Part shown: positions 1-52,234 of the stretch, piece by piece | Numbering within the stretch: position 1 is the stretch's first letter | Layout: every line of letters begins with the position of its first letter | Assembly: GCA_913047325.1 (NCBI GenBank) | Contig: CAJWTP010000005.1 | Span: 1 to 52,234 of the forward strand | Length of the DNA stretch: 52,234 nucleotides | Source: an uncultured Gammaproteobacteria bacterium | GTDB lineage: Bacteria; Pseudomonadota; Gammaproteobacteria; PS1; Pseudothioglobaceae | Direction of reading: 5' to 3' | Translations under genes and position numbers: made by a program | The notes under the pieces: model-generated | What the model was told of the DNA's origin: nothing | Databases searched by the model: none | Seen by the model: only the letters and a program-made list of their open reading frames with translations

Positions 1-1
1 C

Positions 2-70
2 GTTCTTGAAGACCCTCAATATCACGTTGCTATTGACAAAGCAAAAGCAAGAATTGAGGGTGGTATTTAG
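2..70 (+). CDS. C-terminal end of an unidentified protein (partial)
   Basis: An open frame enters from the left edge and stops with TAG at 68-70. It encodes the last 22 residues of a protein, ending KARIEGGI. The charged, helical-looking tail gives no family assignment. It is the only one of the three plus frames without an early stop, which is weak evidence that it is coding. Function unknown. Confidence 0.4.
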   Translation, partial: VLEDPQYHVAIDKAKARIEGGI

Positions 71-365
71 GCAGCTTTAAAATTGTTTATTTACCTTTTT
101 AATCACTCTAAAGCAGTTTGTGTAATTGAACTTGACGGACCATACGCTCAGACATCGCGCCTAAAACCTCAACGTCAAATCTGCAACACCGACTGTTCAT
201 GCACAGAAACAGTAGTCTTAATTGATACTAGAAACAGCGCTTAGATTGAATATCTAAATAAGTCAGTTTTGGCGACTCATAATAGTAAATATAGCTTAGT
301 CCCTAGCATTGATTATTGCTTTATTTTATAATGATAATTTACTAATTACAATGTAGTTATAGTTG
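71..365. other. Intergenic stretch with no recognisable feature
   Basis: About 295 bases between the edge gene and the end of hemN. I see no convincing ORF, RNA gene, stem-loop terminator or well-spaced sigma70 promoter. A TATAAT at 327-332 lies only 12 bases after a TTGATT, too close for a normal promoter. Confidence 0.5.
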
Positions 366-1727
366 CTAGATTGTCTTTGAAAAGCTGGTGTCACTTAGCT
401 CTAGATAACTATCAAAAAGCATGCAGATGTTTCGAACAAGAAGTTTCCCCCTATCCATCACTTTTATGGAGTTACTCTTCAGTTCAACCAGGCCGTCATT
501 TTGCATTTCCACTAGTTTTTCAAGGCTGTCTGCAAAATAGTTTGTAAACTTAATCGAATAGCGCTCCTCAAGACGCGAAATATTCACCTCGAAGTGACAA
601 ATCAGCTCCATAATTAACGCTCTTCTAATTTTGTCGTCCTGATTGATAATCAGCCCCTTATTAATTGGCAGTTGTCCTGATTTCAGGGCTTGATAGTATT
701 TCTCCAAACTCTTTTCATTCTGGGAAAAGCTGTCTGCCACCTGCCCTATCGAACTCAAGCCAAGACCGACAATGTCGCACTCCGAGTGGGTTGAGTAGCC
801 CTGGAAATTTCTATAAAGATTGCCATCGCTTTGCGCGATGGCGAGGGGATCATCCGGCAAGGCAAAGTGGTCCATGCCTATATATATGTAGCCCAGACCG
901 GTTAAATATTCCAACGAATAGTGAAAAATGTTGAGCTTTTCACTTGGACTCGGCAATTCCTCCGCGACGATCCTCCTTTGCGGCTTAAACAGTTCCGGCA
1001 AGTGCGCATAGTTAAAAAGCGAAATCCTGTCTGGACGCAGTTCCTTAACTCTTTCAAGCGTCCTTTTGAAGGTATCTTTGGACTGTCTAGGGAGGCCATA
1101 AATCAAATCAATGCTGATGGATTTGAAGCCATTTTTTCGTGACAGCTCTACAACCGCCTTTGTTTGTTTAAAGCTCTGCACTCTGTTGACCGCTTTTTGG
1201 ACTTCCAGGTCAAAGTCCTGCACTCCGAGACTGATACGGTTAAACCTTGCCATAGCCAGAGACTCCATCAGGTCCTCGTCTATACCGCGCGGATCAATCT
1301 CGATAGAGTATTCGCCGCTTGGTGAAAAATTGAATGACTGTTGCAGCTTGTTGCTTAGTCGAATTATTTGCTTTCCCGAGAAAAATGTCGGTGTGCCGCC
1401 GCCAAAATGCATCTGTTCAACTAGCCGCTCTTTATCGAACAAGGACGACTGTATCTCGATCTCTTTGAACAATGCGTCTATATAGGGCTCTGCTCTGCTT
1501 TTGTCTTTCGTTACAACTTTATTGCAACCACAGTAATAACACACCGTATCGCAAAAAGGGATATGGCAATACAGCGAGATTGATGTTCTGCGCCGGTTGC
1601 TCAAAACGCTCTGTTGTTTGTAGTCCTCGAGGGACAATTCAGAAAAATTGTTAGCCGTCGGATATGAAGTGTATCTTGGACCGGAGCGGTTATACTTGTT
1701 GATTAAATCAATGTCAAAGAGTCCCAT
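366..1727 (-). CDS. hemN: Oxygen-independent coproporphyrinogen III dehydrogenase HemN
   Basis: Radical-SAM enzyme that oxidatively decarboxylates coproporphyrinogen III to protoporphyrinogen IX without oxygen; cytoplasmic, haem synthesis. The 453 residues match the usual HemN length (E. coli about 457). The cluster-binding C59xxxC63xxC66 is followed by the HemN-typical C68, within HIPFCDTVCYYCGCNK. The SAM-site FGGGTPTF and YGLPRQS segments are present. The N-terminal NKYNRSGPRYTSYPTA is the HemN signature that separates it from HemW-like paralogues. It is transcribed divergently from the small heat-shock gene. A perfect FNR-type box and a TATAAT sit upstream at activator spacing, so low-oxygen induction is likely. 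Confidence 0.96.
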   Translation of the reverse strand: MGLFDIDLINKYNRSGPRYTSYPTANNFSELSLEDYKQQSVLSNRRRTSISLYCHIPFCDTVCYYCGCNKVVTKDKSRAEPYIDALFKEIEIQSSLFDKERLVEQMHFGGGTPTFFSGKQIIRLSNKLQQSFNFSPSGEYSIEIDPRGIDEDLMESLAMARFNRISLGVQDFDLEVQKAVNRVQSFKQTKAVVELSRKNGFKSISIDLIYGLPRQSKDTFKRTLERVKELRPDRISLFNYAHLPELFKPQRRIVAEELPSPSEKLNIFHYSLEYLTGLGYIYIGMDHFALPDDPLAIAQSDGNLYRNFQGYSTHSECDIVGLGLSSIGQVADSFSQNEKSLEKYYQALKSGQLPINKGLIINQDDKIRRALIMELICHFEVNISRLEERYSIKFTNYFADSLEKLVEMQNDGLVELKSNSIKVMDRGKLLVRNICMLFDSYLELSDTSFSKTI

Positions 1728-1789
1728 ATACTGCTGTTATTCGCCGAATCGATGACCGGCTTCAGAATTTACCTAGATAAAGAGTTTGC

Positions 1790-1831
1790 ATTATATATAT
1801 AGAGCAGGAAAGAGGACTTGATTTGAATCAA
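1790..1831 (-). promoter_or_regulatory. FNR/Anr-type box plus -10 element of hemN
   Basis: TTGATTTGAATCAA at 1818-1831 matches the FNR consensus TTGAT-N4-ATCAA at every fixed position. On the minus strand a perfect TATAAT lies at 1795-1790. The box centre (1824.5) is 32 bases from the -10 centre. This puts it near -41.5, the standard class II FNR activation position, for a start near 1783 and a 55-base leader. The box is palindromic, but on the plus strand no -10 lies at the matching distance, so hemN is the likely target. Confidence 0.85.
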
Positions 1832-1867
1832 AAATAATGATGCTAGAAACTCTATCGATTCAGATTC

Positions 1868-1896
1868 TTGATTTTATATAAGGATTTTTTTATAAT
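1868..1896 (+). promoter_or_regulatory. Sigma70-type promoter of the exported small heat-shock gene
   Basis: TTGATT (1868-1873), a 17-base spacer and TATAAT (1891-1896) lie about 33 bases before the ATG at 1929. No RpoH-type -10 (CCCCAT-like) is seen, so heat control is not evident from the sequence. Confidence 0.6.
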
Positions 1897-1928
1897 AGGT
1901 TTCTTGCAACTACTTTGTTCAAACCAAT

Positions 1929-2405
1929 ATGAAGAAAATCTACATTATTGCCTTGTTTTTCCTTTCTGGTTCAGTGTTGGCGCACAGCCCTATTAATAAC
2001 GACTTTGAGTCTATGATGAAGCGCATGTTTTATCAGATGAAGATGATGGATATGCACCACAAGCATTTGTTTGATAGGACTGGTAAAAGACATAATGACA
2101 ACAGATGGCTATCTGTAAGTCAGAGTGACGATGAAAACAGCATAACACTCAAAATCACCCTTAACGGGATAGACAAAGAGGACCTTGACATACATATCAA
2201 AAAAAATGTTCTAGTCATCAAGGCAGAAAAACAGACCAGCGGCGAATCTGGCCATTCCAGAAAATCCTTCGTACAGCAATTCCTGATTCCAAAAAATACC
2301 GACAGGTCTGGCATTACTGCTCAGTTCGAAGACGGTGTGTTAATCGTGACGATACCAAAACCAACAAAGGATAAACATGAAATTCAGCAAATAACGATTC
2401 AGTGA
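1929..2405 (+). CDS. Exported Hsp20/alpha-crystallin family small heat-shock protein
   Basis: 158 residues. The N-terminus is a signal peptide (Lys-Lys, then IYIIALFFLSGSVLA) with a likely cut after A18, so the chaperone should act in the periplasm; most bacterial Hsp20 proteins are cytoplasmic. Residues 29-46 are unusually rich in Met and His (seven Met, three His). The alpha-crystallin domain follows from about 60 to 150, with the family signatures LNGIDKEDLDIHI, NVLVIKAEK and FEDGVLIVTIPKP. No strong ribosome site precedes the ATG, but the signal peptide fixes this start. It ends four bases before the convergent queE end. A role protecting envelope proteins, perhaps under metal or oxidative stress, is inference. 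Confidence 0.85.
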   Translation: MKKIYIIALFFLSGSVLAHSPINNDFESMMKRMFYQMKMMDMHHKHLFDRTGKRHNDNRWLSVSQSDDENSITLKITLNGIDKEDLDIHIKKNVLVIKAEKQTSGESGHSRKSFVQQFLIPKNTDRSGITAQFEDGVLIVTIPKPTKDKHEIQQITIQ

Positions 2406-2409
2406 TCGT

Positions 2410-3060
2410 TTATCTGCCTTCTGCTTCACCCCATAGGATTTTGTGAAGTTGCAGCTGGAGGCGGACATTGAGCTGCCCCTCTAGAATCCACTCAGCCAGT
2501 TCCGTTGGATCTAAGCTCTCATAGACGGGTGAAAAAAGAACCTCCGCTTCGGTGTTGTGTTTTTCCATTAGATTACAACACCAAACAAAGTCTTCCCTTG
2601 AAGCAATAACAAACTTTAACTGGTCCTTGGCCTCCAGCAAAGCAATGTTTTCGTACCTGTTTTGCCTTGCTTCCGTGGATGACGGGGTCTTGATGTCCAT
2701 CACCACGGAGACGCCCCTGTTGATCTGTGAAATATCAATGCTGCCGCTCGTCTCCAGCGAAACCTGGCAGCCTTTTTCTACCAGGGAGTCGAGCAATATG
2801 TGGCAGTTTTTTTGCGCCAGCGGCTCTCCCCCGGTGACACAGACATGGTTTGTATTGTATACCTCAATCTGTTTTATAATACCCTCTACGGTTAACGGGT
2901 TGTTGCCCTTGAAGGCGTAGGTTGTATCACAATAATTGCACCTCAACGGGCAACCTGTTAGGCGCACAAAGACGGTAGGAATGCCGACCTCTCTGGCCTC
3001 CCCCTGGAGGGAATAGAATATCTCCGTTATATTGAGCGTTTTACTACTTAAACTGTCCAT
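2410..3060 (-). CDS. queE: 7-carboxy-7-deazaguanine synthase QueE
   Basis: Radical-SAM enzyme turning 6-carboxytetrahydropterin into 7-carboxy-7-deazaguanine, a step of queuosine synthesis. 216 residues. The cluster motif is C37PLRC41NYC44 and is followed by DTTYAF. The N-terminal [11 protein letters not shown] and the TGGEPLAQ segment are QueE hallmarks, and the end [12 protein letters not shown] fits the family C-terminus. The first 17 bases overlap the end of uvrB on the same strand, so the two are probably cotranscribed and translationally coupled. No other queuosine gene is in the window. Confidence 0.93.
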
Positions 3061-5050
3061 CCTTTAACTCTTTTATTTGGTTACGTATATCGGCGGCCTG
3101 CTCAAACTTAAGCTCTTCTGCGTATTTATACATTTGCTTCTCGAGGCTTTTCAGTTCCTTCGCCAGCTGCACAGGCGAAAGATTACGATGCACTATCTCC
3201 ATACCATCCTCGTCCATCTCGCCTACCGACAAATCGGTATCCAGTATGTTGACGATCGGCTTGACGACCCCTTTTGGTATTATGCCGTGTTTGTCATTGA
3301 AATCCTGTTGCTTATTTCTCCTCCTGGTGGTCTCGTCGATTGCCCTCTGCATCGAACCTGTTACTCTGTCAGCATACAGTATAACGGCACCGTTTATATG
3401 CCTGGCGGCGCGACCCATGGTTTGAATGAGTGAACGTTCAGAGCGCAGGAAGCCTTCCTTGTCAGCATCTAGAATTGCAACCAGCGAGACTTCGGGAATG
3501 TCCAGCCCTTCACGGAGCAAGTTAATGCCCACCAGAACATCAAAAACGCCCAGCCTCAGGTCACGAATAATCTCCACCCGCTCTACCGTATCGATATCCG
3601 AATGGAGATATCTGACCTTGACATTGTGGTCGTTGAGATAGTCGCTCAGTTGCTCTGACATTCGCTTGGTGAGAGTGGTAACGAGAACCCGCTCCTTCAG
3701 CGCGACTCTTTTATTTATCTCTGAGAGTAAATCGTCCACCTGGGTCTCCACCGGCCTTATGGAGATCGCCGGGTCCAGCAGACCGGTCGGCCTTACAACC
3801 TGCTCGGCGATGACCGTGGATACCTTCAGCTCAAAATCCGCAGGGGTGGCGGAAACCATGATGCAATGCTTTACCCGCTCGGTAAATTCATCAAACCTTA
3901 GAGGCCTGTTGTCGAGCGCCGAGGGGAGACGAAAACCAAAATCCACGAGAGTTTTCTTGCGCGACCTGTCACCGTTGTACATGCCACCTATCTGACTCAC
4001 GCTAACATGCGACTCGTCAAGTATAACGAGCGCATCATCGGGCAAATAGTCCATCAAGGTGGGCGGCGGCTCACCCTCCTTTCGGCCTGACAGGTAGCGC
4101 GAATAATTCTCGATTCCAGAGCAATAGCCTAGCTCTCTCATCATCTCCATATCGAGCATAACTCTTTGCGAGAGGCGCTGGTCCTCGACCAGTTTTTGTT
4201 CAGCGATTAGCTCTTTTTTGCGCTTGGCGAGTTCCAGCTTGATGTCGTCCAAGACATTCAGTATGGTCGATTTCGGGGTCACGTAGTGGGTCTTTGGATA
4301 GACCGTTATGCGTTGGAGCGGTTTCAGTTTCTCGCCGGTTAGGGGGTCGAACCAGTACAGCCTCTCGACCTCGTTATCGAACATCTCGACCCTTATCGCC
4401 CTTTCCTCGGAGTCCGCCGGAAAGATGTCGATAACCTCCCCTTTTACTCGAAAAGTGCCGCGCATCAGCGTCACATCGTTCCTAGTGTATTGCATTTCTG
4501 CGAGCCGGGAAAGGATCTCCCGTTGATTGGTAATTTCGCCGACGCTCAGATGCAGGAGCATTTTCATATAACTGTCCGGATCGCCCAGACCGTATATCGC
4601 TGAAACGCTGGCAATGATGATGACGTCCTTCCTCTCCAGTAGGGCTTTTGTGGCAGACAGGCGCATCTGCTCGATCTGCTCGTTGATGGAGGAGTCCTTC
4701 TCGATATAGGTGTCGGATGCAGGAACATAGGCTTCGGGCTGATAATAATCATAGTAGGAGACAAAATACTCCACCGCATTACTCGGAAAGAACTCCTTCA
4801 TTTCGCTGTAGAGCTGCGCCGCGAGAGTTTTATTCGGCGCCATTATGAGGCTCGGCTTTTGGCTTTTCTCTATCACATTGGCAAGGGTAAAAGTCTTGCC
4901 GGAGCCGGTGACTCCCAAAAGGGTCTGGTACTTGGCGCCTGAATTGATGCCCTTCATCAATTGATCTATCGCAGTCGGCTGGTCACCTCTCGGCGAGAAA
5001 GCTGATTCTAGTTGAAATTTTCTAGCCATTAGTTGAAATTTTCTGGCCAT
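3044..5050 (-). CDS. uvrB: Excinuclease ABC subunit UvrB
   Basis: DNA-damage recognition helicase of nucleotide excision repair; receives DNA from UvrA and recruits UvrC. From the chosen start it has 668 residues (E. coli 673). Walker A is GVTGSGKT, the beta-hairpin region reads [12 protein letters not shown], the Walker B region is [10 protein letters not shown], and the C-terminal UVR helix pair ([22 protein letters not shown]) closes the protein. The N-terminus carries two tandem copies of MARKFQL encoded by a 21-base repeat, so starts at 5050 and 5029 both give a normal UvrB. An in-frame ATG at 5107 would add 19 residues unlike any UvrB and is disfavoured. Neither start has a clear ribosome site, and no LexA box is evident upstream. 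Confidence 0.95.
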
Positions 5051-5051
5051 T
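5010..5051. repeat. Tandem 21-bp duplication at the uvrB start
   Basis: Units 5010-5030 and 5031-5051 differ at one base (A/G at 5024/5045). Each contains an in-frame ATG and encodes MARKFQL, so the duplication gives uvrB two equivalent start codons. The 21-base length keeps the frame. Confidence 0.9.
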
Positions 5052-5110
5052 ATTGGCGAATTTGCATTAACATAAACACTTAATTTTAAACCATATATAA
5101 AGTTCATTCT

Positions 5111-6286
5111 ATGTCATCAATTCTGTCAAATCGAGTTCAAAAAGTAAAACCTTCCGCAACAATGGCTGTCACCGCAAAAGCCAATGAATTGAAGGCGCAG
5201 GGAATTAAAGTTGTACCTATGGGTTCCGGGGAGCCAGACTTCGACACCCCGAGCAATATCCAAAAAGCCGCTGTAGACGCGATCAGGGGCGGACAAACCC
5301 GCTATACCGCGGTAGACGGCACAGCTCAGCTAAAGAGCGCGATATGCGATAAATTCATGCGCGACAACGAGCTCGAATATAGCGCCAATGAGGTGATGGC
5401 CTCTTGTGGCGGAAAGCAGGTCTTCTATAACCTCTGCCAGGCCATCCTCGATGAGGGTGATGAGGTCATCATACCTGCACCCTACTGGGTCTCATATCCG
5501 GATATGGCCATTCTCGCAGACGCCACTCCGGTGATTATCGAGACTGACCTTGACCAGGACTTTAAGATCACCCCAAAGCAACTCGAATCCAGTATCACCG
5601 AAAAATCCAAACTATTAGTGCTAAACAGCCCCTCAAACCCTACCGGAGCGGTCTATACAAGGGAAGAGATCGAGGAGCTCGGCAAGGTGCTGGAGAGGCA
5701 CCCTCAGGTTTATATAATCAGCGACGATATTTACGAGCATATTCTTTTGGGCGATGACGATTTTGTCAATATCGCGATGGCATGCCCGAAACTAAAAGAC
5801 AGAACAATTATCCTCAACGGCGTCTCTAAGGCCTACGCTATGACGGGCTGGAGGATAGGTTACGCCGCAGGTCCAGAGGATATCATCAAGGCCATGAAAA
5901 AGATCCAAGGGCAATCAACCTCGAACCCGACATCCATTGCCCAGGCAGCCGCTGTCGAGGCTCTTAACGGCGATCAAGCATTCATCGAAACCATGGTTGA
6001 AGCTTTCGAGCAAAGACACGATTTTCTGCTCGAGAGCTTGAACGCAATTGAGGGTATCGAGTGTCCTAGATCGAGCGGTGCATTCTATTCATTCCCAAGG
6101 GTCCAGGGTCTTATCGATAGACTAGGCCTCATTGATGATGTAGACTTTGCAACTTACTGCTTAGAAAAGCTCAATATCGCGCTAGTTCCGGGTTCAGCTT
6201 TCGGAGCCCCTGGATATGTGAGGTTCTCTTTTGCGACCAGTATGGACAATATCAAGGAAGCGGTAGAGCGTTTAGCAAACGCCTAG
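5111..6286 (+). CDS. Class I pyridoxal-phosphate aminotransferase, aspartate aminotransferase type
   Basis: 391 residues, fold-type I aminotransferase of the Ib (thermophile/rhizobial AspAT) type. Visible are SNPTG at 174-178, the PLP lysine K240 in [14 protein letters not shown], and the substrate-carboxylate arginine in YVRFSFATS near the end. It most likely interconverts aspartate and oxaloacetate with 2-oxoglutarate/glutamate. Related enzymes also act on aromatic amino acids or prephenate, so specificity is not fixed. It starts 60 bases from the divergent uvrB start and lies 22 bases upstream of an aldehyde dehydrogenase, suggesting an operon with the next two genes. Confidence 0.88.
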
Positions 6287-6308
6287 CGCTATAAATTAGG
6301 AGAATATT

Positions 6309-7736
6309 ATGTTGGATAAAAGAAAATTCTATATTAACGGTGAGTGGGTCGATGCTTCAAACAAGAACGATCTCGATGTCATAAACCCGTCGGACGAGAG
6401 TGTCTGCGCGATCGTTTCTCTTGGCTCTCAAGCTGACACCGATGCTGCGGTTGCCGCGGCAAGAGCGGCGCTGCCCTCTTGGTCGATTTCAACTAAGGCA
6501 GAGAGAATAGCGCTACTGGAAAGACTCTATGACATCTATGAAAGAAGGATGGACGATATGGCACAGGCCATCTCAATGGAGATGGGCGCGCCGATTGACT
6601 TCTCTAGGGCATCGCAGGCGACCTCCGGCACAAATGCCATTAAAGAGTTTCTTAGGCAGCTTAAAAAATTCGAGTTTGAAGAGCCCCTCGATGACTCTGA
6701 CAATAGACTGATCTATGAACCCAAAGGGGTCTGCGCACTTATTACGCCCTGGAACTGGCCAATCAGTCAGGTCGCGCTTAAGGTCATCCCTGCCATCGCT
6801 GCCGGCTGCACGATGGTCCTGAAGCCTTCTGAACTAGCTCCTCTGGATTCAATGATCTTTGCTGAAATGCTCGACGAGGCCGGATGTCCGGCTGGCGTAT
6901 TTAACTTGGTCAATGGCGACGGCGCAGGTGTCGGAAGCCAGCTGACCTCTCACCCGGACATCGACATGATCTCCTTCACGGGATCCACCAGAGCGGGCTC
7001 GCTCATCTCTCATAACGCGGCGGACGACTTCAAGAGGGTTGGACTGGAGCTCGGCGGCAAGGGCGCCAACATTATTTTCGCCGATGCAGACGATAATGCG
7101 GTCAAGAGAGGCGTCAGGCACTGCTTCAACAACGCTGGACAGTCCTGCAATGCACCGACAAGAATGCTGGTAGAGCGCTCCTATTACGACAAGGCAGTCG
7201 AAATAGCCAAACAGACTGCAATCTCTACGAGCGTCGATATCGCATCAAAGCAGGGAAAGCATCTTGGCCCGGTTGTCTCGCAACTGCAGTTCGACAAGAT
7301 TCAAGGACTCATTCAGGCCGGCATTGACGAGAACGCAACTCTGGTCGTAGGCGGCGCTGGAAAGCCCGAGGGTTTAGAGACCGGCTATTTCGTCAAGCCG
7401 ACTGTCTTTGCCGACGTCGACAACCAAATGACGATCGCGCAGACTGAAATCTTCGGCCCGGTACTGTCCATGATTCCATTCGACAGCGAAGAGGAAGCTA
7501 TCGAGATCGCCAACGACACGCCATACGGCTTAACCAACTATATCCAGACCCAGGACCCGGAAAAAGCCAAACGCGTTTCTAGAAGGATGCTTTCAGGAAT
7601 CGTCGAGGTAAACGGCAAGAGTTCTGCCAGCGGCGCGCCGTTTGGCGGCTACAAGCACTCTGGAATTGGTCGCGAGAATGGCGAGTTTGGGCTCAAGGAG
7701 TTCATCGAAGTCAAGGTGGTGACTGGCTGGAGTTGA
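6309..7736 (+). CDS. NAD(P)-dependent aldehyde dehydrogenase
   Basis: 475 residues, oxidises an aldehyde to its carboxylic acid. The general base E247 lies in LELGGKGANIIF and the catalytic cysteine C280 in GQSCNAPTRM. The cofactor loop FTGSTRAG (223-230) and the TPWNWP motif are intact. AGGAGA lies about seven bases before the ATG. Placed between an aminotransferase and an M81-family gene, it probably handles an aldehyde in the same small catabolic route, but the substrate cannot be read from sequence. Confidence 0.9.
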   Translation: MLDKRKFYINGEWVDASNKNDLDVINPSDESVCAIVSLGSQADTDAAVAAARAALPSWSISTKAERIALLERLYDIYERRMDDMAQAISMEMGAPIDFSRASQATSGTNAIKEFLRQLKKFEFEEPLDDSDNRLIYEPKGVCALITPWNWPISQVALKVIPAIAAGCTMVLKPSELAPLDSMIFAEMLDEAGCPAGVFNLVNGDGAGVGSQLTSHPDIDMISFTGSTRAGSLISHNAADDFKRVGLELGGKGANIIFADADDNAVKRGVRHCFNNAGQSCNAPTRMLVERSYYDKAVEIAKQTAISTSVDIASKQGKHLGPVVSQLQFDKIQGLIQAGIDENATLVVGGAGKPEGLETGYFVKPTVFADVDNQMTIAQTEIFGPVLSMIPFDSEEEAIEIANDTPYGLTNYIQTQDPEKAKRVSRRMLSGIVEVNGKSSASGAPFGGYKHSGIGRENGEFGLKEFIEVKVVTGWS

Positions 7737-7757
7737 CGAAACTTTGACTTTCACCGC

Positions 7758-9158
7758 ATGGCTATGAAAAAAATTGCCATAGGCGGAATCAGCACCGAGT
7801 GCAGTAGCTACTCACCACACTACCAAAAAGAGAGCGATTTTGTAAGCCTTCAAGGTCAAGAATTGCTTGACCTTGTCGGCTTTCCTTTTCATGACTACGA
7901 GATCAAGGCTTGCCCTGTTTTCTTCAATAAATCGCTACCCGGAGGCCCGATTGAAGCTCGCTATTTTGAACAAATAAAGGCCCGCTTTGTCGTTGAACTC
8001 GAGACTCTAGGGCATCTAGACGGCCTACTGCTGCTGATGCACGGCGCTATGTATGTCGACGACATCGACGACCCAGAGGGCGAATGGATAGAGTTGGCGC
8101 GAAAGGTGGTTGGCGAGGACTGCATCATCTCGCTTAGTTATGATCTTCATGGTCAGCTAACAGATAAGATTGTCGGCAATATCGATGCCTTCGCGGCATT
8201 CAGAACGGCGCCTCATATTGACATAAACAGGACCTATCATAGGGCCGCACAGATGCTCAGCGACATGCTATCAGGCGGGCAAAGAATGAATGTCGCCTGG
8301 TGTCCTGTTCCGGTCCTCGTCTCCGGCGAGATGTCCTCCACCCTGGCTGAGCCTTGCCGCTCAATTTATGCACAACTCGACGAGTTTGACAAGAGCGACG
8401 GGATTGTCGATTGCAATCTGTTGGTGGGCTATGTCTGGGCCGACACGGCTCGGGCGACGGCGGCCGCTGTAGTGACCTGCACAAGCAAAGAGTCCGGCAG
8501 CATGGTCTGCTCTCAGATTGCAAAGCTCTACTGGCAGTCCCGTCATCAATTAGCTTTCGATATGGAGTCTGGCGACATTGACTCCGCTATGGCGAGACTT
8601 CCGCAGAGATTCTCTATCATCGCCGACAGCGGAGATAACCCGACAGCCGGCGGCGTCGGTGACCGTGCCGACGTTCTGGAGGCGATACTGAGACACGGAA
8701 TTGGTCGCGCCCTTTTTGCAGGAATTGCCTCTGAGAGTGTCTACAGAGAGCTTAAAAAATCCAGAGAGTTCGTTATCGGAAACGGCTTTGGAGGTGGCGG
8801 ACCGGAACTCAGATGCCTCGCCAAGAGCGTCTATTTCAGAAACCAGTGCGCTATAGTCAGTCTACAGAATGTCACTCTGGTTGTCAGCAAATATAGGAGG
8901 CCGTTTCATCAACTCTCCGACTTTACAGATCTGCAAATAAACCTCGATGATTACCGCCTCTTGGTGGTCAAGTCAGGCTACCTTGCGCCTGAACTGCAAA
9001 GCCTCTCGGCACCCTCTTTTATGGTGCTTAGTGATGGCGCAGTCAATCAGGACCTCAGAGCGCTAACGAATAACCATAGAAATCGGCCCAGCTATCCTTT
9101 TCAAGACCTTGATGAGTTTGCTCCAAAGCCTAGTTTTGGCTCAAAGAATTACTCTTAA
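7758..9158 (+). CDS. M81-family metallopeptidase, MlrC (microcystinase C)-like
   Basis: 466 residues with the two-part MlrC architecture: an N-terminal M81 domain and a C-terminal MlrC domain from about 290. The opening KKIAIGGISTECSSYSP, LLMHGAMYVDDIDDPEGE (92-109), SYDLHGQ (127-133) and ADSGDNPTAGGVGD are family hallmarks carrying the probable zinc ligands. MlrC itself hydrolyses linearised microcystin fragments, but most family members have no known substrate. A start two codons later (7764) is equally possible. Last gene of the aminotransferase-aldehyde dehydrogenase run, 21 bases after it. Confidence 0.88.
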   Translation: MAMKKIAIGGISTECSSYSPHYQKESDFVSLQGQELLDLVGFPFHDYEIKACPVFFNKSLPGGPIEARYFEQIKARFVVELETLGHLDGLLLLMHGAMYVDDIDDPEGEWIELARKVVGEDCIISLSYDLHGQLTDKIVGNIDAFAAFRTAPHIDINRTYHRAAQMLSDMLSGGQRMNVAWCPVPVLVSGEMSSTLAEPCRSIYAQLDEFDKSDGIVDCNLLVGYVWADTARATAAAVVTCTSKESGSMVCSQIAKLYWQSRHQLAFDMESGDIDSAMARLPQRFSIIADSGDNPTAGGVGDRADVLEAILRHGIGRALFAGIASESVYRELKKSREFVIGNGFGGGGPELRCLAKSVYFRNQCAIVSLQNVTLVVSKYRRPFHQLSDFTDLQINLDDYRLLVVKSGYLAPELQSLSAPSFMVLSDGAVNQDLRALTNNHRNRPSYPFQDLDEFAPKPSFGSKNYS

Positions 9159-9243
9159 ATCCTATCGTTTAAGAAATTAATTTGCTCTATTGTTCCTTGT
9201 AGGTTATATTGATTCTCAACCCAACAACAATAAGAAGAGCGGT

Positions 9244-9579
9244 ATGGCGATAGGTTATGAAAGCTACATGACACATTGGATTAAGGCGTGCAGAGACAAA
9301 GACCTTGAAGGTCTGTCGTCGTTACTGGCGGATGACTTTGTATGGTTGAACATGTTTACTGACTTTGAAGAAGACCGCAACGGCACACTGGAGTGGTGCA
9401 AAGAGACGGACCTGTGCCCTGGTTTTGGCGAACTGCTGTATCAAAACGATGAGGTCTTGGTCGCTACCCATAGCGTCGATGATCCTAGCGATGTGCCCTC
9501 GAATGTCATGTTTATAGTAAAATTTGATAGTAACGGTATGGTCAAATCACATCACCATATTCGTGCTTTTGATAGATAG
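9244..9579 (+). CDS. NTF2-like (SnoaL-type) small protein
   Basis: About 111 residues with the cone-shaped NTF2-like pattern: an N-terminal helix (YMTHWIKACRDKDLEGLSSLLADDFVW) followed by beta strands ending FDSNGMVKSHHHIRAFDR. Such domains act as small-molecule isomerases, hydrolases or binding proteins; no specific role can be given. The ATG at 9244 follows AAGAAGAG at good distance and begins the conserved fold. A TTG 54 bases upstream in the same frame would add a non-conserved tail and is less likely. Confidence 0.7.
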   Translation: MAIGYESYMTHWIKACRDKDLEGLSSLLADDFVWLNMFTDFEEDRNGTLEWCKETDLCPGFGELLYQNDEVLVATHSVDDPSDVPSNVMFIVKFDSNGMVKSHHHIRAFDR

Positions 9580-9608
9580 TTCTTAGATAATTATATAAGG
9601 GGAATATT

Positions 9609-9983
9609 ATGACTTTAGCATTAATTTATAAGGTATTTGGCGGACTCCACATGTTGATGGGAGTGATGATGGGTCTTGGATTGGCACTCCCCCAGGGAGA
9701 AGGATGGGGTGCAGAAGGCCTTGACGGCATTGTAACTATGGCTGAGCATTTTGGTTCTGCGCTGGTGGTTATCGGATTTATGTTTTGGATGCTTCCAAGC
9801 TGGACTTCAGAAGCTCAATTGAAAAAAGCAACCATGCCGCTAATCGGAGCTCAAGTTTTGTTAGTTTTGGTTCCACTCTATCACGCATATGTATCTAAAA
9901 CAATAAACACTGATGGGGGTTTTTATGGTCTCATTTTGGTATCTCTGATTTTGATTGGACTTTTCTATTATAGATCTCGTTAA
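9609..9983 (+). CDS. Small four-helix integral membrane protein, function unknown
   Basis: 124 residues with about four hydrophobic segments (about 5-28, 47-63, 75-94 and 103-120), so an inner-membrane protein. A strong AAGGGGA ribosome site precedes the ATG. It lies 29 bases after the NTF2-like gene and is followed at once by a terminator, so it closes this transcription unit. No confident family; it resembles small DUF-type membrane proteins. Confidence 0.75.
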   Translation: MTLALIYKVFGGLHMLMGVMMGLGLALPQGEGWGAEGLDGIVTMAEHFGSALVVIGFMFWMLPSWTSEAQLKKATMPLIGAQVLLVLVPLYHAYVSKTINTDGGFYGLILVSLILIGLFYYRSR

Positions 9984-10002
9984 TTCAATACTAGCTCTAA
10001 AT

Positions 10003-10028
10003 AAGGGGGTCGGGAGCGACCCCCTTTT
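10003..10028 (+). terminator. Rho-independent terminator after the small membrane protein gene
   Basis: GGGGGTCG (10005-10012), loop GGAG, CGACCCCC (10017-10024), then TTTT. A perfect 8-bp GC-rich stem, extended by two A-T pairs. Confidence 0.93.
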
Positions 10029-10054
10029 ATGTCTAATATCCAAGAAACCACTTT

Positions 10055-10933
10055 ATGACCACTAGACAAATCCTTTTAGCGCTCATCGTTCCAATCACCT
10101 GGGGTTTTGGCTATGCCCTGACAAAGATTGGCATGGACCAGTTCCCCCCTTTACTGCTTATGTCGCTGCGTTTCGGTATCGCGGGTTTGGTACTGGTATG
10201 GTTTACCAAGCCGCCATGGGAATATATGAAGGATCTCTTTATGGTCGCCTTTATAGGTTCGACGATACAGTATGGGCTCACCTACTATGGACTGAAGGGC
10301 ATTGACGTATCGACAGCTTCCATTCTGGTGCAGCTTGAGGGTCCTATTCTGGCGCTCCTTAGCACCATTATCCTTAAAGAGAGGCTTGGCTGGCCTAGAG
10401 CATTGGGAATGGGACTCGCATTTGCCGGTGTCGTCGTCATTGCCGGCGAGCCGAGACTAAGCGATAGTCTAGACAGTGTCGCCCTGGTGATATCAGGCGC
10501 AGTTTTCTGGGCGATAGCGCAGATCATGATTAGCCGCCTCAAGTCACTCTCGGGCATCACCATACTGGCCTGGGTTGCGGTCATCGCGGCGCCGCAAATG
10601 CTGCTGATATCGCTAGTCATCGAGGAGGGTCAGTGGCACTCCATCGTCAGCGCCAGCCTTGTCGACTGGTCGATAGTGTTCTACTTGTCCTTTATCATGA
10701 CAGTTGTGGGCTACAGTATCTGGTACCACCTCCTGCGGATCTGCGATGTCAGCAAGATATCGCCCTTTCTGATGCTCTTGCCGGTCACCTCCATTATTGC
10801 CGGCATAGCGCTTCTTGAGGAGCAATTCACGCTCGCTATGGGAATCGGCGGGGTACTGGTAATGACCGGCGTTGCCAGCACTCTTGTCAACTGGCGAAGA
10901 CCTGTCAAAACAACTCTAGCGGGAAAGCGATAA
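10055..10933 (+). CDS. EamA-family (drug/metabolite transporter superfamily) exporter
   Basis: 292 residues with ten predicted membrane helices arranged as two EamA repeats (about 1-135 and 147-280). The first begins LIVPITWGFGYALTKIGMDQFPPLLLMSLRF and carries EGPILALLSTIILKERLGWPR; the second repeats the pattern with LLPVTSIIAGIALLEEQF. Such proteins usually export amino acids or other metabolites; the substrate is unknown. It begins 27 bases after the terminator, so it is a separate unit. It ends eight bases before the convergent small gene. Confidence 0.9.
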   Translation: MTTRQILLALIVPITWGFGYALTKIGMDQFPPLLLMSLRFGIAGLVLVWFTKPPWEYMKDLFMVAFIGSTIQYGLTYYGLKGIDVSTASILVQLEGPILALLSTIILKERLGWPRALGMGLAFAGVVVIAGEPRLSDSLDSVALVISGAVFWAIAQIMISRLKSLSGITILAWVAVIAAPQMLLISLVIEEGQWHSIVSASLVDWSIVFYLSFIMTVVGYSIWYHLLRICDVSKISPFLMLLPVTSIIAGIALLEEQFTLAMGIGGVLVMTGVASTLVNWRRPVKTTLAGKR

Positions 10934-10941
10934 AAACTGTT

Positions 10942-11127
10942 TCATTGCCGTTTCCAGCACTCCAGTATCTCATCGCGAATGAACTCGAGCGGTGTGCCTG
11001 GCGGATATTCATGGCTCCATTCCTCGGCGCATCTCTCGGCAAGGCGCTTGGTATTGTTGACAGGGGAACGCGGAAAACGATATGCTCTCTTTACTCGATT
11101 GACAATTACCCTCATTCTTCCAACCAT
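10942..11127 (-). CDS. Small conserved-looking protein, function unknown
   Basis: 61 residues, basic at the N-terminus (MVGRMRVIVNRVKRAYRF) and ending EFIRDEILECWKRQ. The ATG at 11127 has a strong GGAGGA site five bases upstream, which decides this start over the longer frame from 11172. No domain is recognised. It is convergent with the EamA gene and divergent from the lipid-kinase gene. Confidence 0.6.
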   Translation of the reverse strand: MVGRMRVIVNRVKRAYRFPRSPVNNTKRLAERCAEEWSHEYPPGTPLEFIRDEILECWKRQ

Positions 11128-11265
11128 CTTGTCCTCCATATTCTGATTGCATTTTGCGCATACAATGATCAATTAGTATATATGGCTCGAATGTTATAAT
11201 TCAATGGAAATACAACATCTTCGCGCAATTCTACTCTATTTAGAGGGAAAGTAGAAGAGATAAAG

Positions 11266-12213
11266 ATGCCTTCAATACTCGTTATCTACAACCCGACAGC
11301 CGGACGCGGCAGGGTCAGAAAGCACTGGCCAGCGGTTCGACAGGGACTCGTTGAGGCCGGCATTGAGTTCGATGTGGCCGCCACTACTGCACCGCTCGAG
11401 GCCTCCACGATAGCCGAACAGGCGACGGCGAAATACGACACAGTGGTCACTATCGGCGGCGATGGCACGGTACACGAAGTCGTGAACGGGCTGTTGCGGG
11501 CCTCAAGCGAACAGGAGACGATTGCGCTCGGGGTGATACCGCTCGGCAATGGCGACGATTTCGCCAAAATGATCCCGCCGCAGACCGCCATTGGAGGCAA
11601 GGTGTTCGATTGGCGAGCGGCGATCGGCAAGATCAGCAAAGCTCAGACAAAGCTCTTTGATGTCGCTCGTATGTCGGACGCTCAATTGGATTCTGAAAAA
11701 GACAGCGAACCGCACTATTTCATGAACGGCATGGATATCGGCTTCGGTGCACAGGCCGCCCTTAACTTTACCAAGGTGCCGAGATTTCTGAGCGGCATGT
11801 CGGCCTATCTCGCCGCGATCATGAGGACCCTGATTGACTATGATATCCCGGAGGTCACGATCCAGATCGACGACCAGGCGCCATTTAAGCAGTCGACGAC
11901 CATGACCGCGATCACCAACGGCCGCTGCTTTGGCAGCGGCTTTTGGGTCTGCCCCGAGGCCGAGGTGGACGATGGCCTGCTTGACGTGATGGTGGCGGAT
12001 GGCATCGGGAGGCTGAGAATCATGCGCCTGATCCCCAAAATCACCAAGGGAACCCACCTCAACGAGCCTATCCTTAGCATCCATCAGGCCCGCCGAGTCG
12101 TGATAGAGTCCGACAAGCCATTAGTGGTGGAGGCCGACGGCGAGATAGCCTACCCTCGAACCAGACGCCTCGAAATACGAATCCTCGACAAGAAGCTGCG
12201 TGTGATTGTCTAG
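11266..12213 (+). CDS. Diacylglycerol kinase-family (YegS/DgkB-like) lipid kinase
   Basis: 315 residues. The N-terminal catalytic domain shows NPTAGRGRVRKHW, the nucleotide-binding GGDGT (64-68) and the glycine-rich PLGNGDDFAK, close to the usual GTGNDFA. The C-terminal part has the beta-sandwich pattern of this family (DDGLLDVMVADG, VEADGEI). It would phosphorylate a diacylglycerol, sphingoid or related lipid at the membrane, using ATP. GAAGAGA precedes the ATG. It lies 45 bases before a sterol desaturase-family gene, hinting at a shared lipid role (inference). Confidence 0.88.
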   Translation: MPSILVIYNPTAGRGRVRKHWPAVRQGLVEAGIEFDVAATTAPLEASTIAEQATAKYDTVVTIGGDGTVHEVVNGLLRASSEQETIALGVIPLGNGDDFAKMIPPQTAIGGKVFDWRAAIGKISKAQTKLFDVARMSDAQLDSEKDSEPHYFMNGMDIGFGAQAALNFTKVPRFLSGMSAYLAAIMRTLIDYDIPEVTIQIDDQAPFKQSTTMTAITNGRCFGSGFWVCPEAEVDDGLLDVMVADGIGRLRIMRLIPKITKGTHLNEPILSIHQARRVVIESDKPLVVEADGEIAYPRTRRLEIRILDKKLRVIV

Positions 12214-12258
12214 CGATTTGCGATTTCGGATCGATTTAAATAAAGCTATAATTAGACC

Positions 12259-13242
12259 ATGCAGGAATCGGCAAAACCAGATCAAGCAATGAGCGAGCAG
12301 TGGCATTTCCATCCCCGGCTGCCGGTCGGCTTCTACCCTTTTTTCGAGTGGCCGCCAAAACCCGGGGACTGGCTTAGCTTCGTCTGGAACTACTGGCTGC
12401 AGAAATCGGACCGGACGATTTTTCTTATCCTGTCTTTCATCACCTTCTATCTCTTTATGCCCTCGATGGAGGCAATGTCGACGCTTGCCCCAGGATGGAT
12501 CTCGATGGTCGCCGCCAGGGATTTAGCACTGTTTCTGATAGTGACCGGCGGGCTGCACTGGTGGTTCTATATGCGCGAGGGCCAAGGCATGAAGTTTAAA
12601 TTCGACACCCAGCCAGAAATGAAAAAAAACAGACTGTTTTCATTCAACGACAATGTCTATGACAATATGTTCTGGTCCCTTGCAAGCGGCCTGCCGGTCT
12701 GGGTCGGCTTCGAGGTTCTGCTGCTCTGGTCGTTTGCCTCCGGCTATATAGGAATCTACCAGTTCAGCGATGGCTGGATTTGGTTTTGCCTGTGGTTCCC
12801 TCTACTGCAGATATGGCAGAGCTTGCATTTCTACTGGTGGCACCGGATCCTGCACATCCCCTTGTTCTACAAGCTTTTTCATGCCGTTCATCATCGCAAC
12901 GTCAATCCCGGGCCATGGTCGGGATTCTCGATGCATCCAGTCGAGCATCTCCTTTTTATGAGCTCGCTATTGATCCATTTTGTCATCCCCAGCCATCCCC
13001 TGCATGTACTTTATCACCTTTATTGGCTCGTTCTTGGCACCGTTTCAACCCACTCAGGCTACGAGATGATCTGGCTCAAGGAGAAGAATCTGCTTACCGT
13101 CGGCTCCTTTTTCCACCATATCCACCATCGCTACTTCAACTGCAACTACGGCAACCCTGAAATACCGCTCGATCTCTGGTTCGGCAGCTACCATGACGGC
13201 AGCGAAGAGGCGACCAGCAAACTGCGGGAAAAGTTCAGCTGA
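12259..13242 (+). CDS. Sterol desaturase / fatty acid hydroxylase superfamily membrane protein
   Basis: 327 residues with several hydrophobic segments and the three histidine boxes that hold a di-iron centre: H190xxxxH195xxxH199, H208xxH211H212 and H286H287xH289H290. The family adds hydroxyl groups to, or desaturates, lipids (sterols, fatty acids, carotenoids, alkylglycerols) in the membrane. A TATAAT at 12248-12253 lies only five bases before the first ATG; transcription from it would give an almost leaderless message or use the ATG at 12289. It is followed after one base by the VOC gene. Confidence 0.88.
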   Translation: MQESAKPDQAMSEQWHFHPRLPVGFYPFFEWPPKPGDWLSFVWNYWLQKSDRTIFLILSFITFYLFMPSMEAMSTLAPGWISMVAARDLALFLIVTGGLHWWFYMREGQGMKFKFDTQPEMKKNRLFSFNDNVYDNMFWSLASGLPVWVGFEVLLLWSFASGYIGIYQFSDGWIWFCLWFPLLQIWQSLHFYWWHRILHIPLFYKLFHAVHHRNVNPGPWSGFSMHPVEHLLFMSSLLIHFVIPSHPLHVLYHLYWLVLGTVSTHSGYEMIWLKEKNLLTVGSFFHHIHHRYFNCNYGNPEIPLDLWFGSYHDGSEEATSKLREKFS

Positions 13243-13243
13243 C

Positions 13244-13675
13244 ATGAGTCCAAGACTCGAACACGCCAACCTGTATGTCAGCGACATCGACGAAATGGTC
13301 AGCTTCTTGCAGACCGCCATACCTGAATTCAAGGTGCGTCATGACGAGACCGGCAGCGACGGCGACAGGTGGGTCCATATCGGCACCGACAGCAGCTATA
13401 TTGCGCTCAACCAGGCAACGGAAAAACCATCCGGCGACTGGGCGCCCTACTCCGGAAAGCCGGGAGTAAATCACCTGGGCTATGCTGTCGAGAGCGTCGA
13501 TCAGGTGCGACGACGTCTGCTGGCCGCCGGCTATCAAGAATCGAGCGTTGACAACAACCATCCGTTCCGGAGGCGAGTCTATTTCTACGACTCTGAGGGC
13601 AGGGATTGGGAGTTTGTCGAATACCTCTCTGACGAGATGAATGAACGCAACGATTACAGCCTGCCAGACAGCTAG
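13244..13675 (+). CDS. VOC (glyoxalase/bleomycin resistance) family protein
   Basis: 143 residues with the paired beta-alpha-beta-beta-beta modules of the vicinal oxygen chelate fold: LEHANLYVSDIDEMVSFLQ opens the first, and NHLGYAVESVDQVRRRL and VYFYDSEGRDWEFVEYLS the second. Metal-ligand positions (H at the first strand, E in WEFVEY) are consistent with a metal-dependent lyase or dioxygenase. The ATG one base after the upstream stop is chosen because it begins the conserved fold. Likely cotranscribed with the hydroxylase gene; substrate unknown. Confidence 0.82.
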   Translation: MSPRLEHANLYVSDIDEMVSFLQTAIPEFKVRHDETGSDGDRWVHIGTDSSYIALNQATEKPSGDWAPYSGKPGVNHLGYAVESVDQVRRRLLAAGYQESSVDNNHPFRRRVYFYDSEGRDWEFVEYLSDEMNERNDYSLPDS

Positions 13676-13681
13676 GGCTAT

Positions 13682-14425
13682 TTAAATCGGAACGGCTTTG
13701 TTCCTGTTGAGTCCGGTTGCCGGATCAATAATCGGTTCCGAGGAAAACTGCGCCAAAAAAGCCGTCCTGGGGCTTGACGAATTATTCGAAGCGGATGCAT
13801 GGGGCGTAAGACTGGAAAATGCGATCAAGGTTCCGGCGGCCACGTAAAAGGTCCGCGCCTTGCCTTCATCGATCTCGATAGACAGGTCTTTCGATATTTC
13901 CGACCACTGGTGCAAAATCGCCTTGCTGGACTTATCCAGTCTGGTCGGGATAATTGACAACGCTCCATTTGAGGCATTCGTGTCATCGAGCGCCAGCCAG
14001 GTCGAAAGGTATGGCTTGTGCTCAAAATCTATATAGCCTGAATCCTGGTGCCAGTTGAAGCTCGAGCGTGCGTCGGGCTCCTTGATGACGAATTGCTCGT
14101 TAAAGAGAAACACATTCTTGCCGAGCAGTTGGGTGGTCAGCTGCTTGATTGCCGTGCTTTTCAAATAACTCTGAAGCTCGGCATGGAATGGGCTCTGGTT
14201 GGCCAGAAACATCCTCCCTAGCTTGGAGATATTGCCGTAATGCCTGCTTTGCTCGGGTGGCTGAGAGCGCTGGGCGCCCTTTTTGTAGTTCTGAACAATC
14301 CTCTTTGAGGCCCTTCTAAGTCCCAAGAGAGTTTCCATGCTGACGAAATTCTCAATTATCAGAAAGCCTTGAGAGCGGAACTCCTTGACGTTTTTTGAGC
14401 TGATTTTTGCTGCGCCGTTTGCCAA
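13682..14425 (-). CDS. Phytanoyl-CoA dioxygenase (PhyH) family protein
   Basis: 247 residues, Fe(II)/2-oxoglutarate oxygenase fold. The facial triad is H126xD128 in NWHQDSGYIDF with distal H209, and R220 is the likely 2-oxoglutarate anchor. The opening FRSQGFLIIENFVSMETL is typical. Family members hydroxylate acyl-CoAs, ectoine or natural products; this substrate is unknown. It ends six bases from the convergent VOC gene. Confidence 0.85.
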   Translation of the reverse strand: MANGAAKISSKNVKEFRSQGFLIIENFVSMETLLGLRRASKRIVQNYKKGAQRSQPPEQSRHYGNISKLGRMFLANQSPFHAELQSYLKSTAIKQLTTQLLGKNVFLFNEQFVIKEPDARSSFNWHQDSGYIDFEHKPYLSTWLALDDTNASNGALSIIPTRLDKSSKAILHQWSEISKDLSIEIDEGKARTFYVAAGTLIAFSSLTPHASASNNSSSPRTAFLAQFSSEPIIDPATGLNRNKAVPI

Positions 14426-14505
14426 TTTTGTCTGCTGTTAGAAAAATTCATTGACCCAATCATACCTGAGAAATTGTATGAGACAAATCATCCTAATATT
14501 CGCTA

Positions 14506-14535
14506 TTGCTATTAGCATGCAAGGGGATATATAAT
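14506..14535 (+). promoter_or_regulatory. Putative promoter of the alpha/beta hydrolase gene
   Basis: TTGCTA (14506-14511), an 18-base spacer and TATAAT (14530-14535) stand 29 bases before the ATG at 14565. Confidence 0.5.
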
Positions 14536-14564
14536 TCCCAATAATCGCTCACAATTGAAATTTA

Positions 14565-15422
14565 ATGGACATCAGTATTACAGAACTGGACGACTATCTT
14601 AAAAGGACTGAAAGTAGTATTCGCGCGCTGCGCTCGGATTGCGAAAAAAAGATCGTCTGGGCGAGTGAGCCGGGCGTTAAATCCGGTACCAGCGTGGTCT
14701 ATATCCATGGCTTTTCAGCGACCCGCTTTGAGTGCTCGCCGGTCATCGATATGGTGGCCGAGAAGCTCGGGGCGAATCTCTTTTTTACTAGACTCAGAGG
14801 TCATGGCCAGGACGGCAGAGCTCTGGGCGAGGCTAGCTTCGATGAGTTCATGGAGGATACCCTCGAGGCGATCGAGATCGGCAATACAATCGGCGATGAG
14901 GTGATAGTTGTCGGCTGCTCGACAGGTTGCTCTCTAATCCATCTTACCCTCAGCCAAGGAGTCAGCATTAAGTCGGCAATCTATATCTCGCCGAACTTCG
15001 GGCCAAAGTCTCTGATGGGCCAGTCACTGCGCCTGCCTGGAGCAGAATTTTTTGTACCGCTGATATTCGGCAAGACGCACTCGTTCATACCGAAAAACTC
15101 AGAACACACCAGATGCTGGACAACCTCGTACCCGACAAAGGCGCTGTTCGTGGTAAGAGACACGGTACTCGCCGCTCACCAAGTAAAGCATCGCGAAATA
15201 ACCACGCCGATGCTGTTCTGGTTTTCCGATGAGGACAAAATAGTTAACGCTGAATGGACACGCAGAATCGCCTCAAAGATGGGCATCAATGTGACCCTCC
15301 ACAACCCGACGCTCACCGACCAGGACGATCCATCACATCACTGCATTCTTGGCGACATTCTGAGCCCTTCCCAGACCGAGAAGGGGGTGGAAAAGATCCT
15401 CAACTGGCTGTCGCGCAGCTGA
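14565..15422 (+). CDS. Alpha/beta hydrolase
   Basis: 285 residues. The oxyanion region is YIHGFSATR, and the nucleophile elbow GCSTG places S119 as nucleophile. SDEDKIVN supplies the acid (D222 or D224) and DDPSHH the histidine (H258 or H259). Closest in layout to serine aminopeptidase/monoacylglycerol lipase-type hydrolases, but no substrate is evident. No strong ribosome site is seen. Confidence 0.85.
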   Translation: MDISITELDDYLKRTESSIRALRSDCEKKIVWASEPGVKSGTSVVYIHGFSATRFECSPVIDMVAEKLGANLFFTRLRGHGQDGRALGEASFDEFMEDTLEAIEIGNTIGDEVIVVGCSTGCSLIHLTLSQGVSIKSAIYISPNFGPKSLMGQSLRLPGAEFFVPLIFGKTHSFIPKNSEHTRCWTTSYPTKALFVVRDTVLAAHQVKHREITTPMLFWFSDEDKIVNAEWTRRIASKMGINVTLHNPTLTDQDDPSHHCILGDILSPSQTEKGVEKILNWLSRS

Positions 15423-15501
15423 AACAACTACAAACCTTTAACCTTGCTCGCAATATGGGTATATACTTGGAGTTGGAACTCTTACTCAATAATTAAATCA
15501 T

Positions 15502-15714
15502 ATGGCTAATATTTTCAATCAGCACCCTAAAGAGGTTGGAGAGACATACTTGCAGCACCTCTGGGTCGCCTGGAAATACAGCTTCACTTTCTTTTTGCTG
15601 TGTATTGCTGCCTTTGTCCATTCAATATTCCCTTTCCTTTTTAAGGGCACTTCGAGCGCTAAAGTGATTGCTATGGCAGAACACATGAAGGCCAGAAAAG
15701 CGAAAAAAAAGTAA
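15502..15714 (+). CDS. DUF6356 family small membrane protein
   Basis: 70 residues. The pattern FNQHPKEVGETYLQHLWVAW, a single hydrophobic helix (about 30-50) and FVHSIFPFLFKGTSS match DUF6356 as I remember it. A basic tail (KARKAKKK) likely faces the cytoplasm. Function unknown; it follows the hydrolase by 79 bases. Confidence 0.75.
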   Translation: MANIFNQHPKEVGETYLQHLWVAWKYSFTFFLLCIAAFVHSIFPFLFKGTSSAKVIAMAEHMKARKAKKK

Positions 15715-15981
15715 CAGCATAAACAAAGAACTGACACTTGTATATTTCATTTAACTTCCGCAAAGAGTTGGCACTGCAGTTGAGGACTGGTTTAACAGAA
15801 AAACTTGATTCAGAACTTGAGTAATACAAAAGATTGCTTGTCGGAGAGTGAAGCCATGTATTATTTAAAGCAAATAATACTACAGCGAGATAAACAGTGG
15901 AAGCGAGATTATCAACTGAAAAGCAAGTGAGAGAGATTGTTGGCTTAAAAAGAGCCAAGTTAATGGCTATGACTAAAGCCA

Positions 15982-16848
15982 ATGAATGAGTTCTTGCAAT
16001 TACTCATAGTCGGCATCAGTCAAGGCTGTATATATGGCTTGATGGCATTAGGCTTTGTGATGATATACAAGGCTACCGAGATGGTTAATTTTGCTCAGGG
16101 CGATATGATGATGCTGGGCTCGTTTGTCGCTTGGACGTTAATAATGGATTTGGGCATGCCTTTCTGGCTCGGCGTTCCCGCCACCCTTATTATCATGGCA
16201 TTGTTTGGCGCTCTTGTCGACATTCTGATAGTGCGTCGAGTGATCGGACAACCCCAGTTCGCCGTTGTCATTCTCACCCTAGGGTTGGGCATCATCTTTC
16301 GTGCGGCTGCAGGAATGATCTGGGGACAGGTACCGCTGACTATCGACAGCCCCATTTCAGGCTTTAGCAGTTTTTACGGGATTGTAATAGGCAATGAGCG
16401 GTTGGCAATTATAGCGGTAACAGCGCTATTGATAGTGATTCTATGGGCATATTTCCGTTACTCTAAATGGGGCATCGCCATGAAGGCTGCGTCTCAAAAC
16501 CAGCTTGCCGCGTACTATTCCGGCATTCCCGTTAGAGTTATCATCTCCGCTGTCTGGGCTGTTGCCGCTGCAATTTCAGCTCTGGCTGGCATTCTATTGG
16601 CCCCAATCACGCTGATCGAGCCGATGAACGGCCTGCTGGGCATCAAGGCTTTTGCTGCCGCCGTGATAGGAGGCTTCGGCTCCATGCCCGGCGCTATTCT
16701 TGGGGGGCTTATCGTCGGCATTATAGAGCCTTTTGCGGCCGCATACGTTCCCGCAGTCAAGGGCAGTATGGTCTACGTTGTAATGTTGATAGTGCTGGCC
16801 TTGCGGCCACAGGGACTGTTTGCTCAAATTCATAGAAAGAAGCTTTGA
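15982..16848 (+). CDS. livH: LivH-type ABC transporter permease
   Basis: 288 residues, polytopic inner-membrane permease of the hydrophobic/branched-chain amino acid transporter class. The start GISQGCIYGLMALGFVMIYKATEMVNFAQGDMMMLG is the LivH signature. First gene of a livHMGF operon with one-base gaps or 4-base overlaps. No clear ribosome site precedes the ATG; an upstream 30-codon frame ends in an 8-base overlap with this start. Confidence 0.94.
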   Translation: MNEFLQLLIVGISQGCIYGLMALGFVMIYKATEMVNFAQGDMMMLGSFVAWTLIMDLGMPFWLGVPATLIIMALFGALVDILIVRRVIGQPQFAVVILTLGLGIIFRAAAGMIWGQVPLTIDSPISGFSSFYGIVIGNERLAIIAVTALLIVILWAYFRYSKWGIAMKAASQNQLAAYYSGIPVRVIISAVWAVAAAISALAGILLAPITLIEPMNGLLGIKAFAAAVIGGFGSMPGAILGGLIVGIIEPFAAAYVPAVKGSMVYVVMLIVLALRPQGLFAQIHRKKL

Positions 16849-16849
16849 T

Positions 16850-17926
16850 ATGAGAATCCTGTTCAAAACCAATTATAGGCAAGACTTAAATCTGGCAAAG
16901 CATGGCGGGCACCTCTTTTGGTATGGTCTGCTGATCCTTATTCTGTTCGCTGCGCCATTGATACTCGATGGCTATTATATCGGCGAGGCAACGCGTGTGC
17001 TGGTCTACGCCATGGCAGGTTTGGGTCTGATGGTGCTGACCGGCTTTACAGGTCAGGCCAGTCTCGGCCACGCGGCGTTCCTGGCGATCGGCGCCTACAC
17101 AAATGCCTGGTTTCTAGCTCAGGGGTTTTCCTCATTTGTAGCGCTGCCAATGGCGGCCTTGCTGAGCATGATAGGAGGTCTGCTAGTCGCCATCCCCGCG
17201 GCACGGATGTCAGGTATATATCTGGCAATCGCGACACTGGCGTTTGCAATTATTGTGGAGGATTTTGCTGGCCATCTCACCAGCATCACCGGCGGCAATC
17301 GCGGCATGATGGTCGACGTTCCAATACTGTTTGGCTATCAAATTTGGCAGACCTGGGGGCTCTACCTGTTTGTCTTGAGCGTCTTGGTCACCGCCACTCT
17401 GGCAGTGCTGAATATACTGCGCTCTCCGCTGGGCCGCGCGATGATCGCGGTAAGGGACTCCGAAGTCTCGTCCCAGGCATTGGGTGTGAACCCGATGAAA
17501 ATTAAAGTTTTTGCCTTTACCGTGTCTGCCGCTATAACGGGTCTGGCGGGCGCCTTTCTGGCGCACTATATGTTGTTTCTGACACCGCAAATATTCGGAA
17601 TTTTACTGTCCATCCAGCTGCTGTTGATGATTGTTTTAGGAGGTCTTGGCACTGTCCACGGGGTATTTTTCGGGGCTGTATTGATTGGCGTGCTGGAAAC
17701 CGGTATATCGATTGCGAAGGACGCCCTGCCATCTTCGATTGGCGGTTTGCCAGGAATAGAGCCATTCATTTTTGGAGCTATACTGATCAGCGTGATTGCA
17801 TTCGAGCCGACGGGCATCTACGGCCGTTGGGTCAAGATCCGCAGCTATATGGAATTCTTCCCCGTTTATAGGCGCAAGAGCTTTAAGCGCCAGAGGGCCT
17901 ACCTGAAAACGGAGCGATTAAGATGA
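16850..17926 (+). CDS. livM: LivM-type ABC transporter permease
   Basis: 358 residues. Second permease of the importer, with LVYAMAGLGLMVLTGFTGQASLGHAAFLAIGAY, the LivM hallmark, and the conserved GRAMIAVRDSEVSSQALGVN cytoplasmic loop that contacts the ATPases. The ATG at 16850 is one base after the livH stop and follows AGAAAGAAG; a longer frame starting inside livH is less likely. Overlaps livG by 4 bases. Confidence 0.93.
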   Translation: MRILFKTNYRQDLNLAKHGGHLFWYGLLILILFAAPLILDGYYIGEATRVLVYAMAGLGLMVLTGFTGQASLGHAAFLAIGAYTNAWFLAQGFSSFVALPMAALLSMIGGLLVAIPAARMSGIYLAIATLAFAIIVEDFAGHLTSITGGNRGMMVDVPILFGYQIWQTWGLYLFVLSVLVTATLAVLNILRSPLGRAMIAVRDSEVSSQALGVNPMKIKVFAFTVSAAITGLAGAFLAHYMLFLTPQIFGILLSIQLLLMIVLGGLGTVHGVFFGAVLIGVLETGISIAKDALPSSIGGLPGIEPFIFGAILISVIAFEPTGIYGRWVKIRSYMEFFPVYRRKSFKRQRAYLKTERLR

Positions 17927-18687
17927 GCTTGCTAGAGATCGATAACCTCTCCATCTCCTTCGGCGGCCTCAAGGCGGTCGACGATGTGAGCTTTGCTGTC
18001 GAACAGGGTTCGGTGTATGCAATCATCGGCCCGAATGGCGCTGGAAAATCTACCATCTTCAATTTATTGAGCCGCTTCTACGAGCCCCTATCCGGAAAGC
18101 TGAACTTTGCCGGCAACGACCTATTGGAGCTTGGAGCCAAAGACATTGCACGCCTAGGCATCGCCAGAACGTTTCAAAATCTGGAGTTGTTCGAGCATGC
18201 TTCTGTGTTGCAAAATCTGCTGGTGGGCAGACATGTTCACAACACTCAAAGCTGGTGGCGTCAAGTGTTATTCACCGGCAGCGTCGTGGAGGCGGAACTG
18301 GAGCATCGAGCAAAGGTGGAGGAAGTGATCGATTTTCTGGAGCTGGTCCACTACCGGAACCAAATGATCTCTGGCCTGCCATATGGCGTACGGAAGAAGG
18401 TTGAGCTGGCAAGAGCTCTTTGCATCGAGCCCAAGCTGTTGTTGCTAGACGAGCCCTCATCAGGACTCAACCCCGAGGAGACAGAGGAAATGGGGTTTTG
18501 GATCGAGGATATCAGGCGGGACTTGAACATGACCGTGGTCCTGATTGAACACGACATGTCTTTAGTGGCGGAGGTCTCTGACCGGGTGCTGGCAATTGTC
18601 AATGGTAAGGTTGCCGCTGAAGGGGACCATGGCTTTGTGCAGAGCCATCCCGATGTTATTTCGGCCTATCTGGGAGATGCGCAATGA
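17923..18687 (+). CDS. livG: LivG-type ABC transporter ATPase
   Basis: 254 residues. Walker A GPNGAGKS, the LivG-type signature LPYGVRKKVELARAL and Walker B LLLLDEPSSGLN, then the H-loop LIEHDMSLVAEVSDRVLAI. The ATG overlaps the livM stop (ATGA). Energises uptake together with LivF. Confidence 0.94.
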   Translation: MSLLEIDNLSISFGGLKAVDDVSFAVEQGSVYAIIGPNGAGKSTIFNLLSRFYEPLSGKLNFAGNDLLELGAKDIARLGIARTFQNLELFEHASVLQNLLVGRHVHNTQSWWRQVLFTGSVVEAELEHRAKVEEVIDFLELVHYRNQMISGLPYGVRKKVELARALCIEPKLLLLDEPSSGLNPEETEEMGFWIEDIRRDLNMTVVLIEHDMSLVAEVSDRVLAIVNGKVAAEGDHGFVQSHPDVISAYLGDAQ

Positions 18688-19460
18688 GCGAATTCCCATT
18701 GTTGAAAGTGCGCAATATAGAAACGTTCTATGGCCCGGTAATGGCGGTCCGTGGGATAAGCCTCGATGTTCACGAGGGACAAATCGTTAGTATTTTGGGA
18801 GGAAATGGTGCCGGAAAAACCACAATCCTGAAAACTATCTGTGGCGCGCTGGAGCCGCAAAAAGGCACGGTGGTATTTTCTGGCCAAGACATTACCGCCT
18901 GGCAGCCGGACAAGACCGCCAAGCAAGGCATGGGCCACGTACCTGAAGGGAGGGAAGTGTTTCCGTTTCTAACGGTCAAGGAAAACCTGGAAATGGGTGC
19001 CTTCAGCCGTAAAGGAAAAAACGAGATCGATGCCGATTTGGATATGGTTTTCCATTATTTTCCGGACCTAAAGAATAAGATCGATTTGCAGGCCGTGCTT
19101 CTGTCCGGTGGGCAGCAGCAAATGCTGGCCATGGGAAGAGCGCTAATGATGAAACCGCAAATCCTGCTTTTGGACGAGCCATCCCTTGGCCTGTCGCCGT
19201 TGCTGGTCAGTGAAATTTTTGACATTATCTGCCGCCTCAACTCCGAACAAGGCGTCACCATGCTTCTGGTGGAGCAAAATGCACACATGGCCTTGAAGGT
19301 GTCTCACGCTGGCTACGTGATTGAAGTGGGACGGATCGTTTTTGACGGAGACCGTGACGCCCTGTTGAACAACCCTGACATTCAGGAGTTCTATTTAGGG
19401 AAAAAGCAAGCCATCGGTCGGGAAAAGCGGCGCTGGAAACAGCGCAAAACCTGGAGATAG
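18684..19460 (+). CDS. livF: LivF-type ABC transporter ATPase
   Basis: 258 residues. Walker A GGNGAGKTT, signature LSGGQQQMLAMGRAL, Walker B LLLDEPSLGLSP, and the LivF-typical GHVPEGREVFPFLTVKENL. ATGA overlap with livG. A short basic tail (GREKRRWKQRKTWR) extends beyond the usual end. Confidence 0.94.
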   Translation: MSEFPLLKVRNIETFYGPVMAVRGISLDVHEGQIVSILGGNGAGKTTILKTICGALEPQKGTVVFSGQDITAWQPDKTAKQGMGHVPEGREVFPFLTVKENLEMGAFSRKGKNEIDADLDMVFHYFPDLKNKIDLQAVLLSGGQQQMLAMGRALMMKPQILLLDEPSLGLSPLLVSEIFDIICRLNSEQGVTMLLVEQNAHMALKVSHAGYVIEVGRIVFDGDRDALLNNPDIQEFYLGKKQAIGREKRRWKQRKTWR

Positions 19461-19463
19461 AGG

Positions 19464-21290
19464 ATGAGCACTGAAGATATCATCAGCCTTGACAATCAAA
19501 CTTCGATTCCAGCATTGTTCCGCTTTAGGGCACAAACGCTGAAGAACAAAGTCGCCATGCGCGAGAAGCATTTCGGCATCTGGCGGACGTTTTCCTGGAC
19601 TCAGTATTATGCGGATAGCGCCCGCATAGGCAAGGCCATGATGGCGCTGGGGCTGGAGTCTGGCCAAACCGTCTCGATACTCGCCGACCCATGCAAGGAG
19701 TGGCTGTTTTTCGATCTCGCCGCCCAGTGCATTGGCTGTGTTTCCTGCGGCATCTATGCGACCGATTCGGCGCCCCAAATCCTTCATATTTGTAAAGACA
19801 GCGATACGACGCTGCTGATGGTCGAGAACGAAGAGCAGCTTGACAAGTATCTGGCGGTGGAAAAGCAGCTGCCCAATATCCATACAGTGGTCGTTCTGGA
19901 TTCCACCGGACTGGCCGATCTGGATCACTCCAAAGTAATCATGCTGGAGCAATTCTACCGCTTGGGCGATGAGGCCGACGATGACCTCGAGTCAGAATGG
20001 AATAGGCGGATTGACAGCGCAGAGCCTAACGATACCGCGATTTTGGTTTACACCTCAGGTACGACCGGCGCTCCAAAAGGGGCGATGCTCAGCCATAGAA
20101 ACATTATCTTTATAGCGCATGCCTTTCATGAGTTTTACCCAATCACGGCCGAAGACGACTCGGTTGTCTACCTGCCGCTGTGCCACGTTACCGAGCGACT
20201 GCTATCGGTTTTCCTGCCTTTGGCGCGCTGTTCAACGGTCAACTTCATCGAGGGTCAGGACACCGCATTCGAGAATATTACCGAAGTTTCGCCAACCTAC
20301 TTCCTGGGAGTTCCCAGAATCTGGGAAAAAATGTATTCATCCATCACATTGCGGATGAAGGATGCAACATGGTTTGGTAGAAAAGCCCTGCAATTGGCCC
20401 TGTCCGTCGGCTCCAGGACCGCTGATTTTGAGGACAAGGGCCTGTCCGTTCCGGCGCATGTCCGCCTGATGCACAGAGCTGCAGACCTTCTTGTCCTTAA
20501 CAACATCAAGGTTCTGTTGGGCCTGGACCGCGTCCGCATCGGCCTGACCGGCGCCGCGCCCATCTCGCCGGACTTGATCGAGTGGTTTCGCGCTTTGGGG
20601 GTACCCCTGTACGAGGCGTTCGGTCAAACTGAAAATATAGCTTTTGCATGCGGCAACTATCGCGGCCAGGTTCGCCTTGGTACGGTCGGTAAACCGCCGC
20701 CTGGAGTAGAGCTGAAAACCGCCGAAGACGGCGAGCTGCTGATCAGGGGGCCCTTGGTGTTTAAGGGGTATTACAAGCAAGCGCTTAAAACCGCTGAGAC
20801 AATCGTCGATGGCTGGCTGTACACCGGCGACATAGCACAGATCGATGCCGATGGGTTCGTCAAGATTGTGGATAGGAAGAAGGACATCATTATCACCTCC
20901 GGCGGCAAAAACATCAGTCCCTCGGAGATTGAAAACCAGCTGAAATTCTCGCCCTATGTGACCGATGCAGTGGTGATCGGCGATAGACGGAAATACCTAA
21001 GTTGTCTTGTGATGATCGACAACGAGACAGTGAGCCAGTTTGCCCAGGAAAACAATGTCCCGTTCTCTGATTTCAAAAGTCTTTGCTCGACAGCTGAGGT
21101 GCAGGCACTCATTAAAAGTGAAATTGAACGGATCAATCTGTCTTTGGCCCAAGCCGAAACTCTGAAAAAATTCAGGCTGATCGACAAACAGCTGACGGTT
21201 GAAGATGACGAATTTACAGCGAGCATGAAGTTAAAACGCAACGTTGTGAATGAAAAGTACGCTGATTTGATTGATCAGATGTACTCTTAA
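19464..21290 (+). CDS. AMP-dependent acyl-CoA synthetase (long-chain type)
   Basis: 608 residues, adenylate-forming enzyme that activates a carboxylic acid to its CoA thioester. The P-loop YTSGTTGAPKG lies at 196-206, EAFGQTEN and the ATP-binding YTGDIAQID follow, and the C-terminal VDRKKDIIITSGGKNISPSEIEN is intact. It begins three bases after livF, so import and CoA activation are probably coupled, suggesting the transporter brings in a carboxylate rather than a plain amino acid (inference). Its length and motifs match FadD15-type enzymes. Confidence 0.9.
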   Translation: MSTEDIISLDNQTSIPALFRFRAQTLKNKVAMREKHFGIWRTFSWTQYYADSARIGKAMMALGLESGQTVSILADPCKEWLFFDLAAQCIGCVSCGIYATDSAPQILHICKDSDTTLLMVENEEQLDKYLAVEKQLPNIHTVVVLDSTGLADLDHSKVIMLEQFYRLGDEADDDLESEWNRRIDSAEPNDTAILVYTSGTTGAPKGAMLSHRNIIFIAHAFHEFYPITAEDDSVVYLPLCHVTERLLSVFLPLARCSTVNFIEGQDTAFENITEVSPTYFLGVPRIWEKMYSSITLRMKDATWFGRKALQLALSVGSRTADFEDKGLSVPAHVRLMHRAADLLVLNNIKVLLGLDRVRIGLTGAAPISPDLIEWFRALGVPLYEAFGQTENIAFACGNYRGQVRLGTVGKPPPGVELKTAEDGELLIRGPLVFKGYYKQALKTAETIVDGWLYTGDIAQIDADGFVKIVDRKKDIIITSGGKNISPSEIENQLKFSPYVTDAVVIGDRRKYLSCLVMIDNETVSQFAQENNVPFSDFKSLCSTAEVQALIKSEIERINLSLAQAETLKKFRLIDKQLTVEDDEFTASMKLKRNVVNEKYADLIDQMYS

Positions 21291-21313
21291 GGACTGCAGA
21301 TCATTCCGCATAT

Positions 21314-21342
21314 TTGTGCAAGTGGCAAGAAGCAGGTATAGT
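21314..21342 (+). promoter_or_regulatory. Putative promoter of the livK-type gene
   Basis: TTGTGC (21314-21319), a 17-base spacer and TATAGT (21337-21342) lie about 50 bases before the ATG. This would let the binding protein be made in excess over the transporter. Confidence 0.5.
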
Positions 21343-21393
21343 GATAATAACAAAGGAGTAATTATTTAATAATATATATAAGGGGTAAAAACT

Positions 21394-22551
21394 ATGAATA
21401 GACTAAATAGAATCACGGCAGGATTGGCCTGCCTAGTCTTGAGCGCTGGAGTTATGGCTCAAGGGGTAACCGACGATGAAGTCGTGCTTGGAACATCGAC
21501 CGCGCTGAGTGGCCCGGCGGCGCTTTGGGGCGTTGCGGCAAGCCAGGCGGCACAGATCCGTTTCGACATGGTAAATGAAAGTGGCGGTGTGCACGGGAGA
21601 CAGATACGTGTTGTCCTGGAAGATCACCAATATCAGGTGCCAGTCCACGTCAAGGCGATGAACAAATTGTTGAATCTTGACAAGGTGTTCGCTACATTCA
21701 ACGTACTCGGCACGCCAATGAATCTAGCGACAGCAGAAACCCAGTTCGCCAAGAACGTGCCTCTGCTGTTCCCGATGACAACCGCACAATCGGTGCAGGA
21801 ACCTGAACACGACCTTAAGCTCACCTTCGGCTCAAGCTATTACGATCAAATCAGATTTGCAGTCGGTCATTTTCTTGCAACGGGAAGGACATCAGTATGC
21901 GTGATGTATCAGGACACTGACTATGGCGCTGAAGTGCTAGAAGCGGCAACAGATGAAGTAGCAGAACACAGCGGTGTGAGCTTGGTTTCTAGCGTTGGCC
22001 ATAAGCCAACCGACACCGAATTCGTCGGTGCAATGGTAGGCTTTAAAGGCGCAGGCTGCGACCTGATCGTGTTCGGTACAATTATTCGTGACACGATTAC
22101 AGGCTATGCCACTGCCCGCAAACTAGGCATTACCGCGGATGTGGTTGTTACACAAGCCGGCTTTGACACCATGGTAGCAGCTTTCCCAGGCGGCATAACG
22201 GAGGGATTGTACGCCGCAAGCGTGGGCGAGGCTGTCTACTGTGACAGCGCTCCGGCAAGCGCACAGGCATTTTGTGATGCCTATAAAGCGAAGCACGGCA
22301 GTGATCCAGGCGTCTCGGGTCAATTGGGCTACACTGCAGCTGATCTAGTAGTGGCCGGACTTGAGAATGCTGGCGCAGACCTGACTGTCGACTCGTTAAT
22401 GGACGGCCTAGAGGCAATCAGTAGCCATCAAGATACTTTTGGCAGAATAGCCTGGAGCTATCGCGCCGACGACCATAAAGGGACACAAGTGGTTGTCCTG
22501 AGTCAAGTTGTGGGCGGCAAGTGGGTTACATTGGGTCAAGTAACTTTCTAA
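21394..22551 (+). CDS. LivK-type periplasmic binding protein (peripla_BP_6)
   Basis: 385 residues. Signal peptide MNRLNRITAGLACLVLSAGVMA, then the type I periplasmic-binding fold beginning VTDDEVVLGTSTALSGPAALWG. It captures the ligand for the adjacent LivHMGF permease. Strong AAGGGG ribosome site. Placed last, after the ligase gene, with its own promoter and followed by a terminator. Confidence 0.92.
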   Translation: MNRLNRITAGLACLVLSAGVMAQGVTDDEVVLGTSTALSGPAALWGVAASQAAQIRFDMVNESGGVHGRQIRVVLEDHQYQVPVHVKAMNKLLNLDKVFATFNVLGTPMNLATAETQFAKNVPLLFPMTTAQSVQEPEHDLKLTFGSSYYDQIRFAVGHFLATGRTSVCVMYQDTDYGAEVLEAATDEVAEHSGVSLVSSVGHKPTDTEFVGAMVGFKGAGCDLIVFGTIIRDTITGYATARKLGITADVVVTQAGFDTMVAAFPGGITEGLYAASVGEAVYCDSAPASAQAFCDAYKAKHGSDPGVSGQLGYTAADLVVAGLENAGADLTVDSLMDGLEAISSHQDTFGRIAWSYRADDHKGTQVVVLSQVVGGKWVTLGQVTF

Positions 22552-22571
22552 CTATCTAGTTTTTGATGATA

Positions 22572-22594
22572 GCGGCGCCTTCGGGCGTCGTTTT
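22572..22594. terminator. Terminator between the livK-type gene and ldhA
   Basis: GCGGCGCC (22572-22579), a TTCG loop and GGCGTCGT (22584-22591), with two G-T pairs, followed by TTTT on the plus strand. It sits between convergent genes. Confidence 0.85.
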
Positions 22595-23604
22595 CATATT
22601 GCAGGACTGTAGACAATCAGTTCATTTGGACAGTGCTCAGCATCGCTTAGTTGCGTGATATTAGTCAAAGTAGTAGACGCTATAGCGCTTAACGCTTCTT
22701 CAGTTAGGAACGCCTGATGCCCAGTAAAAATGACATTGTGGCAAGCAGATAAGCGCCTAAAGACATCATCTTGAATGATTTCATTTGACTTATCCTCAAA
22801 AAATAACTCCATTTCATTTTCATACACGTCAAGGCCGAGTGACCCTAATTGGCCAGTTTTCAGCGCTTCAATGGCATCTAGTGCATTCAACAATCCCCCG
22901 CGGCTGGTGTTAATCACCATCACGCCTGGCTTCATCCGGCTAAAGCTTTCCCTATTCAGCAGGTGATGGTTTTCACTCGTCAGTGGACAATGCAGCGAAA
23001 TTATGTCACACGTCGCAAAGATTTCTTCAAGAGGTACATATTCAACCCCCAAGTCGAGCACTACCTTATTTGGGTAGGGGTCATGTGCAAATACATGGCA
23101 TCCAAAACCAAGCAAAACCTTGATTGTCGCCAGCCCAATTCTTCCTGTTCCAATAACTCCAACGTTGCGATTCTGCATATTGAATCCCACAAGCCCAGTT
23201 AACGAAAAGTTAGCGTCTCGGGTGCGTTGATAAGCTTTGTGTATTTTTCTATTTAATGTCAGCATCAGGGCGACTGTGTGTTCCGCGACTGACTCAGGTG
23301 AATAAGAAGGGACATTGACCACCTTCAGTTTCAACTTTTTTGCCGCCTTCAGATCGACATTGTTAGAACCGGCGCAACGCATGGCAATAACCTTGGTGCC
23401 ATTTTCTGATAATTCAATCAATACCTCTTCGCTAAGTGAATCGTTCACAAACGCACAGATAACATCGAAACCATGGGCTAAGCGAATGTTCCGCAAGCAT
23501 AAACGGTAATCAAAATACTCTATCTGCAGCCCAAAGGTTTGGTTAATCCGACCAAAATGGTCGATGTCGTACTGCTTAGCACTAAAAAATCCTACTTTCA
23601 TCAA
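22594..23604 (-). CDS. ldhA: D-lactate dehydrogenase (D-2-hydroxyacid dehydrogenase), LdhA-like
   Basis: 336 residues. Reduces pyruvate to D-lactate with NADH (or the reverse). The Rossmann motif GTGRIG is at 152-157. The catalytic residues R235, E264 and H296 fall at the same numbers as in E. coli LdhA. PSYSPESVAEHTVALMLTLNRK is the LdhA-type segment. Fermentative ldhA near an FNR-linked hemN in the same window fits a facultative lifestyle. Transcribed alone; its stop abuts the terminator. Confidence 0.9.
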   Translation of the reverse strand: MMKVGFFSAKQYDIDHFGRINQTFGLQIEYFDYRLCLRNIRLAHGFDVICAFVNDSLSEEVLIELSENGTKVIAMRCAGSNNVDLKAAKKLKLKVVNVPSYSPESVAEHTVALMLTLNRKIHKAYQRTRDANFSLTGLVGFNMQNRNVGVIGTGRIGLATIKVLLGFGCHVFAHDPYPNKVVLDLGVEYVPLEEIFATCDIISLHCPLTSENHHLLNRESFSRMKPGVMVINTSRGGLLNALDAIEALKTGQLGSLGLDVYENEMELFFEDKSNEIIQDDVFRRLSACHNVIFTGHQAFLTEEALSAIASTTLTNITQLSDAEHCPNELIVYSPAI

Positions 23605-23726
23605 AGTTATCTATGCTGGGAGAAGGTCTCATTATACTTAGTATGACAATATCCTACAAAATAAAAGGTTGAATCACTGATCCGCTCTAAGTATTTATAT
23701 ACCCTCCTTCACACATCAAACGAAAT

Positions 23727-23755
23727 TTGGACTTTGGTTTAAGTTGACATATAAT
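23727..23755 (+). promoter_or_regulatory. Promoter of djlA
   Basis: TTGGAC (23727-23732), a 17-base spacer and TATAAT (23750-23755). The start would be near 23762, giving a leader of about 57 bases. Confidence 0.65.
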
Positions 23756-23818
23756 CAATGTATGAAAAAACTTTTCCTAATATAGCTTGGTTTTTTAACA
23801 AAAAATAGAGTAATAATT

Positions 23819-24598
23819 ATGAGTTGGTGGACAACAGTTTTAGGTGGGGCACTAGGTTTTATGCTTGGTGGACCGCTAGGTGCGATGCTTGGTGTGGCAT
23901 TCGCGAGTAATTTTTCTAAACGTAAGTCTAATTTTGGCGGATTTGCTAAAGATTATCGTCCGGGTGATCAGCAGCGCGTTCAAGCAGCATTTTTTAGTAG
24001 TTTATTTTCAGTTATGGGCTATATTGCCAAAGTCGATGGCAAGGTATCGAAGTCTGAAATTCTCTTAGCACAGCAAGTTATGCAACATATGCAATTATCA
24101 GACGATATGCAAAAAGTGGCAAAAGATCTGTTTAACCAAGGCAAACACAAAGATTTCAAACTAGACGAAGTGCTTGAACAGTTCCGTACTGAAAGTCATA
24201 GGCGTACACACTTAATACGCATGTTTTTAGAGATTCAAATCCAAGCCACTTATGCTGATGGCGTGTTTGACGATAAAGAACATGATGCACTTAAATATAT
24301 CGCGCAAAAACTACGCTTTCCTATTCATGAGCTAGAGAATCTGATTCAGCAATTTTCCGCTACTAGCAACAATATTAATCAACTAACAGTTAACGATGCC
24401 TACGTGATATTGGGTGCGGATAAAAGTCTAACTGATAAAGAGCTCAAACGAACCTATCGCCGATTGTTAGCTCAGCATCATCCAGATAAATTAGTTGCCA
24501 AAGGCTTGCCAGAGGAGATAACAAAAATAGCCAATGAAAAAACCCAAGAAATCATTAGTGCTTATGAGCTCATTAAAAAGCACCGTGGCATGCGCTAA
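23819..24598 (+). CDS. djlA: Membrane-anchored DnaJ-like co-chaperone DjlA
   Basis: 259 residues. A glycine-rich N-terminal membrane segment (WWTTVLGGALGFMLGGPLGAML) is followed by a TerB-like helical domain (about 55-175) and a C-terminal J domain with HPD at 221-223, which stimulates DnaK. This order is diagnostic of DjlA. Convergent with rutR. Confidence 0.93.
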   Translation: MSWWTTVLGGALGFMLGGPLGAMLGVAFASNFSKRKSNFGGFAKDYRPGDQQRVQAAFFSSLFSVMGYIAKVDGKVSKSEILLAQQVMQHMQLSDDMQKVAKDLFNQGKHKDFKLDEVLEQFRTESHRRTHLIRMFLEIQIQATYADGVFDDKEHDALKYIAQKLRFPIHELENLIQQFSATSNNINQLTVNDAYVILGADKSLTDKELKRTYRRLLAQHHPDKLVAKGLPEEITKIANEKTQEIISAYELIKKHRGMR

Positions 24599-24622
24599 TT
24601 AAGGTGCAATCCTCCTTACCTT

Positions 24623-24641
24623 ATTTGTTTACTTACCGCTT
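24623..24641. repeat. 19-bp copy of an internal aminotransferase segment
   Basis: An exact 19-base match to 37123-37141, inside the beta-alanine aminotransferase gene and in the same orientation. It lies directly downstream of the rutR stop and abuts the duplicated rutR tail. It looks like a trace of a rearrangement. Confidence 0.6.
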
Positions 24642-24693
24642 AACTAAGGATTTAAGCCAACACTGCGTAAAACTAGATCTATAACTTGTTGTT
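24640..24693. repeat. rutR 3' end, copy 1 of a 54-bp direct repeat
   Basis: Matches 37352-37405 at 53 of 54 positions (mismatch 24677/37389). This copy is the genuine end of rutR, encoding QQVIDLVLRSVGLNP and the stop. Confidence 0.9.
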
Positions 24694-25303
24694 TTTTTTC
24701 TTCAAACTCCGCATCTGTTAGCCTTTTACCATTATTTAATATCTTCACTTGATATTCAAAATCAGCATAATGTTGTGTGGTGGCCCAAATCATATATAAC
24801 AAGGTATGGGCATCACCCACATTAACAATTTTCTTTAGTTCAATCCATGTATTTATTGAGTTAACACAAGTATCAACCCATTTTTTTAACCTTGATGATA
24901 GTATTTCTTCCATTACTGGGGCGCCACTGATAATCTCATTTGCCCACACTTTTGAGCCAAATGGTCTTGTACGCGACAAATCCATTTTTGCGCCAACATA
25001 ATATCTAATTGCTTCCCGCGGTTCATCAAATGTATCAAATGTGTCAGCGGCCTTCATCCAATCAACCAATATGCTTTCCAAGACATATCTATACAGATTT
25101 AATTTAGTATGAAAATAATAATGAATGTTGGATTTAGGGAGTATTGCCATATCTGCAATTTGTTTGGTGGTCGCACCTTTAAGACCATGCTTTGCAAATA
25201 CTTTTTCTGCTGCAATTAAAATAATAAGTTCGTTTTCTTCACGAATTTTCTCTTTACTTCGAGAGCTACTTCTGGCTTTTGCTGCAACCATTACATTACC
25301 CAT
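24644..25303 (-). CDS. rutR: TetR-family pyrimidine regulator RutR
   Basis: 219 residues. An N-terminal helix-turn-helix (FAKHGLKGATTKQIADMAILPKSNIHYYF) and the RutR-type ligand domain (FGSKVWANEIISGAPVMEEIL). RutR represses or activates pyrimidine genes and releases DNA on binding uracil or thymine. A good RutR operator lies before preT. GGAGA precedes the ATG at 25303. It is the last gene of the preT-preA-rutR run, 20 bases after preA. Confidence 0.92.
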   Translation of the reverse strand: MGNVMVAAKARSSSRSKEKIREENELIILIAAEKVFAKHGLKGATTKQIADMAILPKSNIHYYFHTKLNLYRYVLESILVDWMKAADTFDTFDEPREAIRYYVGAKMDLSRTRPFGSKVWANEIISGAPVMEEILSSRLKKWVDTCVNSINTWIELKKIVNVGDAHTLLYMIWATTQHYADFEYQVKILNNGKRLTDAEFEEKKQQVIDLVLRSVGLNP

Positions 25304-25323
25304 TCTATTTCTCCATTATTTTT

Positions 25324-26625
25324 TCATGAAACCTTCAATGGATTATTTGGGTGTGTTGTCCAATCAGATGCTTTTGGTGAAATTGCCTTGCCAGTTCTCG
25401 GATCAGTTCCAGAAGTCATGGCAACCATTGAGATACAATCTACCACAGGGCAAACGCTTACACAAAGATTGCATCCAACACATTCATCGTCGTTAACTGT
25501 AAATACTCTATCACCGCCATTGTTTGAATATTCAATTGCTTGATGTGAAGTATCTTCACATACAATATGACAACGCCCACACTTTATACATTTATCTTGG
25601 TCAATAACAGCTTTGTCAATGTGGTTTAAATTCAAATATTTCCAATCAGTAACTGATGGCACTGCTTTACCCACAAGCTCTTGCACTGAATTCATGCCTT
25701 TTTCATCCAAAAAGTTACTCAACCCAGTTTTCATATCTTCTATAATTTTAAAACCATAAACCATTGCAGCTGTGCACACCTGAACATTACTTGCGCCTAG
25801 GGCAATAAAATCCACTGCGTCTTTCCATGTTGTTACTCCTCCAATCCCTGAAATTGGCAAATTTTTTGTTTTTTCATTGCGCGCTATTTCTGCCACCATG
25901 TGCAATGCAATTGGTTTTACCGCCTCACCACAATAACCACCATGTGAACCCATATCTCCAGTAGTTGGGAACATTGTCAAATTGTCATAATCAACCCTCA
26001 TAATTGAATTAATGGTATTGATTAATGACACTGCATCTGCACCGCCCTCAAGGCACGCTTCAGCCGGATAAAGTACATCAGTTATATTCGGTGTAAGCTT
26101 TACAATTACAGGTGTCGTAGCATATTTTTTACACCACTCGGTTGCTTGCTTTATATATTCTGGAACTTGTCCAACTGCTGCCCCCATGCCGCGCTCAGAC
26201 ATACCATGCGGACAACCAAAATTTAATTCAAAACCATCTACGCCTGCATCTTCTATTATGGGGACAAGCTTTGCCCAAGATGCCTCATTCATTGGAAACA
26301 TAACAGATGCAACCAGAGCTCTATCTGGCCAGTCTCTTTTAACTTGACGCATTTCCTCAAGGTTAACTTGAAATGGTCGATCAGTAATTAATTCAATATT
26401 ATTAAAACCAATAACACGACGATCATTACTCATCATGGAAGTGTATCTAGGGCCATTCACATTCACTATATGTGGATCCTCACCCAAAGTTTTCCATGAA
26501 ACTCCACCCCAACCAGCTTCAAAGGCGCGATTCACATTATATGCCTTATCTGCAGGTGGTCCCGAGGCCAACCAAAAAGGATTAGGTGACTTAATTCCCA
26601 AAAAATTACTAGATAAATCTGCCAT
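25324..26625 (-). CDS. preA: Dihydropyrimidine dehydrogenase subunit PreA
   Basis: 433 residues. FMN-binding barrel subunit that reduces uracil or thymine to the 5,6-dihydro form (or the reverse). The catalytic cysteine lies in NFGC138PH, matching the SCPH motif of mammalian dihydropyrimidine dehydrogenase with Ser replaced by Gly. ERGMGAAVGQVPE and KLTPNITDV follow. Two 4Fe-4S motifs are C-terminal: CIKCGRCHIVC and CVGCNLCVSVCP. AAGGAG precedes the ATG. One base separates it from preT. Confidence 0.95.
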   Translation of the reverse strand: MADLSSNFLGIKSPNPFWLASGPPADKAYNVNRAFEAGWGGVSWKTLGEDPHIVNVNGPRYTSMMSNDRRVIGFNNIELITDRPFQVNLEEMRQVKRDWPDRALVASVMFPMNEASWAKLVPIIEDAGVDGFELNFGCPHGMSERGMGAAVGQVPEYIKQATEWCKKYATTPVIVKLTPNITDVLYPAEACLEGGADAVSLINTINSIMRVDYDNLTMFPTTGDMGSHGGYCGEAVKPIALHMVAEIARNEKTKNLPISGIGGVTTWKDAVDFIALGASNVQVCTAAMVYGFKIIEDMKTGLSNFLDEKGMNSVQELVGKAVPSVTDWKYLNLNHIDKAVIDQDKCIKCGRCHIVCEDTSHQAIEYSNNGGDRVFTVNDDECVGCNLCVSVCPVVDCISMVAMTSGTDPRTGKAISPKASDWTTHPNNPLKVS

Positions 26626-26626
26626 A

Positions 26627-27994
26627 TTATGCTCCTTGTGTTAACGTTTCGTTAATTGAAATTGCGGCCAGTTTGCCATCTTGAACTGCTGATACTGTTA
26701 AATTATTGCCATCAAGCACGCAATCTCCACCCGCCCAAACTTTAGTTAATGAAGTTTTACGATGCTCATCTACAACTATCCTTCCTTTTTTTAGTTGTAA
26801 GCTATTATTTTTAATCAAACCTTCAGTAACTAATTTTTGTCCGATTGCCTTAAAAATAACATCGGCTTTTAATGTAATATTTTCCCCGCTTGCCATTAAA
26901 CTACCATCATTTTGTGATTGCATAATATCAAACTCCATTGCAGTGACATTGCTATCAGCAGATAACAGACGTTTTGGTGACACATTGTATTGTATTTGCA
27001 CGTCATGTTTTTTTGCCAAAGCTTGCTCATATTCACTAGCCGCCATTATATTTTTACTGCGCCTATAAGCAATGGTTACTTGCTCTGCACCTAATAATTT
27101 GCTTTGAACGGCAATATCTATTGCTGTCATGCCACCCCCTATAACTACAATATTTTTTCCAACCATTAGTTCATCTTTATTGCTGGTTTGCCGCAAATTT
27201 GCAATATATTCAACTGCATCTATAACGCCTGAAATATTTTCGTTATCAAGATTTAATTGGTTTACCGTGGCTAGACCACATCCTAAAAAGACTGCGTCAT
27301 ATTGTTGTTGCAAGTCCTCAAGATTAATTTGTTTGCCTAGCTGCATTCCTGTTTTAATAGTAATACCACCTATATCTAGAATATAAGCAAGCTCTTGCTG
27401 TGCAAAATCATTGGTAGTTTTATAAGCTGCAATACCATACTCATTTAAACCACCTAATTTATCCTTTGCCTCATAAACTGTTATTTTGTGTCCCAAAACT
27501 GCCAAACGGTGTGCGCAAGATATTCCGGCAGGCCCTGCTCCAACAACAGCAATAGATTTTCCTGTATCTTCTTCTCTTGAAAATAGCTGTACGCCATTAT
27601 TTAATACTGAATCGGTTGCATAGCGTTGCAATAATCCAATTTCAACCGGTTTTTCTTCATGATCATTACGAACACATGCCTGTTGGCACAACTCCTCAGT
27701 AGGACAGTCCCGGGCGCACATGCCGCCAAAAATATTTTCAGTTAATATTTTATCTGCAGCACCTGTTAAATTATCACTCTGAATACTTTGAATAAAACCT
27801 GGAACATCAATATCTGATGGACAGGCTTTAGTGCAAGGAGCGTCATAACAAAAATAACAACGATCAGCTTCAATTAATGCCTCTATTGCAGATAGTGGCG
27901 CATGAAGATCTGTAAAATTATCTTCGATCTCTTGTTTGCTAAGGCGATGGGGCTTAATGTTCATTGCCTCATTTGTTAAATTATTATCATTCAT
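26627..27994 (-). CDS. preT: Dihydropyrimidine dehydrogenase subunit PreT
   Basis: 455 residues. NAD(P)H- and FAD-binding, iron-sulfur partner of PreA. The N-terminal cysteine-rich domain (CYFCYDAPCTKACPSDIDVP, then GGMCARDCPTEELCQQAC), the FAD site GAGPAGISCAHRL and the pyridine-nucleotide site IGGGMTAIDIA are visible. The ATG at 27994 has GGAG seven bases upstream and begins just before the conserved domain; a longer frame from 28024 would run back through the RutR operator and is unlikely. Confidence 0.94.
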   Translation of the reverse strand: MNDNNLTNEAMNIKPHRLSKQEIEDNFTDLHAPLSAIEALIEADRCYFCYDAPCTKACPSDIDVPGFIQSIQSDNLTGAADKILTENIFGGMCARDCPTEELCQQACVRNDHEEKPVEIGLLQRYATDSVLNNGVQLFSREEDTGKSIAVVGAGPAGISCAHRLAVLGHKITVYEAKDKLGGLNEYGIAAYKTTNDFAQQELAYILDIGGITIKTGMQLGKQINLEDLQQQYDAVFLGCGLATVNQLNLDNENISGVIDAVEYIANLRQTSNKDELMVGKNIVVIGGGMTAIDIAVQSKLLGAEQVTIAYRRSKNIMAASEYEQALAKKHDVQIQYNVSPKRLLSADSNVTAMEFDIMQSQNDGSLMASGENITLKADVIFKAIGQKLVTEGLIKNNSLQLKKGRIVVDEHRKTSLTKVWAGGDCVLDGNNLTVSAVQDGKLAAISINETLTQGA

Positions 27995-28017
27995 AGTTAG
28001 CTCCGAAAAAAAATATT

Positions 28018-28031
28018 TGACCATTTGGTCA
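28018..28031. promoter_or_regulatory. RutR operator before preT
   Basis: TGACCATTTGGTCA, a perfect 6-bp inverted repeat around TT, matches the RutR consensus TTGACCA-NN-TGGTCAA (the left outer T is also present). It lies 23 bases before the preT ATG. A minus-strand TATAAC (28039-28034) is just upstream, so RutR bound here would block the promoter region. Confidence 0.88.
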
Positions 28032-28071
28032 GGTTATAAATACAAAACCACAATATAAAATTAATTACCTC

Positions 28072-29538
<1,467 letters not shown>

Positions 29539-29545
29539 TTAAAAA

Positions 29546-30544
29546 TTATGAACCAAATGCAGCATCCCAGACCTTATGAGTCCAAGCTCCTACTGGTTCT
29601 TTGTTGATCACTGGATCAGAATCACTACCTAGCAAGGTATCAACAGTACGTTGGTAGTCATCAACATTCAATTTACCGCCATTTTCGGTTAATTTGTTGA
29701 TCTCACCCATCATACGACGCTGATGTTTTTCAGTTTGGGCGCCAGTCATGTCATACTCAAGCACAATATCGGCAGCCGCATCAGAGTTATTTGTTGCCCA
29801 CTCCCAGCCTTTCATACTTGCACGCAAGAACCGTGCTGCTTTATCAACAAAAGCAGGGTCATTTAGATTTTCTTCCAGCACATATAAACCGTCCTCAAGT
29901 GTAGAAACACCTTGGTCCTCGTAAGAAAAAACTGATAGCTCGCTTGCTGAAAGTCCACCATCTATAACTTGCCAGTATTCATTGTAAGTCATCGTTGAGA
30001 CACAGTCAGCTTGCTTTTGCAGAATTGGATCAACATTAAAACCTTGCTTTAATACTGTTACTCCACCATCACTACCATCAGTGGCAATGCCTAATTTACT
30101 CATCCAGCTAAGAAATGGATATTCATTACCGTAGAACCAAACACCCAAAGTTTTATTTGGGAAATCAGCAGGCGAGCTTATGCCTGAATCTTTGCGGCAA
30201 GTTAACATCATGCCAGAGCGTTTAAATGGTTGAGCAATGTTGACTAAATTAAGTCCTTTTTCTCTAGATGCCAATGCTGCTGGCATCCATTCTATTAGTA
30301 TATCAGCACCGCCACCAGCAATAACTTGAGGAGGCGCTATATCTGGACCACCTGCCTTAATTGTAACATCAAGGCCTTCATCATCATAAAACCCTTTTTC
30401 TAGAGCAACATAATAGCCCGCAAACTGCGCCTGAGTTACCCACTTTATCTGCAAAGTAAACTTATCGTCTGCCTGTGCTGTAAAACTAGCAGCCATAAGC
30501 ATGATAGAACAAATTGCAGTTAATATACTTTTATATATTTTCAT
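29546..30544 (-). CDS. NMT1/ThiY-type periplasmic binding protein of an ABC importer
   Basis: 332 residues. Signal peptide MKIYKSILTAICSIMLMAASFTAQA, then the ThiY/SsuA-like fold (LQIKWVTQAQFAGYYVALEKGFY). Relatives bind thiamine pyrimidine precursors or similar ring compounds. Among pyrimidine-degradation genes, a pyrimidine or hydantoin-like ligand is likely (inference). AAGGGAG precedes the ATG. Confidence 0.9.
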   Translation of the reverse strand: MKIYKSILTAICSIMLMAASFTAQADDKFTLQIKWVTQAQFAGYYVALEKGFYDDEGLDVTIKAGGPDIAPPQVIAGGGADILIEWMPAALASREKGLNLVNIAQPFKRSGMMLTCRKDSGISSPADFPNKTLGVWFYGNEYPFLSWMSKLGIATDGSDGGVTVLKQGFNVDPILQKQADCVSTMTYNEYWQVIDGGLSASELSVFSYEDQGVSTLEDGLYVLEENLNDPAFVDKAARFLRASMKGWEWATNNSDAAADIVLEYDMTGAQTEKHQRRMMGEINKLTENGGKLNVDDYQRTVDTLLGSDSDPVINKEPVGAWTHKVWDAAFGS

Positions 30545-30593
30545 AACTTCTCCCTTTCATATATTATTACATTACCAGTACTTACTCTGTATA

Positions 30594-31727
30594 TTAACTT
30601 TTTCGCATCGATGGATGCCAGAAAGTTATTTTTCTCTCTAACAGGGCAAATACCCCATAAAACATCGAGCCAGTTAGTGCAGCAATAGCAATTGTTGCCC
30701 ATACCATATCGATATTCATTCGACCAACCTCGGCCGAAATTCTAAAACCCATTCCAACAATGGGTGTTCCAAAAAATTCTGCTACTATAGCTCCAATCAT
30801 AGCTAAAGTTGAGTTAATTTTCAATGCATTAAGAATAAAAGGCATCGCATTTGGCAATCGCAAACTTAAAAGTTCACGCCAATAATTAGTAGCATAAGTA
30901 TGTAACAAATCTCGATCAATTTTATCGGTCTCGTTAATGCCAACTAAAGTATTTACCATCATTGGGAAAAAAGTCATTATGGCAACAACCGCTGCTTTAG
31001 ATTGCCAATCAAAACCAAACCACATTATCATGATTGGTGCTATCCCAACTACTGGTATAGCACTAAAAAAATTACCTATCGGAATTAATCCACGCTGTAA
31101 AAAAGGAATTTTATCTGCTGCAATGGCAACTACAAATCCAGACCCACTTCCTATAATAAAACCAGGAATTGCTGAACGCACAAAAGTTTGATAAAAATCT
31201 GCAAATAAAGTAGCACCGGCACCATCAAATACTTGCCAAATTAGGCTTGGAGATGGCAACAATACCTGGGGCACAGTCATACCAATAGTTATTACCTCCC
31301 ATAGAAAAAATATCCAAGAACCGAATAGTAATGGAATGACTACAGTAAGAAATAATTCCATAAATTTATTTAATGTTTTTATTGCCGAAAGCTGAACTAA
31401 GTTATGCCAAGTTAAAAACCATAATGAACTAACAAACAACCAAACATCCAACCCTATAATCGTGTCTGCATTTAATGAATGTATTAAACTTAAAACGGAC
31501 CAAACTCCTGAAAATAATGCAGCAAAACAAATAGACAATAGAAATATGCCTTGTTGACGATTTACAAACAACGCCAAACTGATAGCAGCAATAATGATTA
31601 CAATAAAAGGATTTAATGCATGATCATTTATCTCATTAAGCTGCAATGAAATTAAAGTAGATATTGAAAAAACAAGACATAATAATCCACTTAAGGAGCG
31701 ACTTTTAAAGATGGTCAAAAAATTCAT
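30594..31727 (-). CDS. ABC transporter permease (SsuC/TauC-like), first of two
   Basis: 377 residues, longer than the usual 250-280 because of about five extra N-terminal hydrophobic segments (1-110). The permease domain carries SAIPVVGIAPIMIMWFGFDWQSKAAVVAIMTFFPMMVNT, the loop that docks with the ATPase. Overlaps the next permease by 4 bases, so the importer probably uses a heterodimer of permeases. Confidence 0.9.
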   Translation of the reverse strand: MNFLTIFKSRSLSGLLCLVFSISTLISLQLNEINDHALNPFIVIIIAAISLALFVNRQQGIFLLSICFAALFSGVWSVLSLIHSLNADTIIGLDVWLFVSSLWFLTWHNLVQLSAIKTLNKFMELFLTVVIPLLFGSWIFFLWEVITIGMTVPQVLLPSPSLIWQVFDGAGATLFADFYQTFVRSAIPGFIIGSGSGFVVAIAADKIPFLQRGLIPIGNFFSAIPVVGIAPIMIMWFGFDWQSKAAVVAIMTFFPMMVNTLVGINETDKIDRDLLHTYATNYWRELLSLRLPNAMPFILNALKINSTLAMIGAIVAEFFGTPIVGMGFRISAEVGRMNIDMVWATIAIAALTGSMFYGVFALLERKITFWHPSMRKS

Positions 31728-32620
31728 GTTTGCAGCCCCATGCGCTTATTAATTGATCGCTCCATTCGACCAATCACGGAAACTAGAGTTGCCGAAATCA
31801 CTGAGGCAGTTATCAAAGCTGCCCAAATGAGGTTAGTTTGCCCATAGTATGAGCCTGACAAAAGGCGCGCTCCAAGGCCTCCTTGAGCACCTGCTGGAAG
31901 CTCTGCTACTATTGCCCCCACTATACTTAAAGCAATGGCTATTTTCAAACTAGCGAATAAAAATGGAATCGATGCTGGTATACGTAGTTTCCAAAAAACT
32001 TGCGCTTTTGAAGCTGAATAACTATGCATTAAATCTACCAGAATTATATTTGGTGATCGTAAACCTTTCACCATCCCAACTACTACAGGAAAAAAACATA
32101 AATAAGTTGAAATAGTAGCTTTAGGAAACAAACCTACAATACCCATTGAACCTAACACAACAACAATCATAGGAGCTATTGCGAGAATTGGGATAGTTTG
32201 TGATGCAATTATCCAAGGCATTAATGTTCGATCTAATGCTGGCACATAGACAATACCGACTGACAATAAAATACCGAGAAAAGTTCCCATTGCAAATCCT
32301 AACATAGCAGAAGACAAGGTCACTCCAGAATGGAAAACCAAACTGTGTTTAGAGGTTATTTTCTTATCCCAAATGGTTTTTTTTAGTTCTTTGGCTACTT
32401 GGTGCGGTGAAGGCAATACAGGGCGCTCCATCGACCAGGAGTCTGTTGCTAATTCTGAAAGGCTCCAATCTATATTATTTTTTTCATATCTATCAATTAA
32501 AAATGAGCTGTTTAAATAAACTGCTCCTGCGTACCATACCATGATAATAATGGAAACCAATATAACAACTGGGCCAACTGAGCCGCTCATAATAATATTA
32601 AGAATCCTATTAGCTTCCAT
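31724..32620 (-). CDS. ABC transporter permease (SsuC/TauC-like), second of two
   Basis: 298 residues. The docking loop is ASQTIPILAIAPMIVVVLGSMGIVGLFPKATISTYLCFFP. An N-terminal membrane anchor and a periplasmic stretch (40-90) precede the core. Overlaps the ATPase gene by 11 bases. Confidence 0.9.
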   Translation of the reverse strand: MEANRILNIIMSGSVGPVVILVSIIIMVWYAGAVYLNSSFLIDRYEKNNIDWSLSELATDSWSMERPVLPSPHQVAKELKKTIWDKKITSKHSLVFHSGVTLSSAMLGFAMGTFLGILLSVGIVYVPALDRTLMPWIIASQTIPILAIAPMIVVVLGSMGIVGLFPKATISTYLCFFPVVVGMVKGLRSPNIILVDLMHSYSASKAQVFWKLRIPASIPFLFASLKIAIALSIVGAIVAELPAGAQGGLGARLLSGSYYGQTNLIWAALITASVISATLVSVIGRMERSINKRMGLQT

Positions 32621-33419
32621 CGTTATGCCCTTCCTTTAGCCCTTCTCTTACAAGTTGTGAAACCTCTAAAAATTCAGGTGTTTCACGAATATCAAAAGTC
32701 CTATCTTTTGAAAAATTGGTTTCAATAACATTAATAATTTTCCCTGGACGAGCAGACATTACCACAATCTTACTAGATAAGAATACCGCTTCAGGTATTG
32801 AGTGAGTCACAAATACAACTGTTTTCTGAGTTTTTTCCCATAAATGTAATAGCTCTTCATTTAAACGGTCACGGGTAATTTCATCAAGTGCACCAAATGG
32901 CTCATCCATCAGGAGCATATCAGGATTAAAACTCAAAGCGCGCGCAATTGAAACACGTTGTTGCATGCCACCTGATAATTGCCATGGATATTTTTTTTCA
33001 AATCCTATCAAGCTTACCAATGACAAATATTGCTGCGAAAGTTTTTTTTGCTCATGTTTTGAATAACCCGACATCTCTAATGGTAAATGGATATTTGACT
33101 CTATATTACGCCACGGCAATAGAGCTGGAGTTTGAAAAACATACCCATAAGAACGATCTAAACGTGCCTCATGTGGTGATTTACCTTCTACGGTTATTGT
33201 GCCACTTGTTGGTTTTTCTAAATCCGCTATTACACGCAACAATGTTGTTTTACCACAGCCGCTAGGACCTATTAAAGACACAAAATCACCTGAATTAATT
33301 TGCAAGTTAATATCAGAAAGCGCATGCACCGGTTCAGTTTGCGTCTCAAATGTAAGACACAAATTGTTAATGTCTATAGATGTAGACTTTGAAGACTTGC
33401 TAGATGTTGGTTCACTCAT
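32610..33419 (-). CDS. ABC transporter ATPase (SsuB/TauB-like)
   Basis: 269 residues. Walker A GPSGCGKTT, signature LSGGMQQRVSIARAL, Walker B LLMDEPFGALD, H-loop FVTHSIPEA. The nitrate/sulfonate/taurine class matches the NMT1-type binding protein in the same operon. Starts 4 bases after the beta-ureidopropionase stop. Confidence 0.93.
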   Translation of the reverse strand: MSEPTSSKSSKSTSIDINNLCLTFETQTEPVHALSDINLQINSGDFVSLIGPSGCGKTTLLRVIADLEKPTSGTITVEGKSPHEARLDRSYGYVFQTPALLPWRNIESNIHLPLEMSGYSKHEQKKLSQQYLSLVSLIGFEKKYPWQLSGGMQQRVSIARALSFNPDMLLMDEPFGALDEITRDRLNEELLHLWEKTQKTVVFVTHSIPEAVFLSSKIVVMSARPGKIINVIETNFSKDRTFDIRETPEFLEVSQLVREGLKEGHNDGS

Positions 33420-33423
33420 GAAA

Positions 33424-34296
33424 CTATTTTTCGGTTAACCTCCCATAAAGGTCACTTCGCCTGTCTCTGAAAAATTGCCATGTATCTCGAACTTCTCGCA
33501 CCATATCTAAATCGATTTCATGAACCAACAACTCATCATCACCATAACTTGCTTGTGCTTCAATTTCACCACGAGGATTTACAATATAACTTGATCCATA
33601 GAATTCACCCATTTCCTTTGCCCATGGCTCTTCTTTACCAACACGATTTATCGCTCCGATAAATACTCCATTTGCAGCCGCCGAAGCTGGTTGCTCCAAC
33701 TCCCATAAATACTTACTTAATCCTGCCACTGTAGCTGAAGGATTAACAATATATTCAGCTCCATTTAAAGCTAATGCACGCCAACCCTCAGGGAAATGCC
33801 TGTCATAACAAATATATACTCCCAACTTAACATACGCAGTATCAAATACTGGATAACCAAGATTTCCAGGCTTAAAGAAAAATTTTTCATAAAAACCGGG
33901 CGCAACTTGAGGAATATGAGTTTTACGATATTTGCCTAAAAAACTTCCATCAGCATCTATTACTGCCGCGGTATTGTAATAAACACCGGGCATTTCTTCT
34001 TCATAAATAGGAACAACAATTACCATTTGGTATTTTTTTGCATATTCTTGCATAAGTTTAATTGTGGGTCCATCAGGAATCGACTCAGCCGCCGCATACC
34101 ATTTTTTATCCTGACTTGGGCAAAAGTATGGCGAAGTAAATACTTCTTGAAAGCACAGTACTTTTACTCCTTGTTTAGCAGCATCCTCTAGCATTGGGAT
34201 ATGAGCCTCAATCATTAAATCACGTATTTTTTCTGGCGCCATCGTACCATCACCTTTCAAGCTCATTTGGATTAAACCACACTTCAATTTACTCAT
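33424..34296 (-). CDS. Beta-ureidopropionase (N-carbamoyl-beta-alanine amidohydrolase)
   Basis: 290 residues, nitrilase superfamily. Hydrolyses N-carbamoyl-beta-alanine or its 2-methyl form to the beta-amino acid, ammonia and CO2. The catalytic triad is E51 (FQEVF), K125 (KYRKTHIP) and C163 (YICYDRHFPE). The dehydratase-like GVYYNTAAVID and RDRRSDLYG tail match the bacterial enzyme. First gene of the second pyrimidine operon, with a promoter-like element at 34358-34386. Confidence 0.93.
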   Translation of the reverse strand: MSKLKCGLIQMSLKGDGTMAPEKIRDLMIEAHIPMLEDAAKQGVKVLCFQEVFTSPYFCPSQDKKWYAAAESIPDGPTIKLMQEYAKKYQMVIVVPIYEEEMPGVYYNTAAVIDADGSFLGKYRKTHIPQVAPGFYEKFFFKPGNLGYPVFDTAYVKLGVYICYDRHFPEGWRALALNGAEYIVNPSATVAGLSKYLWELEQPASAAANGVFIGAINRVGKEEPWAKEMGEFYGSSYIVNPRGEIEAQASYGDDELLVHEIDLDMVREVRDTWQFFRDRRSDLYGRLTEK

Positions 34297-34357
34297 TCAA
34301 TTACTCCTTATACTATTTGGTGAACAAAACAACTTAATACTTCTTGACTAAATAGAC

Positions 34358-34386
34358 AGGCTACATATTTTTTTTATACTTGTCAA
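34358..34386 (-). promoter_or_regulatory. Promoter-like element of the beta-ureidopropionase operon
   Basis: On the minus strand TTGACA (34386-34381), a 17-base spacer with a run of eight A, then TAGCCT (34363-34358). The same arrangement recurs at 43424-43396 upstream of the BMP operon. The perfect -35 with a poor -10 suggests an activator. A TGACTAAATAGACA at 34345-34358, resembling a degenerate RutR site, follows directly. Confidence 0.6.
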
Positions 34387-34512
34387 CTAAAATTGTTAGG
34401 TTGACTTTAAAAAAAACTTCAAAGCATCATCAAACGTAATTTGCAGAAAAAATGAAGGTTTCGGGGCGATAAAAGGACTTCCGAAGTCCTTAGAAACAAG
34501 CATCCAAACCAA

Positions 34513-36003
34513 TTATGAAGGGAAAGAAAAGTTAACGCCCTCGCGAATACTAGATGATGGCCAGCGTTGAGTTATAGTTTTTCTTCGTGTATAAAATCTT
34601 ACACTATCAGGTCCATATGCTGCCAAATCACCAAACATTGATTGTTTCCAACCACCAAAACTATGCTGTGCAGCTGGGACGGGTAATGGGACATTTATAC
34701 CAACCATGCCGACTTTTATTTGGTCGCTAAAATAACGCGCCGCTTCCCCATCTCTGGTGAAAATGCAAGTTCCGTTACCGTATTCATGTTCGTCTATTAA
34801 ATCTATTGCTTGTTGCATAGTATCTACCCTAACAACTTGCAATACTGGCCCGAATATTTCGTTCTGATAAGACTCCATTGAAGCCTGTACACTATCTATA
34901 AGTGTGCCGCCAACGTAAAAACCATTTTCACAACCTTTCACATTAACACTCCGCCCATCCACAACAATATCTGCACCTTGAGCTTCTGCACTGGTTATAT
35001 ATTGTTCAACTTTTTTCATATGATCTTTAGTTATAAGTGGCCCGAAATCATTATTGCTATCATCAAAATTACCTACTTTTAGATTATGCATCTTGGATTT
35101 TAAGCCAGCAATTAAATTATCTGCCGTCTCTGAACCAACTGCGACTGCAACAGAAATTGCCATACACCGTTCTCCGCTAGAGCCAAATGCAGCACCTATT
35201 AAAGCATTCACTGTATTCTCCATTTCTGCATCTTGCATTACAATAGCGTGATTTTTAGCTCCTCCGAGTGCTTGACACCTCTTGTCATGCTCAGTAGCAG
35301 TATTGTAAACGTATTTTGCAATAGCAGTCGATCCAACAAAACTTACAGCTTGTACTCTTTCATCAGTCAGTAAAGTATCTACTGCCTCCTTACCGCCATT
35401 AACTACATTTAGCACCCCTTTTGGTAAACCCGCTTCATATAATAATTGAGCTACAAACAATGCTGCCGAAGGATCTCTTTCTGATGGTTTTAATACAAAA
35501 CAATTGCCACAAACTATTGCCATCGGATACATCCATAATGGCACCATTGCTGGAAAATTAAAGGGAGTGATTCCCGCAACAACTCCTAAAGGTTGAAACT
35601 CACTCCATGAATCAATATTGGTTCCAATATTTTTACTGTGTTCTCCTTTTAGTAGTTCTGGCGCATAGCAAGCATATTCAACATTCTCGATACCTCGAGT
35701 TACTTCACCAAGCGCATCGTGTGCAATTTTTCCATGCTCTTCTCCAATTAATTGTGCTATTTTATTAATATTTTTCTCTAACAATTCTTTAAAACGAAAC
35801 ATAATTCTAGCGCGTTTAAGTGGCGGCGTTGCTCGCCACGCTGGAAAAGCATCCTGCGCAGCAGTTATAGCTTTTTCAACAGTAGTTTTTGTAGCTAGCG
35901 CTACTTGCTTGCTGACCTCTCCAGTAGATGGATTAAATACATCTTGAGTAGGGTCACCCATTGATACAATTTCACCATTAACAAGGTGCTCTATTACTTT
36001 CAT
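34513..36003 (-). CDS. mmsA: CoA-acylating (methyl)malonate-semialdehyde dehydrogenase
   Basis: 496 residues. Oxidatively decarboxylates malonate or methylmalonate semialdehyde to acetyl-CoA or propionyl-CoA with NAD+. The catalytic cysteine is C280 in GSSGERCMAIS. The usual aldehyde-dehydrogenase glutamate is absent (QALGGAKNH instead of LELGGK), which is diagnostic of this CoA-dependent class. TPFNFPAMVPLWMYP is also typical. Starts 15 bases after the aminotransferase stop. Confidence 0.95.
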   Translation of the reverse strand: MKVIEHLVNGEIVSMGDPTQDVFNPSTGEVSKQVALATKTTVEKAITAAQDAFPAWRATPPLKRARIMFRFKELLEKNINKIAQLIGEEHGKIAHDALGEVTRGIENVEYACYAPELLKGEHSKNIGTNIDSWSEFQPLGVVAGITPFNFPAMVPLWMYPMAIVCGNCFVLKPSERDPSAALFVAQLLYEAGLPKGVLNVVNGGKEAVDTLLTDERVQAVSFVGSTAIAKYVYNTATEHDKRCQALGGAKNHAIVMQDAEMENTVNALIGAAFGSSGERCMAISVAVAVGSETADNLIAGLKSKMHNLKVGNFDDSNNDFGPLITKDHMKKVEQYITSAEAQGADIVVDGRSVNVKGCENGFYVGGTLIDSVQASMESYQNEIFGPVLQVVRVDTMQQAIDLIDEHEYGNGTCIFTRDGEAARYFSDQIKVGMVGINVPLPVPAAQHSFGGWKQSMFGDLAAYGPDSVRFYTRRKTITQRWPSSSIREGVNFSFPS

Positions 36004-36017
36004 TCCCTCTTTCTCTT

Positions 36018-37337
36018 TTATTGTAATTCTTTAATCGAGTCAGATATTACACCAACAACATCCTTTATTTCTTGTTCCGATACGATAAATGGCAGGCCTA
36101 ATTGAATGGTATCTCCACCATATCGCACATAAAAACCTTTATCCCAACATTTCATTGCTATTTGGTAAGGTCGTAATGCGGGTTGATCTTTAGCAGCCTC
36201 AATAGTAATTCCACCAGCCAATCCATAATTACGAATATCCGCAACATGTTGTAAACCTTTAAGGCTATGAAGTTCTTGTTCAAATATTGGGCTCATTTGT
36301 TGCACTCGCTCTACCAAATTATCATTCTGTAATATATCTAAACTTGCAATCGATGCAGCACAAGCCACCGGGTGCGCAGAATATGTATAACCATGCATTA
36401 ATTCAACCATATAATTTGGTGCTTTAGTATCCATAAAAGTTTCATAAATATTTTTGTTAACCACTACACCACCTAGCGGTTGACTGCCATTACTAACTTG
36501 TTTTGCAAAAGTAATTATATCTGGAGTAACGCCAAATGCTTCAGCCCCTGTCTTCGCGCCCATGCGGCCAAAAGCGGTTATCACTTCATCAAAGATTAAT
36601 AAAATATCATTAGAATCACAGATTTTACGTAGCCTATTAAGATAACCTATAGGAGGTGGTATTACTCCTGCAGAACCAGCCATTGGTTCTACAATTACTG
36701 CGGCAATATTAGAAGCCCCATGCAATGCTATTTTATTTAATAATTCATCTGCTAAATGATCTCCAACTTGAGGTTGCCCTTTGCTAAATAAGTTTTCTGG
36801 TAACAAGGTGGTTGTTAAATGATCAGCTTCAATGCCTTGTCCAAACATCTCTCTATTTGGACCAATACCACCAACACTGATCCCCCCAAAATTAACTCCA
36901 TGATAGCCCTTTATTCTTCCAATCAAACGAGTTTTACCGACCCTTCCCTTATGTCTCCAGTAAGCTCGAGCAATTTTAAGGGAACTATCTACCGCCTCTG
37001 AGCCAGAACACGTAAAAAAAACACGGTCTAGATCTTTTGGAGTAAGTTCAATAATTCTATTTGCTAATTCAAACGATTTGTTATGTCCAAATTGAAATGC
37101 CGGGGAGTAATCTAGGGTGTCAATTTGTTTACTTACCGCTTCCACGATTTCAGGACGTGAATGGCCAGCTCCACAAGTCCACAGCCCCGAAAGACCGTCA
37201 AATATTTTCCTGCCTTTATCATCTATATAATAGCTGTCTTTAGCCGAGACTATGATGCGTGGATTTGCTTTAAATTCCCTATTTCCGGTAAATGGCATCC
37301 AGTGTGCATCATAATATTTAGGATTATTTTTTATCAT
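36018..37337 (-). CDS. Omega-amino acid:pyruvate aminotransferase (beta-alanine type)
   Basis: 439 residues, class III PLP aminotransferase. The start AHWMPFTGNREFKANPRII and LSGLWTCGAGHSR match beta-alanine:pyruvate transaminases. The PLP lysine is K279 (ITFAKQVSNG), with D250 (LIFDEVITAFGR) pairing with the ring nitrogen. It would convert beta-alanine or 3-aminoisobutyrate to the semialdehyde used by the next gene. A scrap of rutR lies just upstream of its start. Confidence 0.92.
   Translation of the reverse strand: MIKNNPKYYDAHWMPFTGNREFKANPRIIVSAKDSYYIDDKGRKIFDGLSGLWTCGAGHSRPEIVEAVSKQIDTLDYSPAFQFGHNKSFELANRIIELTPKDLDRVFFTCSGSEAVDSSLKIARAYWRHKGRVGKTRLIGRIKGYHGVNFGGISVGGIGPNREMFGQGIEADHLTTTLLPENLFSKGQPQVGDHLADELLNKIALHGASNIAAVIVEPMAGSAGVIPPPIGYLNRLRKICDSNDILLIFDEVITAFGRMGAKTGAEAFGVTPDIITFAKQVSNGSQPLGGVVVNKNIYETFMDTKAPNYMVELMHGYTYSAHPVACAASIASLDILQNDNLVERVQQMSPIFEQELHSLKGLQHVADIRNYGLAGGITIEAAKDQPALRPYQIAMKCWDKGFYVRYGGDTIQLGLPFIVSEQEIKDVVGVISDSIKELQ
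37123..37141. repeat. 19-bp aminotransferase segment matching 24623-24641
   Basis: Exact match inside the coding sequence, encoding EAVSKQI; the second copy is directly downstream of rutR. Confidence 0.6.
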
Positions 37338-37351
37338 TTTTCATGCTCCCA

Positions 37352-37405
37352 TTAACTAAGGATTTAAGCCAACACTGCGTAAAACTAGGTCTATAACTTG
37401 TTGTT
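37352..37405. repeat. rutR 3' end remnant, copy 2 of a 54-bp direct repeat
   Basis: 53 of 54 bases match the end of rutR (24640-24693) in the same orientation. It encodes the last 15 or so RutR residues and the stop, but no rutR body is present; it sits in the gap between the cytosine deaminase and aminotransferase genes. Confidence 0.9.
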
Positions 37406-37418
37406 GTTTTTAACATTC

Positions 37419-38696
37419 TTAGAGAGTCCAATCTATAACACTCGTTACTTCTTTTGTATCTAATAATAGTTCGCTTTGTATTGGGTTAGCCTTTGCAATA
37501 ACTTGCCCATTACGAATTACAAACAAACGTGCATTGCATAAGCGTATCGCTTCAATTGGATTACTGGCTTGATGAACTACCAAATCAGCATTGCAACCAA
37601 CTTCAATACCGTAATTATCTAGTTGCATTACTTTGGCGCCATTACTGGTAATAGTTTGAAATATTTGGTGCATTTGCTGCACGCCTGTCATTTGTCCAAC
37701 ATGCAATCCCATATTAGCAACCTCTAACATATCATGCTTCCCAAGGCTATACCATGGGTCCATTACACAGTCATGTCCAAAAGCAACATTAATATTACTA
37801 TCTAACAACTCTTTAACTCGTGTCATTCCTCTGCGCTTAGGATAGAGATCATGGCGACCTTGTAGGGTAATATTTATTAATGGGTTGGCTACAACTTGTA
37901 AGTCAGCATCTCGCAATAATGGCATTAATTTGCTCACGTAATAATTATCCATTGAGTGCATGGATGTTAAGTGTGAACCCGTAACTCTGCCCTGCAAACC
38001 CAAGCGTTGTGCTTCAAACGCCAACGTTTCAACATGTCTAGACATTGGGTCATCAGATTCATCACAATGCATATCAACTAATAATCCATGTTTTGCCGCT
38101 ATCTCACATAACAATTTAATAGACAAAGAGCCTTCGTTCATAGTGCGCTCAAAGTGTGGAATACCGCCAACAACTTCTACACCTTTTTTTAATGCCCTAT
38201 CAAGGTTTTCAATAGAGTTTTTATAGCGCAAATATCCATTTTGTGGAAATGCAACTAGTTGAATATCTATCCAATTCCGCATTTCTTTACGTAACTCTAA
38301 TAGCGCTTCAACTGCTAACAATCGATCGTCACTTATATCTACATGACTGCGAATTGCCAAACAGCCATTTGCGATTGCCCAATGACATAGTTTACGGGCG
38401 CGTTTTTTTATAAGCTCTATAGTTAAATGCGGTTTCAGTTCGTCCCATAGTTGAATACCTTCAAGTAAAGTGCCACTTTCATTAAAACGTGGCTGGCCTA
38501 AGGTTAGAGTAGCATCCAAATGAAAATGGCTATCCACATGCCCCGGAGAAACTAGTTTATCTGTCGCATCAATACTATTTGCTGCATCGCCAGCGATGTT
38601 TTTTTCAACGGCTACTATTTTTTTATTTTGAATAGCGATATCAACATTCTCACGACCATCCGGAAGATTGGCGTTTTTTATAAGTAAGTCAAACAT
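37419..38696 (-). CDS. codA: Cytosine deaminase (CodA-like amidohydrolase)
   Basis: 425 residues. Deaminates cytosine to uracil. Metal and catalytic residues H57, H59, H210, E213, H242 and D309 each lie exactly four positions before their E. coli CodA counterparts (H61, H63, H214, E217, H246, D313). HLDATLTLGQPRFNESGTLLEGI and MHCDESDDP are CodA-type. Its ATG overlaps the permease stop by one base, coupling uptake and deamination. Related isoguanine or creatinine deaminases are possible but less likely here. Confidence 0.9.
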   Translation of the reverse strand: MFDLLIKNANLPDGRENVDIAIQNKKIVAVEKNIAGDAANSIDATDKLVSPGHVDSHFHLDATLTLGQPRFNESGTLLEGIQLWDELKPHLTIELIKKRARKLCHWAIANGCLAIRSHVDISDDRLLAVEALLELRKEMRNWIDIQLVAFPQNGYLRYKNSIENLDRALKKGVEVVGGIPHFERTMNEGSLSIKLLCEIAAKHGLLVDMHCDESDDPMSRHVETLAFEAQRLGLQGRVTGSHLTSMHSMDNYYVSKLMPLLRDADLQVVANPLINITLQGRHDLYPKRRGMTRVKELLDSNINVAFGHDCVMDPWYSLGKHDMLEVANMGLHVGQMTGVQQMHQIFQTITSNGAKVMQLDNYGIEVGCNADLVVHQASNPIEAIRLCNARLFVIRNGQVIAKANPIQSELLLDTKEVTSVIDWTL

Positions 38697-39643
38697 TAGA
38701 TACGATCTCCTTGTCTAAATGGTACTAATAATGCCTTAGGATAGGCGGCTCTTCGTGCAACAAGCATCATCGCAACTATGCTGAGAAAGTATGGCATCAT
38801 AGAAAAAATTTGATATGGAATAACATCTGCGCCTATTAATTGCGCCCTAATTTGTAATGCTTCAAATAATGCAAATAAAATTGCCCCCAAGAAGGCTTTA
38901 CCAGGCCTCCAAGACGCAAAAATAACCAGCGCGATGCAGATCCAGCCTCTGCCGTTAATCATACCAAAATAAAAAGCATCAAATGCGGACATAGTTAAAA
39001 ATGCACCTCCAATCGCCATCAAAGCACTTCCAGCCATGACTGCACCAGTGCGAATTAATAATACATTAATACCTTGGGCCTCATTAGCAACTGGATTTTC
39101 TCCTGCCATTCTAATTGTTAAACCAATTGGCATTTTATAAAGCACATAGAAAGTGACTATTACCAATATGTATGCTAAATACGTTAATGCGGATTGGTTA
39201 AAGAAAGCCTCTCCAATAATTGGAATTGAAGATAGCACTGGCACTTCAAACGCGCTGAATGGTACAATTTTGGGTGGCGTAGTACTGAATGGTATCAGCA
39301 TTGTATATGCATAATAACTAATGGACGAGGCTAGCAAGGTAATTCCGATTCCGCTAACATGTTGAGACAATCCAAGATAGACCACTAATATGCTATGCAG
39401 AAAGCCAAATAGCATTCCCACTATAGCAACAAATACTACCCCGCCCCATAGCTCTCCACCTTGATAAACCCATATCCAGCCGGCCATTGCCCCAATTGTC
39501 ATTATGCCTTCAATTCCTAGATTCAATACTCCTGCTCGCTCACAAATCAACTCACCCAATGTAGCAAAAATTAATGGGGTTGCAATCCTTATTACAGATG
39601 CCCATAAACCCGCTGTCAACATCATTTCAAATAATTCCATCAT
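38696..39643 (-). CDS. Nucleoside-type ABC transporter permease (NupQ/BmpC-like)
   Basis: 315 residues, about eight to ten membrane segments. LIFATLGELICERAGVLNLGIEGIMTIGAMAGW is the signature of the purine/pyrimidine nucleoside permease family that works with BMP binding proteins. Starts two bases after the partner permease stop. Confidence 0.93.
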   Translation of the reverse strand: MMELFEMMLTAGLWASVIRIATPLIFATLGELICERAGVLNLGIEGIMTIGAMAGWIWVYQGGELWGGVVFVAIVGMLFGFLHSILVVYLGLSQHVSGIGITLLASSISYYAYTMLIPFSTTPPKIVPFSAFEVPVLSSIPIIGEAFFNQSALTYLAYILVIVTFYVLYKMPIGLTIRMAGENPVANEAQGINVLLIRTGAVMAGSALMAIGGAFLTMSAFDAFYFGMINGRGWICIALVIFASWRPGKAFLGAILFALFEALQIRAQLIGADVIPYQIFSMMPYFLSIVAMMLVARRAAYPKALLVPFRQGDRI

Positions 39644-39645
39644 AA

Positions 39646-40698
39646 TTATTTACCCCATACAATACGGAATCGTGCCAGCATAGCTCCAACTAGAACCGAT
39701 AATAAAGATATGGCAACTAAAATATCTGCAATATAGTTAGGTATGTTTACCGTTCGACTCATCGCATCAGCACCGACATAAATTGACGCTAGAAATATAG
39801 CTGAGACAATTACTCCAATAGGATGCAATTGTGCAAGCATTGCAACTGCTATTCCCGTATAACCAAAGCCTGGCGACAAAGTTAAAGTTAAATAGCCTTT
39901 TAGTCCCGCAACCTCGCTAACTCCTGCCATACCTGCCAGTCCACCACTAAAAAGGGCTACCATCAATACTGATTTATTGATCGATATCCCAAAAAAAGTT
40001 GAGGCTTGCTGGTTGTATCCAACCGCTCGTATTTCATACCCCCAAACCGTAAAGCGAAGTATAGCCCACATTACAACTGACATTACTAGGGCAATAATGA
40101 TTCCAAAATGCAATCTACTCTTAGCAACGATAGTTGGCAAAACGCCATTATCAATAATTCGTGCAGCCTGAGGCCATCCCATAGCCATAGGGTCCTTCCA
40201 AGGCCCTTCAAGCAACATATTCACAAATAGTAAAATTACAAAATTCAGTAACAGGGTAGTTACCACTTCATCCACTTTCATATGGGTTTTAAGAACAACT
40301 GGCACCAACAAAATTAAACAACCCCCCAAAGCACCTGCAATAAACAACATTGGTATCATGATCGGCGCAGGCAGATCAATCACCCCAGTACCAACTAATG
40401 TTGCAGCCATAGCGCCACAATATAATTGCCCCTCTGCGCCAATATTCCAAAATTTAGCTCGAAATGCAACGGCAGCAGCTAAACCTGTAAAAATTAACGG
40501 GGTTGCCCTTGCCAAGGATTCAGTAATTGCAAAAGTTGAACCTAAAGAACCTTTAATTAAAGCTATATAAGCAGTAATTGGAGATTCACCTGCCCAAATT
40601 ATAAAAAAGGCGCCAATAATAAAAGCAACCCCAATAGAAAGTATGGGCAGTAATGCAATTAACCATACAGGCGCATCTCTTCTTGTTTTAAGCCTCAT
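39646..40698 (-). CDS. Nucleoside-type ABC transporter permease (NupP-like)
   Basis: 350 residues. LARATPLIFTGLAAAVAFRAKFWNIGAEGQLYCGAMAATLVG is the signature of the longer permease of this class. Its start overlaps the ATPase end by 11 bases. Confidence 0.93.
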   Translation of the reverse strand: MRLKTRRDAPVWLIALLPILSIGVAFIIGAFFIIWAGESPITAYIALIKGSLGSTFAITESLARATPLIFTGLAAAVAFRAKFWNIGAEGQLYCGAMAATLVGTGVIDLPAPIMIPMLFIAGALGGCLILLVPVVLKTHMKVDEVVTTLLLNFVILLFVNMLLEGPWKDPMAMGWPQAARIIDNGVLPTIVAKSRLHFGIIIALVMSVVMWAILRFTVWGYEIRAVGYNQQASTFFGISINKSVLMVALFSGGLAGMAGVSEVAGLKGYLTLTLSPGFGYTGIAVAMLAQLHPIGVIVSAIFLASIYVGADAMSRTVNIPNYIADILVAISLLSVLVGAMLARFRIVWGK

Positions 40699-42208
40699 GC
40701 AAACTTTCCGCTTTCACTTCACCGCTCATCATAAGGCCGACTTGATTTATATTGACTGTATTACTATCAAAAGGTCCTTGTAATTTCCCTTCAAATATCA
40801 CTGCAATACGGTCAGACAATTCAAAAATTTCATCCAAGTCTTCACTAATTAGCAATACCCCAGCACCTTGTGTTTTAGCATCTATTATTTGCTGCTGTAC
40901 AAAACTGATAGCGCCTTCGTCTAGGCCTCTTGCAGGCTTATTTGCAATTATAAAACGTGGGTTATTCGATAAACTTCTTGCAAGGATTAACTTCTGAATA
41001 TTGCCGCCAGACAACAATCTAGTAGATGCAAATGGGCCTTCACAACGAATATCGTATTCTTGAATTAATTTTTCAGCATTACTGACTGCCTGCTTTTTGT
41101 CGATAATAAATCCTGATTTGGCTTTAGAGCGCAATTGCTCACCAAGGAAATTTTCCCATAGTTCCATTTCTCCTATAATGCCCTCATTTGTGCGGTCTTC
41201 TGGAATCCGTGCGACTCCAGATTCTGTAAGAAAACAGGGATCATATTTAACTAAACTCTCTCCAAACAGCTTAAATTCCCCAGAGCTTGGACAGGCCAAT
41301 CCTTGTAAAATTGAAGCTAGTCCAGCTTGACCATTACCTGCAACTCCCGCCAGACCAATAATTTCTTTTTCATGTATTTTAAGGTTTATATTAGAAAGCG
41401 CAGTCGAGCCTTCGCTCGCATTTAAACATACATTATTAAACTCTACGACCGCCTTACCGATTTTCAATTTTTCATACGCTGGCCGTGTAACTGTGTGTCC
41501 AACCATCATTTCTGCGAGAGATTCCTTACTTGCATCTTTAGTGACTACTTCACCTACTAATTTGCCGTCACGTAGAACTACAATTCGATCACTAATTTCT
41601 AAAATTTCATGTAATTTGTGCGATATAAACATTATTGATAAACCAGCATTTACCATTTCCTTGAGCACTTTGAAAAGCTGTGTAGTCTCTTGCGGAGTGA
41701 GAACTGCAGTCGGTTCATCAAGTATCAAAATACTTGCATCACGATAGAGTGCTTTTATTATTTCAACTCGCTGTTTTTCGCCAACCGTTAAATCGGCTAC
41801 TTTAGCATCTGGATTAATTAACAAGCCGAAGCGCTTTGATAGTGCTTTAAGTTTTTTGTACGCTTGTTTTTTTTGACTCCAAAGTCTAGTTAAAGGCTCG
41901 GTGCCAAGAATAATATTTTCTAAAACAGTAAGATTATCCGCTAACGTGAAATGCTGGTGAACCATGCCAATTCCAGCATCTAGTGAAGCTCTTGTTGAGC
42001 CTGGTGTTAATCTTTGACCCTCAACTTCGATAAACCCTTTGTCACTAATATAGTGTCCAAAGAGTATATTCATTAATGTGGTCTTACCTGCACCATTTTC
42101 ACCCAACACAGATAATATTTCACCCTCACCTAGTGAGAGTGAAATATTGTCATTCGCTACAACAGAACCAAAATTCTTGCAAATTTTGGAAAATTGTAAC
42201 TTCTTCAT
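40688..42208 (-). CDS. Nucleoside-type ABC transporter ATPase, two fused domains (NupO-like)
   Basis: 506 residues with two nucleotide-binding domains. The first is complete (Walker A GENGAGKTT, signature LTVGEKQRVEIIKAL, Walker B LILDEPTAVLTP). The second is degenerate: its P-loop AGNGQAGLAS lacks the lysine, and Walker B reads FIIANKPARGLD. Such asymmetry is normal for this family. Nine bases after the binding-protein gene. Confidence 0.93.
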   Translation of the reverse strand: MKKLQFSKICKNFGSVVANDNISLSLGEGEILSVLGENGAGKTTLMNILFGHYISDKGFIEVEGQRLTPGSTRASLDAGIGMVHQHFTLADNLTVLENIILGTEPLTRLWSQKKQAYKKLKALSKRFGLLINPDAKVADLTVGEKQRVEIIKALYRDASILILDEPTAVLTPQETTQLFKVLKEMVNAGLSIMFISHKLHEILEISDRIVVLRDGKLVGEVVTKDASKESLAEMMVGHTVTRPAYEKLKIGKAVVEFNNVCLNASEGSTALSNINLKIHEKEIIGLAGVAGNGQAGLASILQGLACPSSGEFKLFGESLVKYDPCFLTESGVARIPEDRTNEGIIGEMELWENFLGEQLRSKAKSGFIIDKKQAVSNAEKLIQEYDIRCEGPFASTRLLSGGNIQKLILARSLSNNPRFIIANKPARGLDEGAISFVQQQIIDAKTQGAGVLLISEDLDEIFELSDRIAVIFEGKLQGPFDSNTVNINQVGLMMSGEVKAESLHEA

Positions 42209-42217
42209 CTGATAGTT

Positions 42218-43222
42218 TTAGTAAGTTGATTTTGGCTCGTCGTCATTAATTTCAACTACAAGACTACCGCCTAGGATTTTTCTAGACATTGATGCTACTT
42301 TAGCTTTAACATCACTTGCAATCCTACTATCAAACTCATAGTAAGGTGCTAAAGAAGATCCGCCTTTTTGCATCATGGTCCATTCTTTGTAATCCTCTGC
42401 TTCGAAGGTACCAGCTTTAACACGGGAGATTGCATGATCAATTGCGTTTTCCATATGCCATAAAGCAGATGTGACCACGACATCTGTGCCGTTTTCCTCT
42501 TGATTCATGTCATTAACATTACCAAATGCAAGTATACCTTTGTCTCTTGCAGCATCTGTTACACCAGCACGTTCTGCATATAAGACATCAACACCTGCTT
42601 CTATTTGAGCAAATGCAGCTTCTTTTGCTTTCGGTGGATCATACCAAGAGCCAATAAAGCTAACTTTAAACTCAACATCAGGGTTAACTGACCTTGCACC
42701 AGCCATAAACGCGTGGAACAAACGGTTTACTTCACCAATTGCATAACCGCCAACCATACCAATTTTATTAGTTTCAGTCATGCCTCCAGCAATAATCCCC
42801 ATCAAATAGCAAGGCTCATGAATATAATTATCAAATACTGAAAAATTGCTACCATGTTCACCACCATAACCACTACCAGGATCTCCCATTAGATATGCTA
42901 TGTTTGGATAGTCATCTGCTACTTTTCTAGCCTCAGCGCTAATGCCAAAAGCCTCACCAACTACAAGGTCCACTCCACTTTCAGAATATTCACGTAAAAC
43001 TCGAACATAATCAGTATTTGAAACTTTTTCTGAAAACACATATTCAATTTCACCTGCATCCGTTGCCGCTTGTAACGCTAGATGCAATCTTGCATCCCAT
43101 TTTTGTTGCAATGGTTGGGTATATATACCTGCGACTTTTATTTTGTCTGCCAGTACTTGTCCAGACAAAAGAAAGCTACATAATGTTATAAACAATAGTC
43201 TACTAAATCTTCCTATTTTCAT
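42218..43222 (-). CDS. BMP-family periplasmic nucleoside/nucleobase-binding protein
   Basis: 334 residues. Signal peptide MKIGRFSRLLFITLCSFLLSGQVLA, then the BMP fold (IKVAGIYTQPLQQKWDARLH, GMVGGYAIGEVNRLFHAFMAGA). No lipobox, so a soluble periplasmic form rather than a lipoprotein. The AAGGAG site is six bases upstream. First gene of the uptake-and-catabolism operon running to mmsA. Confidence 0.93.
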   Translation of the reverse strand: MKIGRFSRLLFITLCSFLLSGQVLADKIKVAGIYTQPLQQKWDARLHLALQAATDAGEIEYVFSEKVSNTDYVRVLREYSESGVDLVVGEAFGISAEARKVADDYPNIAYLMGDPGSGYGGEHGSNFSVFDNYIHEPCYLMGIIAGGMTETNKIGMVGGYAIGEVNRLFHAFMAGARSVNPDVEFKVSFIGSWYDPPKAKEAAFAQIEAGVDVLYAERAGVTDAARDKGILAFGNVNDMNQEENGTDVVVTSALWHMENAIDHAISRVKAGTFEAEDYKEWTMMQKGGSSLAPYYEFDSRIASDVKAKVASMSRKILGGSLVVEINDDEPKSTY

Positions 43223-43284
43223 AAATTACTCCTTTATCATTTATCAAATGTAATACACACATTGATTTTTGATTTCCGTTTAAT

Positions 43285-43297
43285 GTGATAGTATCAC
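43285..43297. promoter_or_regulatory. Perfect palindrome in the BMP operon leader
   Basis: GTGATAGTATCAC, 6-bp arms around one G, about 63 bases before the ATG and about 100 bases after the predicted transcript start. It could be an operator or a weak RNA hairpin; the binding protein is unknown. Confidence 0.45.
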
Positions 43298-43395
43298 GCC
43301 ACTCGCTGAAACTCATAATATAAATTAAGAGGTTCAACAATTTCTTGTTTCCAAGCCTTTTTCCAATTAAACTTACATTGAGATATGTGCTACAC

Positions 43396-43424
43396 AGGTT
43401 ACATTTTTTTTTTATAGTTGTCAA
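43396..43424 (-). promoter_or_regulatory. Promoter-like element of the BMP-codA-mmsA operon
   Basis: Minus strand: TTGACA (43424-43419), a 17-base spacer with a run of ten A, then TAACCT (43401-43396) and GTG. Shares -35, spacer length, A-tract, ATG before the -10, and the CCTGT following with the element at 34386-34358. Confidence 0.6.
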
Positions 43425-43482
43425 TTATAGAAATACAAAAGACATCCGGAGATGCCTTAGTGATGTTCTGGGAATTTCAGGC

Positions 43483-43514
43483 AAAAAAAAGACATCCTGA
43501 GATGTCTTTTTTTT
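43483..43514. terminator. Bidirectional terminator between mutT and the BMP operon
   Basis: Eight A, GACATC, loop CTGA, GATGTC, eight T: a perfect 14-bp stem. It serves the end of mutT on the minus strand. A degenerate version (GACATCCGGAGATG) lies at 43441-43454. Confidence 0.85.
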
Positions 43515-43538
43515 ATGTATTAAATAGCATTCATCATT

Positions 43539-43916
43539 TTAAAGCAGCGACAAAACATTGCCGTCGCCCTCGACGAAATCGTACTTGTCAAAATCCCTCT
43601 TCGCCACCCAGGCGATGCTTTCATGCTCGTTAAGCCTGGTGTCGCCGCTTTTCCAGGTGCATAGATAGTAGTGCAGGTTGACGTCGATCCGGTCGTCCTT
43701 GTAACTCTCCTGCGCAAGCTTTTCATGGACCTCGATTACAATGTTCAGCTCCTCCTTGATCTCTCTCGAGAGCGCCTCGCGGAAACTTTCACCGGGCTCG
43801 ACCTTGCCGCCGGGGAACTCCCATCTCAGGCCCATGTATTTATCCCTGTTACGTTGGGCAATCAGATACATGCCGTCTTTCCTGATTATCGCCGCGACGA
43901 CGTCCTGGGGTTCCAT
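43539..43916 (-). CDS. mutT: NUDIX hydrolase, MutT-type (8-oxo-dGTP diphosphatase)
   Basis: 125 residues. The Nudix box GGKVEPGESFREALSREIKEELNI (36-59) has all required residues (GX5EX7REUXEEXGU, the last G replaced by N). VVAAIIRKDGMYLIAQRNRDKYMGLRWEFPGGK is the MutT-type approach. It likely sanitises oxidised dGTP. Cotranscription with the small gene 82 bases upstream is likely. Confidence 0.9.
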   Translation of the reverse strand: MEPQDVVAAIIRKDGMYLIAQRNRDKYMGLRWEFPGGKVEPGESFREALSREIKEELNIVIEVHEKLAQESYKDDRIDVNLHYYLCTWKSGDTRLNEHESIAWVAKRDFDKYDFVEGDGNVLSLL

Positions 43917-43998
43917 AATGTGCTATATTCCAAAAAGGGATCGTTGCACTGCAGAGCGGTATCTTTTCATCACCGGGCTCGCAGCGGTTTTTTTCATG

Positions 43999-44193
43999 TC
44001 AACCGCAGGCGCCGCCGCAACGGCTGCGAATGATGATCTCCTTGGCGACGGGATAGCTGACGTTGAACTTGCGCGCCAGATGCTCCAGGCTCTTGTGCTG
44101 ATAGGTGTAGAGCATTATCATCATATAGGTTTCATCGTCGCTGACGAGGGCGATATTGTTGTCGTGCTTGAAAGATTTTTGCCCTCTTGCCAT
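43999..44193 (-). CDS. Small putative helix-turn-helix protein, function unknown
   Basis: 64 residues. YQHKSLEHLARKFNVSYPVAKEII looks like a helix-turn-helix; the tail RSRCGGACG carries two cysteines. An extended -10 promoter stands about 53 bases upstream, supporting expression. The ribosome site is weak. It may be a small regulator; no family recognised. Confidence 0.55.
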   Translation of the reverse strand: MARGQKSFKHDNNIALVSDDETYMMIMLYTYQHKSLEHLARKFNVSYPVAKEIIIRSRCGGACG

Positions 44194-44245
44194 TTTCTTT
44201 TTGGAGTCGTTTATTCACAACAAGGTTGGGAGTGAATTGCAATTC

Positions 44246-44254
44246 ATTATAGCA
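44246..44254 (-). promoter_or_regulatory. Extended -10 promoter of the small HTH gene and mutT
   Basis: Minus strand TGCTATAAT: a perfect TATAAT with the TGn extension, which can work without a good -35. Confidence 0.6.
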
Positions 44255-44314
44255 CTAGATTGGAAACCGAAGTCATCAGCGCCTTTCTCTGTGGCCTCTG
44301 CAAAGCCCAAAAAA

Positions 44315-44340
44315 AATAAAGGCGCCGATGCGCCTTTATT
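44315..44340. terminator. Strong stem-loop terminator
   Basis: AATAAAGGCGC (44315-44325), loop CGAT, GCGCCTTTATT (44330-44340): a perfect 11-bp stem flanked by a run of A on the left (T-tract on the minus strand). Would stop transcripts coming from the protease operon on the minus strand. Confidence 0.85.
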
Positions 44341-44394
44341 CCTACTTCTGCAAAAAAGCGGGTGTCTTATCTATATCTAATAGAAGGAGAATAC

Positions 44395-44472
44395 ATGTTT
44401 AAGACGATTGAAGTATATCATTTTGAACTATACATTGCAAACTGTTTTTCAAAAAAAAATTCTCCTGATTGA
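44395..44472 (+). CDS. Possible 25-residue small protein or leader peptide
   Basis: ATG at 44395 with AGAAGGAGA four bases upstream, one of the best ribosome sites in the window. The frame encodes MFKTIEVYHFELYIANCFSK plus five residues. The ribosome site AGGAGAAT (44385-44392) is perfectly complementary to ATTCTCCT (44459-44466) at the end of the ORF, so the message could fold and hide its own start. No family; could be chance. Confidence 0.35.
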   Translation: MFKTIEVYHFELYIANCFSKKNSPD

Positions 44473-44521
44473 AGACTGATCGCCGCCCCTTTTTTATGGT
44501 CTCCGAAAAGTCCAAAAAAAT

Positions 44522-45121
44522 CTATCTGACCAGATTGTTCCAGCTCCGCAGGAAGGCCTGTTCGGCGGCGAAGAGCCACTCATAGGGCATGTCTTTCTTA
44601 ATGATGCGTTGCCCAATAATGAGAATGTGTTCAGGGTTCAGCTCAATTATCTCCTCAGCCTGCTCCAGCGATTCGACCTGGATGAAGGCATCGATGGTGA
44701 GGTTGGAGAGGATCTCAATAGGAACTACCATGGAGTTCTTGTGAGCGTGATTGACGACGGAGTTCAGGAATCCAACTGGGGTTGAATAATCAAAGCGATG
44801 ACAATCCGTTTCCCCAGCAATACAGGAACTTTCGATGATAGCTTCGCTAAGCGTTTCGTCAGAAGTTTCAGGAAGAGTTTCGATAGTTGTTTCAATGGTT
44901 GTTTCGATAGTTGTTTCAAGAGCAGATTCAAGAGGGATTTCTATCGTCGTCTCAACTGAAGGCTTGATGGTGCTGTCTGTAATCTCAATAAAGGTTTGCT
45001 TATCTGTTTCGCTCGGCGCATCAATGTTTGGAGTTAAACAGGAAGCAATGAACACAACCAATGCAAGGCAGGATATTTTGGTTGCTAGTTTAAAAGCTGT
45101 ACGAGTAAGTGAGTTCAGCAT
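44522..45121 (-). CDS. Putative lipoprotein with acidic Thr-Ile-Glu-Thr repeats
   Basis: 199 residues. A long signal segment ending in the lipobox IASC28 suggests a lipid-anchored envelope protein. Residues about 57-86 form a low-complexity linker of ETTI repeats, encoded by imperfect 12-base repeats near 44870-44930. A C-terminal domain (about 100-199) with C100 and C107 follows and is not recognised. The gene starts 32 bases inside the end of the protease gene, with no ribosome site, so translation is probably coupled. Probably a partner or substrate of the protease (inference). Confidence 0.7.
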   Translation of the reverse strand: MLNSLTRTAFKLATKISCLALVVFIASCLTPNIDAPSETDKQTFIEITDSTIKPSVETTIEIPLESALETTIETTIETTIETLPETSDETLSEAIIESSCIAGETDCHRFDYSTPVGFLNSVVNHAHKNSMVVPIEILSNLTIDAFIQVESLEQAEEIIELNPEHILIIGQRIIKKDMPYEWLFAAEQAFLRSWNNLVR

Positions 45122-47513
45122 CTAGTTTCGGGTTGTCTGACGATGTCACAAACCCTAATTTTATATCTTTATAGGCCATCCCGAGATAACTTGAGTGAAC
45201 AATTTTTGAGTCTATTGAGTGATTTTGATTGTTAGCTATGGTGTGTTTGAGGGCCAGGGTTAAATCATCCTTTAGATCCTTTTTATAGGAAAAACCGTAA
45301 TTTAGCTGTCTGCCGTTTGGCTCAAGGTCGACATTCTTGGTGCTATAGCTGATATTTCTAGAGTGGTCTGCCAGACTAGGGAGCTTTATCGCAAGCGAAC
45401 CGTCATTGACCCTATTTGGCTGGGAGACAAATAGTGTGAACTCGTCACTGTCTGTGAGGTCCTTTACGCTGGCAAGAAGCACAAGGCTGGACGACTTGAC
45501 GTCAGTTGCGGGGCCGACAAAACTGTTATTTGGACTTGTCATGTCGCTCTTTGCGACACTCGCCAGACCAATCAGTAAAAACTTATCCAGAAGCTGTTTT
45601 TGAACCTTTAGAGTGCTAAATTTTGTCATTGTTTCGGCCCCGGAGAGCGAGAAAGCGTTAAACCCTTTGGAACCAAGCAGCGCTCCCTCTTCCCTTGTTA
45701 GGCCTGCCATCAATGAAATTGAACCATTCTGTGGGTCGCCATATGCTATCGAGCTGACCAGGGTTTTGTTTGAACCAAGCACCTGTCCAGAATAATTCTC
45801 GATCGGCATTGCCGCGCCAAACGACAGCACAGCGTCTGAGAGTCTGTAGCTTGCACCAACACCAATACCAGCGCTGTCTGAACTGAGATAGCTTGTTTCG
45901 TATTCAGATAAGTCAATCGAAGAGATGGCCGAGTCATAGAAGTCGTCTATTGGCAATGGATTGTTACCAAGACTTATTGAAGCGTTTAGTCTGGCAGAGG
46001 AATTCCTATTTGCATGATTGATGCTTGATATTTTGCTCAGATTGCTAAGTTCAGAGGCAAGGTCGATCTTGGAACTCGTATTTTTTAGCCGACTGATGTG
46101 ATAACTCATGTCATACCTGAAGCCGCCACCGAGGTCGTCATAGGTGTAGCCGTTCTCTCCGACAAGACCTCTTAGCACTGAGTTGCCTAGCGCGCTTGAG
46201 GTGAAGAGCTTCGAGTTCTGCAACTGGTAGGAGTCATCGCTATCTGATGAGCTGCCGGTATATACCCTCGTATAGGCCGAGCTAGTGATCGGGTTAAGGG
46301 CGGCATAGATGTCCATAATACCGTGCCCAAACTCATCGTCATAGCCGTGCTCTACTCCGTTACCGAAAGTCACCGCAGCGTCATGGCTAAAGAATGAATT
46401 GTCGGCTGATGCCAGGAGCCTGTCGGTCAGCTGGGCAGGCGTGTGGTTCGGGAAAGCCTCCGCCAGGAGCGCCACAGCGCCGGAGATCTGCGGGGCAACA
46501 ACCGATGTGCCAGAGATGCCAGCCCAGTAACTGCTGGTATTGGAGTTGTCATAGGCGGCTCCAACAACCTGATAGCCGTCGGCCCCTAGGCAGTATTTTG
46601 CAGTGGACCCGCAGGGGGCGGATTTCCTGGTGTAGGTTTCGTTGCCGGAGGAACCGGTAATCTCGACATTAACGGCCGTTATCCAGGCTTCCTCGAGCTG
46701 AGAAAACAGTTCCGGCAGCGCGGCCTGGAAATCGGCATTGGTAAAGGATGTGTTATTCGAGAGCGCATAGACTATGACGCCGTGGTCCTGGAAATTGTTG
46801 AGTGCGGTAATATATGAAGTAGCTGAAGCTTCATTTGCAGTGTAGCCGCTGGAATTGAACTTTTGCCCTATGCCGTAAGCATTGCTCCAGCCATTGGAAG
46901 TGATATCTGACTGAAGTGAATCTATTTGGTAGTCTACTCCCCAGCTGTTGTTTTGAACTACCGCTGAGCTGGCATTGTCGGTGGCATTGGCCCAGTGAGT
47001 TGGATAGTAGGTGTTGCCGTTGCGCTGATCGTAGCTTGCCCAATGCAGATTCGCCGCTGGGGCAACGCCTTGCATGCCGCTACCGTCATCCTCTCCAGTC
47101 GCTACACTTGCCACGATCAAGCCATGATCATCAGTAGCATTGTCGCCAGTCGCAGCCGTTTGAGTTCCATACTGGGTGATGGTTTTGGAGTCAAGTTCAT
47201 TGTGGCTGGTACTGAAACCGGTGTCGATGATGGCGATTGTCTCTCCTGAGCCTGTCAGGCCGTAGCCGTAGGCTTTGTGGGCATTGATTACTTTGAGCGG
47301 GTTTTGGCTGCTGGCAGCGCCTGAGTAGTTGAAATATTGAAACTCGCTGGTATCTGCCAATGCTGTTGCGTTAGATGAGCTGTAAGTCAGCGTCGTGCCA
47401 TTGTCCAGCGTCCTGTCTGTTGAGGTGACAACAACGCTTGAACTCCCTCCTCCAAAACAACCGGTCAGCGTGATTGCTAGAAGAGCAATCCTGAGTTTGC
47501 CAAGTTGGTGCAT
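45090..47513 (-). CDS. Subtilisin-type (S8) autotransporter lipoprotein, NalP-like
   Basis: 807 residues. A lipobox TGC19 after a short signal peptide, then a glycine/serine linker. The S8 protease domain (about 75-415) has D97 (IIDTGFS), H130 (DDHGLIVAS) and S337 (GISGTSVVAP), with asparagine in ALSNNTS for the oxyanion hole. From about 510 the sequence becomes beta-strand-rich and ends ELTYSYSF with a C-terminal Phe, as expected for an autotransporter barrel in the outer membrane. Lipobox plus S8 plus barrel is the plan of Neisseria NalP, which trims other surface proteins. ATG directly follows the upstream stop (TAG-ATG). Confidence 0.88.
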   Translation of the reverse strand: MHQLGKLRIALLAITLTGCFGGGSSSVVVTSTDRTLDNGTTLTYSSSNATALADTSEFQYFNYSGAASSQNPLKVINAHKAYGYGLTGSGETIAIIDTGFSTSHNELDSKTITQYGTQTAATGDNATDDHGLIVASVATGEDDGSGMQGVAPAANLHWASYDQRNGNTYYPTHWANATDNASSAVVQNNSWGVDYQIDSLQSDITSNGWSNAYGIGQKFNSSGYTANEASATSYITALNNFQDHGVIVYALSNNTSFTNADFQAALPELFSQLEEAWITAVNVEITGSSGNETYTRKSAPCGSTAKYCLGADGYQVVGAAYDNSNTSSYWAGISGTSVVAPQISGAVALLAEAFPNHTPAQLTDRLLASADNSFFSHDAAVTFGNGVEHGYDDEFGHGIMDIYAALNPITSSAYTRVYTGSSSDSDDSYQLQNSKLFTSSALGNSVLRGLVGENGYTYDDLGGGFRYDMSYHISRLKNTSSKIDLASELSNLSKISSINHANRNSSARLNASISLGNNPLPIDDFYDSAISSIDLSEYETSYLSSDSAGIGVGASYRLSDAVLSFGAAMPIENYSGQVLGSNKTLVSSIAYGDPQNGSISLMAGLTREEGALLGSKGFNAFSLSGAETMTKFSTLKVQKQLLDKFLLIGLASVAKSDMTSPNNSFVGPATDVKSSSLVLLASVKDLTDSDEFTLFVSQPNRVNDGSLAIKLPSLADHSRNISYSTKNVDLEPNGRQLNYGFSYKKDLKDDLTLALKHTIANNQNHSIDSKIVHSSYLGMAYKDIKLGFVTSSDNPKLDAELTYSYSF

Positions 47514-47762
47514 CTAAACCTTGTTTTGATCGGCATTGTAGAATGGGTCTGTCGACCTGACATGGGCATTAAAATCCTTTAGCCACTTTAGAGCTGTATC
47601 GGCCTTGTCGAGATGACCATGAACCATTTTTGCTACCTTGTTGTCGACAAAACGATCATTGCTTTCATTACTCTCACCAAATGGAAGCTCCATTTGTTCT
47701 GGAAACAGATTCTCTTCGACAACATCGATATTCTCTATTTCTTTTGATTTGACTTTTGACAT
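47514..47762 (-). CDS. Small acidic protein of the protease operon, function unknown
   Basis: 82 residues, acidic and probably disordered at the N-terminus (EIENIDVVEENLFPEQMELPFGESNES), then a helical part (NKVAKMVHGHLDKADTALKWLKDFNAHV). No signal peptide. The ATG directly follows the stop of the RHH gene and its stop abuts the protease ATG, so it is tightly coupled to both. Could bind the RHH protein; unproven. Confidence 0.72.
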   Translation of the reverse strand: MSKVKSKEIENIDVVEENLFPEQMELPFGESNESNDRFVDNKVAKMVHGHLDKADTALKWLKDFNAHVRSTDPFYNADQNKV

Positions 47763-48038
47763 CTACCCCTCCTCCTTGTTTGGTTTTGATTTTTTCCGCG
47801 TCTTTCCTACATTTGAGCGAGAAGAGCCACCCTTTAATGGCACCTCATAGTCCTTCTGCCACTCCTGTATCGCATCTTCTAATGCGCTTTCAAAGACGCC
47901 GGCAAGCGACATGCTGTAGCCGTGCTTTTGTGCCGCCTTAGATGCGCCCTTGAAGGATTCAAAGAGCGCCCTTCTGATGCGCACGCTGACCACCCTTTTT
48001 TCATCCAGCTTGCGCGTTTTGGTTACGTATTTACCCAT
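47763..48038 (-). CDS. Ribbon-helix-helix DNA-binding protein
   Basis: 91 residues. Beta strand RVVSVRI, helix ALFESFKGASKAAQKHG, turn YSMSL, helix AGVFESALEDAIQEW: a ribbon-helix-helix fold; basic tail with KKSKPNKEEG. Likely the repressor of this operon, acting at the palindromes upstream. First gene of four. Confidence 0.8.
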   Translation of the reverse strand: MGKYVTKTRKLDEKRVVSVRIRRALFESFKGASKAAQKHGYSMSLAGVFESALEDAIQEWQKDYEVPLKGGSSRSNVGKTRKKSKPNKEEG

Positions 48039-48060
48039 TGATTTGATTTCTATTTATTTT

Positions 48061-48070
48061 TTGTATACAA
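48061..48070. promoter_or_regulatory. Proximal palindromic operator of the RHH-protease operon
   Basis: TTGTATACAA, a perfect 10-bp palindrome, just downstream of the operon -10 and over the expected transcript start. Confidence 0.6.
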
Positions 48071-48099
48071 ATTATAATACATATTTATTACATAGTAAA
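48071..48099 (-). promoter_or_regulatory. Promoter of the RHH-protease operon
   Basis: Minus strand TTTACT (48099-48094), a 17-base spacer and TATAAT (48076-48071). Start expected near 48064, inside the proximal palindrome. Confidence 0.65.
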
Positions 48100-48118
48100 G
48101 TTATATTTGTAATATATT

Positions 48119-48128
48119 TTGTATACAT
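48119..48128. promoter_or_regulatory. Distal palindromic operator of the RHH-protease operon
   Basis: TTGTATACAT, nine of ten bases shared with the proximal site, 58 bases away centre to centre. Confidence 0.5.
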
Positions 48129-48232
48129 ATTGACTAGTGCAAAATAAGCTAACTAACTGACAAAAAATAATATGCACATCTTTTTGGAGTTTTTTTTGAA
48201 AAAGGCTGGATTATTTGTATTACAATGCGAGC

Positions 48233-49066
48233 ATGCCAAAAGTGTTGACCAAAGAGCAAATCGAACAGTACCATGATGAGGGCTTTGTTTTCCCGATACG
48301 AGTGATTCCTGAGGATGAGGCTCTGGCTATTGCAGCCAAGATTGAGGAAGCTGAGAGACTCTACCCTAAGGAGATACATGCTGAGAGCCGCAATAACCTC
48401 CATCTCTCGTTTAGCTTCCTTGATAGGCTAGTTCACAACAGGACTGTAGTCGATGCCATGGAGGATATACTGGGACCGGATCTTGCACTCTGGGCAACGG
48501 TAATGTTCATCAAGGAGCCCTCCTCCAAGCACTACGTTTCATGGCACCAGGACGCGACCTACATGGGGATGAACGATAACCGGTTTGCTACCCCCTGGAT
48601 CTCACTCTCAGCCAGCAATACCGAGACTGGCTGCATGTCGATGATTCCAGGCTCGCACATACAAGAAATCCGCAGCCATGAAGATACCTTTGAAAAGAAC
48701 AATATCCTTACCCGCGGACAAGCAATCATGGATGTTGACGAATCCTCGGCGGTCGACCTGATATTAGAGCCGGGCGAGATGTCAATCCATAGCGGAACTG
48801 TTATCCACGCCTCGAAGCCTAACAGGAGTAATAACAGGAGAGTCGGCTTTGCGCTCCAGTCATACATGCCTCCGAACATTAAACAGGTAGTAGGGAGGAA
48901 TATCTGGACCCATGTTCGCGGAAAACAAAGGAGCGACCCCGACGACATGACCTTGGACAGACCGAAATATGACATGGATCCTAATACCGTTGCCCAGCGC
49001 AGGATTGCGAACGAGAATCTTGCTCAAATTCTCTACAAAGATTCCGATGTTAAGCGTAATTACTAG
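48233..49066 (+). CDS. Phytanoyl-CoA dioxygenase (PhyH) family protein
   Basis: 277 residues from the ATG at 48233; an upstream in-frame TTG is not needed. H105xD107 (SWHQDATYMGM), H192 (GTVIHASKPNRS) and R202 or R203 form the iron and 2-oxoglutarate site. ALWATVMFIKEPSSKHYVSWHQD is typical of a bacterial natural-product/ectoine-type branch. TTGAAA-16-TATTAC (48196-48223) leaves an almost leaderless message. Divergent from the RHH operon and followed by a terminator. Substrate unknown; different from the PhyH at 13682. Confidence 0.85.
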   Translation: MPKVLTKEQIEQYHDEGFVFPIRVIPEDEALAIAAKIEEAERLYPKEIHAESRNNLHLSFSFLDRLVHNRTVVDAMEDILGPDLALWATVMFIKEPSSKHYVSWHQDATYMGMNDNRFATPWISLSASNTETGCMSMIPGSHIQEIRSHEDTFEKNNILTRGQAIMDVDESSAVDLILEPGEMSIHSGTVIHASKPNRSNNRRVGFALQSYMPPNIKQVVGRNIWTHVRGKQRSDPDDMTLDRPKYDMDPNTVAQRRIANENLAQILYKDSDVKRNY

Positions 49067-49372
49067 TCCTTTTTGAAACTTTAAAGACATAAAAAAAGAC
49101 ATCCGGAGATGTCTTGATTATTTAATTTAGCTCCTTGACCTGTATCCAAATCATACTTGTAAGTCATTGATATTTATATAATAAAAAAACATTATAATAT
49201 TTTGTACTCATAATAGTACTCACATTTAGATTAGTTATTTACCATTAAATTACTAACTATCCTTCACATATTTATTCAGACTTTGTGGGTTATAATCTTA
49301 ATATTAAAAAACTCCTGCCAATACTGTCACTTTTTTTTATTTTTTTAACTTCAACTTACGCTAGGGGCAGCC
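49067..49372. other. AT-rich gap before aruH with a possible signal-peptide remnant
   Basis: After the terminator the gap is AT-rich. From a GTG at 49285 a frame reads LLPILSLFFIFLTSTYA after a short basic start, like a signal peptide, but runs into the start of aruH in another frame. The composition changes sharply at about 49360. No full gene is supported. Confidence 0.5.
49096..49115 (+). terminator. Stem-loop terminator after the PhyH gene
   Basis: AAGACATC, loop CGGA, GATGTCTT: a perfect 8-bp stem preceded by seven A. Its core matches the element near 43441-43454 and resembles 43483-43514. Confidence 0.65.
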
Positions 49373-50560
49373 ATGAAAGAAACAGCAATCACTCAACGTC
49401 TGGCGGGTCTGGGCGACGCCAAATGGGAACTCCATCTAAAGGCCAAGGAATTGGCCGCACATGGGCGCGATATCATCGAGATGACAATTGGCGAACCGGA
49501 TGTTCCAACGCCGCCGGAACTTGTGGAAGCGGCGTATGACGCCATGCGCAATGGGCGCACGACTTATTCCAGCGGCGCAGGAGAGACCGGACTAAGAAAT
49601 GCATTGGCTAAGCGCTATGCACACAGGTCTCAAAGGCCAATCACCGATGATCAAGTCCTGTGCTTTCCGGGCGCACAAACCGCGCTATTCACAGTGCTTA
49701 TGGGGGTTGCAGAATCCGGGTGTGAAGTTCTGGTCGGAGACCCAATGTATGCCACATACGAAGGCGTCATTCGCGCCAGCGGAGCTGATGTGGTGCCTGT
49801 GCCTTTGAGGCCGGAAAATGGTTTCCGCATTGCAGCACAAGACATTGCGGAACGTATCAGTCCCAAAACCTCCGCAATTTTGCTGACCACACCTCACAAC
49901 CCTACCGGTTCAATTCTTACCGACGCCGAAATAGAGGCGATTGGCGCGTTGGCGATTGCGCATGATTTGTGGATTGTTTCCGATGAAGTCTACTCGGAGC
50001 TGGTTTTTGATGGCGCCAAGTTTTCTTCGCCGCTGTCCAGGCCCGAGGTGGCTGATCGGGTGATTGTGGTTTCTTCAATTTCGAAATCGCACGCTGCTCC
50101 TGGTTTCCGGAGCGGTTGGTGTGTTGGTCCGTGTGCTTTTACCAAGGCGTTGCTGCCACTGTCTGAGGCGATGCTGTTCGGCAATCAACCGTTTATTGCG
50201 GATATGACGGAAAGAGCCATTCGTGACGGATCAAGCATTGCCGCAGAAATGGCCAAGCGATTTGCCGCACGCGCTGATCAGCTTTGGAGCAGACTGTCGA
50301 GGGAAACATCGCTTCATATGCATCGGCCACAGGCCGGGATGTTTGTTATGGTCGATGTCTCGGCAACCGGTATGAACGGTGACGATTACGCGCTTCATCT
50401 GCTAGAACACGGGAATGTCGCCGTCATGCCTGGAAGCTCCTTTGGAGACGTGCTGGAAAATTGGGTACGTGTCGCATTGACGATTGAAGATGCGGTATTT
50501 TCCGAAGCCTGCGACCGCATTGTTGCCCACTCGTACGCTCTGGCATTGGAGACTGCATGA
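49373..50560 (+). CDS. aruH: Arginine:pyruvate transaminase-like aminotransferase (AruH)
   Basis: 395 residues, class I PLP aminotransferase; P. aeruginosa AruH is about the same length. PHNPTG (174-179) and the PLP lysine K238 (SSISKSHAAPGFRSGW) are present. It would move the amino group of arginine to pyruvate, giving 2-ketoarginine. The assignment rests on the coupled aruI gene: ATGA overlap. AGGGGC precedes the ATG. GC-rich at third positions, unlike the DNA before it. Confidence 0.82.
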   Translation: MKETAITQRLAGLGDAKWELHLKAKELAAHGRDIIEMTIGEPDVPTPPELVEAAYDAMRNGRTTYSSGAGETGLRNALAKRYAHRSQRPITDDQVLCFPGAQTALFTVLMGVAESGCEVLVGDPMYATYEGVIRASGADVVPVPLRPENGFRIAAQDIAERISPKTSAILLTTPHNPTGSILTDAEIEAIGALAIAHDLWIVSDEVYSELVFDGAKFSSPLSRPEVADRVIVVSSISKSHAAPGFRSGWCVGPCAFTKALLPLSEAMLFGNQPFIADMTERAIRDGSSIAAEMAKRFAARADQLWSRLSRETSLHMHRPQAGMFVMVDVSATGMNGDDYALHLLEHGNVAVMPGSSFGDVLENWVRVALTIEDAVFSEACDRIVAHSYALALETA

Positions 50561-52191
50561 CAAGTATCGGAGAGGCGCTGGTTTCCCAGTTGGTCAAACG
50601 CAATGTAGACACAGTGTTTGGCATTCCCGGTGTCCATACGGTTGAGCTTTATCGCGGGCTTGCGATGTCTGGCATTCGTCATGTAACACCCAGACACGAA
50701 CAGGGCGCGGGATTCATGGCTGACGGTTATGCACGGACATCTGGTAAACCCGGTGTTGCCTTTGTCATTACTGGGCCAGGTTTGTACAACACACTGACGG
50801 CGATGGGACAGGCGCGCGCAGATAGCGTACCCATGTTGGTCATCTCAGGAGTAAACGTGCAATCCAGCTTGGGTAAGGGGTTGGGGCACCTGCATGAATT
50901 GCCCGATCAGCAAGCGATGGTCCAAACGGTTGCGTTAAAATCAGAGCGGATCAAGAATGCGGCAGGCTTGCTTCCCGCTTTGGAACAGGCTTTTGAGCCA
51001 TTTCATTCCGGTCGCCCTGGCCCCACGCATATAGAAATACCATTGGATGTCGCTGGGACGAAGTATTCGGAGCCTATCGGGGCGTTAGAACAACCCGCCT
51101 GTTCTGAACTTGATCCAGATATGATCCGAAAAGCCGTGGACTTGCTGGCCGGGGCCAAAGCGCCGTTGGTCCTGGCTGGCGGTGGTGCGAAATGGGCGGC
51201 ATCTCCGCTGCGGGAACTGGCTGAAACACTAGGTGCACCGGTGGTGCAAACGGTGAACGCGCGCGGGCTAATGCACGGCCACCCTCTCGGCGTTCCGGCT
51301 AGCCCCAGCTTGAAAGCCGTCCGGGAGCTGATCGAAAGCTCGGGTGTCGTTCTGGCCATCGGCACTGAGCTGGGCCAGACCGACTTCGATATGTATGCCA
51401 CGGGCACGATGGTGACTATGCCGTCGCTGATCCGGATTGACCTTTGTCCTGAGCAATTGGTCCGGCATGAAGCAGCACTTGCAATTGTAGGTGATGCCGT
51501 TGAGGTTGTTGAAGCCCTTCTTGCGGGCCTTGAAGGCTATACCCCGACAGATACCGGCGCATTACGCGCCGAAGCAGCCCGCATAGCGGCCTTCGAAGAA
51601 ATTGGCCCTGAGATGCGCGCGCTTTGCGACTTTCTGCAAGCTATGCGAGAGGCAGTTCCCAACGCCCTGATGGTGGGCGATTCAGTTTATCCGATCTATG
51701 CTGGCAATCTTTACTACGATCATGACCGCCCAGGCGGCTGGTTCAACGCTGCAACGGGCTTTGGGGCGCTGGGGTATGGCATCCCTGCCGCAATCGGGGC
51801 CGCTATTGCTGAACCGGATGCCCCGGTCATATGCATTGTCGGTGATGGAGGGGCGCAATTCAGCCTACCTGAAATGATGTGCGCGGTGGATGAAAAACTA
51901 CCGATCACATTCCTGATCTGGAACAATTTCGGATATCAAGAGATTGCCACGTCAATGCAAGCGAGCGGCGTTTCCGTCGTTGGGTGTAATCCGACGCCAC
52001 CGGATTTCGAACATATCGCCCATTCCTTCGGCATGCAGTTTTGGCGCATTGGGGCAGACCCGGAAGCTGTGACTGAAACTCTCAAACTCGCTCAGAATCA
52101 CAATGGGCCACGTCTGATTGAAGTTCGTGCGCCAAATAAATCACATTCTACGCCCCGAAAGCAGATACAGATGACCAATCGATTGCTTTAA
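50557..52191 (+). CDS. aruI: 5-guanidino-2-oxopentanoate (2-ketoarginine) decarboxylase, AruI
   Basis: 544 residues, thiamine-diphosphate enzyme. E48 in TPRHEQGAGFMADGYART is the cofactor-activating glutamate. The thiamine-diphosphate motif GDGGAQF with downstream N (NNFGYQEI) is near 425-455. The family also holds acetolactate synthase-like enzymes, but the HEQGAGFMADGYAR pattern and the aminotransferase partner favour AruI. Together the pair turns arginine into 4-guanidinobutyraldehyde. Later pathway genes are not in the window. Confidence 0.82.
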   Translation: MTSIGEALVSQLVKRNVDTVFGIPGVHTVELYRGLAMSGIRHVTPRHEQGAGFMADGYARTSGKPGVAFVITGPGLYNTLTAMGQARADSVPMLVISGVNVQSSLGKGLGHLHELPDQQAMVQTVALKSERIKNAAGLLPALEQAFEPFHSGRPGPTHIEIPLDVAGTKYSEPIGALEQPACSELDPDMIRKAVDLLAGAKAPLVLAGGGAKWAASPLRELAETLGAPVVQTVNARGLMHGHPLGVPASPSLKAVRELIESSGVVLAIGTELGQTDFDMYATGTMVTMPSLIRIDLCPEQLVRHEAALAIVGDAVEVVEALLAGLEGYTPTDTGALRAEAARIAAFEEIGPEMRALCDFLQAMREAVPNALMVGDSVYPIYAGNLYYDHDRPGGWFNAATGFGALGYGIPAAIGAAIAEPDAPVICIVGDGGAQFSLPEMMCAVDEKLPITFLIWNNFGYQEIATSMQASGVSVVGCNPTPPDFEHIAHSFGMQFWRIGADPEAVTETLKLAQNHNGPRLIEVRAPNKSHSTPRKQIQMTNRLL

Positions 52192-52218
52192 TCCAACTCT
52201 GCTCTTCTTATAGTGAAT

Positions 52219-52234
52219 ATGCCCAAGATAACCA
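52219..52234 (+). other. Possible start of a following gene
   Basis: ATG at 52219 followed by CCC AAG ATA ACC (M-P-K-I-T) runs off the right edge, 27 bases after the aruI stop. Too short to judge. Confidence 0.2.

Follow-up and report, generated by a model that had tools for sequence, protein, structure and literature searches.

Comparison with related genomes indicates that four adjacent genes in the window (the whole 52,234-nucleotide stretch analyzed here) form two independent two-gene units that have become fused in this strain only, and that their operon-like look is the result of the move of one pair. The first pair encodes an RHH-like protein and a small partner, the second an S8 protease and a lipoprotein. 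The lipoprotein represents an undescribed all-alpha family, a new finding of this analysis. We consider it an evenly balanced question whether, together with this fusion, the lipid-anchored partner acts as a prodomain in trans, serving as an external chaperone or inhibitor of a surface S8 protease.

A re-check of the open reading frames on the window confirmed that all four are real and tightly packed on the minus strand, with the touching stops and ATGs and the 32-base overlap reported in a preliminary description. The features of the locus are as follows.

48117-48127, minus strand: TGTATACAAAA, an operator-like site preceding the -35 element
48071-48099, minus strand: sigma-70-like promoter of the RHH operon, TTTACT-17-TATAAT (10/12 matches), now reading into the protease pair
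48059-48069, minus strand: TGTATACAAAA operator-like site downstream of the -10 element, conserved upstream of the RHH-like gene in relatives
47763-48038, minus strand: RHH-like basic protein, first gene, 91 amino acids (aa), pI 10.0, with a genus-wide ortholog set
47514-47762, minus strand: small partner protein, 82 aa, its ATG touching the RHH-like stop
47514-47537, minus strand: fusion junction, the 24 bp that follow the final conserved codon of the small gene and lead up to the protease ATG
45090-47513, minus strand: lipidated S8 (subtilase) protease, 807 aa, its ATG touching the stop of the small acidic gene
45105-45989, minus strand: C-terminal region of the protease, with Phe as its last residue and about 12 to 15 long beta strands (AF2 model, pLDDT mostly 63 to 97; run of long strands at residues 509 to 803)
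44522-45121, minus strand: lipoprotein of 199 aa with lipobox IASC28, the protease's cognate partner; the two genes share 32 bases
44804-45037, minus strand: strain-specific tether of the lipoprotein, residues 29 to 106, with TTIE-type repeats and no Arg
44525-44803, minus strand: conserved all-alpha partner domain of the lipoprotein, residues 107 to 199, ending at the C-terminal Arg199 (model pLDDT of about 94)

The junction between the two units can be read at the end of the small gene. Its orthologs end in ...DPFYK, while the window copy reads ...DPFYNADQNKV before the stop. Its frame is unbroken and closes precisely at the protease ATG, the original stop having been replaced within 24 bp. 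In the same genome, the ancestral site of the protease pair is empty (G000, contig C21, positions 2410 to 2536). The comparison indicates that the protease-lipoprotein pair left this site and came to sit directly behind the RHH operon.

The protease and its lipoprotein partner

The protease belongs to the S8 family (PF00082; E = 2.8e-23). Its triad (D97, H130, and S337) is conserved, and the lipobox Cys19 is invariant in 12 Thioglobaceae proteases. The S8 domain begins at residue 88, approximately 70 residues past Cys19, and neither Inhibitor_I9 nor any other pro-domain model was matched in 24 proteases; the enzyme may carry a short propeptide of an unrecognised type. Based on the predicted structure, the C-terminal region is a probable outer membrane beta barrel, for which no Pfam autotransporter model matched and a profile search of the PDB gave nothing up to E = 10. 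The initial label "NalP-like" suits the lipidated S8 passenger and the C-terminal run of long beta strands, although no autotransporter barrel model was matched. Ssp (8e7f) is the top match of the protease both by sequence (E = 2e-34) and by structure (Z = 36.6; rmsd, 2.9; 313 aligned). ASP (3hjr) is the second-best PDB sequence match of the protease profile and mirolase is among the top structural matches; the match to the EprS model lies far below the cut-off.

In Thioglobus relatives, the protease-lipoprotein pair lies at other sites, and it also recurs in SAR11 and further marine Proteobacteria. Both genes are adjacent in all 17 occurrences in which both sides are readable. Among 83 Thioglobaceae genomes, 11 carry the lipoprotein, next to the protease in 10 of the 10 readable cases; further pairs lie in SAR11/alpha and other gamma loci (L123 to L128, with offsets of -4 to +25, plus L176). 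Across Thioglobaceae, SAR11, and other Proteobacteria, the overlap or gap between the genes ranges from -32 to +25 nucleotides. The pair has an omega of 0.14 to 0.18, placing the lipoprotein under purifying selection, and in genome G009 both genes have decayed together. These data support the earlier suggestion of a surface S8 protease with an anchored partner and extend it to other classes of Proteobacteria. The lipoprotein was found only with the protease. Several proteases lack it, including those of a related Thioglobus clade (approximately 43% identity) that keeps the triad, which implies that a helper is not universally needed. When sites of proteases with and without the partner are compared, only E292, D371, and G223 stand out. 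As these are not independent of phylogeny, they were left unused as evidence.

Neither Pfam nor PHROG gave the lipoprotein a match with a meaningful E value, and NCBIfam gave only chance matches. Its profile retrieved no ORF2-like or other solved chain from the PDB up to E = 10, and fold comparison was uninformative (best Foldseek E value, 2.8; VIA Z of at most 3.7). It was not found on plasmids, and Rfam gave no RNA element. The C-terminal residue is Arg in 15 of 18 members, versus endings of RSK in L127 and NNS in L128, and the residue at position +2 is Leu or Ser. The gene had been described as encoding a repeat lipoprotein. An imperfect 12-bp repeat (3.4 copies, 44877-44917) is indeed present, but the TTIE-type linker is private to this strain, and the relatives measure about 131 aa without it.

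A possible prodomain in trans

Autotransporters are usually portrayed as requiring little help from other proteins, and not much is known of how a surface protease is kept from digesting its own cell on the way out. The lipoprotein family, which has had no name so far and goes with surface proteases of ocean bacteria that are abundant and uncultured, offers a testable candidate for a dedicated chaperone or inhibitor. In the reading proposed here, the pair would consist of a surface S8 protease and, encoded immediately after it, a helper with a lipid anchor. This helper would bind the folding protease at the outer membrane and assist its folding, while its C-terminal ...L-x-R-COOH would block the active site in a product-like manner, as a prodomain acting in trans. 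Displacement or degradation of the helper would then release or display the active protease.

The helper is best likened to ORF2 of the Aeromonas sobria protease ASP (3hjr and 3wqb; PMC5638518), with a lipid anchoring reminiscent of the potempins. As in the locus described here, the partner gene lies just downstream of the S8 protease gene; ASP is described as propeptide deficient, and the protease here has no recognised propeptide. Both partners end in a basic residue, Lys in ORF2 and Arg here, and the C-terminal Lys of ORF2 sits at the catalytic center of ASP and inhibits it (PMC5638518). However, the protease studied here is lipidated with a probable barrel, and no solved chain shows detectable similarity to its lipoprotein partner. 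The potempins of Tannerella forsythia, which accompany the KLIKK proteases (mirolase-potempin C, 8ehe), are likewise small lipoproteins adjoining a protease gene. Each specifically inhibits its neighbor protease, including an S8 protease (PMC7296668; PMC4404884). Their genes lie upstream, whereas the partner gene here lies downstream. NalP, SphB1, Ssp, EprS, and fusolisin have, like the protease here, an S8 passenger with a beta-strand region C-terminal to it, and NalP and SphB1 are lipidated (PMC9977779). The literature searched describes no cognate lipoprotein for any of these five.

More tentatively, the lipoprotein may be one form of a split prodomain. In the long S8 surface proteases of SAR11, the domain would form a covalent N-terminal part of the enzyme, whereas Thioglobus, some SAR11, and further marine Proteobacteria would supply it as a separate outer membrane lipoprotein capping the active site with its C-terminal Arg. 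If true, this would make the folding and inhibition of an autotransporter protease dependent on a dedicated partner with a lipid anchor. In this strain, the pair would have moved into a regulated operon. The lipoprotein and the N-terminal regions of long S8 proteases are reciprocal top non-self HMM matches among 5586 frames. Their hhalign scores exceed those of all 60 column shuffles, with probabilities of only 18% and 8%. The genomes with long S8 proteases are without the lipoprotein.

It seems unlikely that the lipoprotein instead serves as a scaffold or structural subunit, perhaps also cleaved, by which the protease is anchored and stabilised at the surface with its active site left unblocked. 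The model for this would be dentilisin (PrcB-PrcA-PrtP) of Treponema denticola. This S8 protease is acylated, and its operon encodes two lipoproteins that are needed for the complex, one of them cleaved in a PrtP-dependent manner (PMC8167434). The long repeat tether of this strain could serve as an exposed or cleavable stalk. However, the invariant part of the family is the C-terminal end and not a cleavable linker, and the relatives are nearly linkerless; the protease, moreover, has its own conserved lipobox and needs no extra anchor. Dentilisin also differs in its two upstream lipoproteins and in the much larger PrcA, and it has been reported as unique to oral spirochetes (PMC8167434).

A role as an envelope lipoprotein that aids outer membrane insertion or surface display of the barrel or the passenger, with the active site unbound, appears rather improbable. 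Its precedents are SadA/SadB and RadD/FAD-I, in which an autotransporter or autotransporter-like adhesin is accompanied by an operon-encoded small lipoprotein (PMC3953254; PMC7023056). SadB is required for the proper surface display of SadA (PMC3953254), and the exclusive occurrence of the lipoprotein with the protease would fit such a function. Yet both are adhesin systems, SadB resides in the inner membrane and has Asp at position +2, where Leu or Ser is found here, and FAD-I acts on the radD transcript level. In addition, the weak similarity described above involves regions ahead of the protease domain in longer proteases, not barrel-associated parts, and one clade needs no helper.

Two gene pairs joined in one strain

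Judging from its distribution, the RHH pair is an ordinary genus-level pair behind which the protease pair landed. Most genomes of the host genus (Ca. Thioglobus/Pseudothioglobus, SUP05) carry it in a single copy; in relatives it is arranged tail-to-tail with an EamA gene and in no case adjoins the protease. No relative of it was found in viral contigs or plasmids, and a mobile or phage origin was rejected.

The preliminary description envisaged one dedicated system in which an RHH protein and an acidic protein regulate the protease and its substrate, a reading we now consider very unlikely. The tight packing and the single promoter with its TGTATACA sites agree with it, and the protease pair is probably under RHH control in this strain, being placed under the promoter of the RHH operon and likely its autoregulation. 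However, the relatives' genomes searched contained no second occurrence of the four genes together, an outcome that the description itself had named as refuting it, and the four were rejected as one conserved system; the pairs lie on separate contigs elsewhere and 474 kb apart in the one-contig genome G006. The other refuting outcome that it named did not occur, since the small protein and the lipoprotein each show conservation at the protein level, but in separate loci. Nor is the acidity of the small partner conserved, with a pI of 4.9 to 9.6 among orthologs. Beyond a likely new cotranscription in this strain, control of a surface protease by the RHH-like protein and its partner is unsupported, and the attractive four-gene neighborhood is better seen as a chance placement.

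That misassembly joined the two pairs into a chimeric contig is scarcely probable: the assembly is fragmented (93 contigs), the join occurs in one genome only, and the RHH pair is more divergent here than the neighboring genes, but EamA (10055-10933) and the RHH pair, neighbors in relatives, lie on this contig in the ancestral facing order, 36.6 kb apart, which argues against a chimera, as do the empty ancestral site and the exact ending of the open small gene.

The RHH label itself is based on a pattern. In 17 orthologs, no Pfam RHH model reached the threshold (BrnA antitoxin, 0.084 in one), and the protein here is without a segment of approximately 20 aa found in its orthologs. Yet the palindromic TGTATACA sites flank the gene's own promoter, with two TGTATACAAAA operator-like sites in the window versus 0.02 expected.

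Layout and control of the four-gene row

Four abutting ORFs lie on the minus strand of the window, as the preliminary description had proposed, with start and stop codons touching along the row and the last two ORFs overlapping by 32 bases.

48099-48071, minus strand: sigma-70-like promoter TTTACT-17-TATAAT, upstream of RHH
48038-47763, minus strand: RHH-like protein ORF (ORF reading)
47762-47514, minus strand: small protein ORF (ORF reading)
47513-45090, minus strand: S8 protease ORF (PF00082, E=2.8e-23)
45121-44522, minus strand: lipoprotein ORF (ORF reading)

The gammaproteobacterial host genome (1.66 Mb, 90% complete) has its relatives among named collections in Ca. Thioglobus/Pseudothioglobus (SUP05 cluster, Thioglobaceae). 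No significant Pfam match was obtained for the RHH-like protein, small protein or lipoprotein, further scans of lipoprotein and RHH-like family members yielded nothing significant, and no profile confirmed the RHH fold. Two TGTATACAAAA sites flank the RHH promoter (2 found versus 0.02 expected), and GTATAC sites occur at similar positions upstream of RHH in relatives. We infer autoregulation by the RHH-like protein, which the protease and lipoprotein genes (the protease pair) would now share. The small protein had been regarded as an acidic partner; however, acidity is not conserved, its pI running from 4.9 to 9.6.

Two separate pairs in relatives and their join in the window

The RHH-like protein was matched in 22 of the 83 family genomes and the small protein in 16. 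In the loci read, their genes form a two-gene row (the RHH pair), usually with an EamA transporter gene tail to tail on one side and either PhyH or an alpha/beta hydrolase gene on the other, and never stand beside the protease in relatives. A search of 58 genomes found the protease in 19, mostly encoded close to a glutamine amidotransferase-like gene; in relatives' protease loci it never stands directly behind RHH. Genomes with both carry the RHH pair and the protease on different contigs or, in the one-contig genome G006, 474 kb apart. The four-gene order, earlier read as one regulated system, therefore occurs once, and relatives carry the two pairs apart.

Small-protein orthologs end in ...SVDPFYK* or ...SIDPFYK*, whereas the window protein reads on to ...DPFYNADQNKV*, with the protease ATG starting at the next base. 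The join is thus confined to 24 bp (47537-47514), where the small gene's own stop was replaced. Ancestral neighbours of the protease pair are present on another contig of the same genome, C21:

C21 2138-2410: 90-aa gene
C21 2536-3354: gene
C21 5925-6650: amidotransferase-like gene

No protease lies between the first two, and in genome G008 the protease pair sits exactly at the corresponding site. This comparison of gene positions indicates that the protease pair moved from its ancestral site, or was lost there and regained in the window. Misassembly of the window contig is unlikely, because the facing order in which the EamA gene (10055-10933) and the RHH pair stand side by side in relatives is preserved on it, across 36.6 kb. 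By sequence comparison the window's RHH pair is divergent; its small protein shares ~30% identity with orthologs, versus ~70-90% for EamA.

The 36.6 kb now separating EamA from the RHH pair (10934-47513) include ABC-transporter genes and a hydrolase gene (14565-15422) that has been relocated, and PhyH, at 48215, has the opposite orientation to that in relatives; this region is a rearrangement hot spot. A conserved 64-aa protein with no assigned function is encoded near PhyH in both genomes (L085:5506-5700 in the relative's locus, 43999-44193 in the window; 81% identical).

The protease and its lipoprotein neighbor

All 12 Thioglobaceae proteases compared have the lipobox cysteine (Cys19), and the triad D97/H130/S337 is conserved. 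The closest match is the Ssp autotransporter passenger 8e7f (profile E 2e-34), to which the AlphaFold model (pLDDT 85) aligns with a Z of 36.6 and an rmsd of 2.9 (313 aligned). Residues 509-803 are predicted to form a series of long strands, and the C-terminal residue is Phe; a run of long strands and a terminal Phe are expected of an outer-membrane barrel. As no barrel model matched it, the protease is a likely, not a proven, autotransporter. An I9 propeptide was found in 0 of 24 family members.

The lipoprotein occurs in 11 of the 83 family genomes and adjoins the protease in all 10 whose contig lets the neighbor be seen. Outside the family, SAR11 and further alphaproteobacterial genomes (L123-L126) and two gammaproteobacteria (L127, L128) each carry a single-copy member directly downstream of the protease; L176 is a further member. 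None was found in 273 other sampled gammaproteobacteria or in 288 other genomes from the class of G363. Pairwise omega is 0.14-0.18. The conserved part (~95 residues) is predicted to be all-alpha (pLDDT ~94), with no informative fold match. The C-terminal residue is exactly Arg in 15 of 18 members, mostly as ...L-x-R or ...LR; the others are two distant gammaproteobacterial proteins (RSK, NNS) and one frameshifted tail. In the window's lipoprotein, anchor and domain are held apart by a ~78-residue tether that has TTIE-like repeats and lacks Arg.

Some lineages can do without the partner, since one protease clade (G002, G003, G006, G011, G020, G024, G025) has no lipoprotein. Loci L044:8209-11066 and L043:7961-10737 mark the pair as an accessory function, readily lost: in G009 both genes have decayed, the protease with many stop codons and the lipoprotein with one, and in G006 the protease gene is broken into two ORFs. 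None of the papers found in the literature searched, which covers few subscription journals, describes this pair.

Candidate roles of the lipoprotein

In Aeromonas sobria, the gene directly downstream of asp, which encodes the S8 protease ASP, is orf2; its product ORF2 is required for ASP maturation, inhibits ASP (IC50, 84 nM) and places its C-terminal Lys at the catalytic center (PMC5638518). The window pair likewise has a downstream partner gene, a basic C-terminal residue and no recognised propeptide. Its partner is also lipid-anchored, as are the Tannerella potempins, small lipoproteins reported as specific inhibitors of the neighboring KLIKK protease (PMC7296668; PMC4404884). This union of ORF2-like and potempin-like traits leads us to favor, with about even confidence, a lipid-anchored external chaperone/inhibitor of the protease. 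We do not assign the lipoprotein to the ORF2 family, since a profile search could not demonstrate homology. By analogy, it may instead be a scaffold, as in the dentilisin complex, or a display helper, as in SadB.

In SAR11 and other alphaproteobacteria, long S8 proteases carry an N-terminal domain ahead of the protease. When the lipoprotein HMM was searched against 5586 reading frames, its best non-self matches included this region (L122, domain E 0.07; L159, 0.19), followed by L145, L134, L137 and L139. Conversely, HMMs of both N-terminal region types returned a lipoprotein as top non-self match (L111, 0.013; L176, 0.034). In hhalign, scores of 26.3 and 23.0 exceeded shuffle maxima of 17.5 and 18.1, at probabilities of only 18% and 8%. 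The checked genomes bearing long proteases held no lipoprotein gene. These similarities are suggestive, not proof, of one module used in cis (long proteases) and in trans (lipoprotein).

Another Thioglobaceae genome (G031) carries a diversity-generating retroelement at L046:469-7046 (C1:8468-15045), with bAvd-like (PF22296, E=4.8e-15) and reverse transcriptase (PF00078, E=4e-18) genes, a 183-nt repeat pair (4558-4740 and 5320-5502; 14/14 differences on A of the second copy) and a repeat surface protein of >1400 aa as target. Directly downstream lies an S8 protease (PF00082, E=2.1e-54), whose stretch has a second match of equal score 47 kb away. This protease is followed, with a 1-nt overlap, by a 99-aa ORF (L046:9210-9509) that begins with a lipobox-like sequence; no similarity to the lipoprotein family was noted, and the ORF may encode an unrelated partner in the equivalent place.
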